From Pyrenula massariospora (lineage: Eukaryota; Ascomycota; Eurotiomycetes; Pyrenulales; Pyrenulaceae): a DNA stretch of 64,000 bases. The notes under the pieces are model-generated. The model saw only the letters and a program-made list of their open reading frames with translations, was not told the DNA's origin and did no database searches. Of the stretch, positions 1 through 64,000 are shown piece by piece; the stretch's first letter is position 1; each line of letters opens with the position of its first letter. Location of the stretch: assembly GCA_021030905.1 (NCBI GenBank), contig JAGFMI010000022.1:124001-188000 (forward strand). Reading direction: 5' to 3'. The position numbers and the translations under genes are program-made.

Positions 1-2
1 GC

Positions 3-3000
3 CAGAAGGTACATCCCTCGTCGCGCGATTTCTACGGAGCGCTAAGCTATCTCCTAATCCTAGGAACGCCGGCTCCGCTCCACAATCAGCAATCCAGACA
101 TGATGGCCGCAACCCAGGCACATCCACCGAGAGTGACGAGACGGCTCTTGGAATTACTCGCGCCGGAACATGGGGAGAAAAAGATGCCGTTCCTCCCATC
201 AGCCACGAAGAGGCGACGCAAGATTTCGAGACACTTCGCAAAGAACTCTCCGAGGTAAGCCAGCAACGGACAAGGAGCAGGGCATCGACTATCCGAACCA
301 AGAGCCATTTGTCGCACACACAGACCAATCGAACAAACTCAAGGAGAACTAGAACAAGAGACTCGACCGTCTCTGACGAAGGTCCGATTTCCAGTGATGC
401 GATCGGGGAAGGCAAAGATTTTGAATTGGATGGGTTTCTGAAGGAGGGACATTTTGAAAAGAGGACTGAAGCCGGAGAGTCGGCTAAGAAGGTTGGAGTC
501 ATCTTCAAAGACCTTTCCGTGAAGGGATTTGGTGCGACCGCTGTGCTCGTGAAAGATCTACCGCAAGCGATTCTTGGGACGTTTGGTCCTGATTTCTACC
601 ATTTGATCTGCCGATTCATTCCTCAACTCGATTTTGGGCAAAAACCACCAACTCGGACTCTATTAAACGAGTTCACAGGTGTTGTGAAAGATGGAGAGAT
701 GATGCTGGTTCTTGGACGCCCCGGTTCGGGATGCACCACCTTCCTCAAAGCTATTGCCAATGACCGCGCCTCTTATGCGGAAGTATCAGGGGACGTCACA
801 TATGGTGGCATCTCTGCTGAGGAACAAAGACGCTCGTACAAGGGTGAAGTCGTTTACATGCCTGAAGATGACCAGCATCTTCCTGCCCTTAACGTATGGC
901 AGACGTTGAAGTTTTCCCTGATGACCAAGACTAGGAAAAACTATGCCAGCGACATCCCCGTGGTCATCAACGCACTTCTTAGAATGTTTGGCATAACGCA
1001 TACTGCGGGAACATTGGTGGGAAATGAGTTTGTAAGAGGTGTTTCAGGGGGTGAGCGTAAGCGTGTCAGCATTGCCGAGACACTCGCTACCAAATCGGCT
1101 GTTGTGTGCTGGGATAATTCAACCCGTGGCCTCGACGCCTCCACCGCCTTGGATTATGCGCGATCGTTAAGAGTGATGACCGATATCTCAAATCGGACGA
1201 CTTTAGTCACCCTATACCAGGCAGGGCAAGAAATATATGACCTGATGGACAAGGTTCTTGTAATTGAAGAGGGCAGATGTATCTTCCAAGGTGCAGCAAA
1301 TGAGGCCAAAGCCTACTTTGAAGGCCTCGGATTCTTTTGCCCACAGAGACAGACTACTGCAGATTTCTTGACGTCAATTGGCGATCTGAACGAACGGCAG
1401 TTTCAGACCGGTCGTGAACGCGAAGCACCAAAAACTGCAAAAGATCTGGAAGAGGCCTTCAGACACTCAAAGCAATACCAGAACGTGCTAAGAGAGGTGA
1501 AAGACTACGAGCAGCAACTCCAAGAAAGCGAACATGCTGATGCTCGCCAATTTCAGTCCGCTGTCGGTGAGACCAAAAGTAAGCATGTGTCGAAAAGTTC
1601 CAGTTATACTGTTTCATTTCCCCGCCAGGTGTGGGCCTGCACTCTAAGAGAATTTTGGTTGCTATGGGGTGACAAGACCACCCTCTACACGAAAGCTTTC
1701 ACTTTAGTTTCTATTGGTCTCATTGTTGGCTCCCTCTTTTATGGTGAGAGCCTTGATTCGTCTGGCGCCTTTTCCCGGGGTGGTGCGCTTTACATGTCGA
1801 TTGTTTTCTTGGGCTTCTTGCAATTGACCGAGTTGATGAAAGCGGTGTCAGGTCGGGACGTTATTTCCAGACACAACCAGTACGCCTTTTATCGACCCTC
1901 GGCCGTCGCGATCGCCCGTGTCATCCTCGACTTCCCGGTCCTTCTTGTGGAGGTCATTGTCTTTGGAATTCTCATGTATTTTATGAGTGATCTGGATGTG
2001 GATGTGTCAAAATTCTTCATCTTTGAGCTATTCATCTATTCTACTCTAATTTGTTTTACGGCATTGTACCGTATGTTTGCAGCACTTTCACCGACGATTG
2101 ATGACGCTGTCCGCTATGCTGGCATTGCATTCATCATACTCGTCCTCTACAATGGCTATATGATCCTGAAGCCTCAGCTCGTTCAACGGTATATTTGGTT
2201 TGGATGGCTCTATTATATCGTTCCACTCAGCTACTCATTTGAAGGCGTCTTGACAAATGAATTTAGCGACAGAAATCTTCAGTGTGCTCCTTCCCAGTTG
2301 TTCCCTCAAGGATCGGCTGCACGCCCGCCGTATCAAAGCTGTACTCTCACGGGATCTCAGCTTGGACAAACAGTGGTTCCGGGCTCCCAGTATTTACAGT
2401 CTAACTACCAGTATACACGATCGCATCTATGGAGAAATTTTGGCGTGGTGATCGCCTTCACCGTGCTGTACATCTTGATCACTGCTGTGGCCTCGGAGCT
2501 ATTTTCATTTGCTGGTGGAGGCGGAGGAGCACTAGTGTTCAAGAAATCGACAAAAGCGAAACGAGCATTGAGACAAGACGCTCAAGCTAATGATGAAGAG
2601 AAGATCAGAGACCCGCAAAGTAGCTCCAGTTCAACCCGGAGTCCTAACTCAGACGACAAAGGAGCCGACTTTTCCGAGATATCCAAGCGCGGAAGTATTT
2701 TTACCTGGAAGAATGTGGAATACACAGTGCCTACTCAAGGTGGGCATCGCAAGATTCTTGATAAAATCCATGGGTACGCTAAGCCTGGAGTCATGATTGC
2801 TCTGATGGGCGCATCTGGAGCGGGGAAGACGACGCTCCTGAATACACTCGCCCAGCGACAGTCATTGGGTGTGGTATCAGGGGAGATGCTGGTAGATGGG
2901 CGTCCTCTTGGGCCAGACTTCCAGCGAGGTACTGGTTTCTGTGAGCAAATGGATCTACACGACGGTACTCAGACGATCCGAGAAGCACTAGTCTTCTCGG

Positions 3001-4741
3001 CTGTCCTACGTCAGAACCGGAGCACTCCAGAAAAGAAAAAGCTGGACTATGTTGAGAAAATCATTGATCTTCTGGAGCTCCAAGACATTCAGGATGCTTT
3101 GATCATGTCTCTTGGAGTGGAGCAGAGGAAGCGATTGACAATAGGGGTTGAGCTTGCTGCAAAGCCTTCTTCACTTCTGTTCTTAGACGAGCCAACTTCT
3201 GGGCTTGATAGCCAGTCCGCTTTCTCAATTGTACGCTTCCTGCGGAAACTCGCAGATGCTGGGCAGGCTATTGTCTGCACCATCCACCAGCCATCATCGA
3301 CTTTAATCCAACAATTTGACAGAATCCTAGCCCTCAATGGGCACGGAAGTACCTATTATTTCGGCAAGATTGGAGATAATGGTTCTATTGTCACGAGGTT
3401 TTTTGCTGACCGTGGAACCATCTGCCCACCGGAGAAGAATGTAGCTGAATTCATTCTTGAGACTGCTGCCAAAGGAGGAAAGCGTGGACCTGATGGGAAG
3501 AGACTAGATTGGAGCAGAGAATGGAAAGAGTCAAAAGAGAACAAAGAACTCCTTGCGGAGATTGAGGCTCTCAAAACAGAACGGCAAAAGCTGCCTGCAC
3601 CAGAGGCAAAGACGCTTCACGAATTTGCTGCTCCTCTTTGGCTCCAGATTGTTGCACTCACCAAACGTACATTCATCCAACAATGGCGGGATCCGTCCTA
3701 TCTCTACGGCAAGCTGTTTGTCAGTGTGATTGTGGGAATCTTCAACGGCTTTACATTCTGGCAATTGGGGAACACAATCACCTATCTCCACGATCGCCTC
3801 TTCTCTCCCTTCTTCGTGGTGGTGATTGCTCCTCCTGTCCTCAACGCTGTTCTGCCGAGATTCTATATGAACCGAGCGCTATGGGAGGCGAGGGAATATC
3901 CGAGCCGTATCTATGGCTGGATTGCCTTCTGCACCGCCCAAGTAGTCAGCGAAATACCTGCAGCCATCGTTGGTGGAGTGGTCTACTGGCTCTGCTGGTA
4001 TTACCCTGTTGGCTTGCCCACGGACAGCTCCACGGCCGGATACGTCTTTCTAATGACGATGCTCTACTTCCTCTTTCAAGCAAGCTGGGGTCAATGGATA
4101 TGTGCATTCGCGCCAAGCTTCACGGTCATCTCGAACGTCCTACCCTTCTTCTTAGTAATTTTCAGTGTATTCAATGGAGTTTTCCGTCCATATGACCAGC
4201 TTCCTGTATTCTGGCGATATTGGGTCTACTATGCTAACCCATCGACTTATTGTGAGTCTAACCCAATTCTGTGCCTCGGCAATATTGGCTAATCATCGTA
4301 TCAGATATCGGCGGCGTGCTCTCCGCGACGATGAGCAACATTCAGGTACAGTGTGCGCCTTCTGAGCTGACACGTTTCGATTCTCCTCCCGGCCAAACCT
4401 GCATGCAATATGCAGGGTCTTACGTGCAGAGCATTGGCCATGGCTACCTCAGTAACCCGTCCGCGACTTCGAACTGCGGCTACTGCCCATACGCGGATGG
4501 CACCGAATATCTCCGTACCCTCAACATATCGCCCGATGAGAGGTGGCGGGACTTTGGCATATTTCTAGCATTTAACGTAAGTAATTGGGCGTTAGTCTTC
4601 TTTTTCATCTACACCGTAAGAGTAAGGCAGTGGACTTTCGGTTTTGGTTGGGTATTTGGTATCGCCGAAAGGGCCATAGACAACTTCTTTGGTCTTTTCA
4701 GGCCTAAGAGAGAGAAAGTGGGAGCGAATGAGGCAGCATAG
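3..4741 (+). CDS. PDR-type ABC transporter (ABCG full transporter), 5' partial
   Basis: ATP-driven drug/metabolite efflux pump of the fungal plasma membrane, with order NBD-TMD-NBD-TMD. The first NBD has a CDR-type Walker A (GRPGSGCTT, near 714), the signature VSGGERKRVS and the degenerate Walker B WDNSTRGLD. The second has Walker A GASGAGKTT (near 2807), a variant signature VEQRKRLTIG and Walker B LFLDEPTSGLD. Hydrophobic helices follow each NBD. One intron at 4252-4304 joins NPSTYY to IGGVLSATMSN; the stop is 4739-4741. The frame stays open to base 3 with no in-frame ATG, and the N-terminal Ser/Thr/Arg-rich part typical of the family is visible from about base 60, so the start codon is probably upstream of the window. 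A possible intron at 9-63 (GTACAT...CTAG) would connect an outside first exon. Such pumps often lie beside secondary-metabolite genes, but this one is 14 kb from the UstYa block. Confidence 0.93.
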
Positions 4742-4783
4742 ATGCGTTGGAAGCATCGAAACGACAGCAAGACGTTCATGTCA

Positions 4784-4789
4784 AATAAA
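4784..4789 (+). promoter_or_regulatory. Candidate polyadenylation signal AATAAA
   Basis: A perfect AATAAA lies 43 bp after the stop codon of the ABC transporter, a usual distance for a fungal 3' end. Sequence match only. Confidence 0.4.
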
Positions 4790-5569
4790 GATTCCAGAGT
4801 TCTCGAAGACTCGTGATATCATGTGACTTGTACCATCGCGGGTAAACATCGGCGTCTCTGTCTCCAGTCCGCCGGACAAACTTGGCGTGGGAAGAGAGGC
4901 GCTTTTCGATTCCCGGACATCAAATTTCCCGTCATTTACAATCAACACTTTAATCAAAATGTACACGGAAAAATCCCGTCCCTTATCTGACCCACGATTC
5001 GCGGTCTTCGGCGCTGCTCTCCAACATTGCATCTACCGCCCTGCGTCCTGGCAGAAGCCTCCACAACTTATGCAAATAGGGTAGCTCAGCGCTATGGCTA
5101 CTTTCCAGTGTACTGCATTGAAGGCTCACCGAGCAGGGGACACTTGCGAGACAGCTCCGTCGAGCCTTTATACCTAGGAAGACTCCACCTCTTGCCCTGC
5201 AGAACTTCTTTTAGACTGGAATGGGTCTAGAACATGCTCCCGCCCGAGATGAAAGTGCCGCCTCCCAACTTGATCTTCAGCCTTACTATATTGAGTGCGG
5301 AATGGTGATTGCGGACAGTCTCCTGGACAGTAGCAATCTTGAATTACTACCGCTTTGTTCTTGTAGGCCGGATGCCTTACCGGAAGGTAGGCTTGTATCA
5401 TTTGTGATTAGGCTTTGGACCCATTAGACCTCTTTTTGTAAGGCTTCATTTTTCCGTGAACCATTTCAGACGCTGGTTCTTGTCGTTCAAATAAAATTCC
5501 TTGTTTCCTCTTCGTTCCTCTGCCTTGGTTCTCGATTTGACATTCGTTTTCTGGACTTTTTCATTCAAA
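4790..5569. other. Intergenic, transporter to mannanase
   Basis: No supportable gene. The part from about 5430 is rich in T and C and looks like the leader of the mannanase gene. Confidence 0.5.
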
Positions 5570-7065
5570 ATGAAGCTTTCTACTTCTGTACTCCTTGCTT
5601 GTTTGGAGGCGGTCTACGCCCAACAGTCTGCATGGGGCCAATGTGAGCTATCTTGGAGTTTCGCACTGTTTGTGAATAGCTTGCTGATGACAGCCTTTAG
5701 GTGGTGGCATTGGTTGGACTGGAGCCACGACATGCGTCGGTGGCTACACATGCTCCGTACAAAATGATTACTACTCGCAATGCATTCCTGGCACAGGTAA
5801 GGTTGTTCCTCTGATGCCGGTCACAATGGTTGAGAATGTCAAGTATCGAGTGCTACGACCAAAGCCAGCTCTACAACCAGCAAAGTCGCAACAACGCTAA
5901 GCACGAGCACAAAGGCAGCATCGACAGGCTCCAAATCGACCTCTGCGGCCTCAGCCCCAACTAGCACCGGCTTTGCCCATACGGATGGGACCAAATTCAA
6001 CATTGATGGTGTGAGCAAGTACTTTGCTGGTACTAATAGCTACTGGATCGGCTTCCTAACGAACAATGCCGATGTTGATCTCGTCATGTCTCATCTTCAG
6101 ACCTCTGGCATAAAGGTTCTCCGGGTCTGGGGCTTCAACGACGTCACCTCTGTTCCCGGGTCGGGCACGGTGTATTATCAATATCTTTCTTCCAGTGGTT
6201 CGACTATCAACACTGGTGCAAATGGCCTACAGCGGCTAGACTACGTTGTCCAATCCGCCGCTGCACATGACATTAAACTCATCATCAATTTCGTATGGTC
6301 TCTACTTTGCCTGGTAATCTGAGTATCCCCCACTAACGACTCTGCTAGGTCAACAATTGGTCTGACTACGGCGGTATGCCTGCCTATGTTACTGCCTTCG
6401 GTGGCACCCAACAAACGTGGTACACCAACACAGCCGCCCAAGCTCAGTACCAGAAGTATATTGCGGCCGTCGTCTCCCGCTACAAGACATCTTCGGCAGT
6501 CTTCGCCTGGGAGCTCGCCAATGAACCCCGCTGTAATGGCTGTGCAACAAGTGTGATTAACAGTTGGGCGAAGACCACGAGCGCGTATATCAAGAGTTTA
6601 GATCCGAATCATATGGTCACCCTCGGCGACGAGGGTTTCAATCCCTCCTCCGGAGATGGATCGTACCCTTACCAGACAGGCGAAGGCGTTTCATTTTCGC
6701 AGAATTTGGCAATCTCCACACTTGACTTCGGTACCTTTCACATGTACCCCTCCTCATGGGGCGTTGACTCGGGAAGCTGGGCAACAGGATGGATCCAGGC
6801 CCATGGCGCTGCATGTGTGGCAGCTGGTAAACCGTGTTTATTCGAAGAGTACGGGATCACGAGCAATCACGTTGCAACGGAGCAACCGTGGCAGCAGACA
6901 AGCTTAGCGACCAATGGTGTGGCAGGAGACATGTTCTGGCAGGACGGAGACACGCTGAGTTCGGGCAAGACGAGCGACGATGGGAACACGATTTATTATG
7001 GCTCAAGTGATTGGACAGGTCTGGTGACAAATCACGTAGCTGCTATCAATGCATCGGGGAGGTGA
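5570..7065 (+). CDS. Secreted endo-1,4-beta-mannanase, GH5 (subfamily 7 type) with N-terminal CBM1
   Basis: Hydrolyses beta-1,4-mannan in plant cell walls outside the cell; predicted 444 residues. Three introns (5643-5700, 5797-5843, 6293-6348) restore one frame. Order: signal peptide (about residues 1-18, ending VYAQQ), a fungal cellulose-binding CBM1 ([12 protein letters not shown] then YYSQC), a Ser/Thr/Ala-rich linker, and the GH5 barrel from about residue 100. The acid/base Glu is in ELANEPRC and the nucleophile in FEEYG; the barrel motifs YWIGFL and RVWGFND are also present. The start is the only ATG giving a signal peptide, and a T/C-rich leader precedes it. The CBM1 is split by the first intron. 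Nothing in the protein looks damaged. The GH5_7 call rests on memory of the family; the GH5 fold and CBM1 are clear. Confidence 0.93.
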
Positions 7066-7791
7066 GAACAGGACCTGAAGACGGCTGGAAATCTGATAGG
7101 ATTCACTTCGTGTACATAGCTTTTGCTAAGCTTGAGTGAGAATTTATGAAAGATTTGTTTTCATCAATTAACCCCAGAGTTGATTATTCTTCCCAGCATT
7201 GGAAGCATCCCATACGAACATTGCTCGATGGTGATATTTATGGAAGCAACATCACACAAATGCCCCCGCCCTCTCTTTTAGCAAATGAGAATAAGTAATG
7301 TTGCTTTGAAGACCAATCTCCCCATGGGTATCCCCTTTCGAAAGCCGTGAAGTTGGTCAATGGTTCGTCGGGGTGAAGGGTTCGCTAGAAAAATTCGATG
7401 AGCAAGCGTGCCCATTTTCTTAGGTGTCTAATTTGTTGAACAACTCCCGTGCGGCCTTGTCACCCAATGTCAGGTGTTGAGCGTCTAGATTTCCACAATC
7501 TTCTTGAGAGAATTGGGCTCTCTTTTGAGGCAGTAGCGGCTCGGCTGGTACGATCGACACATTCGGCACTTGATGCAATGGGCGAAGTGGCACCGCACGT
7601 CATCGATCGTAGTGCCATGGCCCAAGCGGAATTTGCTATTCAAATTCAAATCTAAGTGTGTGGGATCCATCAGTATTTCGAGCTTACTATCTCAGACTTC
7701 CACGACGTAGCGCGTGCAATCTTCCCTCTGCAGACTCCTTGTCTTCACCTGTCCATTGCGATTCTTCTCCAGTCCGGGTACTGTTTCCACG
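7066..7791. other. Intergenic, mannanase to oxidoreductase
   Basis: I see no gene with a sound start, splice pattern or family motif. Short open frames near 7449-7655 have no ATG start. Confidence 0.5.
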
Positions 7792-9012
7792 ATGAGCAAT
7801 AAAGCAGCTTGGCTAGAGTCAAAGCAGGCAAAGCCACTCGTTGTGCGAGAGGCGCCTGTCTGGAAGCCTGAAAAGGGCGAGGTTCTTATTCGCAACCAGG
7901 CCATTGCTGTCAACCCCGTAGACTGGAAGATTCAGGTAAGTCGGAGAGCGTTTCATACAGCCGATGGCGAACCATGAACTAAATCGATCACGCAGGATTC
8001 TGGTAGGAAGGACCGTTTGATACGAGGTTGGATTGAGCTCACAGAAGAATGAAGGCCGGTATGTAAGCAAATTCCCCAACATCCTCGGCGAGGATTGTGC
8101 GGGATTCGTCGAAGAGGTTGGAGAAGGAGTGACAGATCTGAAGAAGGGAGACCGTGTCATTGGGTAAACCACCTCCTCCAAATCCGCCCAACGCCACGCT
8201 TTGAATGCCTTTTCTAATGCTTCTTTAGTCATCCCATTGGGCTCATGACTACCCGCCCATCAGACAATTCATTCCAAACCCATACTATCGTCCCCCGTCT
8301 CACGACTTCCGCCATCCCCCATTCTGCCTCGTTCACAGCCGCCACCGTTCTCCCTCTTTCCATCTCTACAGCTTCTGCCGCCCTCTACCAATCAAACACG
8401 CTCGCTCTACCACTCCCCACCGTACCCCCCAATCCCGAGGGCGAAGGCCGCACCCTTCTTGTCTGGGGTGGCTCCTCCTCTGTCGGTGTCGCCGGCATCC
8501 AGCTCGCTGTTGCTAGTGGCCTGGTCGTCGTCACGACCGCGTCCCTACATAATCACGAGCTCGTCAACTCCCTTGGCGCAACCCATGTCTTCGACCACAC
8601 TGCTGAGGGCGTTGTTGACCAAATCACAGCCGTTCTCAAGGGCACTAACTTTGCCGGTGTTTATGACGCGATCTCCCTTGAGCCAACACTAACCGCGAGT
8701 GCACAAATTACTGCTAACCTCGGTGGCGGCACTGTCGCCACTACGCTCAATGCCCCCGAAGGCTTCAAAGCTCCTAGCGGCGTGACTGTCACGCCGATGG
8801 TCTTCGCGCCCATGGTCACTTCGGATCAGTACAAGCATATTGCAGAAGGCGTGTGGGGGAAATGGGTGCCGAAGGCGCTTGAAACTGGGGCTCTGAAGGC
8901 TGGAGTGCCAGAGCCTCTCGTAGTTGAGACAAAGGGATTGGAAGGGTTGCAGGTCGGGATGGAGAAGGCGAAGGAGGGGGTAAGTGCGAAGAAGATTGTC
9001 ATTGAACTGTAA
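7792..9012 (+). CDS. Zinc-type alcohol dehydrogenase-like / quinone oxidoreductase (MDR superfamily)
   Basis: Probably an NAD(P)H-dependent reductase of the medium-chain dehydrogenase/reductase superfamily; substrate unknown. The model has four exons and 347 residues, with introns 7936-7995, 8003-8054 and 8164-8228. The GroES-like N-terminal half carries VNPVDWKIQDSG and GEDCAGFVEEVGEGV; the Rossmann half carries WGGSSSVGVAGIQLA, the usual nucleotide-binding turn. Exon 2 is only 7 nt (7996-8002). It supplies part of the conserved DSG, and the three splice joins give the expected family sequence, so I believe it. Zinc ligands are not evident, as in many fungal enoyl-reductase-like members. Such proteins occur as trans-acting enoyl reductases in clusters, but no polyketide synthase is present here. 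Confidence 0.88.
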
Positions 9013-9799
9013 TATCCTTTTCTACTGGTGTCGTTCGGACATCTTCTTCATCTGCGAGGCTTCTTTGCTTGAAAATCTCGGTATCAGGAGACGTCGGTCT
9101 AGACAGCGACTGGCTTCAATGCAACGCGCCCAAGCTTCATCAAAGCCCATCGAACGGCCGAGCCAAGCCCTTTCACACCACTCCCCAACGGCCTCGAGGC
9201 GTTGCTTCTGACAGTCTGTCCAATCGTAAAGTTGAAGCCCGAACGCCCGACGGTGCTGGGCCGAAGGGCGGCATAGGAATAGGCGCCGGCCGATCGCTGA
9301 AGCGACCCCTGCTAAAATAAGTCGCTGCTGCCATCGACAACGGGTTAAAATCATATTGACGAGCCACGACGACGAACTGCTGGTGTTTCATCGAATCTCA
9401 GCAGACACACATACTGCCGAGCATTACGTAGGACCGGTATCAAGCTCCCTCTCGCCGATGTTGTAAGGCGGTCTGATCCCTCAACAGTGCCAAAGGAATC
9501 AAGAGTCAGGCCTATTCCGGCGTTAGGCGCGGGCCGTAGTTAGCTCTACAGATTTGCTTTTTACATCCGCTCGGCCTGTCAGCCCGTTTCTTTCTTCTCA
9601 TATGACCAGTCCATCGAACAGTAGACACCGTTTCGTACAATGCTGACGCGAGGGGTCAGGCTATACGCGGGCGGGACTCGGCCAAAGCAGGGCCAAGCCA
9701 AGTCATAGATGCCAGACCCCGCCATCCCCCCTGCTCCCTAGATATACCACCCTTCTTCCTCCGATTTATGAGTCTCACGTACATTCTCGTGTTGTTCTC
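9013..9799. other. Intergenic, oxidoreductase to F-box gene
   Basis: No convincing gene. A 110-codon ATG-started frame exists on the minus strand (9022-9354), but its product is Arg/Cys-rich, shows no motif, and overlaps other open frames in a GC-rich stretch. A GATATACC element near 9739 lies about 60 bp before the F-box start codon and could serve as its TATA element. Confidence 0.4.
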
Positions 9800-11393
9800 A
9801 TGTCAAAGATGATGGAGGAAAGTCGGTGTGTGCCCCATGTGGCGCAGAAAACTTCCCTACTCCTCCTTCCGCTTGAGATCTTGGACTCGATTGTATGTTT
9901 TCTGTCAAAGCCCGACATGAAGAATATGCGGCAGACTTGCACGCGTAATGCGACTGTTTCCACTCGGTATGATGGCATTTCGTATCCTTGAAGCTTCCCT
10001 AACTATTATGTGTCATTGTCTCAACGGGTTGGAGAGTGAGTTTTCCAGATCATGGCTTGCGTTTGATGGATGATGTTTTTGCGCTCAATCCCATCGGCAC
10101 TCGGAGAGCTGATCAGTCGCTTCAAGGCATCTGTTTGATCGAATCATCCTCTCCCCCGCTTCAGAAGATATCGAAGTCTTCCGCAACATTACCGAATCTG
10201 AAAACCTTGCACAGCATGTCACGGAGCTGGTCTGGAATGATCCACTGCTACCAGTTGGAAGTTTCAACAAGGTCGACAGATGGTTTAATTCACGAGACAT
10301 TCAGCGCATTGTGAAAGACACAGAAATCAAAAATGCTCGAGACGTCCTTCAATGGCTTTCAGAGTCAGATGTTAACTTTGACTACGACGTGAAAACGCCT
10401 TCTAGTTCCTACTCCTCTTGCCTATTCATTGACTGCCCTGGCAAGAAAGAAGAAGCATTTGCGGTCTTTCAGTCGATGCCAGAAGTATTCATCAAAATGC
10501 AAGCTGAAGCAGCTCGTTCCGATCCGAAAGTTGGAGCAGACGAGGAGCTGCTTCGAGACACTTTAGTCCAAAGTGGTCTCCCCAAACTCCGGACAATTGT
10601 TCGCGCAGTCTGCCCGCATTACTGTCAAGGACTTTTTGAACCCTACGGATCTATGGAGCCCTCTCGGGTTCGTAAACATTGCAGCTTGGCCAACGAAGGC
10701 TTCCCTTCTTCCTACTTCCTTTCATCCCAAGAGAAGAAGATGCTCGATCAAAAGGACATCGAAAAGATTAGGTCTATAAGACGACGTCGCGCTGGTTTCT
10801 TTTTTGAAAACGTCTTCTCTGCGGCCATTGTCTATCGCGTACTTTCAAGTATCGATAGACCACCACTGAAGGTTCACATTAGGAATTACATCGAGCCAAG
10901 TACTAGGCTCTGGAGAGACTATACTGCCTCAAAGGATCCAGTCTATTGTCGGGACAGCTGGACTGGGCCAGGTTGCTGCAAATGTGTCCATCAAAAACTT
11001 AGGGCCCACATAGCCGGTAAGAAAGCACTACCTGGGATCAGAACATTTGCGGCTTCAATGAGATCTTTTTCAGGGCCAGCAGGGAAATACCTATTTGACC
11101 TGCTAGTTACAAACATGTCAACTCTCCGGGACGTCCGTCTTCATGCATGCCATATTGCTCCCACGGACTTCGAAATGAAAGACAGACTGAAAACATTTTT
11201 AGATGCTCATCGGGTGGAGCCTATGACCTCCGTTTCGAAAGAGTATAAATTCTCCGAACGCATATGCGGCGATGAGAAGTCCACTTCTCAGGCTGAGCCC
11301 ATATTCTTCAGCTTGGTGATTGAACGTGATAGAGATATTAGAAGATTTGATATCCATGATCAAGATTGCTATGCTAATGGGAAAGAGTTCTAA
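9800..11393 (+). CDS. F-box domain protein, otherwise unknown
   Basis: Presumed SCF ubiquitin-ligase adaptor. The N-terminal segment LPLEILDSIVCFLSKPDMKNMRQTC has F-box spacing and hydrophobic pattern (about residues 23-48). Removing an intron at 9945-10116 (172 bp, GTAATG...TCAG) joins it to LASRHLFDRIILSP, the usual continuation after the F-box in fungal members. Predicted 473 residues. The rest, with a Cys-rich patch GPGCCKCVHQKL near the middle, belongs to no family I can name; the target is unknown. Fungal genomes carry many such lineage-specific F-box genes. A RING-type gene follows convergently 248 bp downstream. Confidence 0.8.
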
Positions 11394-11641
11394 GGACGAC
11401 CTCGAGGACTTGGGTCCTTTCCAGGTTCACACTCGCTTGCTCTAACATCTGAGCGCTTCAAGATTTAATCTCGCTCCGCTTCAAAGTGCAGCCTGCGAGA
11501 GAAGCTGGTGTGAAGAGAATACAATTTAGGAGAAGGATGCATACGACCGAAGAAATTTTTGAACATTATGAATAGAGAATAGCAGATACGCTAGAACGGT
11601 TTCAAAAAGAAATATTGGATTCTATGTAAGAAATATAGCCG

Positions 11642-12790
11642 TTATACGTCCATATCACGTGCCAGCGACTTAAAGCCATGGAACCCTAACTGGACCCGAT
11701 GCTGGTAAGGTGCGCGAGCACCCCAACAAAAGACCAAGTCAGTCTTTCGGCCAGACCAGTCGCCCTGACGGACATCTACCGAGTGTAACTTACCATGGAA
11801 GCTTCCTTGTTCGACCTCCCAGTCCAGATGAATCCAGAATGTCAGCGACTCCAACGGCAGCAACTCGGATTCAGATTCATCTATGAATTGGCGGAGGTGA
11901 CTCTTGACTTCAGACGGGAGATCGACCCGTGTTTGAAGTTCTCGGAAAACAGCGGCAGTGAGTGGAACACGTGCGCCATCAATTAGCATGCCCACGATTT
12001 GAAATTTCGTATACATCTGCGCGAGCATGACTTTAGTGGGGAGATAGGGGAATCTCTGCACCGTACTCTGCTCGCCAGCAGGACTGAGATGTATCTCGGG
12101 GACCGGAACGAAGTGGTGGACCGAAGTGAAGCTAAGTTGTGCTCTCGCATTCGGAGAACCCATCGTCTCAAGGAAGCAGATGTATTCGGCTAACATGGCG
12201 TGGATGACCTGTGCTCGAATATTGTCAGAAGGGCGCTTCCGTAACAGATCGCGGTACACGAGGCTCCAGTGGACGCACCTATGGTCATCATGACGGGGAG
12301 TTTCCAAGCCCCAGTTGATCACGCCTTGATGGTGCCGAACAGATCCATCATACGGAGAGATCTCAGTGTGGGTCACCTCAACGTGCCCGTGGTCGTTGTC
12401 CTCATTGCAAGGCTGCGCTGGTAGCACGACGACCGCTCGACAAAGTGGGCACGTTGCCGCTTCGTGTCTATCCTTCTGAAGTTGAGCGAACCAAACTCCG
12501 AGGCACTGAGCACAGAATGTCCGCTCACATCCTTTGTGCGTGATATTGGGCGTGTCCTGCTCATGAGTTTCGTGGCAGATAGGACATGAGCTGTCGCGCT
12601 TGCCAGGGCCGAATCCTCTGCTTAGTCCATCTGTTTGAAAGGCTGAGTCGACTATAGCCTCTAGGGAATCCCCTCGTCGGACAGATCTTAGTTGAGGAGC
12701 TGTGAATTGACCAGCCCTCAGTTGAGAAATTATCCGTTCAAAATCTGTCGGTCGTAACGGTAGAGAGACTGTCTGTTGAAAATCTGCCAT
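11642..12790 (-). CDS. RING-finger-like protein with one unusual ligand position
   Basis: Single-exon gene of 382 residues. A RING-like zinc module spans about residues 68-120: CPIC, then GCERTFCAQC, then CPLC. In a classical C3HC4 RING the third pair is C-x-H-x2-C-x2-C. Here the His position is Arg (CERTFC); a His three residues earlier (THKGC) could coordinate instead, or the site may be empty. The downstream 260 residues match nothing I recognise. Likely an E3 ubiquitin ligase or a relative that lost E2 binding. The ATG at 12788-12790 is the first in frame; an AT-rich run (12803-12819) lies just upstream. It converges on the F-box gene, another ubiquitin-related gene, which may be chance. 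Confidence 0.75.
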   Translation of the reverse strand: MADFQQTVSLPLRPTDFERIISQLRAGQFTAPQLRSVRRGDSLEAIVDSAFQTDGLSRGFGPGKRDSSCPICHETHEQDTPNITHKGCERTFCAQCLGVWFAQLQKDRHEAATCPLCRAVVVLPAQPCNEDNDHGHVEVTHTEISPYDGSVRHHQGVINWGLETPRHDDHRCVHWSLVYRDLLRKRPSDNIRAQVIHAMLAEYICFLETMGSPNARAQLSFTSVHHFVPVPEIHLSPAGEQSTVQRFPYLPTKVMLAQMYTKFQIVGMLIDGARVPLTAAVFRELQTRVDLPSEVKSHLRQFIDESESELLPLESLTFWIHLDWEVEQGSFHGKLHSVDVRQGDWSGRKTDLVFCWGARAPYQHRVQLGFHGFKSLARDMDV

Positions 12791-12819
12791 GTCAATATCT
12801 CAATATGTATATATATATT

Positions 12820-13851
12820 CAGGTTGTTAAAGACCAGCTGAGCAAGATCGATGTTACGGAGAACGAACCGAGGTTGGATTTCGAGTCGCAGACAATGTTA
12901 AGAAGATGAAGGAGGAGAGAATGCAGACGGTGAAGAACGAATGGCAACGACTTTTAAGCTGAGAACTCTGCCAGTGACATCAAATCCCAGAACAAAGAAC
13001 CATTCTCTGTTGGATACCCTGTGCTCTTTGATGGCGGTTGAAGGATTTAGTCGATTGCACAAAGCCATTGTGCACTACAAGGGTTTTTCTATTGGCTTCT
13101 GTCATTGATGAAAGCAATGAGCCGAATCTAGAATCTACACTGGATGTGGAATAGGGGGGTTAGTGACTGCTACTGTCGCTGATGGCTGAGAATCAAACAT
13201 AGGAACGTGTCGAAGATCGATTAGAGTATAATATAAACTTCAGCACGGCTGATATGGCGCATTCCTTAGCCAAAGGCCATTGAATGAAGACTGGTAGTGG
13301 CTGAGACACGGGCCGCTACGCGTTGATCTAATGTGCGGTAGTGAAGGAGATTACTTTATCAAGCAAGTCCAAATAGGTACTATGTATTATGCTCAGTGGG
13401 CCCTCGAATCAGATAGGTACCTTGCTATTGAGCGGATAGCGAAGTGGACAAGTCTGGTCGAACTCTCAATTGGGAGTGGTTTGAAGGGACGGAATTGCTC
13501 CGCTCAGCGAGGTAATCGCATACGAGCGTGATTGACCTCGAAAAATAAAACTTTTCGGGCTTCTACTACCAATTGGTGTCTAGGGATTACACTTCGTACT
13601 GCTGCTTATTGTTCGTGCCTCATAGATTGAGCTAGTCTGATGATCATGACTGAACCGTTGCCGCTCACGTATGCTCGGGGCCCGGAGGGCGGCTAATCTA
13701 CCAAATCGAGGGATCGAAATTCGCCTTCTCCGACTCAGCGCCAAACCGGGGTGCATATCTGGGTCGAGATTTATGGACGCCGTGGCCATCCTTTGATGCA
13801 CTTACCGTGCCATGTCCCCTTTGAATCTTCCACTCAAGCTTTGTCGCCGAA
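12820..13851. other. Intergenic, RING gene to mpaB-like gene
   Basis: No supportable gene in about 1 kb. It contains an AT-rich element near 13225-13240 (TATAATATAAAC) and presumably both divergent promoters. Confidence 0.5.
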
Positions 13852-15145
13852 ATGATGGATCTATGGTCCGCGGCCACTGTTGTGGCGATCACGCTATCGT
13901 ACCTAGTTCTAGTGTCGAGCATGCGTGGAAAAAGAGCAGGAGAAACACCCAGCAAATATGGAATGAAGCGGCGCGAGGACTTTAGAAATTTGACCGTGGA
14001 TAATGCTCAAGCAATACTGAAAGATCTGACGGAGCTCGAATTCCCCAAGGTCATGGGTCTGTCAATTGTCTTTGCATTGTTCAAGGTAGGCTTCAACTCT
14101 TCAATCGCTACTAGATGATATGCGTAAGGCTGACGTACCTATGTCGCAGACCTATGGGATACCTAGTATTTCCTCGCTTCTACTTTCGACCGGCGAACTA
14201 GCGAATGTGGAGACGGCCTCGAAACGCACGGCTGATACTGGAGTTTTGCTTCTAGAATTCGCCCTGAACAGTCCTTCCTCCAAACGTTCGGTTCAAGCAA
14301 TAGCACGCATGAATTTTTTGCATGGTAGATACTTGAGAGCCGGAAAAATCAAGAACACAGACATGCTGTATACTCTAGGGGTATTCGCCCTTGAACCGGT
14401 CCGATGGGTCGAGCGGTACGAGTGGCGAAAACTTACAGATCTGGAAATTTGCGCCTCTGGCACCTATTGGAAATACATAGGGGAAGCCATGGAGATATCA
14501 ATGGATCCGCTTCCATCCTCAAAAGACGGTTGGCGGGATGGGCTGGGCTGGATCCAAGAAATGGAGACTTGGTGCAATCAATACGAAACAGAATTTATGG
14601 TTCCTGCGGACGTCAACCATAAGTTAGCTTTGGCACATTTAGATATACTGTTACTAAATGTGCCAAAGTCATTTCAACCTTCGGTCCACAAGACTGTGTC
14701 GGTCATTGTTGGCGAGCGATTGCAAAAAGCTATGCTCTTACCAACACCATCCCAAATTACCTGCTGGATTATTGGAACGATTGTCACTCTACGGAAGTAT
14801 CTCTTGCGCTATCTTACTTTGCCCCGTCCAGAATGGCGGAGAAAGGATTATGTGGCAGATTTCAATCGAAAGACCGGCAAGTACAATGCAAAGGAGTACC
14901 TTTCTCACCCGTGGTATGTGAAGCCAACGTTCAAGCGCCGCTGGGGGCCTCGCGGCCTTCTGACACGAGCCTTGGGACGCAAACTTCCCGGAGATGATCA
15001 CGACAAGTACGCACCGGAAGGGTTCACCATCTCCGAAGTTGGTCCGGCGTCTGTGCGCTGCAAAGGTCTTGACGAGATGGAACGAACCGAGAATCGATTA
15101 TCTCAAATACAGCTGGGTGGATGTCCGTTCCATGGACGGGCGTGA
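13852..15145 (+). CDS. ER-bound oxygenase mpaB/mpaB'-like (DUF2236 / Lcp-type)
   Basis: Predicted membrane-tethered oxygenase, 409 residues after removing an intron at 14086-14149. A hydrophobic anchor occupies residues 3-23. The body has the family segments TYGIPSISSLLLSTGEL, ARMNFLHGRYL, DMLYTLGVFALEPVRW and YEWRKLTDLE, and ends in GCPFHGRA. From the literature, MpaB' of the mycophenolic acid pathway cleaves a farnesyl side chain, and bacterial Lcp cleaves polyisoprene; both are haem-type oxygenases. The His in FLHGRY is a candidate ligand. The substrate here is unknown. It lies 4-9 kb from a P450, UstYa and alpha/beta hydrolase gene, so a role in the same metabolic block is possible but only inferred from position. 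Confidence 0.85.
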
Positions 15146-15191
15146 GAGCGACATGATGCGGATAAAACATAATACTGGGAATATGATACAA

Positions 15192-16496
15192 CTAATGTAT
15201 ATTTGGCAAGAAGCTTGTCCATTGAACATTTTCGAAGCATCCTGCTGGAAGGGCTCGAAGGCTCACAATTACTTCAATGATGACCACCATTCTGGCAAGA
15301 AAATACATGGCACCTGGTATAAAGAATAACAGCATCTGTGGCCACCGAAATTTATAATCATGGAACGTTCGAAGCCCCGCCACTGTATAATTTGAAGCAA
15401 TGATGGCTCCCGCTTCAAGCGCACAACCGCACCCTAGCACTATGCCATTGCTTAAACAGGTATATCGCCACAGCATTTGCTCAGTCCTTGTAGGAAATGT
15501 GAAATTCCAAGCTGCGAGCTGGAAAGTCCCAAAAGCTGCTGTTGGGATTGCCACTATGACAATCATCTTCCAATTATGAAGAAGCGAGTCTCGATCATTG
15601 GGTATTCGAGATAAGGGTCGTTCCTCATTGCACCAGAGTCTTTTGCAAGGCATCATTTTTGAGGTGTAAATCAAGGGGTCTATAAAGTCTAATGGCGTGT
15701 CTTCCCAAGTCTTGTCGATAATCTGCTCTGCCCGACAGAGTATATCTTCAATCTTCGTTTCACTGACCACAATCGTTGCAGTCTGCACATCCAGCGGCTT
15801 CCGGAACCAAAAGAAGAGTGACATGCCAGTGCAGGTCAGAAGTGCGAGCGTTGAGAGCTCCAGTAGAGTGATCGCTTTGTGCTGCAATGCTCTGGCAATG
15901 ACTTGCAGCGTAAACCAAGCGGATTGGAACCCAGCGATCAACTTGGCAAAGGCGTCTGCTTTACTCTTGTCCCATATCTCTTTCTTCGTGATCCCTGGTG
16001 GAGAAAGATGCCGCGTCGACAACAGGTAGTGTAACTGCCGTGCAGTCACGGGGAAAGGCTTGCTGTCCGGAGCTTGAAGTATGAAGCCTCCGCTGTCCGC
16101 GTAAAAGGCGTGGACCAGAGTCCACCCTTGAACTCCAATGGCTTTCATATCAGCAACCGATCTCCTAGCGGAAGCCCATTGGCCAGCTGCAAAAAGCATC
16201 AAAAGCTCTGGTGCTAGAATGGCAAGAAAAAACCAGCGCAACTTTCGGAGAAATATTGTCCATCGTTTCTCCTGTCTACCCGGCACGTTGAGGTGAAGCA
16301 TTACCCAGATGCAAATGAATATCGTTGTTGCACAGCTCCAAATAATATCCATCGTCCCGCGCTTGTTCGGTTGAGGTACCCAACCCATCAAGGATACTCC
16401 TGATTGCTCGCGCTCGATAAGAGACTGGTCTCGAGATGCCCTCCACCTTGATGGAAAATGAAGGTTAGTCATGAGGCTAAAGGAAACTGTGAGCAT
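15192..16496 (-). CDS. Multi-pass integral membrane protein, fungal family of unknown function
   Basis: Single exon, 434 residues. About seven or eight hydrophobic segments are visible, starting with RGTMDIIWSCATTIFICIWV and followed by LHLNVP, a pattern I associate with a large fungal family of uncharacterised membrane proteins. The C-terminus has a long hydrophobic stretch (LLFFIPGAMYFLARMVVIIEVIVSL). A signal-peptide exon may lie upstream, since relatives often have one; the ATG at 16494-16496 is the first in frame. It is convergent with the mpaB-like gene, only 46 bp between stops. Function unknown. Confidence 0.78.
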   Translation of the reverse strand: MLTVSFSLMTNLHFPSRWRASRDQSLIEREQSGVSLMGWVPQPNKRGTMDIIWSCATTIFICIWVMLHLNVPGRQEKRWTIFLRKLRWFFLAILAPELLMLFAAGQWASARRSVADMKAIGVQGWTLVHAFYADSGGFILQAPDSKPFPVTARQLHYLLSTRHLSPPGITKKEIWDKSKADAFAKLIAGFQSAWFTLQVIARALQHKAITLLELSTLALLTCTGMSLFFWFRKPLDVQTATIVVSETKIEDILCRAEQIIDKTWEDTPLDFIDPLIYTSKMMPCKRLWCNEERPLSRIPNDRDSLLHNWKMIVIVAIPTAAFGTFQLAAWNFTFPTRTEQMLWRYTCLSNGIVLGCGCALEAGAIIASNYTVAGLRTFHDYKFRWPQMLLFFIPGAMYFLARMVVIIEVIVSLRALPAGCFENVQWTSFLPNIH

Positions 16497-16552
16497 GAAA
16501 TCTCTATTGAAGCAATATCCAAGTCCATCACGTCAGTCTTCTAAGTAAACAG

Positions 16553-16563
16553 TATATATATAT
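16553..16563 (-). promoter_or_regulatory. Candidate TATA element of the membrane-protein gene
   Basis: An uninterrupted TA alternation lies about 57-67 bp upstream of the start codon on the minus strand, a fitting place for a TATA box. No other evidence. Confidence 0.35.
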
Positions 16564-16569
16564 CAGAAC

Positions 16570-17359
16570 ATGCGGCTTCTGAGCTTTGACCATATGAGAA
16601 CGATACTCTTTTGAGATATTTGCGGCTCAATCGAGTGTCAGATTGCCGCCCTTAAGATCTGTACGATCTGCGGTTATAAGCTTGAAATGGCTTTGATCCA
16701 GTAGCCTTTGTCTCGTTTATCATTCCTGGCCGCCATTACAGGCGTATGTAGGTCACGTCTGAGATCTGAGATCCCATGGTGCTTCAGGTCTCCCCCCCTC
16801 CTCCTCAACCCAATCATAGAGGCCACTTTGCCGCCCCGGAGACCCCTTAGGCTGTGCCGCAGCGGTCACGACCGTGCTACATTGCGGCGTAGTATGCGGT
16901 TGACATGGTTCACAAGATATGAGGAATGAGGCCTCTGTTCCAGCATGCTTCACTGTTAGCCTGTGCTGGATTATCCTGACGAGCTGACTGGGGTCCGACT
17001 CTCCCTCATCAAGCAAGATAACACGGCCGAGGTGCTCTGGTCCCCGCAGTCACCCCACACCAAGGACGGTCTGCAAGTGCTCTTTGCTATTTGCGGTTCG
17101 CACGCTTGTGCTCCCCATTTCGGCTCACGGCTGTCAAGACAACCTGTAGATGAGATCATTCTACTAAGACTTGTGGTAGGGCTAGTCCACCATCGATACC
17201 CGAATTCAAGGCGGGGTTTGTCATTGGAACCTCGAGGTAAATGGAGTGGAAGAGAAACAATGTGATCCCATTCTTCCCATCAAGATAACCTTGAGCGCTT
17301 GCAAGTATCCCTTCTGTATGGTATAGTGATTCCTCGAGTACATCACCTTGCCTTCTACT
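16570..17359. other. Intergenic, membrane protein to hydrolase (divergent promoters)
   Basis: No supportable gene; several overlapping short frames without family motifs. Confidence 0.5.
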
Positions 17360-18379
17360 ATGTCAAAGACAAAAACAATTCATGTACCACATCTTGGTGG
17401 CATCGATGCTGGGTACCAGATGCCACATCCCTACGATGGGAGCAAACCTACTCTTGTCCTCGTCAATTCTTTCACGACATCCTCGGAGCTTTATCAGTCC
17501 CAATACGCCAACGAGAAACTCAATAAGGTAATGAATCTGCTGGCGATTGAATTGCTTGGTCATGGGCAAACAAGAACACAGAGCGAAACTTTCACATACT
17601 GGGATACGGGTCCGTTTGTCTGCCGTGATCAAGGTTTCTAGCGTGCGCTAAATACTTACGCCAGCGATCATGAACCTGCAAGTATTGGATGCTCTCAGCG
17701 TCAAGGGTAAAGTATTCGTTCTTGGGACGTCACAAGGAGGTTGGATTACGGTCAGAATGGCACTCCTTGCCCCGGGTCGTATTACCGGCATCATCCCGCT
17801 TGGCACATCTATGGACTACGAGAGCGAAAGGACCCGAAAGTTGGGATGCTGGGATGGCGTCGCCGCTTGCACAGGACCGATCGACCAATGGACAACAAAG
17901 TCTGCAACGCCCGACTTTGAGCCGGACAATGGATTCTGCGACTTCTTGATCGATGTCGGGTTCGGAAAGGGATGCCCGGCTGAAACGCGAGATTTCTGGA
18001 GGAAGACGATCAAGGAGAATTATCCTGGGGACGATGGAAGAAAAAGAATGAGGATGGCGGCAATCAATCTGCGGGAGCGGGATGGACTTCATGGGAGGCT
18101 TTTTGACGTGCGATGTCCGGTCTTCTGGTTGCATGTAAGTCGTTACGATGAATATTGGGGCAGTTGGAGATTGTGAAATATATGATGCTGATGATACTCA
18201 TTCAGGGCACGTCGGATGTTGTTTATTCAGTCGGCAATGCAGAGGAAGAGATCAAGATGTTTGTGAATTCGCCAGATGCGAAGTTGCAGGTAGTGAAGGA
18301 TGGACAGCATTTCTTGAGCTATTCGCACCCCGATGTGATTGACCAGGCTCTGATCGATTTTGTGGGCAAGTATTCCTAA
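17360..18379 (+). CDS. Alpha/beta-fold hydrolase
   Basis: Predicted soluble serine hydrolase, 297 residues, substrate unknown. Introns at 17610-17664 and 18135-18205 restore one frame. The nucleophile elbow is GTSQGG (Gly-x-Ser-x-Gly); the acid is probably the Asp of GTSDVV and the His that of DGQHF, in the right order and spacing. Early segments LVLVNSFTTSSELY and LLGHGQT fit the oxyanion region and strand order of the fold. The first donor is a weak GTCCGT, but the splice yields TYWDTAIMNLQVLDAL, which looks like an unbroken helix. The start at 17360 is the first ATG; the frame is open slightly upstream without one. It precedes the P450 on the same strand and could act on the same pathway. 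Confidence 0.87.
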
Positions 18380-19058
18380 GTGGAAAGGCCCGATTTTACA
18401 TATTTAGCGTCAATTGCAGAACATTGAAGTTCGTGTGCGGCCGTCCCAGAAGGACATCTATTTTGTCAACGAGGCCACGTGTGCCTTGCTTTTTACCCCG
18501 CTTCTTTGGAGGTCCATGCATCAATTCATTGCATTTGCGTGTCGATTAGAGGCTTAGTGGTATTCTTTTACTGCAGACACTGGGGTACGGGCTCCCAGGG
18601 CCGCTGCTTCTCGACAAGGTCTTGGTCAGGGATCAGCAACGAATCAAATCATCTCCACTGACGGAGTGTGGTTGCAGCTTTGCCTGATAGTTACACAATG
18701 CGCTGTACGGACCTCGCAGCCAGAGTCTTCATTTGATGCCTTGAACGAGGATGGATGCTCCTTCCTGTCTTCAATCAGCGTTCGGTAGACCCGATAGAGA
18801 AAATGGGGGCTTTACCACATCGCAGCCGCAACTATGCTGCAACCGATCCAAGTTCATTTTCTTCTGCTAGGGATTGATGGTCCGGGAGGCTCTCAAGCAC
18901 TGTCACCCATTAGATTGATCATGTAGGAGGGGAAGCTTTCTGTTCTGCTCGCTGTCTTTTTTGCTTTATCATTTTTCGATGTCCAGTATGTCCATGACTA
19001 ATTCTTTTTTGCAGCTAATCGACAAAGCAAACGTGAGCAGGAGACCTGACCCGATAGT
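18380..19058. other. Intergenic, hydrolase to P450
   Basis: No gene seen; contains the P450 promoter. Confidence 0.5.
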
Positions 19059-20874
19059 ATGATGACCTCAATTTTATGGGCAGTAGCCCTCGTCGTCGGT
19101 TTTGGAATTGCATCGTCTCTGGCCTTGCTTCTTGCCCAGCTCTGCTATAATCTATACCTCTCTCCTTTAGCCAAGTTCCGCGGCCCTTGGTACGCCATAA
19201 CATCCTCCTTGCCGAATGCAGCCGTGTCTCTTTGGCGAGTTGAACCGCAATGGCTGTTGTCAACTGTAAAGCGATACGGAGGTAAGAAATGATCCATGGG
19301 TTCCCGGAGATTATCGAAGGTATATTTGCTGAACGACTCCAGTCAATGATCCTACCCGCATTTCTCCTAATGTGTTACTATTTCCGAAGCCTTCTTCGCT
19401 TAAGGCTATATACTGGGAATCAAACCTCAATGAGAAATCTCGCCAATACGGAACCGGTGCTCTCGGACCCCCCAGTATCTTCACGACTCTGGACTCTAGG
19501 ACTCATAAGGCACTGAGAAAAGCTGTCGGTGGACCGGCAGTAAGACCAATCATGCCATGTGGCCGTTAATGGGAAACGGCTGACAGACCGTGTAGTGGAG
19601 CATTGGCTCTCTCAAGCACGAATGGGAGACTCGCATCGACAACCATATTCTACTGTTCTGCGGAAAGATGGCAGACAGAGCCAACACGGGTGAGCCAGTT
19701 TGTATGTCAGACAGATTTGCGTAAGTCACTTGGTACCAGGTTCTGCACCTGATGTGCTAAGGGTATTACAGCGAATTCACGGCTGATATTATGACCATGT
19801 TTTCGTTCTCAGAGCCATGGGGCTTCGTGAAAAATGGCCGTGATGAGCGCAAACTTCCGACAAGGATTGAAGCTATATGGGTTTGCCGCTCGATTTGTCC
19901 TTCTTCGAGATCATCTCTTGAAAATGCCCTCCATCAGAGGATGGCTGCTACCAAAAATGTCTGACAAAACGGGGATTGGCTCCTTGATCTCCGAAGGGAA
20001 CAAGCAAATCGCAACTCGCGAAAAGCAAAAAGCTGCCGGAGAGAAAACCGGAAACCGGGACTTTCTTCAGCAGTAAGACTCCGCTGGAAATATTCACAGT
20101 ACCGAATCAATTTCTAATAAACGACACAGGTGTCTAGACGCGCGCATTGACGGCCAACCCTTGAGCCATATCCAGAGACTCGCGCATGTAACAATCCTCA
20201 TCCAGGCCGGCGCAGACACGACTGGAACGATGCTGGGAAGCACCCTCCGCTTCTTGCTGCTGGATCCCGAGAAGAAACAAAAGGCGCAAGAAGAGGTAGC
20301 AGCCGCCGACGCCGCTCACCAACTGTCTCAACCCACCCAGTACGAAGAGACCCGCGCCCACCTCCCCTACGTCGGCGCCTGCATCACCGAAACCTTGCGC
20401 CTCAACCCATCCGCTCCTAATCTGCTCCCGCGTGTTGTCGGGGCCAAGGGGGCTGTCGTCGATGGACACTACGTTCCGCCCGGGACCGAGATCACGAGTA
20501 ATGCGTACGTTGTTCAGCGGGATCCAACGCTCTACGCTCCGGACCCGGAGAGCTTCAGGCCGGAGAGGTGGCTGGAGAGTGTGGAGAAGGCGAGGGAGAT
20601 GGAGAATGCGAGCTTTACGTTTGGGATGGGTCCGAGGGTTTGCTTGGGGAAGGATATTGCTTTTCTGGAGCTCTGGAAGCTCGTACCTGAGGTAGGAGGA
20701 TCTCTCGTTTTGTCGTAAAATTCGAAGATTTATGAAGATATGCTGACAATGGTCTAGATGATCCGAAGATTCGACTTTGAGCTTATCGATCCTGGAAAGT
20801 TTGTCGCGGTCGGGGGTGTTGCATGCAACCAAGGCTTCATCGTTAAGCTTAGCGCGAGAAAAGGTGGAAAGTGA
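19059..20874 (+). pseudogene. Cytochrome P450 monooxygenase with one-base frameshift in exon 4
   Basis: Membrane-anchored class II P450 of about 507 residues. Introns 19282-19342, 19540-19595, 19721-19771, 20073-20129 and 20692-20757 are all well formed. Motifs: N-terminal anchor with LYLSPLAKFRGPWYA, I-helix AGADTT, ETLR (ExxR), PERW and haem loop FGMGPRVCLG. The summed exon length is one base over a multiple of three. The frame reading EPWGFVKNGRDER ends at 19850, and the sequence continues as NFRQGLKLYGFAARF one base later, in the AAA at 19851-19853. No intron fits there. As given, the protein would terminate early and lose the haem site; one surplus A explains it, so either a recent null allele or a sequencing error. 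It faces the UstYa gene tail to tail (76 bp apart), which suggests a shared pathway. Confidence 0.85.
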
Positions 20875-20950
20875 TCTGAGCACTATGTTAACTTCTACAG
20901 TCATCCTCAATTCATGAAATCTCTTCTACTCTTAACAATCCACGCAACTC

Positions 20951-21955
20951 CTACCCCACCCCTCCCTCCCGCCCATCAGGAAACAAAGTGCTATGCTCAT
21001 ACCCAAACAACTCATAATACCCCTCCTCCATCGGCACAAGCGGCACATCCGCCGGCGTCCTCATCCTCTCATACTTCCCACCATCAACCCCATGCCCATC
21101 CCTCCACTCCACCAGCTGCTCAAAATCCCGACACCGCTTGTTGATGCTCATGTCGGGAAAGGCCCACGGCTGCGTGTCGGCCCACTGGAAGGTGATGATC
21201 TCGGTGTCGGCGTGGCACATGATGGTCTGCAGCAGCATGTCCGTGCAGTGGCGCAGGTGGATCCAGAACAGGCGGTCCTTTCGCCGCTTGTAGCTTTGTG
21301 AATTGTTGGAGAAAGGGTAGTCGGCGAAGGCGAGTTGGCGCAAAGAGTTGAGGCAGTGGATCTGGTGGAAGACTTCGAGCGTGCCGATGTAGGCGTGGGG
21401 TCCGAAGTGCCAGAGGGGGTCGGGGTAGCGGGCGACGGTGGAGGGGTCTTTGCCGAGGGCGAGGATGTCTTCTTTTGTGAGGGAGAGCATTTGTAGCACT
21501 TCGTACTCTTCGTAGAGCTCGTCGGTCGAGGGGCCGGGCTCGAGGCGTCCGAGGCCGGGCGAGGCTGGTGGGAACAGCGTGCCGTTGAATTGGACGTCCT
21601 TGAATCTTGGTGTCATGTCTTTGAATACGGGAGCTGCGTTCTGTGAGAAACTTGTCTTGGCCAGGAAGTTTCTGGTTGACTCACAGTACAATGTGGTCAT
21701 TTCGACGGCCTTCCTCATCGTCATAGCATCGTCTCGTCTATGGAAGACAACCAACGTTACGGTTAGGAGGAAGACCATCACGTTTACCGCAGAGCAGAGC
21801 CATATCCCGAGATTTCTATGTCCACAGGTAGATGTTCTACAATCTTCAATGTTGTTGCCGTCAATTTCCGGCCCAAGAAGCTTTTCTTTGGAGCTTTCGA
21901 ACTTCTGGTCCGAGTATTTGCTCAAGGGAAAGTATTTGAATGATTTCTTGAACAT
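20951..21955 (-). CDS. UstYa-family oxidase (DUF3328)
   Basis: Type II membrane protein of 334 residues, no introns. One transmembrane helix at about 49-71, then a lumenal domain with both family motifs: HQIHC (about 197-201) and HCTD (about 236-239). UstYa/UstYb-type proteins are copper-dependent oxidases that form macrocyclic ether or C-C bonds on tyrosine and other side chains in fungal RiPPs such as ustiloxin, phomopsin and asperipin; related members halogenate or oxidise other natural products. The open frame extends a few codons upstream, but the first ATG is at 21953-21955. It is 1,058 bp from, and divergent to, a secreted repeat protein (23014-24158) that resembles a RiPP precursor, and convergent with a P450. 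Confidence 0.9.
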   Translation of the reverse strand: MFKKSFKYFPLSKYSDQKFESSKEKLLGPEIDGNNIEDCRTSTCGHRNLGIWLCSAVNVMVFLLTVTLVVFHRRDDAMTMRKAVEMTTLYCESTRNFLAKTSFSQNAAPVFKDMTPRFKDVQFNGTLFPPASPGLGRLEPGPSTDELYEEYEVLQMLSLTKEDILALGKDPSTVARYPDPLWHFGPHAYIGTLEVFHQIHCLNSLRQLAFADYPFSNNSQSYKRRKDRLFWIHLRHCTDMLLQTIMCHADTEIITFQWADTQPWAFPDMSINKRCRDFEQLVEWRDGHGVDGGKYERMRTPADVPLVPMEEGYYELFGYEHSTLFPDGREGGVG

Positions 21956-23013
21956 TATCGTGCGCAATGATGGAACTGATGGTATGTTTCCGCTGCATGG
22001 AGTTCTAGAAGTCGAGAAAGTCCCTACCGATATTGAATGTCACTGACTACTTTATCGTATCAGGGTGCAAGAAGTGGCACGACAATTCCAACTCTGCCAT
22101 GTTTGCTATGAGTAGCTGTTGCACGAGTCCTGGCTACGTCGACCACATAACAAGTGTTTCACAAATGCTTCCAAGGTGTCGTTCTGATCCTCGGGATCCG
22201 ACATGTTACCGTTGGTCCGCTGTAATTCTCCGGAACCTGTCTGCCAGCATTGTTTGCTCGAAATGCTCACTTGGTTTGCTTGGGACGTTGTTAACTTCTA
22301 TGTCATCATCGAATAACGAATCCTTGCACGCCAGTGTACTAATTTTTGGATATCAGTGAGAGATTTTGGTTAGAGCCTGGTCGTATTCATGGTTCCTGTC
22401 GGTAAACTGTGTACACTTTCTAGCTCTGTTCAGGTAATTAGGCGGAAGGATACAAATATGTCATAACATGCTTGGTGGTCACAACTCTCGTCTTTCTTTC
22501 TCTTGCGAGGTCACTGTTTCGGATCTTTGCTACTGTAATGTGCTATCGACAGCGAGGATACTACTTCTAAATTTGTACTGAAAGTACAGCGAGGTTGCAC
22601 GGCTAATGGAGCGAGGCGTAAGTCCGCGCGCCGTAATGTATAAGGTGATTCAGAGCCACCGGAGTGATCTATGAGTGCCTCTAGGGATTTTGCACCAATT
22701 CTGGAAGAGACGAAATGACTGTGGTAGGAATATTGCTCGGCTAACACTTGTTTGCCTTTCAATTTATAAACCTTTCGATCAAGAGACCGCAAATATGCAG
22801 CTAGGCGTCGTGAGCACTTGAAGCCAGATTTCGAGAGTTCAGACAAAGATCCTCTGAACTTCGTCAAGATGTCAAAGAAAGGGGAGTCGCTAGAGATATG
22901 AAAAAGCTGTTTAGGTTAGCCCTTCACTGACAACCACCATCCGAGACATTTCATTTTCATCTCTTTCTATCCCATAAAAAGTCCACACCTGTTGAGCATT
23001 CATCCACAAATCA
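21956..23013. other. Intergenic between UstYa gene and repeat-protein gene (divergent promoters)
   Basis: No gene I can support. A minus-strand frame (22511-about 22900) lacks an ATG. It is preceded by a plausible intron 3' end (RC of 22900-22915 reads GCTAACCTAAACAG), so a small spliced gene is conceivable, but the product has no motif. A CATAAAAA element at 22973-22980 lies about 35 bp before the repeat-protein ATG and may be its TATA element. Confidence 0.35.
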
Positions 23014-24158
23014 ATGATGCATTTCTCCACAGCCCTTAGCAGTGCTCTGTGGGCACACGCTGCTCTTCCAGCTGCTATGCCCCCTAGAGGTAAGAGTTAG
23101 CCAAGGACAAACCTGTCATTGATCTATTTGCCACTTAGGCTCCCCACTATCACCGCTCCGTATCGATGACAACTAAATGGAACTTAGGACAAGATCAAAT
23201 GTCCCAAGGCATCGAGACGGATGCTAGGGACATTGACACTAGCTCTACAGTATCTGATGATAAAGGCATTTACATGGGACACCTTCCGAGATATCTGGGC
23301 TCCGGCGCTGTCGCAAAACAGGATGAAACCATTAAAGAAGCTCGCGGCGGCATTTATGATCCTAGATTTGACAAAGCAGAACCGCCGCAAGGCGAAGAAA
23401 AAAGCGGCTTTCACCAGCGTGTCAAAGAAGCTCATGGCGCCCTCTACAATCCAGCATTTGAGCCGGACGAGCCGGAAGGGGACGAGAAAAGGGATGCGAG
23501 TGTCAAACGGGCTTACGGTGCGGCCCTCTACGATCCTGCATTTGAGTCGGACGAACCGGACGGGGAAGAGGACGAAAAAAGGGCTAGTAAGTCTCTCGAT
23601 ATCAGCCTTGCACACTTTGTCGGCAGCCTTGACAAGAAATCAGCTAGTTCTCGAAGCCTCGAACAGGGAGTCGCTCATCCAGCGGCCTTCGCTGGGCTTC
23701 ATCCTACCTATCCGCTGGGCATGTTCTTGCCATCAAGGGATAAGACGCTTGAGCGCAAGAGCACCTATCCCAATCTTTCGAAGGACCGTCTAAATGATGA
23801 GGAGCCTCCGGGCCTCTACACTCATGTTTCGCTCCCAAGCTCGAAAGATGGCGAGAATGGATATAATATGGATTCAATGGGCAGCGTGAAGAATGCATTT
23901 AGTGTTGAGCGTAGAGACGGCCTGCAAGCTCTGTATCCTCCGTCCAAGTCAGCCTGGTTCAAACCCATATCAAAGGAGCCAGAGATGGATCATGAGCATA
24001 ACAGTGAGCATGGAGATGACATAGCTTCGGCGGCGAGGGCACTTGAGCGTAGAGACGCGGTATACGTGGATAATAAAAAGTTTGTCGTCAACATCGACGA
24101 TCCAAAGGCCATCCATTTCGATCCGCCGCTTGGACAAGAGTGGGAGCGTGAGGTCTAG
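23014..24158 (+). CDS. Secreted repeat protein with KR sites; candidate UstYa-type RiPP precursor
   Basis: Two exons (intron 23090-23187) encode 348 residues. Residues 1-22 form a signal peptide (MMHFSTALSSALWAHAALPA). Residues 69-157 hold three imperfect units of about 30 residues: KEARGGIYDPRFD, KEAHGALYNPAFE and KRAYGAALYDPAFE, each followed by an acidic Pro/Gly tail (DEP-x-G-(D/E)). Units two and three end in EKR, a Kex2-type site, and a further KR precedes AYG in unit three. ERRD occurs twice later (FSVERRDGLQALY and ALERRDAVY). Signal peptide, Lys-Arg-bounded Tyr-containing repeats and a neighbouring UstYa gene are what dikaritin precursors such as UstA show. Against it: only three diverged units and a long nonrepetitive C-terminal half. 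It could instead be a Kex2-processed secreted protein of other function. The nested acceptor at 23138 would give a truncated product. Confidence 0.7.
23316..23582 (+). repeat. Three tandem imperfect ~30-codon repeats inside the secreted protein
   Basis: Units lie at 23316-23402, 23403-23492 and 23493-23582 (about 29, 30 and 30 codons). The best-kept part is Gly-(x)-(Ile/Leu)-Tyr-(Asp/Asn)-Pro-x-Phe-(Asp/Glu) followed by an acidic stretch with Glu-Pro. The units have diverged at the DNA level, so this is an old in-frame duplication and not a microsatellite. Confidence 0.8.
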
Positions 24159-24796
24159 GCCGGGGCTAACTGGGAGTTGAATGCTAATGTGAGGAAAAAT
24201 TGGCATTGGTAGTGGTAGGAAGCAATGAATCCTTGGTGTTCATCAAACCGTATGTTCAGACGTTTCAGCACAGAGCAGACAGAGGTCATGAGGTGGAAGA
24301 CGGTCGTTGTGTAAACATACGATTTGAATTCTTGAGCATGAAATCAAAGAGCCTCGCAGAAAGCTTTCAGATAGGGAGCAGTGAGAGAGCCCTGACTTAG
24401 GAAAGTGCATTCTGTGCATTGCGATTGTGTCCAAGCTTGCTGTCGATCAATGTTCCGTAGAAATGATGAAAAGCTCCTGAGGTGATTAGGGTTTAACCGA
24501 AGATCCACCGGGTCGCTTGGTGGACCCTGGACCCTGCCAAGAGCTCTACGTAAACAAACAGCCTTATCTGGAAAGTAGCTGTATCGGACATGCAAGGCTC
24601 CCAAGAGGACGTCCTGGGGCAACAGAAAATGCATTACTAACCATTATTATAGCAATCTGTCTTGGATACGTGTTGAAGTCGAGCTTCCTTCTGAGAAATC
24701 TCCTCGCGACAAAGGCGCTGCGACTTTCCGCCGAACAGCGCACTCTGTTCGAATTCGGCTCACAACCAGCCGCAATTCAATCATAACTCTCTCACG
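24159..24796. other. Intergenic, repeat protein to AT-hook gene
   Basis: No gene seen. The AT-hook promoter and leader must lie here. Confidence 0.5.
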
Positions 24797-27700
24797 ATGC
24801 CTCCGATAACATCCAACCCGCTTCTAAGCGCACACAACTCAAGCGATCTCTTCAGCTCTCCAGACCCTCTAGCCTCCTCTTTCAACAACAATGCCGCTCT
24901 CACTCCCCAGCCTACCTCACGCCGGCAATCCCCTGAACGACAAACTAAAACCTTTACGCGGCACGGTAATCCTGCGTCAACTTTACAGTTCAGCGATGTC
25001 ATTCTGGCGACGCCTACGAAACGCTCACCAGTCAAAGGCGGTCCAGAGGACCCGAGCCCATGGCGCATTCGTGTCACCGTACAAGCGGAGCCAGAAGAGG
25101 CACAAATCGGGGGTGAAGGCGTGTATGCGGAAGAAGTACAGTCACAGACACTAAGGGTTCCCCTGCGCGGTGGAGACGATGGTTCGCCCGTTGAGAGATC
25201 TGGGAGGCCTGGGAGAAAGTCAACGCCAACAAAGGCAAGGAGGAGGAGCTCGACCCCAGTGAGAAGGCGGAGAAAGTCGGTCACAGACCTAGATATTACA
25301 GTGCTCGGGGATGGGTCCGGTGATGAGGATGGGAGGCCACAAGCGAAGAAGCGGAGAGGGAGACCGAGAAAAAGTGTCGCAGCAAAGAGCAAAGAGCCGG
25401 AATCGGAGGAGCCACAAGTTGGAGGAAGTACAATTGGTGAGGATATTAGAGTTGGAAGGAATGCGATACGTGGAAAACCAAGGAGATCTAACGAGTTCAG
25501 CATCGCTGAAGATGGTCACGCTGACGAACCAATGTCGCAAACGTCCGACGCGAATAGAGATCTGTCGCCGTCAAACAGCGGAAGCGGACTGCGAGAGCTG
25601 GACCTTAACTGCGTTTCGCTAAGGTCGAAATCCTCGACGCGTTCGAAACATCGTCGTCTGGACCAGGAAGACAAATCCGCAAAGTTTAAGTCATCTGTGC
25701 CCAGTCTAAGCCTTCCAACCTCTTCTCAACAAGTTTCAAACTCTACCAACTATCCTACGCCCGATTCTTCGGTGCAAGATGAGGAAGATGCACAAAACCG
25801 CGGAGCTGAACCGTCAGTTACAAGCCCGCATCACGACCCAACTGACGAACATGGAGAGTTTGACACGATCATGGAGAGCGAAGGCTTTACGATGATTTCG
25901 TTAGATTCCCTATCGTCCACCAAACAGCAAACTCAGCCTTCGCCGCCAACTGAAGACAAAGATGACGGAAAGTCAAGCAGCTCGCATATATCGCCGCCTT
26001 CTGAAACGCCAGACCAAAGTGACCCCCGTGCTGCGATTACTAGCTCTCGATCACGGCCAATGACCCATCCTACGCACTCCCAAACACCCCTCTCCGCTAT
26101 ACCATCTCACCTCCGGCCCCGAAACTATGCCACCACCCATGACGCCGACAGCGACTCGGACATCTCTTCCTCAATGCCTACTCCTCACACGCCGTGGCAT
26201 CCTCTCCCCTTGAAAGCTCCTAATACCAAGCAGCAAACCCCGGCCCAGGCTGCGCCAACGCCCTTGTTGAAACAACTCTCCCCACCCCGAGCACCTTCTT
26301 TAGCCGCCACAAGGGCCACACCACCACGCCTTTCCCAGGTAGTTCGTGCTGGAATTGCGCTACAGGGTGTGCTCTCACCTGATGACTCAAGAACACAATT
26401 AGCCCAATTGACATCTTCTGCCATGCAACGGCCACAGTCAAAATTGACGAGTCCCTTGGCTGAGCAGAAGTTGCAGAACAGTACAGAAGGCGAAGCAAGG
26501 GAAAGACTGGATGACTTGTTTGGGGGCTTTGACTCAGGAACAAGAAGAGAGTTGAGGGCGGGATTAAGGTTTGGTGAGGAGCTTGCGAAAAGAAATGGGC
26601 GGAGATCGAATCAGAACTCGAGTTCTCCAATAGAACCACAGCTGAACGAGCGAGAGAAGGGGGCCGGTGCGGAAAGGAGCGGACCAGGGAAGGAGATCGG
26701 GTATCCAGATCTTTCTTCAGTGAAGAGCGTGCCACCTGCTACAGCGTCAAGCAATGGTCTGCCATCAGTGCAAGATACTCGACGAACGAACCAGCCCAGG
26801 CATGACGCTGATAAAAGTCGTGAGCTGCCTGGGCTGGCAAGCCTCGCAGCAGCTCGAGAGAGGGAGTGGCAACTAGAGCGCGAGGCCGTCAGTCAGAAGA
26901 TCCAAGACGCGAATGAAAACCAAGTCGTGGTCATTAACAGCGATAGTGACGATGATCAGGATGATCGTACCCACACAGGCGACGCGCAAGATGACGAAAG
27001 CGTAATCGAAGAGGATCAGAACCATCGGCCAGAAGATGAAGTTGCTCATCGAGGGTCCGATGATTCCATGGATGGAGACGTGGATGATTATGAAGACATC
27101 TGGCTTCAAGAAGCACATAACTCAAGCCAGAGCCTTGACAGCGCAAAAACTCCGAACAGCCACCACCACGACTCCTCTCCCCCAACAACTGGAGTGCGAG
27201 GTCTAGCTGCCCAACCCAGCCAAGAGAAGCCCCGTCGATGCCAAATTCCTAGCCCATGGAAGCGCGGCGAGGATGTCGACGTAGGCCAGAGTTCCATGAT
27301 TAAGGCGTCGGGGATCTTTTGGCAACGGCAGAGGAGTTCGGCGAGGAGCAGTACATCGGCGAGGTTGAGTGAACTAGCTGGGTGGGGCAAGAGAGGGAGT
27401 GATGGAGTTGATGTCGGGAGGATACTTGAGAGTGGTGGGAGGACTAGCATGCGCCAAAGCAGTCCGAACAAGGCACAAAGCGAGGCGGCTGTCGATCAAG
27501 AGAGCATTCTTAATGACGGAGAGTCAGAAGGCCAACCAGTAGGTGCTGCAGAAGAGGAAGAGAACGTCTTGGAAGTCGACCTGGATGAAGGCGAAGACTC
27601 GGAAATTGAGCCCGACAATTCAATCAGGATCGAGAGTGAAATTGGTGGTGAAACAGATGTCGAGGGCACCCTCGAGGATCCAAGCAGTCTACTACCACAA

Positions 27701-28807
27701 CAACACCAAGGGACCGCACAGCCTTCCTCTTCTTCCCCAACCCCCTCCCCTCGCTATCCAACGGTCACTAAGATCCCCGTCATATTCCACGACGACTTCA
27801 CTGCAAGCCATCGAGAAGAGACGTCGGAGCTGGCTCTCGCAGAGGGCGATGAAGAAGATGTAGCAGCACATGAAGAGGACGCTGTGACATCAGCTCTGCC
27901 TCGTCGGATACAAACTCCGATCTTAAAAAAATCACGTAAAAGCTCATCAACTAACAACGAGAACCCGAGCCCGCGCCGCGTGTCATTTTCGCCGGTTGTG
28001 AGGACGCGACACTTTGACCCGCCGAGCTTCAGCAGCAGTAGCAGCCGAGGATCTGAAGCGGATGCTAGAAACGAGGACAGAGACGCTGATGACAATGAAG
28101 AAGACGAGGAGTTCGATGAGAGCGGAAGCTCTTGGAAAACGGTCGGCACCGACTCAGAAAGCGACAGCAAGAAGCACGAAAAGACCTCCCCTACATCTTC
28201 AGCACCAGCATCGACCTGGCTAGGAAAAGTAACAGGCTGGTTCAGCGGGCCAAGCTCCTCAACCGCCGCCTCTCCATCCCCATCGCAGACCCTCCCTTCA
28301 ACCACACCACCCCCAGCACCCGCCCAAGACGACGCGAACACCACCACCACCCCTCCCCCCGTCCCACCCCCTCAACCCCTCCCCACATCCGGCCCCTTCA
28401 CAAACCCCCACTACCGCCTCCTGCACTACCTCCACCTCCTCTCCCGCTCCCGCTCCCCCCACGCCAAGCCCCACACCCACGCCCTCCTCCCCACCTCCAT
28501 CCGCCCGTCCATCCTCTCCCTACTGAACCGCGAGTTTGAAACCGCGTACCCCGACCAACCCGACAGCAAGTTCCTGTGGCGCATCGACGAGCAAGCCGTG
28601 CGGGTTGTGGAGGGGTTTGTGGGGTGTTTGGAGAGGGGGTGCTGGGTTGTTGAGAGGGGAGGCGGGAGGGTGGGGGTGGAGTTTTGTCGTGGTGATGATG
28701 ATGGGGAGAGGAGGGAGGTGGGGTGGGACGGGGTGGAGGTTGCGAAGAGGTTGTGTAGTATTGTTGTTGGGGAGGAGTGGAGGGCGGGGAGGACGGGGAA
28801 GGCGTGA
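24797..28807 (+). CDS. AT-hook DNA-binding protein, large low-complexity nuclear protein
   Basis: Single exon, 1336 residues. A clear AT-hook (KKRRGRPRKS, about residues 184-193) follows a basic stretch RRRSSTPVRRRRKS, so it should bind the minor groove of AT-rich DNA in the nucleus. Most of the protein is disordered: Ser/Pro-rich, with long Asp/Glu runs around residues 700-790 and 900-980. The only compact part is the C-terminal 200 residues, starting WLGKVTGWFSG and continuing with HYRLLHYLHLLSRSRS and FLWRIDEQAVRVVEGFV. This tail is probably the conserved domain of a fungal family I know only as AT-hook DNA-binding proteins. The start ATG is 24797-24799. The long minus-strand frames across it are by-products of its codon use. 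Confidence 0.88.
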   Translation: MPPITSNPLLSAHNSSDLFSSPDPLASSFNNNAALTPQPTSRRQSPERQTKTFTRHGNPASTLQFSDVILATPTKRSPVKGGPEDPSPWRIRVTVQAEPEEAQIGGEGVYAEEVQSQTLRVPLRGGDDGSPVERSGRPGRKSTPTKARRRSSTPVRRRRKSVTDLDITVLGDGSGDEDGRPQAKKRRGRPRKSVAAKSKEPESEEPQVGGSTIGEDIRVGRNAIRGKPRRSNEFSIAEDGHADEPMSQTSDANRDLSPSNSGSGLRELDLNCVSLRSKSSTRSKHRRLDQEDKSAKFKSSVPSLSLPTSSQQVSNSTNYPTPDSSVQDEEDAQNRGAEPSVTSPHHDPTDEHGEFDTIMESEGFTMISLDSLSSTKQQTQPSPPTEDKDDGKSSSSHISPPSETPDQSDPRAAITSSRSRPMTHPTHSQTPLSAIPSHLRPRNYATTHDADSDSDISSSMPTPHTPWHPLPLKAPNTKQQTPAQAAPTPLLKQLSPPRAPSLAATRATPPRLSQVVRAGIALQGVLSPDDSRTQLAQLTSSAMQRPQSKLTSPLAEQKLQNSTEGEARERLDDLFGGFDSGTRRELRAGLRFGEELAKRNGRRSNQNSSSPIEPQLNEREKGAGAERSGPGKEIGYPDLSSVKSVPPATASSNGLPSVQDTRRTNQPRHDADKSRELPGLASLAAAREREWQLEREAVSQKIQDANENQVVVINSDSDDDQDDRTHTGDAQDDESVIEEDQNHRPEDEVAHRGSDDSMDGDVDDYEDIWLQEAHNSSQSLDSAKTPNSHHHDSSPPTTGVRGLAAQPSQEKPRRCQIPSPWKRGEDVDVGQSSMIKASGIFWQRQRSSARSSTSARLSELAGWGKRGSDGVDVGRILESGGRTSMRQSSPNKAQSEAAVDQESILNDGESEGQPVGAAEEEENVLEVDLDEGEDSEIEPDNSIRIESEIGGETDVEGTLEDPSSLLPQQHQGTAQPSSSSPTPSPRYPTVTKIPVIFHDDFTASHREETSELALAEGDEEDVAAHEEDAVTSALPRRIQTPILKKSRKSSSTNNENPSPRRVSFSPVVRTRHFDPPSFSSSSSRGSEADARNEDRDADDNEEDEEFDESGSSWKTVGTDSESDSKKHEKTSPTSSAPASTWLGKVTGWFSGPSSSTAASPSPSQTLPSTTPPPAPAQDDANTTTTPPPVPPPQPLPTSGPFTNPHYRLLHYLHLLSRSRSPHAKPHTHALLPTSIRPSILSLLNREFETAYPDQPDSKFLWRIDEQAVRVVEGFVGCLERGCWVVERGGGRVGVEFCRGDDDGERREVGWDGVEVAKRLCSIVVGEEWRAGRTGKA

Positions 28808-29037
28808 AGATGGGGGTTGGGAGGGTCGGCGTTATGGGATGGCAAGATGCCAAGCATTAATTTCCTTTGGAACGGATACCCGATTTTGGAGGTGAAGATC
28901 ATTTTGATTGAACATGATATACACGTTTTCACATAAAAGGCTATTACATTTCAAGCGCCGCCTGGGTATCTACCTCGCTTCCAGCGTTTGCAATTTGGGA
29001 TTAGTTTACACCAATATCAGGGACATTGCCGCCGCAT
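28808..29037. other. Short gap between convergent genes
   Basis: No gene; 3' ends of the AT-hook (plus) and pseudokinase (minus) genes. Confidence 0.45.
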
Positions 29038-29169
29038 GCCGTCATCCCCTTCGATACCCGAATTGCGAACTCCGTAACGATCGCCGCCAGCTGGGATAAG
29101 ATAGTAAACATCCTTCCACACCCGAATGCCAACCCCGTCACGGTCGGCGCCAGCTAGAAAAGATAGTGA
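29038..29169 (+). repeat. Pair of diverged ~65-bp direct repeats
   Basis: Copy 1 (about 29038-29106) and copy 2 (about 29107-29169) share, in the same order, ACCCGAAT, a CCGT(A/C)ACG block, a CGCCAGCT block and GATAGT. They lie in the gap between the AT-hook and pseudokinase genes, just past the pseudokinase stop codon on the other strand. Function unknown. Confidence 0.6.
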
Positions 29170-31626
29170 TCACCTCCCAGGGGACCGCAGCGGCCAATCC
29201 GCCCTCTCAGTCAGCTCCCCATACGCTCCTGCCCTCGCCGCCGCGGCGTTTGCGTATCCGGCGTTCGGCTCCGGGGCCAGTTTGGCGAAGTCGGTGATCT
29301 CGGTCCCAGGATGAGTGATCGGGAAGTTCTGGGAGTCGAGACGGAAACGATAGTGCCGCTCTTCTTCGAGAGAGGCCGAGTTGCCGGAATCAGAGCCAGA
29401 AGAGTGGATGTAGAGTCTCGATAGGCGGCGAATAGGCTCTTGTTTGGGATCTGCTGGACTGAAGGGAGATCCTGTGGCCCATTGGTGGAGGGTTGCGTCG
29501 GATGGGTCTGTTGTGAGGTCGAATGTCTCGTTATGGTCGAATGAGGGTTCTAGGGGCGATTTTTCGGTTATGGTGGTGGGAAATTTGGAACGGAGAGTAG
29601 GGGTCTGCAGGTCGTCTGGCGGTCTGCGGCTTGAATGCCGTTCTGGGATCCCAGGGGCATATTTATTAGTTTCGCGCCTTCCTGCCCGGCTCCATTCTTC
29701 GTAGAGATTGGATAGATCGGGGGTCTTCTTGGCATCTTGATCGGTCTGCTCTGTGTTCTCACTCTCGTCTCCACAATGCAACCGAGCCACATTCGCATAC
29801 CTCCAAATACAATCAGCTAGCCGTTGCTGTGCCTGTGCTGCCTGGATTCGCCTCTCTGGCTCCTTTTGTAGGCACATCTTCAATATCTCCAACATAGGTT
29901 TCACCACCGCAAACGTCGATCCATTATCTTTCCGCTGTTTCTTCCGTGCTTCGTTCTCCAGTCCATCACACCAAGACTCTACTTGACCGAGATTCGCGTG
30001 AAAGCTTGCGTCAGCTAAGCCCCCTCCTCGGCCTGCGGTGCGATTCTTGGCTGAACGGTGCCGAGCAAAGGATGCAGCGCTCTTTTTGCAGAGAAAGGTC
30101 AAAATATCGACGGAGATAGCACCGAATGCGAAACAATCTGACAATAGAGCACTGTGTTCAGCTGATTCAAAAGTCTGGACCACTGCAGTGCGGGCGTTGG
30201 ATGCTGCTTTCAGGGTGTTGTTACTGCTCTGAGTAGATGCGGACGAACGTGAAGGGTTCCTCGTGTGGCCGATCCGCGCAGTGTTCCGGAAGCTCTGAAA
30301 ATTGGCATCCCGCCTTGAAAAGGTACGCTGTGAAGAAGGGTTGGATCCAGAGGAGTTCGACGACGAATTGATCGAACCCTTTCGAGTCCGGTCGAGAGAG
30401 CTACTGTCTTCATTCGAGGAAGAAGATTGGAGTTTCTTGAAAGATGGGGACACAGGCTCGTTGACGCGGTCCTGGAAGTCTGTAGCTAGGGGGGATGTGA
30501 TTTGAGGTATATCTGAAGTCCAGCTGGAACGCTCGCCGAACGAAGTCACGGACGGAGAATCCGATACTGGGCTAGTAGCAGCCGATGCGGATGGCTTTCT
30601 AGCTGTTCGTCCACCAGAATGACCCGTTATCTTTGCCGGACCGAACGTTTGCACAGTGGCCTTTCGTCGCCATTTCTCAGGTGGTGCGTATTGATATACT
30701 TCCATGTCGTTAGCGGCTTCCTGACCGCCGATCAGGTTAAACGCTTCGCTCTGACCGAGATATATCTGATAACGATCATCGATAAGAACGTTGGACGGTC
30801 GAATAGCTCCATGATTTTGGTCTTTAGAATGAAGCCATGCCAGTGCCCTCGCAAGGCAGTGCGGCCAGTTGACAACAAGTTCCCTCCGCTCTACCTTTTG
30901 CAATGTCTCAAAATGCTTGGGTGGGTCCTGCAAGAAAGACTTCAGTGTTACTTCTGTGGCAGGCTTTAGAAGGACCCAAGTGTCGCTTTTAACGGTGTAT
31001 GATGCATAGACTGATAATAGATGGTCATGTCTGATCCGCCTGAGTTGAGCAACTTCCTGCAGCACATCTTGCTCCGTCAAGGCGTCACTGGGCCGTCCAA
31101 GGGCAATCTTTTTTTGAACAAACACACTGGATGGTTCGTTGGGTAATCGGACTTTTTCGAGACCTTCGCGACTTAACAAAGGGAGGTTGAGTCGGAACCC
31201 AGTGGCTTCGACTGGAATGACCTCGTTGTCAGTAAAGCGGTCATGAGCGCCTTCCGTAATCGGCCGGACTAAGAATTTGAACTGTGCTTTATAGAAACGT
31301 TTGTCGAGACCAAAATCTGGATGAAAAGATAGTTTAAGAGAAGGTATGGCGGAAAGAGGAATCGGAAGGTCTCCATCATCGTACGATTCGTCGACCAGTC
31401 CGATAATCTGATCCGGAATTCCCACGTCGAGAAGGGTAAGAAAGAGTCGTCGCGAACGGGCCAGTATCCAATCCAAGTATGTATTATTCGTCAAACCATC
31501 TCCAAAGGCCAGGGTTCTATCCACCAAGTGCTGCTCTTCGGGATTCAACTGGTCAAGGACGAATTGCCGCGTCACCGTCGCTTGAATGGTTTGGTCCGTC
31601 CACCACGTGGATGATTGTGAGGGCAT
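29170..31626 (-). CDS. Protein kinase-fold protein, probable pseudokinase
   Basis: Single exon, 818 residues. After an N-terminal region of about 160 residues comes a kinase-like lobe: a VAIK-type Lys in FVQKKIAL, an alpha-C-like segment EQDVLQEVAQLRRIRHDHLL, and a catalytic-loop equivalent HGAIRPSNVLID (codons at 30790-30813 on the other strand). The HRD Asp is replaced by Ala and no DFG is seen; the corresponding position reads YLGQSEAF. The Gly-rich loop is also absent. It is therefore likely catalytically dead and acts as a scaffold. A long Ser-rich insert (about residues 330-480) interrupts the C-lobe. The second half has FGAISVDILTFLCKKS and MLEILKMCLQKEPERRIQAAQ, the usual end of a kinase domain. 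The start is the ATG at 31624-31626. Cellular role unknown. Confidence 0.8.
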   Translation of the reverse strand: MPSQSSTWWTDQTIQATVTRQFVLDQLNPEEQHLVDRTLAFGDGLTNNTYLDWILARSRRLFLTLLDVGIPDQIIGLVDESYDDGDLPIPLSAIPSLKLSFHPDFGLDKRFYKAQFKFLVRPITEGAHDRFTDNEVIPVEATGFRLNLPLLSREGLEKVRLPNEPSSVFVQKKIALGRPSDALTEQDVLQEVAQLRRIRHDHLLSVYASYTVKSDTWVLLKPATEVTLKSFLQDPPKHFETLQKVERRELVVNWPHCLARALAWLHSKDQNHGAIRPSNVLIDDRYQIYLGQSEAFNLIGGQEAANDMEVYQYAPPEKWRRKATVQTFGPAKITGHSGGRTARKPSASAATSPVSDSPSVTSFGERSSWTSDIPQITSPLATDFQDRVNEPVSPSFKKLQSSSSNEDSSSLDRTRKGSINSSSNSSGSNPSSQRTFSRRDANFQSFRNTARIGHTRNPSRSSASTQSSNNTLKAASNARTAVVQTFESAEHSALLSDCFAFGAISVDILTFLCKKSAASFARHRSAKNRTAGRGGGLADASFHANLGQVESWCDGLENEARKKQRKDNGSTFAVVKPMLEILKMCLQKEPERRIQAAQAQQRLADCIWRYANVARLHCGDESENTEQTDQDAKKTPDLSNLYEEWSRAGRRETNKYAPGIPERHSSRRPPDDLQTPTLRSKFPTTITEKSPLEPSFDHNETFDLTTDPSDATLHQWATGSPFSPADPKQEPIRRLSRLYIHSSGSDSGNSASLEEERHYRFRLDSQNFPITHPGTEITDFAKLAPEPNAGYANAAAARAGAYGELTERADWPLRSPGR

Positions 31627-33149
31627 ATTGCGACGACGCTCATGGTGGTTGGCAGCGGCAAAGCCGCGCCTTGGAAGGTAGAAACCATAAAAATAAGTGA
31701 TCGTGGAGCGATAGCAGGGATTCCGCCATCTCAGTTGCGATTAGGATGGTGGCTAAACCCCTGTATAGGCTGATAGGGCAACAAAGGTCAGCAATTGGTG
31801 GCGTGTAGGGATGGATAAGACAGAGGAGAGGCACTTTGGGGAGTAAGATGCCTTTCATGCGGCAGCAGGCGAGGGATGCGCTTCCCTGTCGGATTGTGCC
31901 TGGCGGGGAGTCTGTGACAGGGTGAACCGTGCGAGCCTTGCGAGTCTTGGGGAGAGTTTGGAGGGTTTGGGAGGGTTTGGGAGGGTTTTGGAGGGTTTCG
32001 GTCGCATTCCGCCAGTTCCGGCGCCTCCCAATCTCACTAAGGCCCATTTCCCCCGCGGAGCAGCCCCAGTTGAGATTCGTGCTCAGCGCCACTATCTTCT
32101 GCTGGGTCGATAAACCCTGGCCTTGACTCACCGCACGGCTCAGATATGGGCGCATCTTATCTGAGGGCACAGACGAGGCCGAGTCAAGTCCCACGCGTTC
32201 AGAAGCCGTTCACAAACACGGCTGCGTGGCTACCGCTCGAGAGCCAACCACGCGTCCACTACTGTGCGTGGCAACGGTCTGTGATGCCACACAGGAGCAT
32301 GCGCGAATGTTGTGGTATCTCCATCGGCCATGCCTTTGCATCTTTACGGTTTACGTCAATTAATGCTGTGTAACATAGCCTATCGGCGTGACGTTACGGG
32401 GTAGATTGTGGCGTTGAAAGCCTCCTTTGGCGGCAGACAGACCTCGGATGAATTCCACAGCACCGTTAAAGTCGAGATCATCTCAAGCCTTGGTGGAGCC
32501 GTACAAGGTAAAGATTTCTGAATATGCTGTCGTTTTCAACTCCAACACTCGGCAGAGACAAGACAAGATAATCAGAGGTAGGCCGTTTTGGGATGCTGCA
32601 CTGATGAGTCTTCTGGCGGTCGATCTTGTCCTTTGGCTTTTTTTTGATTCAGAAAAAGCTGTCGGCGCTCGGGTGTTTTGGAATGAGGACCACAAACCTT
32701 GATCGCAGCTTCTAGGGTGAAATCTTTCCGGCTCGAGTGATTGATGTCGGCACCTTCTTCCAGATATAAGGCAGATAGCTCAAATGTCTAATTAACATGT
32801 CTGCTCAGTCTCAAGTGGGCCGTATGATTGGAGAACAATCAACGACCTCAATCTGGAACGGTTTCAACACTGATTTGGCCCAAATCCGATGCAATGGTTG
32901 TTGCAATCAGGAAATTGAGACAGACATAGACTCTCCGTTCCATATCCTGCCTTTTGCCTCAATACCGAAGTCTTGGCCCATAAATCAAACACCATCGTCC
33001 AACAAATTAATTGGTTCTTGAGACAAAAGAGAGCCATGTGCATCCAAAGAGGGCGAATTAATTTGAGATGGATCAAAAAGTGCTGCCGATATGCGAGGTG
33101 AGGAGTCTTTGGACCTAAGAGAGTCCTATGTCTCCATGTCTCCCCTACT
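31627..33149. other. Intergenic, pseudokinase to Zn2Cys6 gene
   Basis: No supportable gene in about 1.5 kb. Frames at 31640-32194 (minus) and 32427-32702 (plus) lack family motifs. The stretch holds the G4 motif listed separately and the pseudokinase promoter. Confidence 0.5.
31963..31985 (+). repeat. G-quadruplex-type motif (five G3 tracts)
   Basis: GGG runs at 31963, 31969, 31973, 31979 and 31983 are separated by loops of 3, 1, 3 and 1 bases, so the stretch meets the usual G4 rule with one run to spare. A weaker GGAGGG-type repeat continues to about 32000. It lies about 340 bp upstream of the pseudokinase start (opposite strand). Confidence 0.65.
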
Positions 33150-34964
33150 CTACGACGAAGGACTGTGCCACTCACCGACAGAGGACAACAGGTCAAAATT
33201 GACCGCTGACTGCGGCGATAAAACTTCAGTGGAAGATGGCGATTTGTCGTGTGCGATGAGCTCCAAAGCTCTTGGTATGGGTGGAAAAGGGATTTGGGAT
33301 AGCGCCATTTTCTCTTGCAATAGAGACAGAGGTTGCCCGCGACCATTCGTCAAAGAAGAAAGGAGACGGCTTAGTGCGTGAAGTATATCCCGCGGGCCTT
33401 CCCTCATTGTATCGCCCTGTTGAATGGAAAGTGCTGGCACACAGTTAATAACATCTAGAAGGCTATTGGCGATCTCAAAGATTTTGAGGACCTGAAAGAC
33501 GGTGGTCTTTAGCAAGGAATGCGAAGATGTCTTGAATGTCTTACCATGCCGGGCCCGTGAGCTATCATGGAATCTAAAGACACCTTAGAAAGAAAATGCA
33601 GCGAGTCTTTGGCAACATGCGCCGGGTATGTCAAGGACAAAGGATCGTCGCCCGATTCGGACGACATTGACACGTTCTTCATAGCCAGCTGCCACACTAG
33701 AATACGCATCCTCATTAAGGTGAGTAGAAGAAATAAAAATTTTCTAAGGCTAGGGGTAGCATACCATTGTTGCGTCACCCGGATATCCGTGGTCTGGACC
33801 TCGTTTCCATAGGGAATGAAGGCCGGGCCTTGTTGCAAATGATGCTGCAACTGGGTGAAAGATTGTGGACTGTACGTCTGACCATTATCATGGTCTTTTA
33901 TCCCAACGAGAGTACCTTCTACAGCCACGAATAGTTTCACTAAGCTCAAAAAGCCCATGAAAATTGACGGATTTTCTTCGTCCTCGATGCGAGGAAGACC
34001 AATTGTGTTCCGCAGAACCACAGGAATATTGTCGTGTTGCATCGAATGGCCTCTTTCGGTGATAAATAGCAGCCAGAATATGTTGCGTCGACGCCTCTGC
34101 TCCGCAAAAGGCAGGCTAGAATAGCTGTCTTCTCGATCCAAACCCAAGATCTGACAGAATGTTAAGGATTCTCGTAACAGTAGAGTCGATGTGTACCGCT
34201 TCTTCTTCATAGCATAATAGACGTGAAGGAAAAAGGGTATCAGCATGGCTGAGAGGGTCATACTCTCACGATAGTCATACTGTATTCGGCACCGTTCTGC
34301 ATCCATTGCAAACCTATCATACTGATTTACATTTGACAGAATCTCCGCGATCTCTTCACCACCGAGTCGTAACTGAGCACCGGTGGCGGCGCAAATAGCA
34401 CTTGCAAGTGCGCGGGTTTCATAATCATCTGGGTCTTTTCGCAGATCCTCAACTAAGACCGCCCGGTCGATGATAGGCCATACCGAGTACATCTTGTAGT
34501 GATATATCTCTAAGTACTTGGACAAAATCTCCACATCATTGCTGTTCTCATCACCCAGATATCGCACAGGATCTTCGATGGGGACTGAACGCGGAATCGG
34601 CTGAGAGTCATTAATCTCGCTTGATGGCGTTAGACCGCCAGCTGACAACGATGACGAATTTGCTTGCAGCCGAATGTCTTTAAGCTGGGACTTGATGCGA
34701 CTGGAAGTCGTTGTTCGTGGCCCTTTCGGACCAGGCTTCAGTGGCTGCTTCGCAAAGGAACAGTCGAAGCCAGCTTTGACACATGGTTGGCAAGGATGGC
34801 CCCCTAAACAGCGGATCTTCCTCAACCTGTCGAAAGTGGCAATTAGCATTCACCACGCTGAGCATTTCAAGGCTTGTCTAAGAGGGCAGACTTCACCCGG
34901 CTGGGTAATTAGAAGCACGGCCTCACCTGCAAGGGTCGCAGGCACGCGATCGTATCTCAGGCAT
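33150..34964 (-). CDS. Zn2Cys6 fungal transcription factor
   Basis: Sequence-specific regulator, predicted 553 residues. The zinc cluster is rebuilt by removing a 100-bp intron (34827-34926): exon 1 gives MPEIRSRACDPCR and exon 2 continues LRKIRCLGGHPCQPCVKAGFDC, which is exactly C-x2-C-x6-C-x5-C-x2-C-x6-C. The fungal_trans middle-homology region follows (ILSKYLEIYHYKMYSVWPIID, LREALTFCQ-like LRESLTFCQILGLDRE, and RRRRNIFWLLFITERG). A second intron (33492-33544) leads to a final exon ending at 33150. A further GTGAGT donor near 33170 could extend the C-terminus, so the last residues are uncertain. It sits 9 kb from the UstYa block; regulation of that block is only a guess. Confidence 0.88.
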
Positions 34965-36894
34965 GCCGGCACATTATCTCGAACGAGCCGAGCTTCCACC
35001 TTGCTTTAGATGAACTGTCATGCAGAGAGCCCATTCTGCGGAGGTTCACGGCTGCACAGTTCCACTCACAAGACACTGTTGGTAAGTTGATGGGTTGCGC
35101 GGCATGTATTAGGAGTATGACGGTGATGGAAAAGCGGAGATACTCCACACATGTTTGCCCATGATCGGCAGCTGATGCCGCCCAGATCTAAGAACCAACT
35201 GTGACACCAGATATTGGGCAGGGGTTTTGGATAACTCTGTTGTAGGTGTTTGAGCGTAAAATACCCACGCGAGTCACTCCGATGCAAGATGGACAAGGAT
35301 AGTCTCAGGGTGCAATAAGTAGTAAATTTATGTGATGGGCCAAGACTTCACGCTACGGCCAAGAAGATGGAGACGTTGAAATGAACGGTAGTCAATGCAA
35401 AAAATATCTTTGAAACGGAAAGTTGTTTTGTGAAGTCTCTGCCATTTCCTCTGCAAACGAGCAATCTCGTGGTCTCTTGCAAGGCTTATTGAAGCTAACG
35501 TTACCGCGAGACCTTTCCCCGCCGTTGTCCGGATAGTAGAAATGGCCAGATGTGAGCAGGCCGACGGTCTCGGGCGGAAGCGTTGGCGGCGGCGCCACCA
35601 AAAGTAAATGGGAGCACAAGGCTGATCTAAGGCGACGCACGTGTGCGAGAAGAGCTGCAAGTGATCAGCCTGCATAGACAGGGAGGCATGAAGCTGTCGA
35701 CTGCAGGGAATAGTGTCAGCAGACGGCGTCTTCCGTCTTCGATCTTCCGAATGTCGAGTTCATCTGGCAGAATTGCTCGCGTTCGGGGAGGGTAACAAGG
35801 AAAGTTCGAGTGCTGTCACTAAGGTACTTGTGGAACTAAATGCTGCGTCAAGAAAGAGTTTTCCGTCGCATAGGAGTAGTGATAGTTTAAGTGGGGGATC
35901 CTACCGTTCGTTCCCGTCAGACTCAGAGTTTCATGCAGGCTTGTGTCTGGGGAGACAGGCAACTCTGCACAGGGATGGAGCCTGTCCATGCCCTATAGGC
36001 CCCTCCGCTCTCTTGGGTCCGAAGGCGCTGGCTGAGGTGTACCGGGGACTCCGGGGAGCAGAGTGATGAAGGTCAGTCAAGACCAGCGAGAAGACTGGCA
36101 GCGACGCATCGGAGCAAGAATAGGTAGTCGTAGGCATGCTGCACACAACGGTCTCTCCAGGGTGTGTTGCTGCATCTTCTCCTCGTCCTTTTATGGTCAC
36201 GCCAGATCCAGTAGTGCCTGGGAGGGCGTCGGGGGCCCATGCAGGAGTCTAGACCCGGCATCTGATGGCCGGCGTCTGACACGAACTCTGCGCGGCCTTG
36301 GCTCTCACTCTCTGCCTCTGCCCCCAAAAAGTCGAATCCTCCTCAACCTCGACGACGCAATTCCCGCCCAACCTTATGCTGTTTGTCGACCCTAAAACCA
36401 CTATAATTATAATTACATTGCACCCACCTGGACCTGCCCTGCAGTCTCTCGCTGGCTGCTCGGGCTGATCTGGTTGCCGCTCGTGCGACGCACTGTGCGC
36501 ATTTCGTTCTCTCAGCCGTTGCAAAATTCCCCTCTTATCCTTACCGTCCCTTAGGCTACCGCTGCACGGGCGCACGCTCCGCCTCACTCTCCCTGTAGAA
36601 TCCGGATCTGGCTTCTCCCTCTTTGCGCTCATTACTTCGTTTTCACTCGTTTACCAACTTCTTCTCTGTTGCCACCCCCTTCTTCTTTTCCCCTACTGCG
36701 CAAAGCATTCCGATAGCCGATTGACAACCCGCCACTAGCCATCCATCGGCAAGACGGCTCCTAGTCAAGTTGTTGGTCTGCCACTGTTGGGGTCCAAGTA
36801 TTTCGACCTGATGGATATGGCCTGTTGATAGTCGTTGAAGACTCTCCCGCAGATTATCGAAGGCGTCGTGAACCCGCTTATCCCTTCGATTCCA
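34965..36894. other. Intergenic, Zn2Cys6 gene to unknown gene
   Basis: About 1.9 kb without a gene I can support. A 115-codon ATG-started minus-strand frame (35328-35675) shows no motif. The last 500 bp (36400-36890) is C/T-rich and probably a long 5' leader of the next gene. Confidence 0.45.
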
Positions 36895-38698
36895 ATGTCT
36901 ACTTCCGATGTTGTCCCTCTGGAAGAGCTTTTGCAAGAATCAAGAAACACCATGCGAGGGGGTTCCGATAATTGTGTAGAAGGGTTGACCTGGAGCTCCT
37001 TCCGACGAAAACCCGCTCCTAAAATCAAAGACGGTGACTTCTATCCACCTGGACAAAGACTACGCCGGAGCTCGTCATGCAGCGGGATTACAAATGGGAG
37101 GCTGGAAATTGAGAAACAGGGAGCAAACGCAGTCTCAGGCTTGAGACTTCCATCGTTCGAGAAGCTGGGAATATCGTCTTTGAGTCGGAAAAAAGCTACA
37201 GCTGGCGCACGTCACCCACCCAAGCACGATGCTTCTCCATATCAACACCGTTCTCTCAAAAGCTCCTACAGGGCCCGAACCTCCCCATCGTGGATACAGC
37301 CCTTTCCTTTCGGCAGCACACCACTTCTAACTCCACCAGATGATGCGCAGTCAATGAAATGGAATACAACTCTGACCAAGAGCGCTCAAGAAGAGCCTTC
37401 CGCCGGATCGTCTGGTACGGTCCAGGGACGAAATCGTCTTCCCAGTCTTTACTCGGCTCCCACCGTCTCTCATACCCAAGAGCAACAGGGCAACCTGAGG
37501 TTATCTCAATCAAATAACATCCAAAGTGAATCGTCATCCACGCCGCCCTCTCAATTCCCAAGTCGAGCTGGGCTCGGCGGAGCTCCAGAAACATGGCTCG
37601 ACATGGCCATAGGTTCAGCACGTAAGCATCTCTGATCAATCTACCCTTCTTATCCGCTGTTGCTGATATTAGACAGTGCAAAGTCTTAGCCCGACAGAAG
37701 TGTCCGGAGACGGCGTGAGGGTAGTGTCGCAGACCCTGCCTTGTCCCTCTGATGAATCGACGCAATCCAGCCATCTTTACCCCGAGCTAGTCTCCCAAAT
37801 GACTAGTCGATACGACGTATTGAGGACGCCCTCTATTGAGATTTACCATGCTGTTCCTCCAGACTTCAGTCTCCGAAGTTTGCCTCAGTCGCCACCAGCC
37901 ACACCCAACGTCGCTGCTGAAGGGGATTATTTCAGTCTGGTTTTTGGCAGCGCGACTCCTATACAAGCCTATCACAATCACCATGGGACGCTCGCCCCTC
38001 AGTCCGCGAATGGAAGTCCGCTACCGGCCCTTGTTCGACCTCGTTGCACCGTGACTACTTCGATCATTGAACGACTTATCCCGCCGGCTTCCCCACAGGA
38101 GTACCTTGATCTCTTTCGAACCAACCAATCGGTGCTTGCCGATCGGATGGTGGAATTGTCTCCTCGCGGAGGTTCGCTAATTATGATGTACCCGACCAAG
38201 GCCGGCGCACAATATTTCCGCGACTGTCTTCTCGGGCCGATTCTGGAACCGCTACTGCGGAACATCGTCAATCTTCTGTCCCTCTACACCGACCTTGGCG
38301 CGTCTCTCGGCCGAATGCCTGCAGTGGCGGCCATGTACGACTTTGAAGAGATGGCAAAGAAGATCCAGAGGCTTTGCGGAGAGCTTTCTGGCCAGACGCG
38401 GTCATCGGAGCCTCGAAGTACATTTTCACTTACATATGCCAGTAAAGGCCAGGTACCACTTCCACGTAGAATGTGGAGCGAATGGTTCATCAAGCAAGAA
38501 CGTCCACGGATGCGGGAGCTACTCGATCAGTATTGGGCACATGGTCGACGGCTGCCACATAGCCACGAAGTTACATCGGCGACGCTTCTCCGAGAGATCA
38601 TTGATGGATTGGAAAAAAGACCATATGGGGAAGAACGCTGGCCTGAGATGGTAGAGGTCGGCGTGTTTGTCATTCGGAGGACTACTGAACGCATCTAG
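36895..38698 (+). CDS. Conserved-looking fungal protein of unknown function
   Basis: Two exons (intron 37622-37676) give 582 residues. The first half is disordered, Ser/Pro-rich with basic patches. The second half, from about residue 370, looks globular: TSIIERLIPPASPQEYLDLF, then LLGPILEPLLRNIVNLLSLY and PRRMWSEWFIKQERPRMRELLDQYW, ending with GVFVIRRTTERI. I do not recognise the family and see no signal peptide or membrane segment. The frame is open upstream to 36835 without ATG, so 36895 is the first usable start; a long T/C-rich leader precedes it. No neighbour suggests a job. Confidence 0.75.
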
Positions 38699-39874
38699 CA
38701 TGGAGTTTATACAATTGGGTCTTGCTAGGATGGACCAACGCATAACTAATTTTAATCACCGCATTAGGAGGAACTACGAGTAGCGACGGCGCTGGGATGG
38801 GTTTGGTACAAGACAATAAGTTATTTTAGGGTGTTTCTTTTCGCTGAGGGGCTCACAGCATACTTGTCAGGCATTAATATGAGGCCAGCATACAACAGAT
38901 TGTCATGGTTGTGTTCCGGTGGTATATCCTTGCTAGTATTCGAGGTCATCAGGCCACCCGGAGGTTTTGTGTTCGGGAAGGAAGAATGTTTCGCCGAATG
39001 CGCCGATTCCTGGGTCGCAGAGCACGAGCGTTAATCAGCAAAGACTTCGCACTTGATGTTTCGAAGAAGAAACAACTTGCAATATAGAAACATGCATTCG
39101 TATGAGTTTTGATGACTGGCGAGAGACCTTGAATGCCTGCGCTCCGCCGGGACATATTGGAGCGTTCCATTGGGAGGAGTCTTTCCTGCTGTGTATTTCC
39201 TCCTTCCCAAGTCTGTTATACGAGAGGCGCAAATAGCTAGCAATGGAGCAGATAAAACTCATTTCCCCAACCAACAATCATTTTTCTTACTTGTGGTCAA
39301 CGTGCCTAGAGTACCTAGGACAACCATTATTGCGTCCGTTGCCTTTTTCTTTCTCCGTGGTCTGTACTTTGATCAACTCATCACCATTATGCAGAGGTGG
39401 AGAAGCATATTTGAGATGGACCCTAGGTGTTCTGTGATGACTGTCGAGCGAAGTGAAGCCGGTGTCGGTGAGTGATGCCCGCTCTCGCCTTCTTCACCAA
39501 TCGGTGAAGCGATCGAAGCTGGACGCGCCTGCCCGTCTCTTTCCTTTGCTGTGCCTTCTCTGAACTCCGTGAGAAGCATTGTGCCTTCCCTCTTCCCTCT
39601 TCTACTTCCCTCAAGCGTGAGAGGACGATAGTAGACACGCGTCTGTTCCCCTTCACCTTGTCAACCTACACTCTCGTCCAGCGTCCGAAGCTGAAGTTCA
39701 TCACTCAGACGCTTTGCTGTGGACTACGGAGTACCTGGAGACCAAAAGTTTTCTATAGTCGCCCTCTAGCGCAGAGACCGCTCCTTTTTATTCGCTGAAC
39801 AGTTGCAGATAAAAGTTCAATTGCTCTTATCAGAGCCCGACATTACACCAATCCCCACAATCACTGTGGACACG
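38699..39874. other. Intergenic, unknown gene to GH72 gene
   Basis: No supportable gene. The segment 39480-39620 is strongly T/C-rich and probably belongs to the leader or promoter of the GH72 gene. Confidence 0.5.
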
Positions 39875-41521
39875 ATGCTCAGGCCCCTGGCTACTTTTCT
39901 CTTACTTCTATTTACCTTCCAGCCTGTTTTGGTCCGGGGAATACCAACTATATCGGCGGTCGGCGCCAAATTCTTCACTAGCGAAGGCAAACAATGGTAC
40001 ATCAAAGGTGAGCTGTATTTTAATTACAAGCTCTCAAATGCTTGCTAATGATCGATTTCTGCTGCTAGGCGTTGCCTACCAATTGAGCGGAGACGATCCG
40101 CTCGCCGATCCTGATCAGTGTAAGCAAGACGTCAGCTTGATGAAAGAGCTGGGGGTCAATGCTATTCGAGTGTACCATGTCGAACCGGAGAAGGACCATA
40201 CTGGTTGCATGTCAACTTTGGAAGAAGCCGGCATCTATGCCATGGTAGATCTGGATAGCTTCCATAGCTATATTATTCCGGTAAGAAAACCGCTGCAGCT
40301 GTGACCCAGAGTTGCCATTTCCCAACCATTGCGGAGTTAAAAAAATTAATAAGCTCCAGGATGCCCCAGATTGGAATCAGACGGGGTTCAAAGCCTACCA
40401 AGCTGTTCTCGACGAGTTTCAAAAGTTCGACAATACCGCCGCCTTTTTCATTGGCAATGAAGTTCTACATTCTGGTGAGCAGACAAAATCGGTTATGCGT
40501 GCGAATCGAAGGACTAACTCAAGGCATGATCAGCTGGCGAGTCCGGCGTTGCACCATATGTTCTTGCCGCTGCCAGGGACATCAAGAAATACCGGGACCA
40601 GAAAAATTACCGAAAAATTCCGGTTGGATATTCTGCTGCCGATGTTGGCGATCTTCGTCCAATGTTACAAAACTATTTCGCTTGTCGCCATGACCCGCTG
40701 GAGCGGATGGACTTCTTCGCGCTGAATTCTTACGAATGGTGTGGACCAACACAGACGTATACAGGGTCCGGCTATGCCAATCTACAAGCGATGTCCGCCA
40801 ATTACAGCATTCCCATTTTCTTCTCTGAGACTGGATGTATGACCGTTCCGCCTCGCAATTTTGCTGATCAGGCCGCCATCTTTGGGCCAGAAATGGAGCA
40901 TACGTGGTCTGGCGCGATCATCTACGAATGGATACAGGAGGAGAACAAATATGGACTCGTGACATACGGGAATCCCAACGCACTCGATGGACAGTAAGTG
41001 CGCTTGAATTAAAGTCTTGGAGATGTGGATTAGATTCCGTTTACTTACCACAGCTGTCTCTGTCTCTTAGGTATGGACGGCAAGGACGACCGATCGCTAT
41101 GAGCCCTGATTTCGCCAACTTGAAATCACAATGGGCTACACTCTCACCCACTGGCGTAGCTTTGTCTGCTTATAGTACTACATCGGTCACCCCAGTAGTA
41201 TGTCCTGTCTCAGCTGTTAGCGTTTCTTACACATGGACTGCCGATCCTACCGCCCCCTTGCCGACCCTGGGAGTTCCAGGAAGTGTTACGGGGACACCTT
41301 CGAGCTCTCGGACAGCGAGTCCAACGAAGAGTAATGGTGGCGGTAGCGATTCCGTGTCCCTCTCTACAAAGTCGGTTGGCCCAACGCACACGGGCGGTGC
41401 AGGAAAGATGGTGGCTCATCCATTTGGCAAAAGCAAGAAGACGAGCAGTGAAGATCAGGTAACCTTCACCATGACAATGGCGTTGGTCGCGGTAGGAATG
41501 GGATTTGTGTGGTGGTTCTAG
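39875..41521 (+). CDS. GPI-anchored 1,3-beta-glucanosyltransferase (GH72, Gel/Gas family)
   Basis: Elongates beta-1,3-glucan at the outer face of the plasma membrane and so shapes the cell wall. Five exons, introns 40008-40068, 40281-40359, 40475-40533 and 40994-41070, 456 residues. Signal peptide (about 1-22), then the catalytic domain with GVAYQLSGDDPLADPDQC, acid/base Glu in FFIGNEV and nucleophile Glu in FFSETGC, plus the family marker MDFFALNSYEWCG. After about residue 350 a Ser/Thr/Gly-rich region leads to a hydrophobic C-terminus (VTFTMTMALVAVGMGFVWWF) that looks like a GPI-attachment signal. The Cys-rich CBM43 (X8) module of Gas1-type members is absent, as in Gel1-type proteins. Nothing looks damaged. 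Confidence 0.93.
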
Positions 41522-42468
41522 AGTATTGATTGCTGACTATGATTTATCCGTACCTAGCGTTATGACCAGCTGTTCTAGACTAGAGGTAGATGCATGTCAT
41601 AGATAGAGCTCCGGCGAAGCCCTTGTCGCCAAGATGCAGGCAGAATCGTGTCATTTCAGCGACCAGGAGGAGTATTTTGGTGGAGGGAATTCACATGGCA
41701 GAGCTGCTGATAATAATGCAATGGCTATCCTTACGTGTCTTACACTCTCCGAACTCCGCACGTTGTTGTCTGGGGACTGATCTTGATCTTGATCGTGGGC
41801 GATACCATACCCCACATTTCGGCAGAGATGCTCCGCCACCGACGCCTGCCCGTTGCACCAAAACGTCATGGCGATCACCGTGCCTGACGACGATGACGCC
41901 GCTGTGCTTAATCCCCGGAATCCTTTGCTTTCTTTTTCTCCCGCCTTAGCTTCAAGCCTGCCTTGACTTGACCTTCCGGCCTTTTCGTTCACTTATGTGA
42001 CAATACAAGATGTATTCACCTGCCTCATGCGCGTTTGTCCTACGGTGATCTGCATATGAAAGGAAACACAAGGAAAAAGGACGAAGAGGCTAATAGCCTA
42101 GGTCGAGCTCCGCCAGGTACACCCCGGCGTCAGCCCTGATCCACCTCCCCAACGCGGGGAAGCTTCTCAATCTAGTACCAAGCTTTGTGAAAGCTCTCTC
42201 ACATCCTCGTCGAACCCCTCCCTCGGATAGTACCTTAAAGGCAAGGTCGGAAAAACATTGGTCATGGACCTGGCTGACACGGAACGCCAATGACATAGCT
42301 CCCTCTTCGTTCATAAAAACCGTGTAACTAGGTTCCGTACTCTCGCATTCTTATTTACCTGTCTCGTTCTCTGTTTCCCTTCCCGCCCTTGTGGTTTTTT
42401 TCCTTACCTCTCGCCTCCTCTGGGTCCTTGATTTGATTCCGTGAGCACGCGTCATCCCAGCAGCAGTG
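41522..42468. other. Intergenic, GH72 to aldose epimerase
   Basis: No gene seen. T/C-rich leader-like sequence at 42345-42430. Confidence 0.5.
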
Positions 42469-43802
42469 ATGAAGCTCCTCAGATCTCTGCTCGCTTCAGC
42501 TGCGGCTGAAGCTCTACCTGCCCTAGCCCAGAGCGCAACTTCATCTTCCCCGTTCACCTTGTACACACTGACCGCCGACAACATCACGGCCAGCTTCATA
42601 CCATACGGCGCTCGCTTGACCTCTTTATTAGTGCCTGACCGCAACGGGAACGAACAGGATGTCGTGGTCGGCTATGACGACCCCAACAAGTACCTCAAGG
42701 ACACTGAGACCAATCATACCTACTTTGGGCCGGTGGTGGGGCGATTTGCCAACCGAATTGTATATTGCCACTTTCCTCCACGATTGAAACTGTCCTGACA
42801 ATGTGCAGAAAAACAGCACATTCACCCTCAACGGCCAGAAATACAGCATCCCGGCAAATGAGCACGGTGGTGCCGACACCCTCCATGGCGGCACCGTTGG
42901 CTATGACCAGCGCAATTGGACCGTTACTGCGAAGACCGACACGAGCATAACCTTCACCCTCCTCGACGACGCCTTTGAGGGCTTTCCCGGCACCCTCCTC
43001 ACCCACCAAACCTTCACCGTCGGCTCCACCCCCACCGGTCCCAACGACACCCCCTACCCGCGCCTCACGTCAAGACTGGTGAGCACACCCCTCGACCAAG
43101 CCACCCCCATCATGCTCGCCAACCACGTCTACTGGAACCTCAACGCCTTCCGCGAGCACGACCTCCTCAACGACACCACCCTCTGGATGCCCTACGCCGA
43201 CCGCTACATCCAGACCGACGGCATCCTCATCCCCAACGGCACCTTCGGCACCGTCGCCTCCCGCCCGGGCCTCGACTTCCGCGCCCCCACCCTCCTCGGT
43301 AAGAACATCCCCCAGGCCGTCGACGCGTGCGGCACGGGTTGCACGGGCATCGACAACGCGTTCGTCATCGACCGGCCGCGGTACGCGGGGCCCGAGAGCA
43401 GCGATTTTCCGGTGCTGAGTTTGTGGAGTTCGAGTACCGGGATCCGCATGGATCTGAGCACGAACCAGCAGGGGCTGCAGATTTATGGGTGCAGTGGGCA
43501 GAATGGGACGATTCCCGTGAGGCAGAGTCAGAGGCAGAAGAATGCGGGTTCGGCGCCGGGTGGTGGGGCGCAATTTGTGAATAAATATGGATGTTTGGTG
43601 ATTGAGACACAGGGGGTGAGTTTGACCATTTTCTTCTCTTATTCTATAACTTGGGGATAACAAGTTGCTAATGGTGATGGTGGGTGTATAGTATATCGAC
43701 TCGGTGAACCACCCAGAATGGGACAAGACGGATTACTTTGTCTACTCGCCGGAGACCCCGCCGTATGTGAATTATGCGACGTACGATTTTTCGACGTTTT
43801 AG
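42469..43802 (+). CDS. Secreted aldose 1-epimerase (galactose mutarotase family)
   Basis: Interconverts alpha and beta anomers of hexoses. Three exons, introns 42760-42808 and 43616-43691, 402 residues. An N-terminal hydrophobic stretch ending ALAQS (about 1-22) looks like a signal peptide, so the enzyme probably acts outside the cell or in the secretory path. Family segments: SFIPYGARLTSLLVPDRNG, YFGPVVGRFANRI, ANEHGGADTLHGG, ANHVYWNLN (catalytic His) and the late Glu in CLVIETQG, joined across the second intron to YIDSVNHPEW. Codons are GC-rich through 42950-43400. It lies 950 bp from a cell-wall glucanosyltransferase, though mutarotases are not known to cooperate with it. Confidence 0.9.
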
Positions 43803-44212
43803 GTGAAGAGAGTGGTGAATGATATATTGATGCGTGAATCGATCGGTTCAGGATTTGGCGGCTTGACTTATACTATACTATACGTCGAGCGCAGCAGCCG
43901 GGGTGTAATGGATCGGAGGGACCTGGCGGGTGGCGGATGTGAAGCGGAGAGGTAGGATAGTCGGCGCTATAGCGGCCTAGATAATTAAAGAGATTCAATC
44001 TGTCAAAAGTTCAACCTAGATCGTCTTCTGAGTTCGTCCGTTCTAAATCTCCAGTGTGCCGTTGCCTAAGGCATGTTGGGATACACTTCAGTAGGATGTG
44101 TACGCGGCTGATGGTTTGACCAGGCTTGTTATTTTCTCGGAGCTGGAAGGCCCGGCACGCTTGAGATTGCCCGGCACACTGATTTAATCACGATTAATCC
44201 TCCGATGCGACT
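43803..44212. other. Gap between convergent genes
   Basis: 3' ends of the epimerase (plus) and the DUF7708-like gene (minus). No gene. Confidence 0.45.
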
Positions 44213-46388
44213 TCAGGGCGACGACCGAGTCTGGGTAAGAGAGTCTAAATTCAACTCATCCTTGGTGACTGGGAGACTGCCTCGAGAGGGTCCTCGGTGG
44301 ATGCCGCCACCAAGGGAGACGTGTTCGTCGTGTCTGACTTTCTTCACGATGCTCGTAGATCTTTCGGCGCTGGTCATGAGTATTTTAAACGATACAGGGC
44401 TCTTCTCTCCAGCGTGGACTAAGCTGTAAAGCCGAGCGAAGATGGTTCGCAGTTCGGCGTACCAGTTGCCCCAGGATTTGGTCTCGAAGTCGCAGATGTT
44501 GTCGATGATGCAGAAGACGGTCTTTGATGGATCGAGGGTAAAGATGACTTTCTCAAATAGATCACAAAGGCAATCTACTTCGTTGGCTTTGAGCCCATCG
44601 TAGAGCCTTTTTTCGAGCTCGAATTCCAGAAGTTTCGTCTCAGGATGCAAAAGGAGTTGTGTTAGGAGGCTGCGGATCATACCTACTGGGCCATCCGATG
44701 TCTTGCTTGACTGGGTGTGAAGGCCGCAGAAGAAATGCAAGACGATTAGGGAGTTGGATTGTGCGAGAGCGGCGGCGAGCGACGCGCAAAGGACAGAGAG
44801 AGGGCTTGACCTGCCCAGCCCTAAGCTCTTACAATATCCGTCCACTAGTAGCAGACCCGAGTCGTCTGTTCCAAGTAGATGCTTAAACTCCGTCTTCAAC
44901 ATGAGTTGACGTGCACGGTCAAGCCCGTCCGATTGCATGAAGCTGTGCTTCCGTAGGATCAACTCTACGTCTTCGTTCAAGTTGTTGTCCTGGTGGGGTA
45001 CGCGGAGAAGTTGAAGCAAGTCATTCTGGGTGGCTATTATGATGGAATCTTTCACGGCTTTTGGTGGGGCTTGCGGTGGTCTATAGAAGTCTATCTCTGA
45101 ATTTTCTAGTATATATATGTCAGCATCCTCCGTGCAGATGACTCCGATACCCATGTGGCACTCACGTCTAACATATTCGTTTTCGCTTAGAATGCGGAAA
45201 AGTGCAGTCTGCATTTCCGCTGCCACTGCAGTAGAAATAAGGTTGCTCATGTCATTTACATTTGTGTCTGCATCGTCACGTTGCCTAGTTTCGACACGGC
45301 CTAAACGGTCAAGTACATCTTGCAAGGTTTCGTGCATTTTGCCGGTATTTTGCTTCAGCTGGAATGTCATTTTGGAGGTGGCCCTGCTCTGTCGTAGCAC
45401 TTCAGACTCGTTTACATGCAGAGAAGCTAGCCGTTCCTGAGTCAAATGGTCGACACAATCTTCCACCTTCTGTTTCGATTTCGTTATGCGTTGAGATGCA
45501 TCCTCAATCTTTCTAGCTTCAACATCTGGAAGATGGTATACAGCGCGCTTTAAGCCTGTTGCAGATCTGGTCAGCATGAAGCTGGCTATTGTCCTGTAGG
45601 TATGAATGGGAGACTTACGAGAGCCAGTATATGCATGTAATAGTATTCGGCAGAGAACTGTCAGAGATTCGATGGTAATAGCATAAAAGTCCTGGATTGC
45701 AAAACGCAATTCCGTACTGTTGCGATACATCTTCCATTTTTGGGATGCATTGGCAAACAGCCTGGGCACATCTACCAGTACTTGAAGAATACTATCTCGG
45801 CTTTTGATGCGGCGTTGCCAGGCCTGTAGCCAACGAGTCTAGTCAGTATTCTGGTATTGCACGGCGCAATCGGTCATACTAACGAGAAAGATATAAGCCA
45901 GACCTCCTCGAAGCGCGCCAAGACCCTTCTCATCTGGAATTAAATTTGAAAGAGCATGAAGGTTGAATGCTACATCAAATCCTTTTCGCGACAAATCATG
46001 CGCGCGGCTCCGCTGCGCCTTCGATGAATCGACGTCGTGAATTAGTTGCGTGTACTCGAAAACGTCCTGCCAGTCACAGTTGGAAACCTTTTCTCGTAGG
46101 ATTGGATCGTCATTGCTGGACTCGACGACTGATGCCAGCACCTTCTCCAGCTCTCTGTTATGAAAAATTTTAGAGAATTTACTTAGCACATTCACATTAC
46201 ACTTGCCTTGTGGACGGGGGCTCTGGCTGGGGTTTGAAGATCCCCTGCTGCTTTTCGTATCGACTCTCGGTTTTGAAGCTGGGATGGACATCATCTGAGT
46301 TTCTCCTGAAATCGTTGAAAAGACTGATTTCTGAATCGTCACTCATCACCCTTTGCAATTGTCTCGGCAGCTCGTCAAATTTCTCCAT
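44213..46388 (-). CDS. DUF7708-type protein with degenerate NTPase-like region (STAND-related)
   Basis: Predicted 666 residues in four exons with introns 45556-45618, 45824-45883 and probably 46151-46202. The N-terminal third (WQDVFEYTQLIHDVD, LGALRGGLAYIFL, FAIQDFYAITIESL) resembles the DUF7708 helical domain found ahead of NACHT-like NTPases in fungal immune-type proteins. The second half has GLLLVDGYCKSLGLGRSSPLS, LIVLHFFCGLH, FCIIDNICDFE (Walker B-like) and FKILMTSAERS. A true GxxxxGK(S/T) Walker A is not present, and there are no ankyrin or WD repeats after it. The 5' end is uncertain: the 46388 start needs an acceptor CAGAGAG, whereas an ATG at 46294 reads through without that intron. 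Role unknown. Confidence 0.68.
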
Positions 46389-47533
46389 CGTGTAACACGC
46401 TAGCGCTGTCGAATTAGACTCAAGCCCGTGGAATGCTTGTAGAGAGTAGTGTCAACTCCACGCTGCAAATACAGCGGTCAGGATTCCCGAAAGAGTTAAT
46501 GGTCCCGTCTCAAGCGAGACAAGTCAGAGGTAAATCGGGATACTGAGCCTAGATGGATGCTCAAATGACGTTATCGTTATTGACAACTTCTCCCGCCCAT
46601 GTATTTACAGTAGCACCCTCTCCTCCATCTAGCTCTTGCACGTCTCAAGCAGATACGCCGAAATACGTCCAATAACAACCAGCATCGGAAAAATTCATTT
46701 ACCACCCACGATGTTTAAGCGAAGTATACTCAATTGCAAATCATCTCTTTACCTTACCTTAGAAGTACACATGCTTGATTGCTGGGAACGGAGGCAGCCA
46801 TGTCGTGGGCCTCGATTCCAAGTCAGATGTGGCCTAACGAGGGGTTTCTTTCCTCGGTCCCAGCACCAATTCAGTCGTAGGGTTGCATTAGTGGCGCTTC
46901 TATCAGCCCTTATCCTGGGTTGAAATGATCGATCGCCCTTTGCAATGTCTTACCAGCCGCCCAAATAAGTAGACAGTCGAGCTCTTGGACAAGGAATCAT
47001 GGTTTCGGCCCCGCGCTATGCCCTCCCGCTCCCGCCACTGCTCGCGTCTGGTTGGCGGCTTCAAGCCATGACCCGCATTGAAGCAGCTGCACTTGGACAA
47101 GAATGCCTGGCAGAGCCTCATAGTCCCCGACGTTGAATCCTTCTACAAGGCTTCAGCCAGTTATCGCAATTCTAATAATGATAGCACACCTATAGGCTGT
47201 TGGCGAGCTCTGCACGATGAAACAAGCCGCCAGATGCAGTGACCCAACCCGGTCTTTCCTAAGGAGGGATGGCCTGGTCACGGTATCATGGAGCGCTAGA
47301 ACCCCTAGATAGTGCTATTTCCTCTTGATTATTAGATCGAGAACCCTTCTGCCATCAATCTCGACACCTTTTCATGGCCTCGTATCTTTTGGCATAACGC
47401 CTCATAGGTACAAAAGTCGCTATCCGAATCCGCCAACTGAAGCATTGGCCCAACCAGATGACCCTACTGCCTGTGACTATTCAAGGGGGTGTCTGTTATT
47501 CCAAGGTTTCGGGCTGCAGCTGTTAAATTCAGG
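46389..47533. other. Intergenic, divergent promoters of DUF7708 and AAA genes
   Basis: No supportable gene in about 1.1 kb. The two NTP-fold genes on either side are transcribed away from each other and could be co-regulated. Confidence 0.5.
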
Positions 47534-50492
47534 ATGACCGGCGAAGTCGAAGGAAGTGTTATGGACTCCCAGGATTCTAGTACCGTCGGTGCGCTGTCGA
47601 AGACACCTACGAGTACATCGCGATCAGACAATTTTCCAGATCCTTTGGTGGGCATTAAAGAAGGCATCGATGACATTCGGACCTCAATGAAGCTGATCGT
47701 GGAGACTATGCGCCACGACAGTGACGCCAAGGACGAAGATGATGACAAAGATGGCTCGCCTTCTGAAGAAAACGAGGAGAAACCTAAAGATAATGATGCT
47801 GCACCCGACGGAGAAGTCACTGAGGATACCTCAGGAAAGTCTGATGCTGCGCAGGCGGATACGAACGATGATGCGAGCGAGTCTGGAGAAAGTCAGTCTC
47901 AGATGATATCAAAGGTTCGAGAGTGCAATTTTGATCAATTCAAAACGCGCTATAAGGGTGAACCTCTGCATGTTATCGACGTCCTTGTTTCCAAATCGTC
48001 GCTGAACCCAGAACTAGGGTCTGAGAGTGCCGATCACAAGACAGGCAAGGCCAAAAAGCAGGAAGCCACCGGTGCCAAGGCAGATAAGGCCAGCCGCCCA
48101 CAAGGACAGGATGCTGAAAGATGGATCCATCGCATTCGGATAAATTCGATGTCAGTCATCCGACTTCTGGGGAAGCTTGGTAGGCGAGACGGCCTGGGAA
48201 AGACCTTCCCAAACGAGGAACCACATACATTTATGAGACCTTTCCGGTATCTAGTACACTATCATGATGCCATGAAGGAAAGACTAGAACAGATGCGGCA
48301 AACGGGCAAAAAGCCTGAATCTGAAGGAGACAATGATTCTGCTCATGGAAAGGTTGTCGACGAATCAGGAGAAACTGAAGAAGAAAACAGTATAGATGAC
48401 AGCGAGTCAGCTCGAGACGAATTGCAGTGCTACATCGATTTTGTTGAGGAGCGCCTGATGCCTGACTACCGTCGCTTCCAAGATCCAGATTCCAGAGACA
48501 CACAGAGAGTTCGATTTGATGATCTCTGGTACGTATTTAAAACAGGAGGACTCATATACGTGCCGAGTAACGAGTCGTCCGAGGCCAACGTCGCTCGCAA
48601 GAACTCCACGTTCCAATCCATCCGTAGAATATATCGCGTCGAAAATCCTTGGTACACTCCGGAGAGCATCACAGAGGACCTTTGTGACTGCAGCGCTTGC
48701 AAACAAGAGACCGAAGAATTTTCGCTTTATTGCTACTATCTTGACTTTGACGGGGAAGCTTTTGGGGCCATCACCGAGAAGCGGGAGATAAAGCCCTACA
48801 ACGGAGAAAAGGAAGTCAACCAATTGGACTTTTATCCGATCGAATACCTAAAAGGTTACCAAGATCTCCTTCTACGAGCAGAGAATGACGGACAGATGGT
48901 TGTCGATGCCATGCAGAAGCGTTGTGGGTTTTACTGCGGATGGACGCTTCTTAATGGTCCTTCGGGCTCAGGTCTTAAAGATACGGATGGCAAGGACATC
49001 GTCAGCTCCTCCCACATTGAGAGCGATGTGTTGGTGGACTATCGGGAAGCGTTCAGCACATACCCTCTATGGAAACCGGAACTCCAACAACGGTCAAAGG
49101 AAAACAAAAGCGTTAGCACTATTAACACTGCAACAATTCTTAAATGGACCGGTCCAAAAGACTCCGCACCGTCTCTTATCGATAGAATGGTCTCTTACGA
49201 CGGTATTGAACATATTGAATTTAATCGCAACTTGGAGAGCGACCGATTCCTCCAGGCTGTCAAGGTCGACAAGGGCAGATCACCAGGCGAGCAAAGTGAG
49301 TTGCCAAATGTGCCAACAGGTCATGACTTGGTGCTCGTTCCACGGAGATTCTTCGCTTATGTGGTATGGGAGCGCCGATTTGTCCATCTAGACATTCGCT
49401 ATCTCCAGACGAGAGACAAGCAAGGTAATGACGAAGCCTTCAATCGACTTGAGATTGACCCGACGCATAAAAAGCTGATTAAGGCCCTTGTCCAGTCTCA
49501 CTTTCAGAAGAAGGGAGTGGAGCAATTAGAGGACATTGACATTGAGACCCAGGATCTGATCCGTGGCAAAGGCAAGGGCATCATAATTCTTCTTCACGGT
49601 AGGTAGGACAGGCACCACTAGAATGAGCGTCAATCTTGCTAACTGAGAGGGTAAAAAGGTGTGCCCGGAGTAGGCAAGACCGCAACCGCGGAAGCTGTAG
49701 CACAAAAGTGGAACAAGCCCCTGTTTCCCATCACGTGTGGGGACCTCGGGTTCACTGCAGAGAGCGTGGAGAAATCAATGAATGGAATATTCCGCCTTGC
49801 CCATTTGTGGGATTGTGTGCTTCTCCTTGATGAAGCAGACGTGTTTATCACCCAGAGACAAAGGACCGATCTCCAGCGGAATGCATTAGTGTCTGGTAAG
49901 CTATGTGACCCGTTCTCCCTACGCTGAACACTAAAAAACTTTCGAAGTCTTTCTCCGGATGTTAGAATACTATAATGGAATTCTTTTCCTGACGACGAAT
50001 CGAGCTGGGGTATTGGATGAAGCGGTGAAATCCCGGGTACACCTTAGTCTTGGATACGACCATCTCAACCTGGATCAAACGGTGAAAGTTTTTGAGCTCA
50101 ATATCAACCGTCTTAAGGAGATCGAGAAGAAAAGAAGCAAGGACCCGAATCACAAACAGCTTAAGATCCACAAGGCAGATGTCCTCCAATTCGCGAAAGA
50201 GCATTTCAAGAGGAATGAGAGAGGGAAGGGCCGATGGAATGGACGGCAAATCCGGAATGCCTTCTTGATAGCAGCATCTCTTGCTCACTATGGAGACGAC
50301 ACGGAGGACGAATATCAGGATCCCGAGGAACCGCCGCTGCAAAGACAGCTGCGCAAGTCCCACTTTGAGGAAGTTGAAAAGACGACGCTGCAATACGACG
50401 AGTTCAGGTTGTCGGTGTTCAAGAAGACGGACGATGAGCTCGCGTACGAGAATCAGGAAAGGGATGAGTCCATGGTTCCCAGGTCTCCCTAG
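47534..50492 (+). CDS. AAA+ ATPase with DUF7025-type N-terminal region
   Basis: ATP-driven remodeller of unknown target, 948 residues, three exons (introns 49599-49658, 49896-49947). The first 200 residues are acidic and disordered. The middle part (FDDLWYVFKTGGLIYV, CYYLDFDGEAFG, RRFFAYVVWERRFVHLDIRYL) fits the DUF7025 region of fungal AAA proteins. The AAA module follows: Walker A GVPGVGKT split by intron 1, Walker B VLLLDEADVF, sensor 1 FLTTNR and arginine-finger region VKSRVHLSL. A lid and helical C-terminus end the protein. The frame is open upstream to 47489 without ATG; 47534 is the first. All key ATPase residues are present, so it should be active. Confidence 0.88.
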
Positions 50493-52119
50493 CTGTCGCT
50501 CGAGGTTGACTGTCGCCCTTAGCGGCAGCGGACCTTGTGACCGCCGCTACGAGACTTTTTCCGGGGCTGCCATTCTCTTGCATTCGAATTATAGCAATCG
50601 AACTCGGTTCTACGAATTGCTCATTGGTTCCAATGGTGCTCGATGGAGGGGTTGCATTTTAATGTGAGAGGTCACTGGGATGCCTTTCGGACTTTGGGCG
50701 ATTGATGCTCAGGGTAAAGTAGCTGGTCTTTTCACCTGCATGTGCATACGTGCGGAATGGCCAGGGGGGGATCCAAATGAGCATATGCATGCACAGCCAT
50801 ATGGCTGCTGCCGAATCAGGTTGGAGCATAGAGGACGAAGGAACAACTTTGCGATGGATGTACGAACCTTTGTCTGAAATTTAGTTGGCGAGAAGAGATG
50901 AATCCTATGGATTGGCAGGGAGGGGCCGGTCGGTGTGCAACCTTCTCGTTGACGCACCCCGCACACCGTAACTGCTGATGAAGTAGGACAGAGCATGTTA
51001 TGATGCTAGCCGTACTTTCGTAGTCTAATGTGATGCATCAGAAAGCGCAGTTGGAACGAGCGCTCATATCTGCTGTTGAAAAGTTCGCATTTTGGCCGGA
51101 TGAGGGAAGCCCGGGCTTGTTTCAAAACTCTTCCGAGATGTTTGAAACGCCGGCTACTGGTAAGCAGAATGTCCAAGCTTCAATGGTCAGTGAACATGGC
51201 AATCCTAAGATGGTCCATCCGGTTGATCCGGCTACAAGAACGGCACGTGTTCGTCGTCGGGTTGGTGGCTTTTAAATTGGCCCTGAATCCCAGATGCAGG
51301 AACAAGGTTCGCTAATCGCCGTTCCAGAAGCAAAGATGATCCTTTGGCGCGCCCTGTGCCTACGAGGGCGAATTGGCGCTGCTGAGCCAGTCGCTTTGTA
51401 AAGCACACACCAGCGGCCAACATCCGCCATCATCCTGAGATGCCTGTTCCTGGATCCGAAGAGTGAGGCCTCGCATGTGCCCACCCAAAACAACCAACGT
51501 GGCCCCGCGGGGTTTGAAAGCGGCACAGAGAGATTAAATGGGGTCCATTGTGATCTCTTCATCCGGCTGATGTTCCTTATTCCTGACGAGGTTTCCAAAT
51601 TTTTGCAGTTGCAACCACCGTGAATGGCTAGAAGCGAGTGCGTGAGACGCAGCGGTCGCTTCAACGTTTGCAGACCGAATCGTTCGTGACTCGTCACTTT
51701 GTGATGACCATGCCCATTTTTACCTGGGCTGACGATGTTAATGGCCATCTTGAATGTTGCTACCCTCCTTTATACAGCAACATGACCGCATCCTATGGGG
51801 GGGCCTACTAATGGTCCAGGCCTGGATAGAGTAGCACCACTCCTACCGCTGGTCGACATATTCACTGTTGTGGCGTCTTCATAAGGCGAAGTATCCCATT
51901 CCTACTCACTCTTTCTCTTGGTTTATCCACCGATCGTGATCCGCGTCGTTCATTTATTCATTCACTCTGTCATTCATTCTCATAACAGAGTCTGTGACTC
52001 TATTGCTTTCTCTTCCGAGCTGAACTCTTCACCCCAAGAGTACACATTCTTTCGTTCTGAGGCATAAGCCTACGTTCTTTTCATTAAGCTTTTTATGCGG
52101 GACCATTACATCAGAAATT
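50493..52119. other. Intergenic, AAA gene to DUF1996 gene
   Basis: About 1.6 kb with no supportable gene. It holds a perfect 14-bp palindrome (50794-50807) and, at 51950-51985, a run of CATT(T/C)ATTC-like repeats in the T/C-rich leader of the DUF1996 gene. Confidence 0.45.
50794..50807. repeat. Perfect 14-bp palindrome
   Basis: CAGCCATATGGCTG reads the same on both strands. It is isolated, with no gene nearby to control, so it may be chance. Confidence 0.5.
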
Positions 52120-53421
52120 ATGCCTAGCCTTACCTATACATCGAAATTACTCAGCCTCCTGGCCTTGCTTCCTTTCGCTCATGCTACACCTGGGTCCTTC
52201 TTTGTCATTCAAGGTGACCCTCTCGTAGTGGAACGTATTGATCCTTTCATCAGCCCCGGCACCGTTAGCAACCATGTTCATAATATCTTCGGTGCCAACA
52301 AGTTCTCGGCGAATCTGGATTACAACACGATGCAGTCCTCAACCTGCAACACGTTCGGACCGAAGGACGACAACAGCAACTACTGGTATCCGGGCTGGTA
52401 CTTCCAGGACCCAAAGACCAAGCAGTTCGAACTCGTTCCCACCCATCTTGAGATCTACTATCATCTAGACCCTGCACCGGGATATCGCCAAGAATTTCCC
52501 GAGGGCTTCAGGATGATCAGCGGCAACGCCATGGCACGAACAAGTGACCCGAACGACCATGGACAGCAATCGAACAAGTATTGGTGCCATGGCGCACAAG
52601 ACAACAATGGCAATACCATCAAAGATGTCGTTTCTGAGCCAGGATTCCCACAAAATGGTGGCTTCACCATGTGTGGTTCCTATCCAGGCTATTCTGGTGA
52701 AATATGGTTTCCGTTTTGCTGGGACGGAACCAATGAATTTGATCCCAAGGACCCCTACGCTCACGTCACTTTCCCCGATGGCACTTCACCCAACACTGGC
52801 AAGTGCCCAGGGACGCATCCCACGCCTCTGCCGCAGCTCTTCATGGAGTTCCATCATGACCTTGACAAATTCAAGGGTCGCTACACGACATCAGACCAGC
52901 CGTTTGTGCTAGCTCAGGGCGATCCTACTGGACTGGGCAATCATGCGGACTTTGTAAGTAACATCCTTGATATGCCCCATGTCTCGAGCGGCATTTATTG
53001 ACATCCCATTCTTAAGCACAATGGCTGGAAGAAAGGTGTCCTCCAAGACGCCATGACGGTGGTCGATCCAGCTACTAACCGTACGAAACTAAATGTCGGC
53101 GACGACTATCCCGGTGCCAGCGCGTATTTCCCCTTCTACAGCGACGACGAGAGGACGAACTGCAAGATCAGCTCCATCGTTGATGAAAATGTCCAAGGCC
53201 CGGTAAGCCTGTTACCAGGGTGCAATACGATTGTGAGCACGGGAACGGCGACGGTGCAGACGGGGTGTGGGAATGGGCCGACAGCGCTTTCTGGCGGTGG
53301 TGGGATGATGTCGGGGAGCGCGCCGGCGACAACGGGGAATGCAAAGAGGTGGGCGGGGATGAAGGAGAGGGATCCCGCTCCGCCGGCACCCAGTTGGAAA
53401 GGGTTGCGGTTTGCAGCGTAA
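52120..53421 (+). CDS. Secreted DUF1996 protein
   Basis: Two exons (intron 52954-53016), 412 residues. Signal peptide about 1-22 (LLSLLALLPFAHA). The DUF1996 domain runs from about residue 38: VVERIDPFISPGTVSNHVHNIFG, PGWYFQDP, YWCHGAQ, FPFCWDG and MEFHHDLDKF, rich in conserved His, Trp and Cys. It ends in a Gly/Ser-rich tail with CGNGPTALSGGGG. The family occurs widely as secreted fungal proteins, some with WSC domains and reported at the cell surface; its biochemical role is not established. The acceptor AAG of the intron keeps HNGWKKGVLQDAM in frame. Confidence 0.9.
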
Positions 53422-54418
53422 TGGAGCAGGAGTAAGAGGAGAATACATGCAAGGTTTTGGTATCGGGATGGGCTTGGCTTATGAGGTTTGAATCACGGTG
53501 GCTCACCATTTTCAGGTTTTCTTTCGGGGATGACCCTGATTCAGCGATTGGATAGGCACTGATGGATTGGACCTGAGTTCGACTGCTCATTTATATTCAA
53601 TTCTTGTGTACATAGATATTTGAAGATCTGGACCACGTATCGGGAACATTTAGCAAGTTTTTTCTCCGGCGTGTTAGGCTCTATTGGCATAGGTTTCAGA
53701 CATGACGCGATTTGCAGCGCGATTCAATTGATCCTTCCCGATCGCCTAGACAGCCACAAGGCCCGAGCGTTGAACGGGTGTTTGACTCAACCACAGACTC
53801 TGGAGCTGAAGAATCGAAAGCGACCATCCGAGGCCAACACCATCGTCTGCGAACCACCAGCAGCTATCCATGAACAGCCTCAATCCAACGCGACGGTCGC
53901 ACCTGCTCAGAGAGGAAAGATTGCGGCGTTGAGCTGGTCGCGCCTCCCCTGACCAGGGCAAGGTTCCCCCATCAACCACGGCAAGCGCGTCCCGGGACTA
54001 CGCAGAGGGTACCTGCCGATCGTGGCTGGCGCCCGTTGCCGCTCCAAGCACGTCAAACTGTTTGGAGCGCGACGGCCGTCAGTGCCACTCGTCATGCAGC
54101 TTTCCTCGCTGGGCCCCACCAAAACATCCCCACCAATGCAGCTGCCCGTCGACCCTGTTGCTTCGGGCGCGCGATGGGCAAAAGGGTGGTGATTTTTTGT
54201 TTGCGTACCTGGCTGGTCCTCTTGTTCTGTTGTATGCTGTTGGATTGTATCTTTTCCAAGCTGGCTAGGCGTTCGAACTCCATCATTAGATGGTGCTAGC
54301 CACCACACCTGTTCCGTTCACAGCGACCGCTCTCCAACGTTTCCGAGTTGGCTGCAAGTCTTGCCCCTGACCATCGGCACGCCTCCTATTTGGTGCTGTG
54401 CAGGTTGCGTTCTCAGTG
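53422..54418. other. Intergenic, DUF1996 to glucoamylase
   Basis: No gene I can support. It may hide an upstream exon of the glucoamylase, whose start is unresolved. Confidence 0.4.
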
Positions 54419-56213
54419 ATGCGATTCAAGATGCTGGTTACCGAGTTGGCAACGTAAGATATCCACTTTCGCAGTGTTTTCCTCGCAGACTGACATTTGA
54501 AAGCCGGGCCTTGGGAGTACTGGCTGCTTGGGCGCCTTCGAGAACAAGCAACATCGAGCCTAGAGCCACTGCCCCATTGGACTCATATATCCCCTCCGAA
54601 ATTCCCCTTGCTCTACAGGGAATCTTGAACAACATCGGCCCAAAGGGTTCTCAGGTGTCGGGCGCTTTGGCTGGGGTTGTGGTGGCTAGCCCAAGCACTG
54701 ACTTCCCAAACTGTATGCACTGCACCCCAAGGACGGAGATTGGAGTTTTATTGACAAATGCTAGACTTCTACACCTGGACCCGGGACTCTGCCTTGACAT
54801 TCAAATACCTCATCAGTGCCTTCATTAGCGGCAACGCATCTCTTCAGAGCCTGATCGAATCCTACATCATCGCTCAGGGAAAGCTGCAACAATTGGACAA
54901 CCCATCAGGAGGATTGACAACAGGTGGACTGGGAGAACCCAAATTCTACCCAAACCTCACAGCATTTACGGGTGACTGGGGCCGACCACAACATGATGGA
55001 CCTGCCTTACGTGCATCGACGCTCATTGCGTATGCAAACCATCTTATATCCTCAAACCAGACATCCACTGTCAAAGACGTCATCTGGCCCATTGTGCAGA
55101 ATGATCTGTCCTACGTATCTCAGTACTGGAACCAAACCGGCTTTGACCTCTGGGAAGAAGTTAATGGCTCCTCCATCTTCACCACAGCTATGCAACAGCG
55201 TGCCCTAATCGAAGGCTCGGACCTAGCCAAGGCACTCGGCGAATCATGCCCCAACTGTGACTCCCAGGCTCCCGAAATCGCATGCTTTATGGAGAGTTAT
55301 TGGTGGGGCAATAGGTCAATTTCGAACCAGAATGTCCAGACCAAGGATTATTCGCGGGCAGGAAATGATTGCGCGTCGATCTTGACGTCAATCCATTTGT
55401 TTGATGCAAAAGCGAAGTGTGATGTCGATGGGTACCAACCGTGTCAAGGAAAGGCGCTGGCAAATCACAAGGCCGTCGTGGATTCTATGCGAAATACGTA
55501 TCAGATCAACAACGGGACCGATGCCAAATCGATGGGAAAGGCGGCTCCGGTGGGAAGATACACCGAGGTAAATGTTCGCATCCATGTTATAACATAGCCA
55601 CTGACCCATGGAGTAGGACTTCTACTACGATGGAAACCCTTGGTATCTTTGCACGTCAGCAGCAGCGGAGCAGCTCTACAAGGCAATCTACCAATGGCAA
55701 GCCACGGGCTCAATCGTCATTGACCAAACCAGCCAATCTTTCTTCGCCGATCTTGTTCCCGATGTCAAAACAGGAACAATTGAGAAGTCCTCGAAGACTT
55801 TCACCCAAGTCACCAACGCAGTGAAAGAATACGCTGACGCCTTCGCCTCCATCGTCGAAACCCATGCCATGAACAACGGCTCATTATCCGAACAATTCTC
55901 CAAATTCAACGGCACAGCCGTTTCCGCTCGAGACCTGACATGGAGCTACGCGGCTTTCAACACTATGGCTATGGCCCGTGTTGGCGGTAGCATGTTGGAT
56001 GGAGATACGTGGAGTAGTGGGAAATTGAAGGTGCCAGATACCTGCCAAAAGTCGAGCGCGACGGGGAGTTTCACGAAGCCGACCGCTACCTCGTTTCCGC
56101 AGGGGAATGGGAGGCCAGGGAGCGGGACAGGAACGCAGACTGCGGCACCCGGATCAAGCTCGACGCATAGTAGCGTGGCAGGAAAGCTCAGGCCGTTCAA
56201 ACTGTTCTTGTGA
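54419..56213 (+). CDS. Glucoamylase (GH15) without starch-binding domain; 5' end uncertain
   Basis: Releases glucose from starch ends. Exons joined at introns 54713-54764 and 55568-55616 give the full GH15 domain: PLDSYIPSEIPLALQGILNN, YFYTWTRDSALT, GLGEPKFYPN, DWGRPQHDGPALRAS, DLWEEVNGSS (general-acid Glu), CDSQAPEI, ALANHKAVVDSMR, GNPWYLCT and SARDLTWSYA. The general base of Aspergillus niger glucoamylase, just before SARDL, aligns here with Thr (55914-55916). After the domain comes a short Ser/Thr/Gly tail; no CBM20 is seen. The 5' end is doubtful: starting at 54419 needs an intron of only 35 nt (54454-54488); otherwise the ATG is further upstream. The segment RALGVLAAWAPS looks like part of a signal peptide. 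Confidence 0.82.
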
Positions 56214-57079
56214 TGGGATAAGGTGGGATGAGATGAGGAAAGGCAATTAATTCGGTCCTAGATGACCTGAACGTGATGGAGTAGTGCTGGCTCTTGGGGG
56301 ATGGCTGATACAAGACTAGAAGACCTATGATTAGACGGCGAGGAATCATCATTAGTACCCTCCGAACGGGAGTTGCGTGACTTCTAGTTTGGGTTTTGCT
56401 TTCTGGGTGGGATTGATGAGATGCACTGCGGTGCACTCTCTGGGGCATTTAAGGGAAGGGCATCCATTGCCATAGACTTGTGTCAGACATAGAGCACTAC
56501 AATGGTTTCGAGCTGGTGGCTTTGTTCAAAACGAACATTAGGCGGTGCAGTTGATCGAGGATGTGCGAATCTTATCGTATGAGGCTGGGGCACAGGAGTC
56601 GCGGCATCCTTCGGGCCGCTCAGCCCGATTACGTATGAGCCGGTAGCGGCCTCGATAGGGACTTGGCATGCTTAGATGTTGTTGTCGGCTTGGCGCTGTG
56701 CTGGACCACGTCTAAAATTTAACCGTCACCAATACTTACCTCAAAGAGTTTTCGGATCAGTGGGCAGCATCCAGCCTCGCTGTAGTACGGTTCATCACAG
56801 GATATCGTCCGTCCGTCCGAGACCCTCTGATAGATTGGAAATTCAACCTCACGGCCAGATCGTCGCGTGGACGTTGGCCGAGATTGCGGTGAGTGATCCG
56901 ATAGGCGATTGATAGAGCAATGCCTGTCACTCTTGGTGGCAGTACAAGTGGCTCTGACTATAAAGTGGTAAGATTTGATGGTTTGACTAGACCTTGAGTG
57001 TCACATGTGTCTTTGCTTGAGACATTGTTCTGCTGGCATTGAAGAAATCGGTTCTAGATTACTTGTTTAAAGAGCTAGG
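56214..57079. other. Intergenic, glucoamylase to metalloprotease-like gene
   Basis: No gene seen. Confidence 0.5.
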
Positions 57080-58475
57080 ATGAAGTCTGTAATTTTGCTA
57101 TCTGCACTCGCATCAACAATAGTCTGTGAGGATCCCTACACTTACTGGTTTGATCGGTCGTGTTACTTGCCAGGTTTCCATTTTACGCGGGCTATTCTTG
57201 ATATGAAGCTCATGGCGACAAGAGCATACCAACGATTAAATGAGCCAGGAGAAAACTTGCAACTGCACTACATGAGCCATCTTTTTAATGAGAACTTTCG
57301 CCAGGACCGTGGTGGGCCGGGATCGTCAGTTTTAGACATGGTTCGACGTAAGTCGTATTACGTACACGGATTCACGATTCTAATCCTCTGATTGGTTTCG
57401 GAATTTAGAGAGGTTATCGAGCATCGCTAGAATGAGACCAGACCCGGACCGAAGCCGTTCGAATTTTCGATACTATTGTGATAATGATGATCGAGATCGG
57501 GCTGCTGGGCCAGACAGTAAAACGAGATGGAAACGCAAGAGAGAAGAGAGCAATCCCCCCGAGACCGGTTACGTACCACAATGGCGTCGTCCCATGCCCC
57601 ACGAAGCTACTAATGACCTGAGAGACCCCTTTTGGGGAGTGTTCCAAGAATGGGTCGATAACGACAACATGATGTAAGAAGCGAAGATGCAAAGCCCTTC
57701 AGAGATGAAGTCTGACCCTCTGATTTTCTCTCTAGGGAAGCTGGAGGAGACTCTGGCTGTCTGTCCTCTCCCACAACACAGGCTGCAACATATACACAGA
57801 AAATGGAAGGATCATCTATGGGACAAAATGAAGTTAGAGCCACGATCACAGTATGTTGTCGTCTCTAAGTTGGATGATATACTCTGACTGACGTCCTCCC
57901 ACAACAGATTTGCGATTTTCAATGGAGAGCTGGACTACCTAGTCTTGACGCCGTACGCGACACGGTGGATCTCGCACGCCTAGGACCCCCGGAAGGAAGC
58001 GACCTCAGAAATCACTCTATGAACTATTTTTTATCCATGACCTCTTTTGTCCTTTTCCATAACGTGCGCCCGCCCCAGCTTCAACCCCCCTCCTTCCCTC
58101 TATCGGGACTTGTACGCTAACACCAGTGCTCCATCGATGCAGGCGCTCTATCTGCCAGGGTCAGAACGTAAGCCGAGCCACCACCTTTCCCTCCCACGCC
58201 ACATCACGCGTTGCTTCTTCGCTCAAAGCAGAAACGTTATTAATCAAGATCTCTGAATAGTGGAAGATGATAACTCCCTCGGACATCACGGCATCAAACC
58301 GTGGGACTGGGAGGCCGTAGTGGAGCTGGGTAGCGAGGGCATCGGGCAGGGTAACCCGGCCAACTACGCCTTTTTTGGTTTGGTATTTTCTTTCCGTTTC
58401 GTTCTGTTCAATTCTGTTCTGTTCTACTCTATTCTGTTTCGTTCTGTTCTGTTCTTTTCACCCTGCGACTCAAAC

Positions 58476-58550
<75 letters not shown>

Positions 58551-58736
58551 CACATCCTCCCATCCCCTCATCTAGTCTCCCTACCAAGCCCATCCCCTAG
58601 CCCACAAATATCCTCCCTCCTTACCCCTTTCCCTCCGCACACTCCGCAACATCTCCATCTCCTCTTCCAACAACCCCCATGCCTACTAGGCATAACTGTC
58701 TGTCCGGTTCCTCAAACAAGAGCCGGCTTGATCTAG
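57080..58736 (+). CDS. Secreted M35-like protein lacking the HExxH site; 3' end uncertain
   Basis: Signal peptide (about 1-16), then a domain laid out like fungal deuterolysin/lysine-specific endopeptidase relatives: DPYTYWFDRSCYLPGF, ATRAYQRL, DGS-like GGDSGC, TICDFQWRAG, then SMTSFVLFHNALYLPGSE and a late NPANYAFFGL where relatives have NADxYAYFA. Introns: 57348-57408, 57674-57735, 57851-57907, 58064-58142 and 58168-58260, with a 25-nt exon at 58143-58167. The zinc site expected as HExxH reads HNALY, so the protein is probably inactive. After NPANYAFFGL (about 58378) the frame runs into TTCTG repeats and a poly-C tract. It then stays open as a Pro tail to 58736; alternatively an intron starts at GTATTT. 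Family assignment is by memory of the pattern. Confidence 0.55.
58385..58460 (+). repeat. TTCTG/TTCTA pyrimidine microsatellite
   Basis: Repeated TTCTGTTCTGTTCTA-like units fill this stretch, right after the last recognisable codons of the M35-like gene and before the poly-C run. Confidence 0.75.
58477..58548 (+). repeat. Poly-C tract, 72 nt with a single T
   Basis: All bases are C except T at 58515. Homopolymers of this size are rare in fungal genomes and slip both in replication and in sequencing, so the stated length is unreliable. The following 200 bp remain C-rich. Confidence 0.9.
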
Positions 58737-59459
58737 GCTTGGATTGAGAGTGAGATGGAGAAGGAGAAGAGAAGCTCAACCTCGGGATGTGGAGGTTGGG
58801 ACTGTGTGGACCTTGAGGGGGGTGAGGAAAATCGGGATCCAAAACGCCGCACTGGCAGGGCCTTGCAGTAAGGTAGTGCCGAGGTTCGAAGCTGAGGAGC
58901 GGTTTACACGAATTCCCACGTCCCGGGTTGTTGTGAGTTCTGGAGGACATATCGACTTTCAGAGTGTGCGGGGAAGAGGGGTGGAGGGTGGAGGGAAGGG
59001 TTTGATGGAGCTATTAAGGTAGATTGAGACGGATTTATCCCCTGCATTGGCGCTCGCGTGCTGTGTAGAAGTATTAGGCGGTGTTCTGTAGACTATACAT
59101 GGCTCGGTATGTTCACCTGATAAGCGGGTTCACGTTCGGTGCTGTGATTCTCTCTACGGTTGCAACGGTAAGATTTGGACAAATTTTGAGGCGACCTTTG
59201 GTCTAGGTGAAGAGCTGCTATGTATGGTAGAAGAGCTGCCAGACACAGTTCAGAGGTATTCTGCAGACGGTAGATTGGGATACATTGCATCACCACGGCA
59301 TTGGCCATTCCCTTGAAACAGTCAGTCCAAACTTCCATTTGCTCCCTGCGCCTCCCAAGAACACCTTTTGTAGCTTCCAATGCCAACCCAAAAATCGCAA
59401 AAGACCCAATATTTCTGCGCCGACGATGCAAAAGGAGTGAAGATGGGAGCGATGCTAAC
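58737..59459. other. Gap between convergent genes
   Basis: No supportable gene. A minus-strand frame at 59093-59431 could be a downstream UBX exon if the stop-overlapping donor were used, but I see no conserved motif. Confidence 0.4.
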
Positions 59460-60437
59460 TCACTTCACGATCAAACTCGCGCTCGGAACCATTTTCAGGT
59501 CTTTTAGGCTCTCCCCGAAGAACTCGTGGTCAAAGACCTTCTTCGGGAAATTCTGTGTAAAGCTTTGCACCTCCAGCCCGCTTTCCTTGCCGAGCTCTGC
59601 CGCCACTTCAAATAATGTAGTATCAACTGGAAAGGTTTTGGTGGTAGTGCCGCTGGGTAATTGAAACCTGATTCGAGTCTCTGTGTACGCAGAAGCCGGC
59701 TTCGATGTTGTTGGCGGGCCCGACGAAGTAGGACCAGTTGCTGCTGCTGGTACAATTGGAGCAGTTCTGCCTTCTCTCTCAGCCTTTTCTTTTTCGGTGC
59801 GTAACCGACGCTCTTCCTTGTCTGCTGCTATCTTGGCTCTGATGCGCTCTTTCGCGGCTATGTCCTCCTGCTTCTCTCGTCTCTTCTTTTCAGCTTCTTT
59901 GATCTGTTCTTTTCTCTTTAATTCCTCCTTCGCATCTTGTGTCTCTTTTGTGCTCTTTTTGCGGATTTCCTCGTTCCTTTTCTGCTCTGCCTTATCTTGT
60001 ACTGACTGAGCCGCCTTTCTGTCCGCAGCGCGCGCCCTAAGTTCTGCTAGCTTCGCCTTCTTCTCCTCTTCAGTTAATGGAGCAATCTCTTCGGTAGACT
60101 GTGAGAAATTTGTATGACCGCTCTTTGAGGCGTGAAATTGTGCCGTGCTTTCGTCTCGAAACTTTTTCCCACAGTCATCGCACACGAGACTTGCCGCAAC
60201 TCCTTCGGTAGTTTTTGCATCTATCGAGACCTTTTCAGACTCATACTCCTCCTTAAGCTCGTCAAGGGGGCGGTCTTGGTTAGTCTCGAGCCATTGGAGG
60301 GCTCCGTCGACTTAAATACATATTAGCAATTTTGTGGGACTCGCCGGCTTGCACTGACGATTCTTTCCCATCGCAACTGCGATCTCTGCCCTCTCTTTGT
60401 CGAAACCCATGGCGACCAGGTTATCTAAGTCCGACAT
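59460..60437 (-). CDS. UBA-UBX domain protein (UBXN1/SAKS1-like p97/Cdc48 cofactor)
   Basis: Adaptor linking ubiquitinated clients to the Cdc48/p97 ATPase, 309 residues, intron 60311-60358. Order: UBA domain split by the intron (LVAMGFDKERAEIAVAMGKN, then LDGALQWLE), a C2H2 finger (CDDCGKKF...HASKSGH, about 80-102), a long charged coiled coil (about 115-205), a Pro/Ser linker, and the UBX domain (TRIRFQLPSGTTTKTF, LFEVAAEL, FPKKVF, LKDLKMVPSASLIVK). This order matches UBXN1-type proteins. The last codons read GTG AAG TGA, and GTGAGT across the stop is also a perfect splice donor, so an alternative C-terminus is possible. The ATG at 60435-60437 has a good CCACC context. Confidence 0.92.
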
Positions 60438-61017
60438 GGTGGTTTAAGATTAAAATGTTCTACCAAATAAAAGTGGTTTTTTGAGATCCGAAGCAGCTGC
60501 GGTACGTAAAAAGAGGAAAGGCTGTCTTTTGTCTGGGTGTTCAGCAGATTTTTAGAAGCCGAGGACTTGTAAGCGGCCAAACGAATATCGACAAATGAGA
60601 TGGGTTTTGGAATTTTTCGAGCTGTGAGCTATGGTGAAAAGGTTGTCCTCGATAAAGGACACCTAGGCCTTAGAGTGAAGCCTCTACCATCACTGTAATG
60701 TTTCTCGGAGCCTTTGCGCCGTCACTACATTTCGTCACCGGTGATTGCTAAGCGAGGCTCGCCCGAGGATCTACCGGAGAACAACCGATCCCGCCGCAGC
60801 CAAACCTGATCCTCGTCACGCTCATTATTCTGTAGCTCTACCCAGCATCGCATCCACGGTCAAACTTGTCTGCATCTAAGCGCTGTTCGAAGCTCAAAAG
60901 AGTCCATTTGGCTTCTTTCTCCAAAGCTATTACACTCTCTTCAAAGCCCTCCCACCTCTGCCCCAACTTCTTCGAAACTTTCCCGGCCACTCACGTGTTT
61001 CGTCCGAATCCATCACA
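60438..61017. other. Intergenic, divergent promoters of UBX and VAP genes
   Basis: No gene seen. Both neighbours are housekeeping-type genes transcribed away from this 580-bp gap. Confidence 0.5.
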
Positions 61018-62044
61018 ATGTCTGTGGAAATATACCCCGCCGAACTAGGCTTTAAGAGTGAGCAATCTTAAGGACCAAGAGGGTTGATATACTAAGCCAC
61101 TGTGAACAGGGCCGTTCAACCGTGAAGTTACCGAAACATTGAAACTAAAGAATAATGATACCTCACCACTAGCTTTTAAGGTAGGCTGTTTGGCCCGGTC
61201 CCAGTGCTTTTCGATACTAACTAGAAGCTTGCAGGTCAAGACCACGGCTCCAAAGCAGTACGTTTCTCTTGCAATTTAAATGTCTTCGACATTAAGGTTT
61301 ACAGATATTGCGTGCGACCCAACTCGGGAATGATTCAGCCAGGGAGCAGGGTCGACGTCCAAGGTTCGTCTAGCGGGAACTATCGTACAACTTTGGCTTA
61401 TATTTCTAGTACTTCTGCAAGCTATGAAAGAAGATCCACCGCTGGAGGCGAAATGTCGCGACAAATTTCTCGTCCAATCCGTCCCGATGTCCGAGGAGCC
61501 GGAAGGTGGTATCTCTGCAGTATGGTCGACTATTGAGAAAACAAACAAGTCAGCGATACAAGAGCGCAAGATAAGAGTCACCTTCCTACCTGCAGACTCA
61601 CAAACTCCAAATGGCGTGTCTCATCCCATCGATGAAGAACCTCCCGCATACTCCTCTCCTTCCCCACAATTTGGATCTCCTATGGCTACTACTACAAATG
61701 CTGTACCTATAGACTCCAAACCAGTTGGCGCGAAATCCGTCGGAGATGCCAAGTCATCTGCCACAAATCCAGCAACTTCCTCAATAGGAAGTGCTACGAC
61801 TGCAGTGGCGAATGCGGTGCCTACTTCGACGGACGACCTAAAGGAGCAACTCGCCGTAGCAAAGGCACAGATTACGAAACTCACAGAACAACTCTCAGAC
61901 TCGAGCCTCAGACAAAGAAAGGTGCAGGAAGCGGGTGAGAAGATGCAACAAATCATGCCACAAAGCGGGGATACAGGAGTACCGCTGCAAATGGTTGCCG
62001 GCCTATGTCTGCTTAGCTTTCTTCTCGCCTACTTCTTCTTTTAA
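61018..62044 (+). CDS. VAMP-associated protein (VAP/Scs2 homologue), MSP domain, ER tail anchor
   Basis: ER membrane tether that binds FFAT-motif proteins at contact sites. Five exons, 275 residues: introns 61058-61109, 61181-61234, 61258-61304 and 61364-61409, including a 23-nt exon (61235-61257). The MSP domain occupies residues 1-125: [48 protein letters not shown] and KDKFLVQS-like CRDKFLVQSV. A Pro/Ser/Ala linker follows, then a coiled coil (DDLKEQLAVAKAQITKLTEQL) and the hydrophobic tail MVAGLCLLSFLLAYFFF. All parts of the family are present; the intron-dense 5' half is usual for conserved fungal genes. Confidence 0.94.
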
Positions 62045-63109
62045 TAATAGGGCCGGTCGTGTATTTGTACAGTCGTGCTGTATCGACAATTTCTGAATAA
62101 GACTAGATCATGGGGCCTTTTAGCAGGAGCAATGCGAGAGTTCGGTCTCGGTGGGGGTGGCTCGGAAGATGCTGATGGTACATATTTCTATGCTAAAGAA
62201 TGGCTGATCGCATTCTGGAATGGGCCGGATTTCTCCTGCTTGCGCACGGTGGCCCGGATTTAAAGTCGTTCTTGTACTCCTTTCCCCTTCTAAGTGAGTC
62301 AAATAACGGCGCCGATTATGGTGGAACGCTTCAGACCTTCGAGTCGAATGGTCATCCGTCGTCATCTTCCCGTGGTGTCTTCCGCTTTGATTTTCAGTAC
62401 GTAAAATGCAAGCAATGACTATCTTCTCTTCCGTAAACTCTCAATTATCTCTAAGAACAACGACAGCTGCCCGAAGTGAATGCCTGAACTAATTGAAATA
62501 CGGAGTGCATCAACTTAATATATCTGTCTTGGCGATGGACAGGGTTTTAAATTTGAGAGACACGGGAAGGTTATTTATTTTAGCTTATCCTTCCGCCTCA
62601 CCTACGGCAACAATACCTTAGAGCTACGCAAGACAGTGATGGAGTTATTACCTTACATCTACGTCCTTAGGCCTGCAAGACCTTTCCTCAAAGCTTTGAC
62701 AGTGCCACATTCTACCCCGAGATCCCTTCGAGAGCTTCAAAGCGTCAAATGACATCCATCACTACTTGGGGTTTTGTCTTTGAAGAACGGTGTGTTTTGC
62801 CATGAGTATTATGTCTCCAAATGATACCGCGTAGAATGATCCCTCCCTATCTTTAAAGCGGGAATCATCAAATGTATCTTTCAGGCTCTGTTTTACAAGC
62901 GCCACCTACGGTCTATTGCTCTCCTTGGTGTTACCCTCTCCTCTGTCACGAGCCTGCAGTAAGGGGCGCTTTGCTTTCAGTGAGCCCCTCCAACCCCAGC
63001 CATCTCAAAAGCCTGCCCTTCTCCCCCCTGTGTTGAGCAGAGTTCTCTGTTCAGATCAAATCCTTCCTTGTTCGACTCAGTGCCACCAATCGACTTGCCA
63101 TTCTCCGCA
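62045..63109. other. Intergenic, VAP gene to last gene
   Basis: No supportable gene in about 1 kb. The last 200 bp is T/C-rich and is probably the leader of the next gene. Confidence 0.5.
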
Positions 63110-64000
63110 ATGCCACCCCGACGCAGTCAGTACAAATATTTCCGCCAATCTTTTTCCTTCCAGCCACTGTCATTGAAACCTCTTCCCGGCTCTAAAGTGG
63201 AGAATGTCAGAAGCCCATTGTCTGCCGTTTCACCTGGACATCATACGGGAGCTCGTGGATATTTTGGGCTGCCACGCAAAGGACGGAATGAGGTGGATAT
63301 TGAGAAACAGCAAGCCATAGGCCCTGTAGTTGAAGAGCGAGAGGGAAGTTGCAGCAGCTCTAGGAGTGGAAGCGGAGACGAAGAGGACTGGCTGAGTAAC
63401 AGTGATGATAAAAAATCTAGGGATTTAACCGACACAGAAGAGAGAGTACGGATCGATAAGGGCCTTTTCGGCTGGCTAGGAACTTATGCATTCACAAGCA
63501 CAGCATCGGTAAAGAATTATTTCTTGGAAAGATTGGACGAGCTGTTGGCTGACCTCTGTCATTGATAGACAATCCTCTCTGGCTCATCCTCCCACGCAAC
63601 GCCATATACCTCCTCTACCCTGACTCTCCTCGTAGTCCTCGCCTTCTTAATGCCATTCCTTCATTCACAGATCCCGATCACACGACCACACATCATCCTC
63701 TGCCTCAGTTTCACAAGCATAATCGTCACACCTTTTCTTTCCACTTCGCTTCTCCAACTCGCTCCACCATTCTCGAAATCCTACAAATCAATCTCCGATC
63801 TCCACACCGCCCTTCTTCCTCTGTGCATTCATCTTCTGTCACCGTTCCCTACACTCCCACGGAGTGCTGTTCTATCAATCATCACTTTCAGCGTTGGTCT
63901 GTTCACGGTCTCGCCATCGCTCAGTATCGAAAACCTGGACAGCTATGTCGCTAAGACCGGCTTTCTTGGGGTTGCAGTCATATTCACTGTTGTGGCAGCT
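63110..64000 (+). CDS. Multi-pass membrane protein of unknown family, 3' partial
   Basis: The first exon starts at the ATG 63110 with MPPRRSQYKYF. It has a basic, Ser-rich cytosolic part with an acidic Ser cluster (CSSSRSGSGDEEDW), and ends in LGTYAFTSTAS. An intron at 63509-63568 (GTAAAG...GATAG, branch GCTGAC) joins it to TILSGSSSHATPYTSSTLTL. Hydrophobic segments then follow: LLVVLAFLMPFLHS, IILCLSFTSIIVTPFL, VLSIITFSVGLFTV and FLGVAVIFTVVAA. The frame is open to the window end. Family unknown. Confidence 0.7.

Follow-up and report, generated by a model that had tools for sequence, protein, structure and literature searches.

A candidate UstYa-linked peptide locus with an imperfect repeat precursor in the fungus Pyrenula massariospora

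Introduction

By 2022 the number of reported dikaritins stood at only five, according to PMC10512285, and the class has been drawn in two ways. An older five-gene definition lists a tyrosinase, a methyltransferase, several DUF3328 proteins, and a transporter or peptidase, and a later one, as described in PMC12048977, takes the DUF3328 protein as the class-defining enzyme. For asperipin-2a, PMC6514808 describes a cluster of four genes that includes a single UstYa homologue but no tyrosinase. UstYa proteins are also reported to act outside RiPP pathways (PMC12048977). As PMC7329392 describes them, 1758 of 7878 published repeat-protein (KEP) genes have a UstYa gene nearby, UstYa genes peak adjoining repeat-protein genes, and Tyr-containing repeats are commoner near UstYa (65.6% vs 38.2%). 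The KEP rule given there asks for at least three repeats of at least 8 residues between KR, KK, RK or RR sites, and for an ER signal peptide.

Here we follow up a preliminary description of a 64,000-nucleotide stretch of Pyrenula massariospora DNA (the window), which had proposed a UstYa-type RiPP mini-locus. We found that this is still the best-supported reading of the locus, but that it has to accommodate degenerate repeats, few Kex2 sites and a broken P450. Among the titles and abstract starts in the literature we found none on this locus, although we do not claim its absence from print.

Results

The three parts of the proposed locus, a P450, a UstYa protein and an ORF with three repeats, were all recovered within 5.1 kb by Pfam profiles and ORF reading (Table 1). 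This gene content and arrangement are read from the DNA itself. The region between the divergent UstYa and precursor genes is possibly a shared control region for the two. The alpha/beta-hydrolase-like gene on the far side of the P450 matches PF00561 below cut-off (E 6.7e-4 on ORF 17670-18176).

Table 1. Features of the locus, with positions counted from the first letter of the window
Feature	Position	Strand	Remarks
Alpha/beta-hydrolase-like gene	17360-18379	+	PF00561; adjoins the P450, locus membership not implied
Cytochrome P450 gene	19059-20874	+	PF00067 match; one frame break inside exon 4
P450 exons	19059-19281, 19343-19539, 19596-19720, 19772-20072, 20130-20691, 20758-20874	+	edges by eye
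UstYa (DUF3328, PF11807) gene	20951-21955	-	PF11807 profile; single exon, 334 aa, intact
Intergenic region, 1.06 kb	21956-23013	.	separates the start codons of the divergent UstYa and precursor genes
Candidate precursor gene, 348 aa	23014-24158	+	spliced reading
Precursor exon 1	23014-23089	+	putative secretion signal MMHFSTALSSALWAHAALPAAMPPRG; exon 2 completes the last residue
Precursor intron (predicted)	23090-23187	+	GTAAGA donor, TTAG acceptor
Precursor exon 2, including stop	23188-24158	+	spliced reading
Repeat unit 1, residues 76-98	23337-23405	+	
Repeat unit 2, residues 106-127	23427-23492	+	
Repeat unit 3, residues 134-157	23511-23582	+	

The UstYa protein belongs to PF11807 (E 7.3e-43, 147.4 bits vs a cut-off of 25) and has both of the motifs claimed for it, HQIHC and HLRHC, the second overlapping the stretch first given as HCTD. 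Two HxxHC motifs mark the UstYa/DUF3328 family and are thought to form the active site, and none of the six His/Cys residues varies across the 18 aligned proteins. The protein has an N-terminal hydrophobic helix, and its nearest relative among the 17 found in the database, P0001, is 75% identical over 65%. Against solved structures, a sequence search gave nothing meaningful (best E 0.61). The AlphaFold model had a mean pLDDT of 66.4 and a pTM of 0.57, and of the 108 matches that Foldseek listed against the PDB none stood at E<=0.001; the model and the structure searches are uninformative on mechanism.

The repeat protein is 348 residues long, as first described, once the predicted intron is removed; an alternative acceptor ending at 23138 was rejected because the reading hits a stop. 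Its three imperfect units (23337-23582), of 22-24 residues each, have in common the pattern G-x-[IL]-Y-[DN]-P-x-F-[DE] followed by an acidic spacer. The repeats lie beyond chance, with a self-score of 71 vs a shuffle mean of 31.4 (sd 4.6) that 0 of 2000 shuffles reached, and the C-terminal 183 residues are non-repetitive, their score being reached by 1310 of 2000. Unit-to-unit pN/pS values were 0.28/0.69, 0.28/0.44 and 0.10/0.38, with silent changes per site exceeding replacement changes in all three pairs, albeit on small counts, and the comparison leans toward purifying change. As a dikaritin precursor, then, the protein would offer repeats that are significant yet imperfect and a leader that is putative.

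A protein search had been proposed as a check on co-conservation of this product with the UstYa gene. The search was run, but it returned no relative in which co-conservation could be examined: none of 5582 database candidates stood at E<=0.1, and within its own genome the protein found only itself and a chance match at 0.73, which makes it a single-copy gene with no paralogue. No Pfam family was listed for it at E<=10, in a listing from which the HMMER filters remove most matches weaker than about 0.1. Since only 17 UstYa relatives were found, the coverage of fungi in the database is probably thin, and since precursors also evolve fast, the absence of a precursor relative, in a database that does contain the 75% identical UstYa protein, counts only weakly against the locus.

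The ends of the repeats had been described as Lys-Arg, which overstated the case: repeat 3 has such sites at both ends and repeat 2 at one end, but repeat 1 at neither. KR, RR, KK or RK sites lie at residues 126, 132, 156, 175, 215, 267, 313 and 322, units 1 and 2 both start inside a KEA (Lys-Glu-Ala) stretch, and unit 1 closes with KS. Dibasic sites bracket unit 3 alone, so with fewer than three units between such sites the protein falls outside the strict KEP rule. Its best 11-residue hydropathy near the N-terminus is 1.17, vs 1.78-2.77 in five other repeat proteins of the same genome (those of nine with a readable N-terminus), and by hydropathy the putative signal peptide is weak. The genome has one match to P_proprotein (Kex2-type).

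The sites that are present also resemble those of a pheromone precursor, whose repeats would release unmodified linear signalling peptides next to an unrelated UstYa gene. The KRDA of residues 126-129 and the KEA that occurs at 75 and again at 105 look like combined sites for Kex2 and Ste13, and they bring to mind the way in which, according to PMC6339444, alpha pheromones are processed at KREA/KRDA. On the other hand, the 348-residue product has no listed Pfam match, to a mating-factor domain or otherwise, and neither the Cys nor the Trp of the pheromone-like peptides shown in that paper occurs in the units. We rejected a pheromone precursor, an origin that we regard as highly improbable.

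In the P450 gene, the C-terminal exon matches PF00067 (E 2.2e-40), while three smaller pieces gave no P450 match with the Pfam profile. The frameshift described earlier is real in this assembly, with the reading frames switching between 19821 and 19864, and may possibly be an assembly error. A missed intron was rejected as its cause, since nine open GT/GC-AG splices (43-91 bases) exist but none has G at the fifth intron base. The C-terminal exon found one match among 24 other locus records examined (L026, 34% over 80 residues, E<=1e-4), so a related P450 is not a regular companion of UstYa here.

The frame break raises the question of decay. A former dikaritin-type cluster whose repeats, Kex2 sites and P450 are being lost, and which yields no product, would account for the break, for the lack of a dibasic site at the start of units 1 and 2, and for a repeat score below that of each of nine other repeat ORFs in this genome. 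However, the UstYa gene is unbroken, with none of the six His/Cys residues lost, the precursor reads through 348 codons without a stop, the unit-to-unit differences lean toward purifying change, and the assembly could be at fault for the P450. We consider a productless relic unlikely. It overlaps with the explanation that we prefer.

A backbone gene is absent, as first noted, for the families searched: PF00109, PF00668 and PF19086, the three that the search covered, have no match in the window. On contig C14, which carries the locus, the nearest match to one of these families, a ketoacyl synthase, is about 336 kb distant. A tailoring role for a PKS or NRPS product was considered and rejected. 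The ustiloxin-type tyrosinase is missing, with no PF00264 match on the contig, and no methyltransferase turned up in the 28 scanned ORFs or parts of ORFs, a subset of those in the window. Among the matches listed there is no further PF11807 on the contig, and about 17 kb separate the UstYa gene from a PDR transporter.

Across the genome we counted about 59 UstYa genes at 44 loci, and at 3 of these loci a domain match to a PKS or NRPS is found no more than 20 kb away. In 9 of 23 other UstYa loci examined, a stronger repeat ORF with at least three dibasic sites lies 0.7-3.1 kb from the UstYa match, and three of these nine have loose basic spacers resembling those of the target; the same scan found no repeat ORF stronger than the target at the remaining 14. 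In a control of 59.4 kb (window flanks plus L011), the best ORF reached a z of 5.4 vs 9.4 for the target, although zero control hits is not significant, since the control is small and by our own arithmetic about 2 would be expected at the UstYa-locus rate. Because so many published KEP genes lie near UstYa and pairings of this kind are found repeatedly in this genome, the locus is less special than the preliminary description implied.

With UstYa at 44 loci, some of its neighbors will be accidental. The acidic 348-residue protein could thus be an ordinary secreted or cell-wall protein that evolves fast and has duplicated a small internal part, with the UstYa and P450 genes either left over from another pathway or serving it as tailoring genes. 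Poor Kex2 spacing, a weak signal peptide, the non-repetitive C-terminal part and the lack of a P450 that regularly accompanies UstYa in this genome would all fit. Yet the UstYa and precursor genes are divergently adjacent, the repeats join a Tyr core to an acidic spacer as they do at two other loci (L022 and L028), and the three searched backbone families are absent within 336 kb on the contig. We find such a chance meeting of genes somewhat unlikely. The RiPP reading is better supported because both UstYa motifs are present, a repeat protein starts 1.06 kb away, no searched backbone family is near, and nine other loci pair UstYa with a clearer repeat ORF. It is weakened by the degenerate repeats, the few Kex2 sites, the weak signal peptide, the P450 break, and a precursor without relatives for a test of co-conservation.

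Discussion

Together, these findings make it somewhat probable that the locus encodes a small RiPP-type single-UstYa pathway working like those of the dikaritins, with a substrate and product that are predicted. After secretion, cleavage of the precursor would free mainly unit 3 (AYGAALYDPAF after KR, then the acidic spacer and KR), with units 1 and 2 freed less surely. UstYa, anchored in the membrane, would then use its paired HxxHC motifs for the oxidative cross-linking of the Tyr side chain in the core Gly-x-Leu-Tyr-Asx-Pro-x-Phe, and the P450, if still working, would further oxidize the product. Since the units are degenerate and the P450 is broken, such a pathway may be young, relaxed or decaying. 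If the pathway exists, the locus would add a minimal set of one UstYa and one P450 with an unusual core.

A variant, which we think improbable, is that the precursor is parcelled mainly at Lys-Glu-Ala and single basic sites instead of repeated Lys-Arg sites, in a pathway with a single UstYa and a P450 that acts on the same cores and forms a cross-link unlike that of known dikaritins. In that case, the locus would belong to a large and unexplored group of relaxed-spacer UstYa peptide loci in one fungus. With its many UstYa genes and loci and several different repeat precursors, this fungus would be well suited to studies that match UstYa enzymes to peptide substrates.

Among described systems, the locus resembles the asperipin-2a pathway (aprA, aprY, aprR and aprT) in having one UstYa-family protein and a Tyr-containing precursor, and in lacking both tyrosinase and methyltransferase as described in PMC6514808, which also agrees with the earlier remark that asperipin-2a uses one UstYa homologue. 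Unlike asperipin-2a, it has a P450, a core pattern other than FYYTGY and few dibasic-flanked repeats, and no transporter or isoflavone-reductase-like gene was recognized between 14 and 29 kb. With the ustiloxin and phomopsin dikaritins, whose repeat precursors are described as being cut at Kex2 sites, it shares a UstYa protein with paired HxxHC motifs, and the ustiloxin cluster also has a P450 (PMC12048977). It differs from them in having one UstYa vs their two to five, no YxIx core, no tyrosinase on the contig and no methyltransferase in the scanned ORFs, and it departs from the older five-gene definition. Like KEPs, the precursor has a putative N-terminal signal, internal repeats and some KR sites, although strict KEPs in the sense of PMC7329392 have at least three repeats between dibasic sites and this protein has fewer. 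The loci of clan R2 from lichen fungi, as described in PMC12048977, likewise have one UstYa with two HxxHC motifs and are unlike characterized dikaritin clusters; no conserved repeat precursor is reported there for clan R2, whereas here a repeat protein is present. The locus has the DUF3328 enzyme by which the later definition recognizes a dikaritin, and we describe it as a UstYa-linked candidate peptide locus, distinct from both a strict KEP and a classical dikaritin.

A UstYa gene between a P450 gene with a frame break and a repeat-protein gene

Three genes, encoding a P450, a UstYa product and a repeat protein, occupy positions 19059-24158 of the window, which lies at G000:C14:124001-188000 in the 37.8-Mb, 33-contig genome assembly. 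Judged by one gene, an adjoining kinase ORF whose closest named proteins come from Pyrenula (Pyrenulales, Chaetothyriomycetidae, Eurotiomycetes), the fungus is probably a Eurotiomycete with affinity to Pyrenulales. The P450 and UstYa genes are convergent, with stop codons 76 bp apart, and the UstYa and repeat genes diverge across 1.06 kb. The UstYa product (334 residues, single exon) matched PF11807 in a profile search (E 7.3e-43) and contains HQIHC and HLRHC, in both of which His and Cys were invariant in an alignment with its 17 database relatives. The closest of these showed 75% identity over 65% of the length, and the nearest paralogue in the genome, among the loci read, was at L019 (33% over 241 residues). 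We conclude that this enzyme certainly belongs to the UstYa family. Its AlphaFold model had a mean pLDDT of 66.4, and none of the 108 solved-structure matches listed for it reached E<=0.001.

The P450 gene, whose profile and similarity searches used gene pieces, can be drawn as six exons with GTAAG or GTAGG donors, and its reading frame shifts within exon 4, between 19821 and 19864. We considered a missed intron at this break and found nine splices that keep the frame open, none of which has G as the fifth intron base. Given this and the frame shift, the P450 gene is therefore a pseudogene, or else the assembly carries an error at the break.

Features of the window and repeat ORFs at other UstYa loci (L, locus records, with coordinates within the record)
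Feature	Position	Strand	Observation
PDR-type ABC transporter ORF	309-4289	+	one side of locus; membership not indicated
ORF	14120-15145	+	weak, sub-threshold match (E 0.0011) to MPAB_Lcp_cat, a family of ER-bound oxygenases
P450 gene	19059-20874	+	
UstYa gene	20951-21955	-	
Repeat gene	23014-24158	+	predicted intron 23090-23187
Kinase ORF	29173-31626		adjoins locus; closest named proteins two from Pyrenula (56% identity over 90% length, 63% over 42%)
Zn2Cys6 transcription-factor ORF	33512-34849	-	other side of locus; membership not indicated
L034	3534-4184	-	classical repeat precursor beside UstYa; 14 SPFY units, KRDVESPFY type, bounded by KR sites; tyrosinase match (C4:509706) about 3.5 kb from UstYa match
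L018	1022-1471	-	ten Trp-containing repeats, SPEDASWANTKAR type, 2 kb from UstYa; spacers 6 KAR, 2 KR, 1 KK
L014	6979-8175	+	large, near UstYa; His-His motifs (KRHHQGKT), Gly/Ala/Asn-rich spacers; reminiscent of di-histidine types G-3 and G-8 in the available part of PMC7329392
L029 (C30:226100-246200)	226-804	-	ten PQKASYEGVT units, two UstYa genes; NRPS condensation and ketoacyl-synthase matches <=20 kb away; possibly mixed or adjacent clusters
L022	1574-1969	+	three PHIYA repeats of the KR-PHIYAEYIREAEPE type; several UstYa genes adjacent

The repeat protein

Excising the predicted intron gives a product of 348 residues, for which no Pfam family was found. Its three units (residues 76-98, 106-127 and 134-157) are alike in the pattern G-x-[IL]-Y-[DN]-P-x-F-[DE] and in the acidic stretch after it. 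The self-similarity score was 71, which 2000 shuffled versions, averaging 31.4 (sd 4.6), never attained. No repeats were found in the C-terminal 183 residues, where 1310 of 2000 shuffles equalled the score. Replacement changes were fewer than silent ones per site in all three unit pairs (pN/pS 0.28/0.69, 0.28/0.44 and 0.10/0.38), which fits a constrained, translated repeat, on few codons (21-22 each) aligned by hand.

Since dibasic sites fall at residues 126, 132, 156, 175, 215, 267, 313 and 322, only unit 3 is enclosed by such sites; the Lys of a KEA precedes each of units 1 and 2. The rule for Kex2-processed repeat proteins (KEPs) in the available part of PMC7329392 requires a minimum of three repeats lying between dibasic sites, and by this strict rule the protein is not a KEP. 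The preliminary description, which suggested a possible UstYa-type RiPP mini-cluster here, named a repeat protein widespread without a UstYa neighbour as one refutation of it; this refutation was not borne out, as searches of one protein database and of the genome itself gave no relative of the repeat protein.

UstYa loci across the genome

Under merging rules set in this analysis, the 82 PF11807 matches in the assembly reduce to some 59 genes distributed over 44 loci, of which 12 hold at least two UstYa genes. The available part of PMC7329392 reports 9399 DUF3328 matches over 1461 strains, by our division about 6.4 per strain on a different way of counting. We read 24 of the 44 loci (25 records, L021 and L022 overlapping). 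Among the 23 loci read besides the window locus, nine (L012, L014, L016, L018, L021/L022, L028, L029, L032 and L034) carry a repeat ORF that contains three or more dibasic residue pairs and whose z exceeds the 9.4 of the window's repeat ORF, 0.7-3.1 kb from a UstYa match; none combining both features was found at the remaining 14. Three of the nine resemble the window protein in their loose spacers (L018, mostly KAR; L016, KKK/KTR; L032, DRR/DRG). The same scan of a 59.4-kb control sequence, too small alone to prove enrichment, gave a top z of 5.4. These many UstYa loci, with several different repeat precursors, are more interesting than the window locus itself.

Of the 14 tyrosinase places checked, 6 were no more than 7 kb from a UstYa locus, with no PF00264 match on C14 among those listed, and the genome profile search returned one P_proprotein match for a Kex2-type protease. 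The backbone search covered ketoacyl synthase, condensation domain and PF19086 terpene synthase; on C14 the first ketoacyl-synthase match was at 481578, which puts it some 336 kb away from the UstYa gene, and no condensation-domain or PF19086 matches were listed. Because 3 of the 44 UstYa loci (on C30, C17 and C31) lie within 20 kb of ketoacyl-synthase or condensation domains, UstYa by itself is no proof of a RiPP pathway; the available part of PMC12048977 likewise considers it insufficient evidence.

Comparison with known dikaritin systems

In kind, the window locus is unremarkable, and it is both incomplete and partly broken. We regard it as a candidate dikaritin, with the class-defining enzyme present and a putative leader, cleavage and product; it falls outside the older five-gene definition. 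It may work like a single-UstYa dikaritin-type pathway. Set against asperipin-2a, as presented in the available part of PMC6514808, it has no recognised reductase and instead a P450, and is of comparable size.
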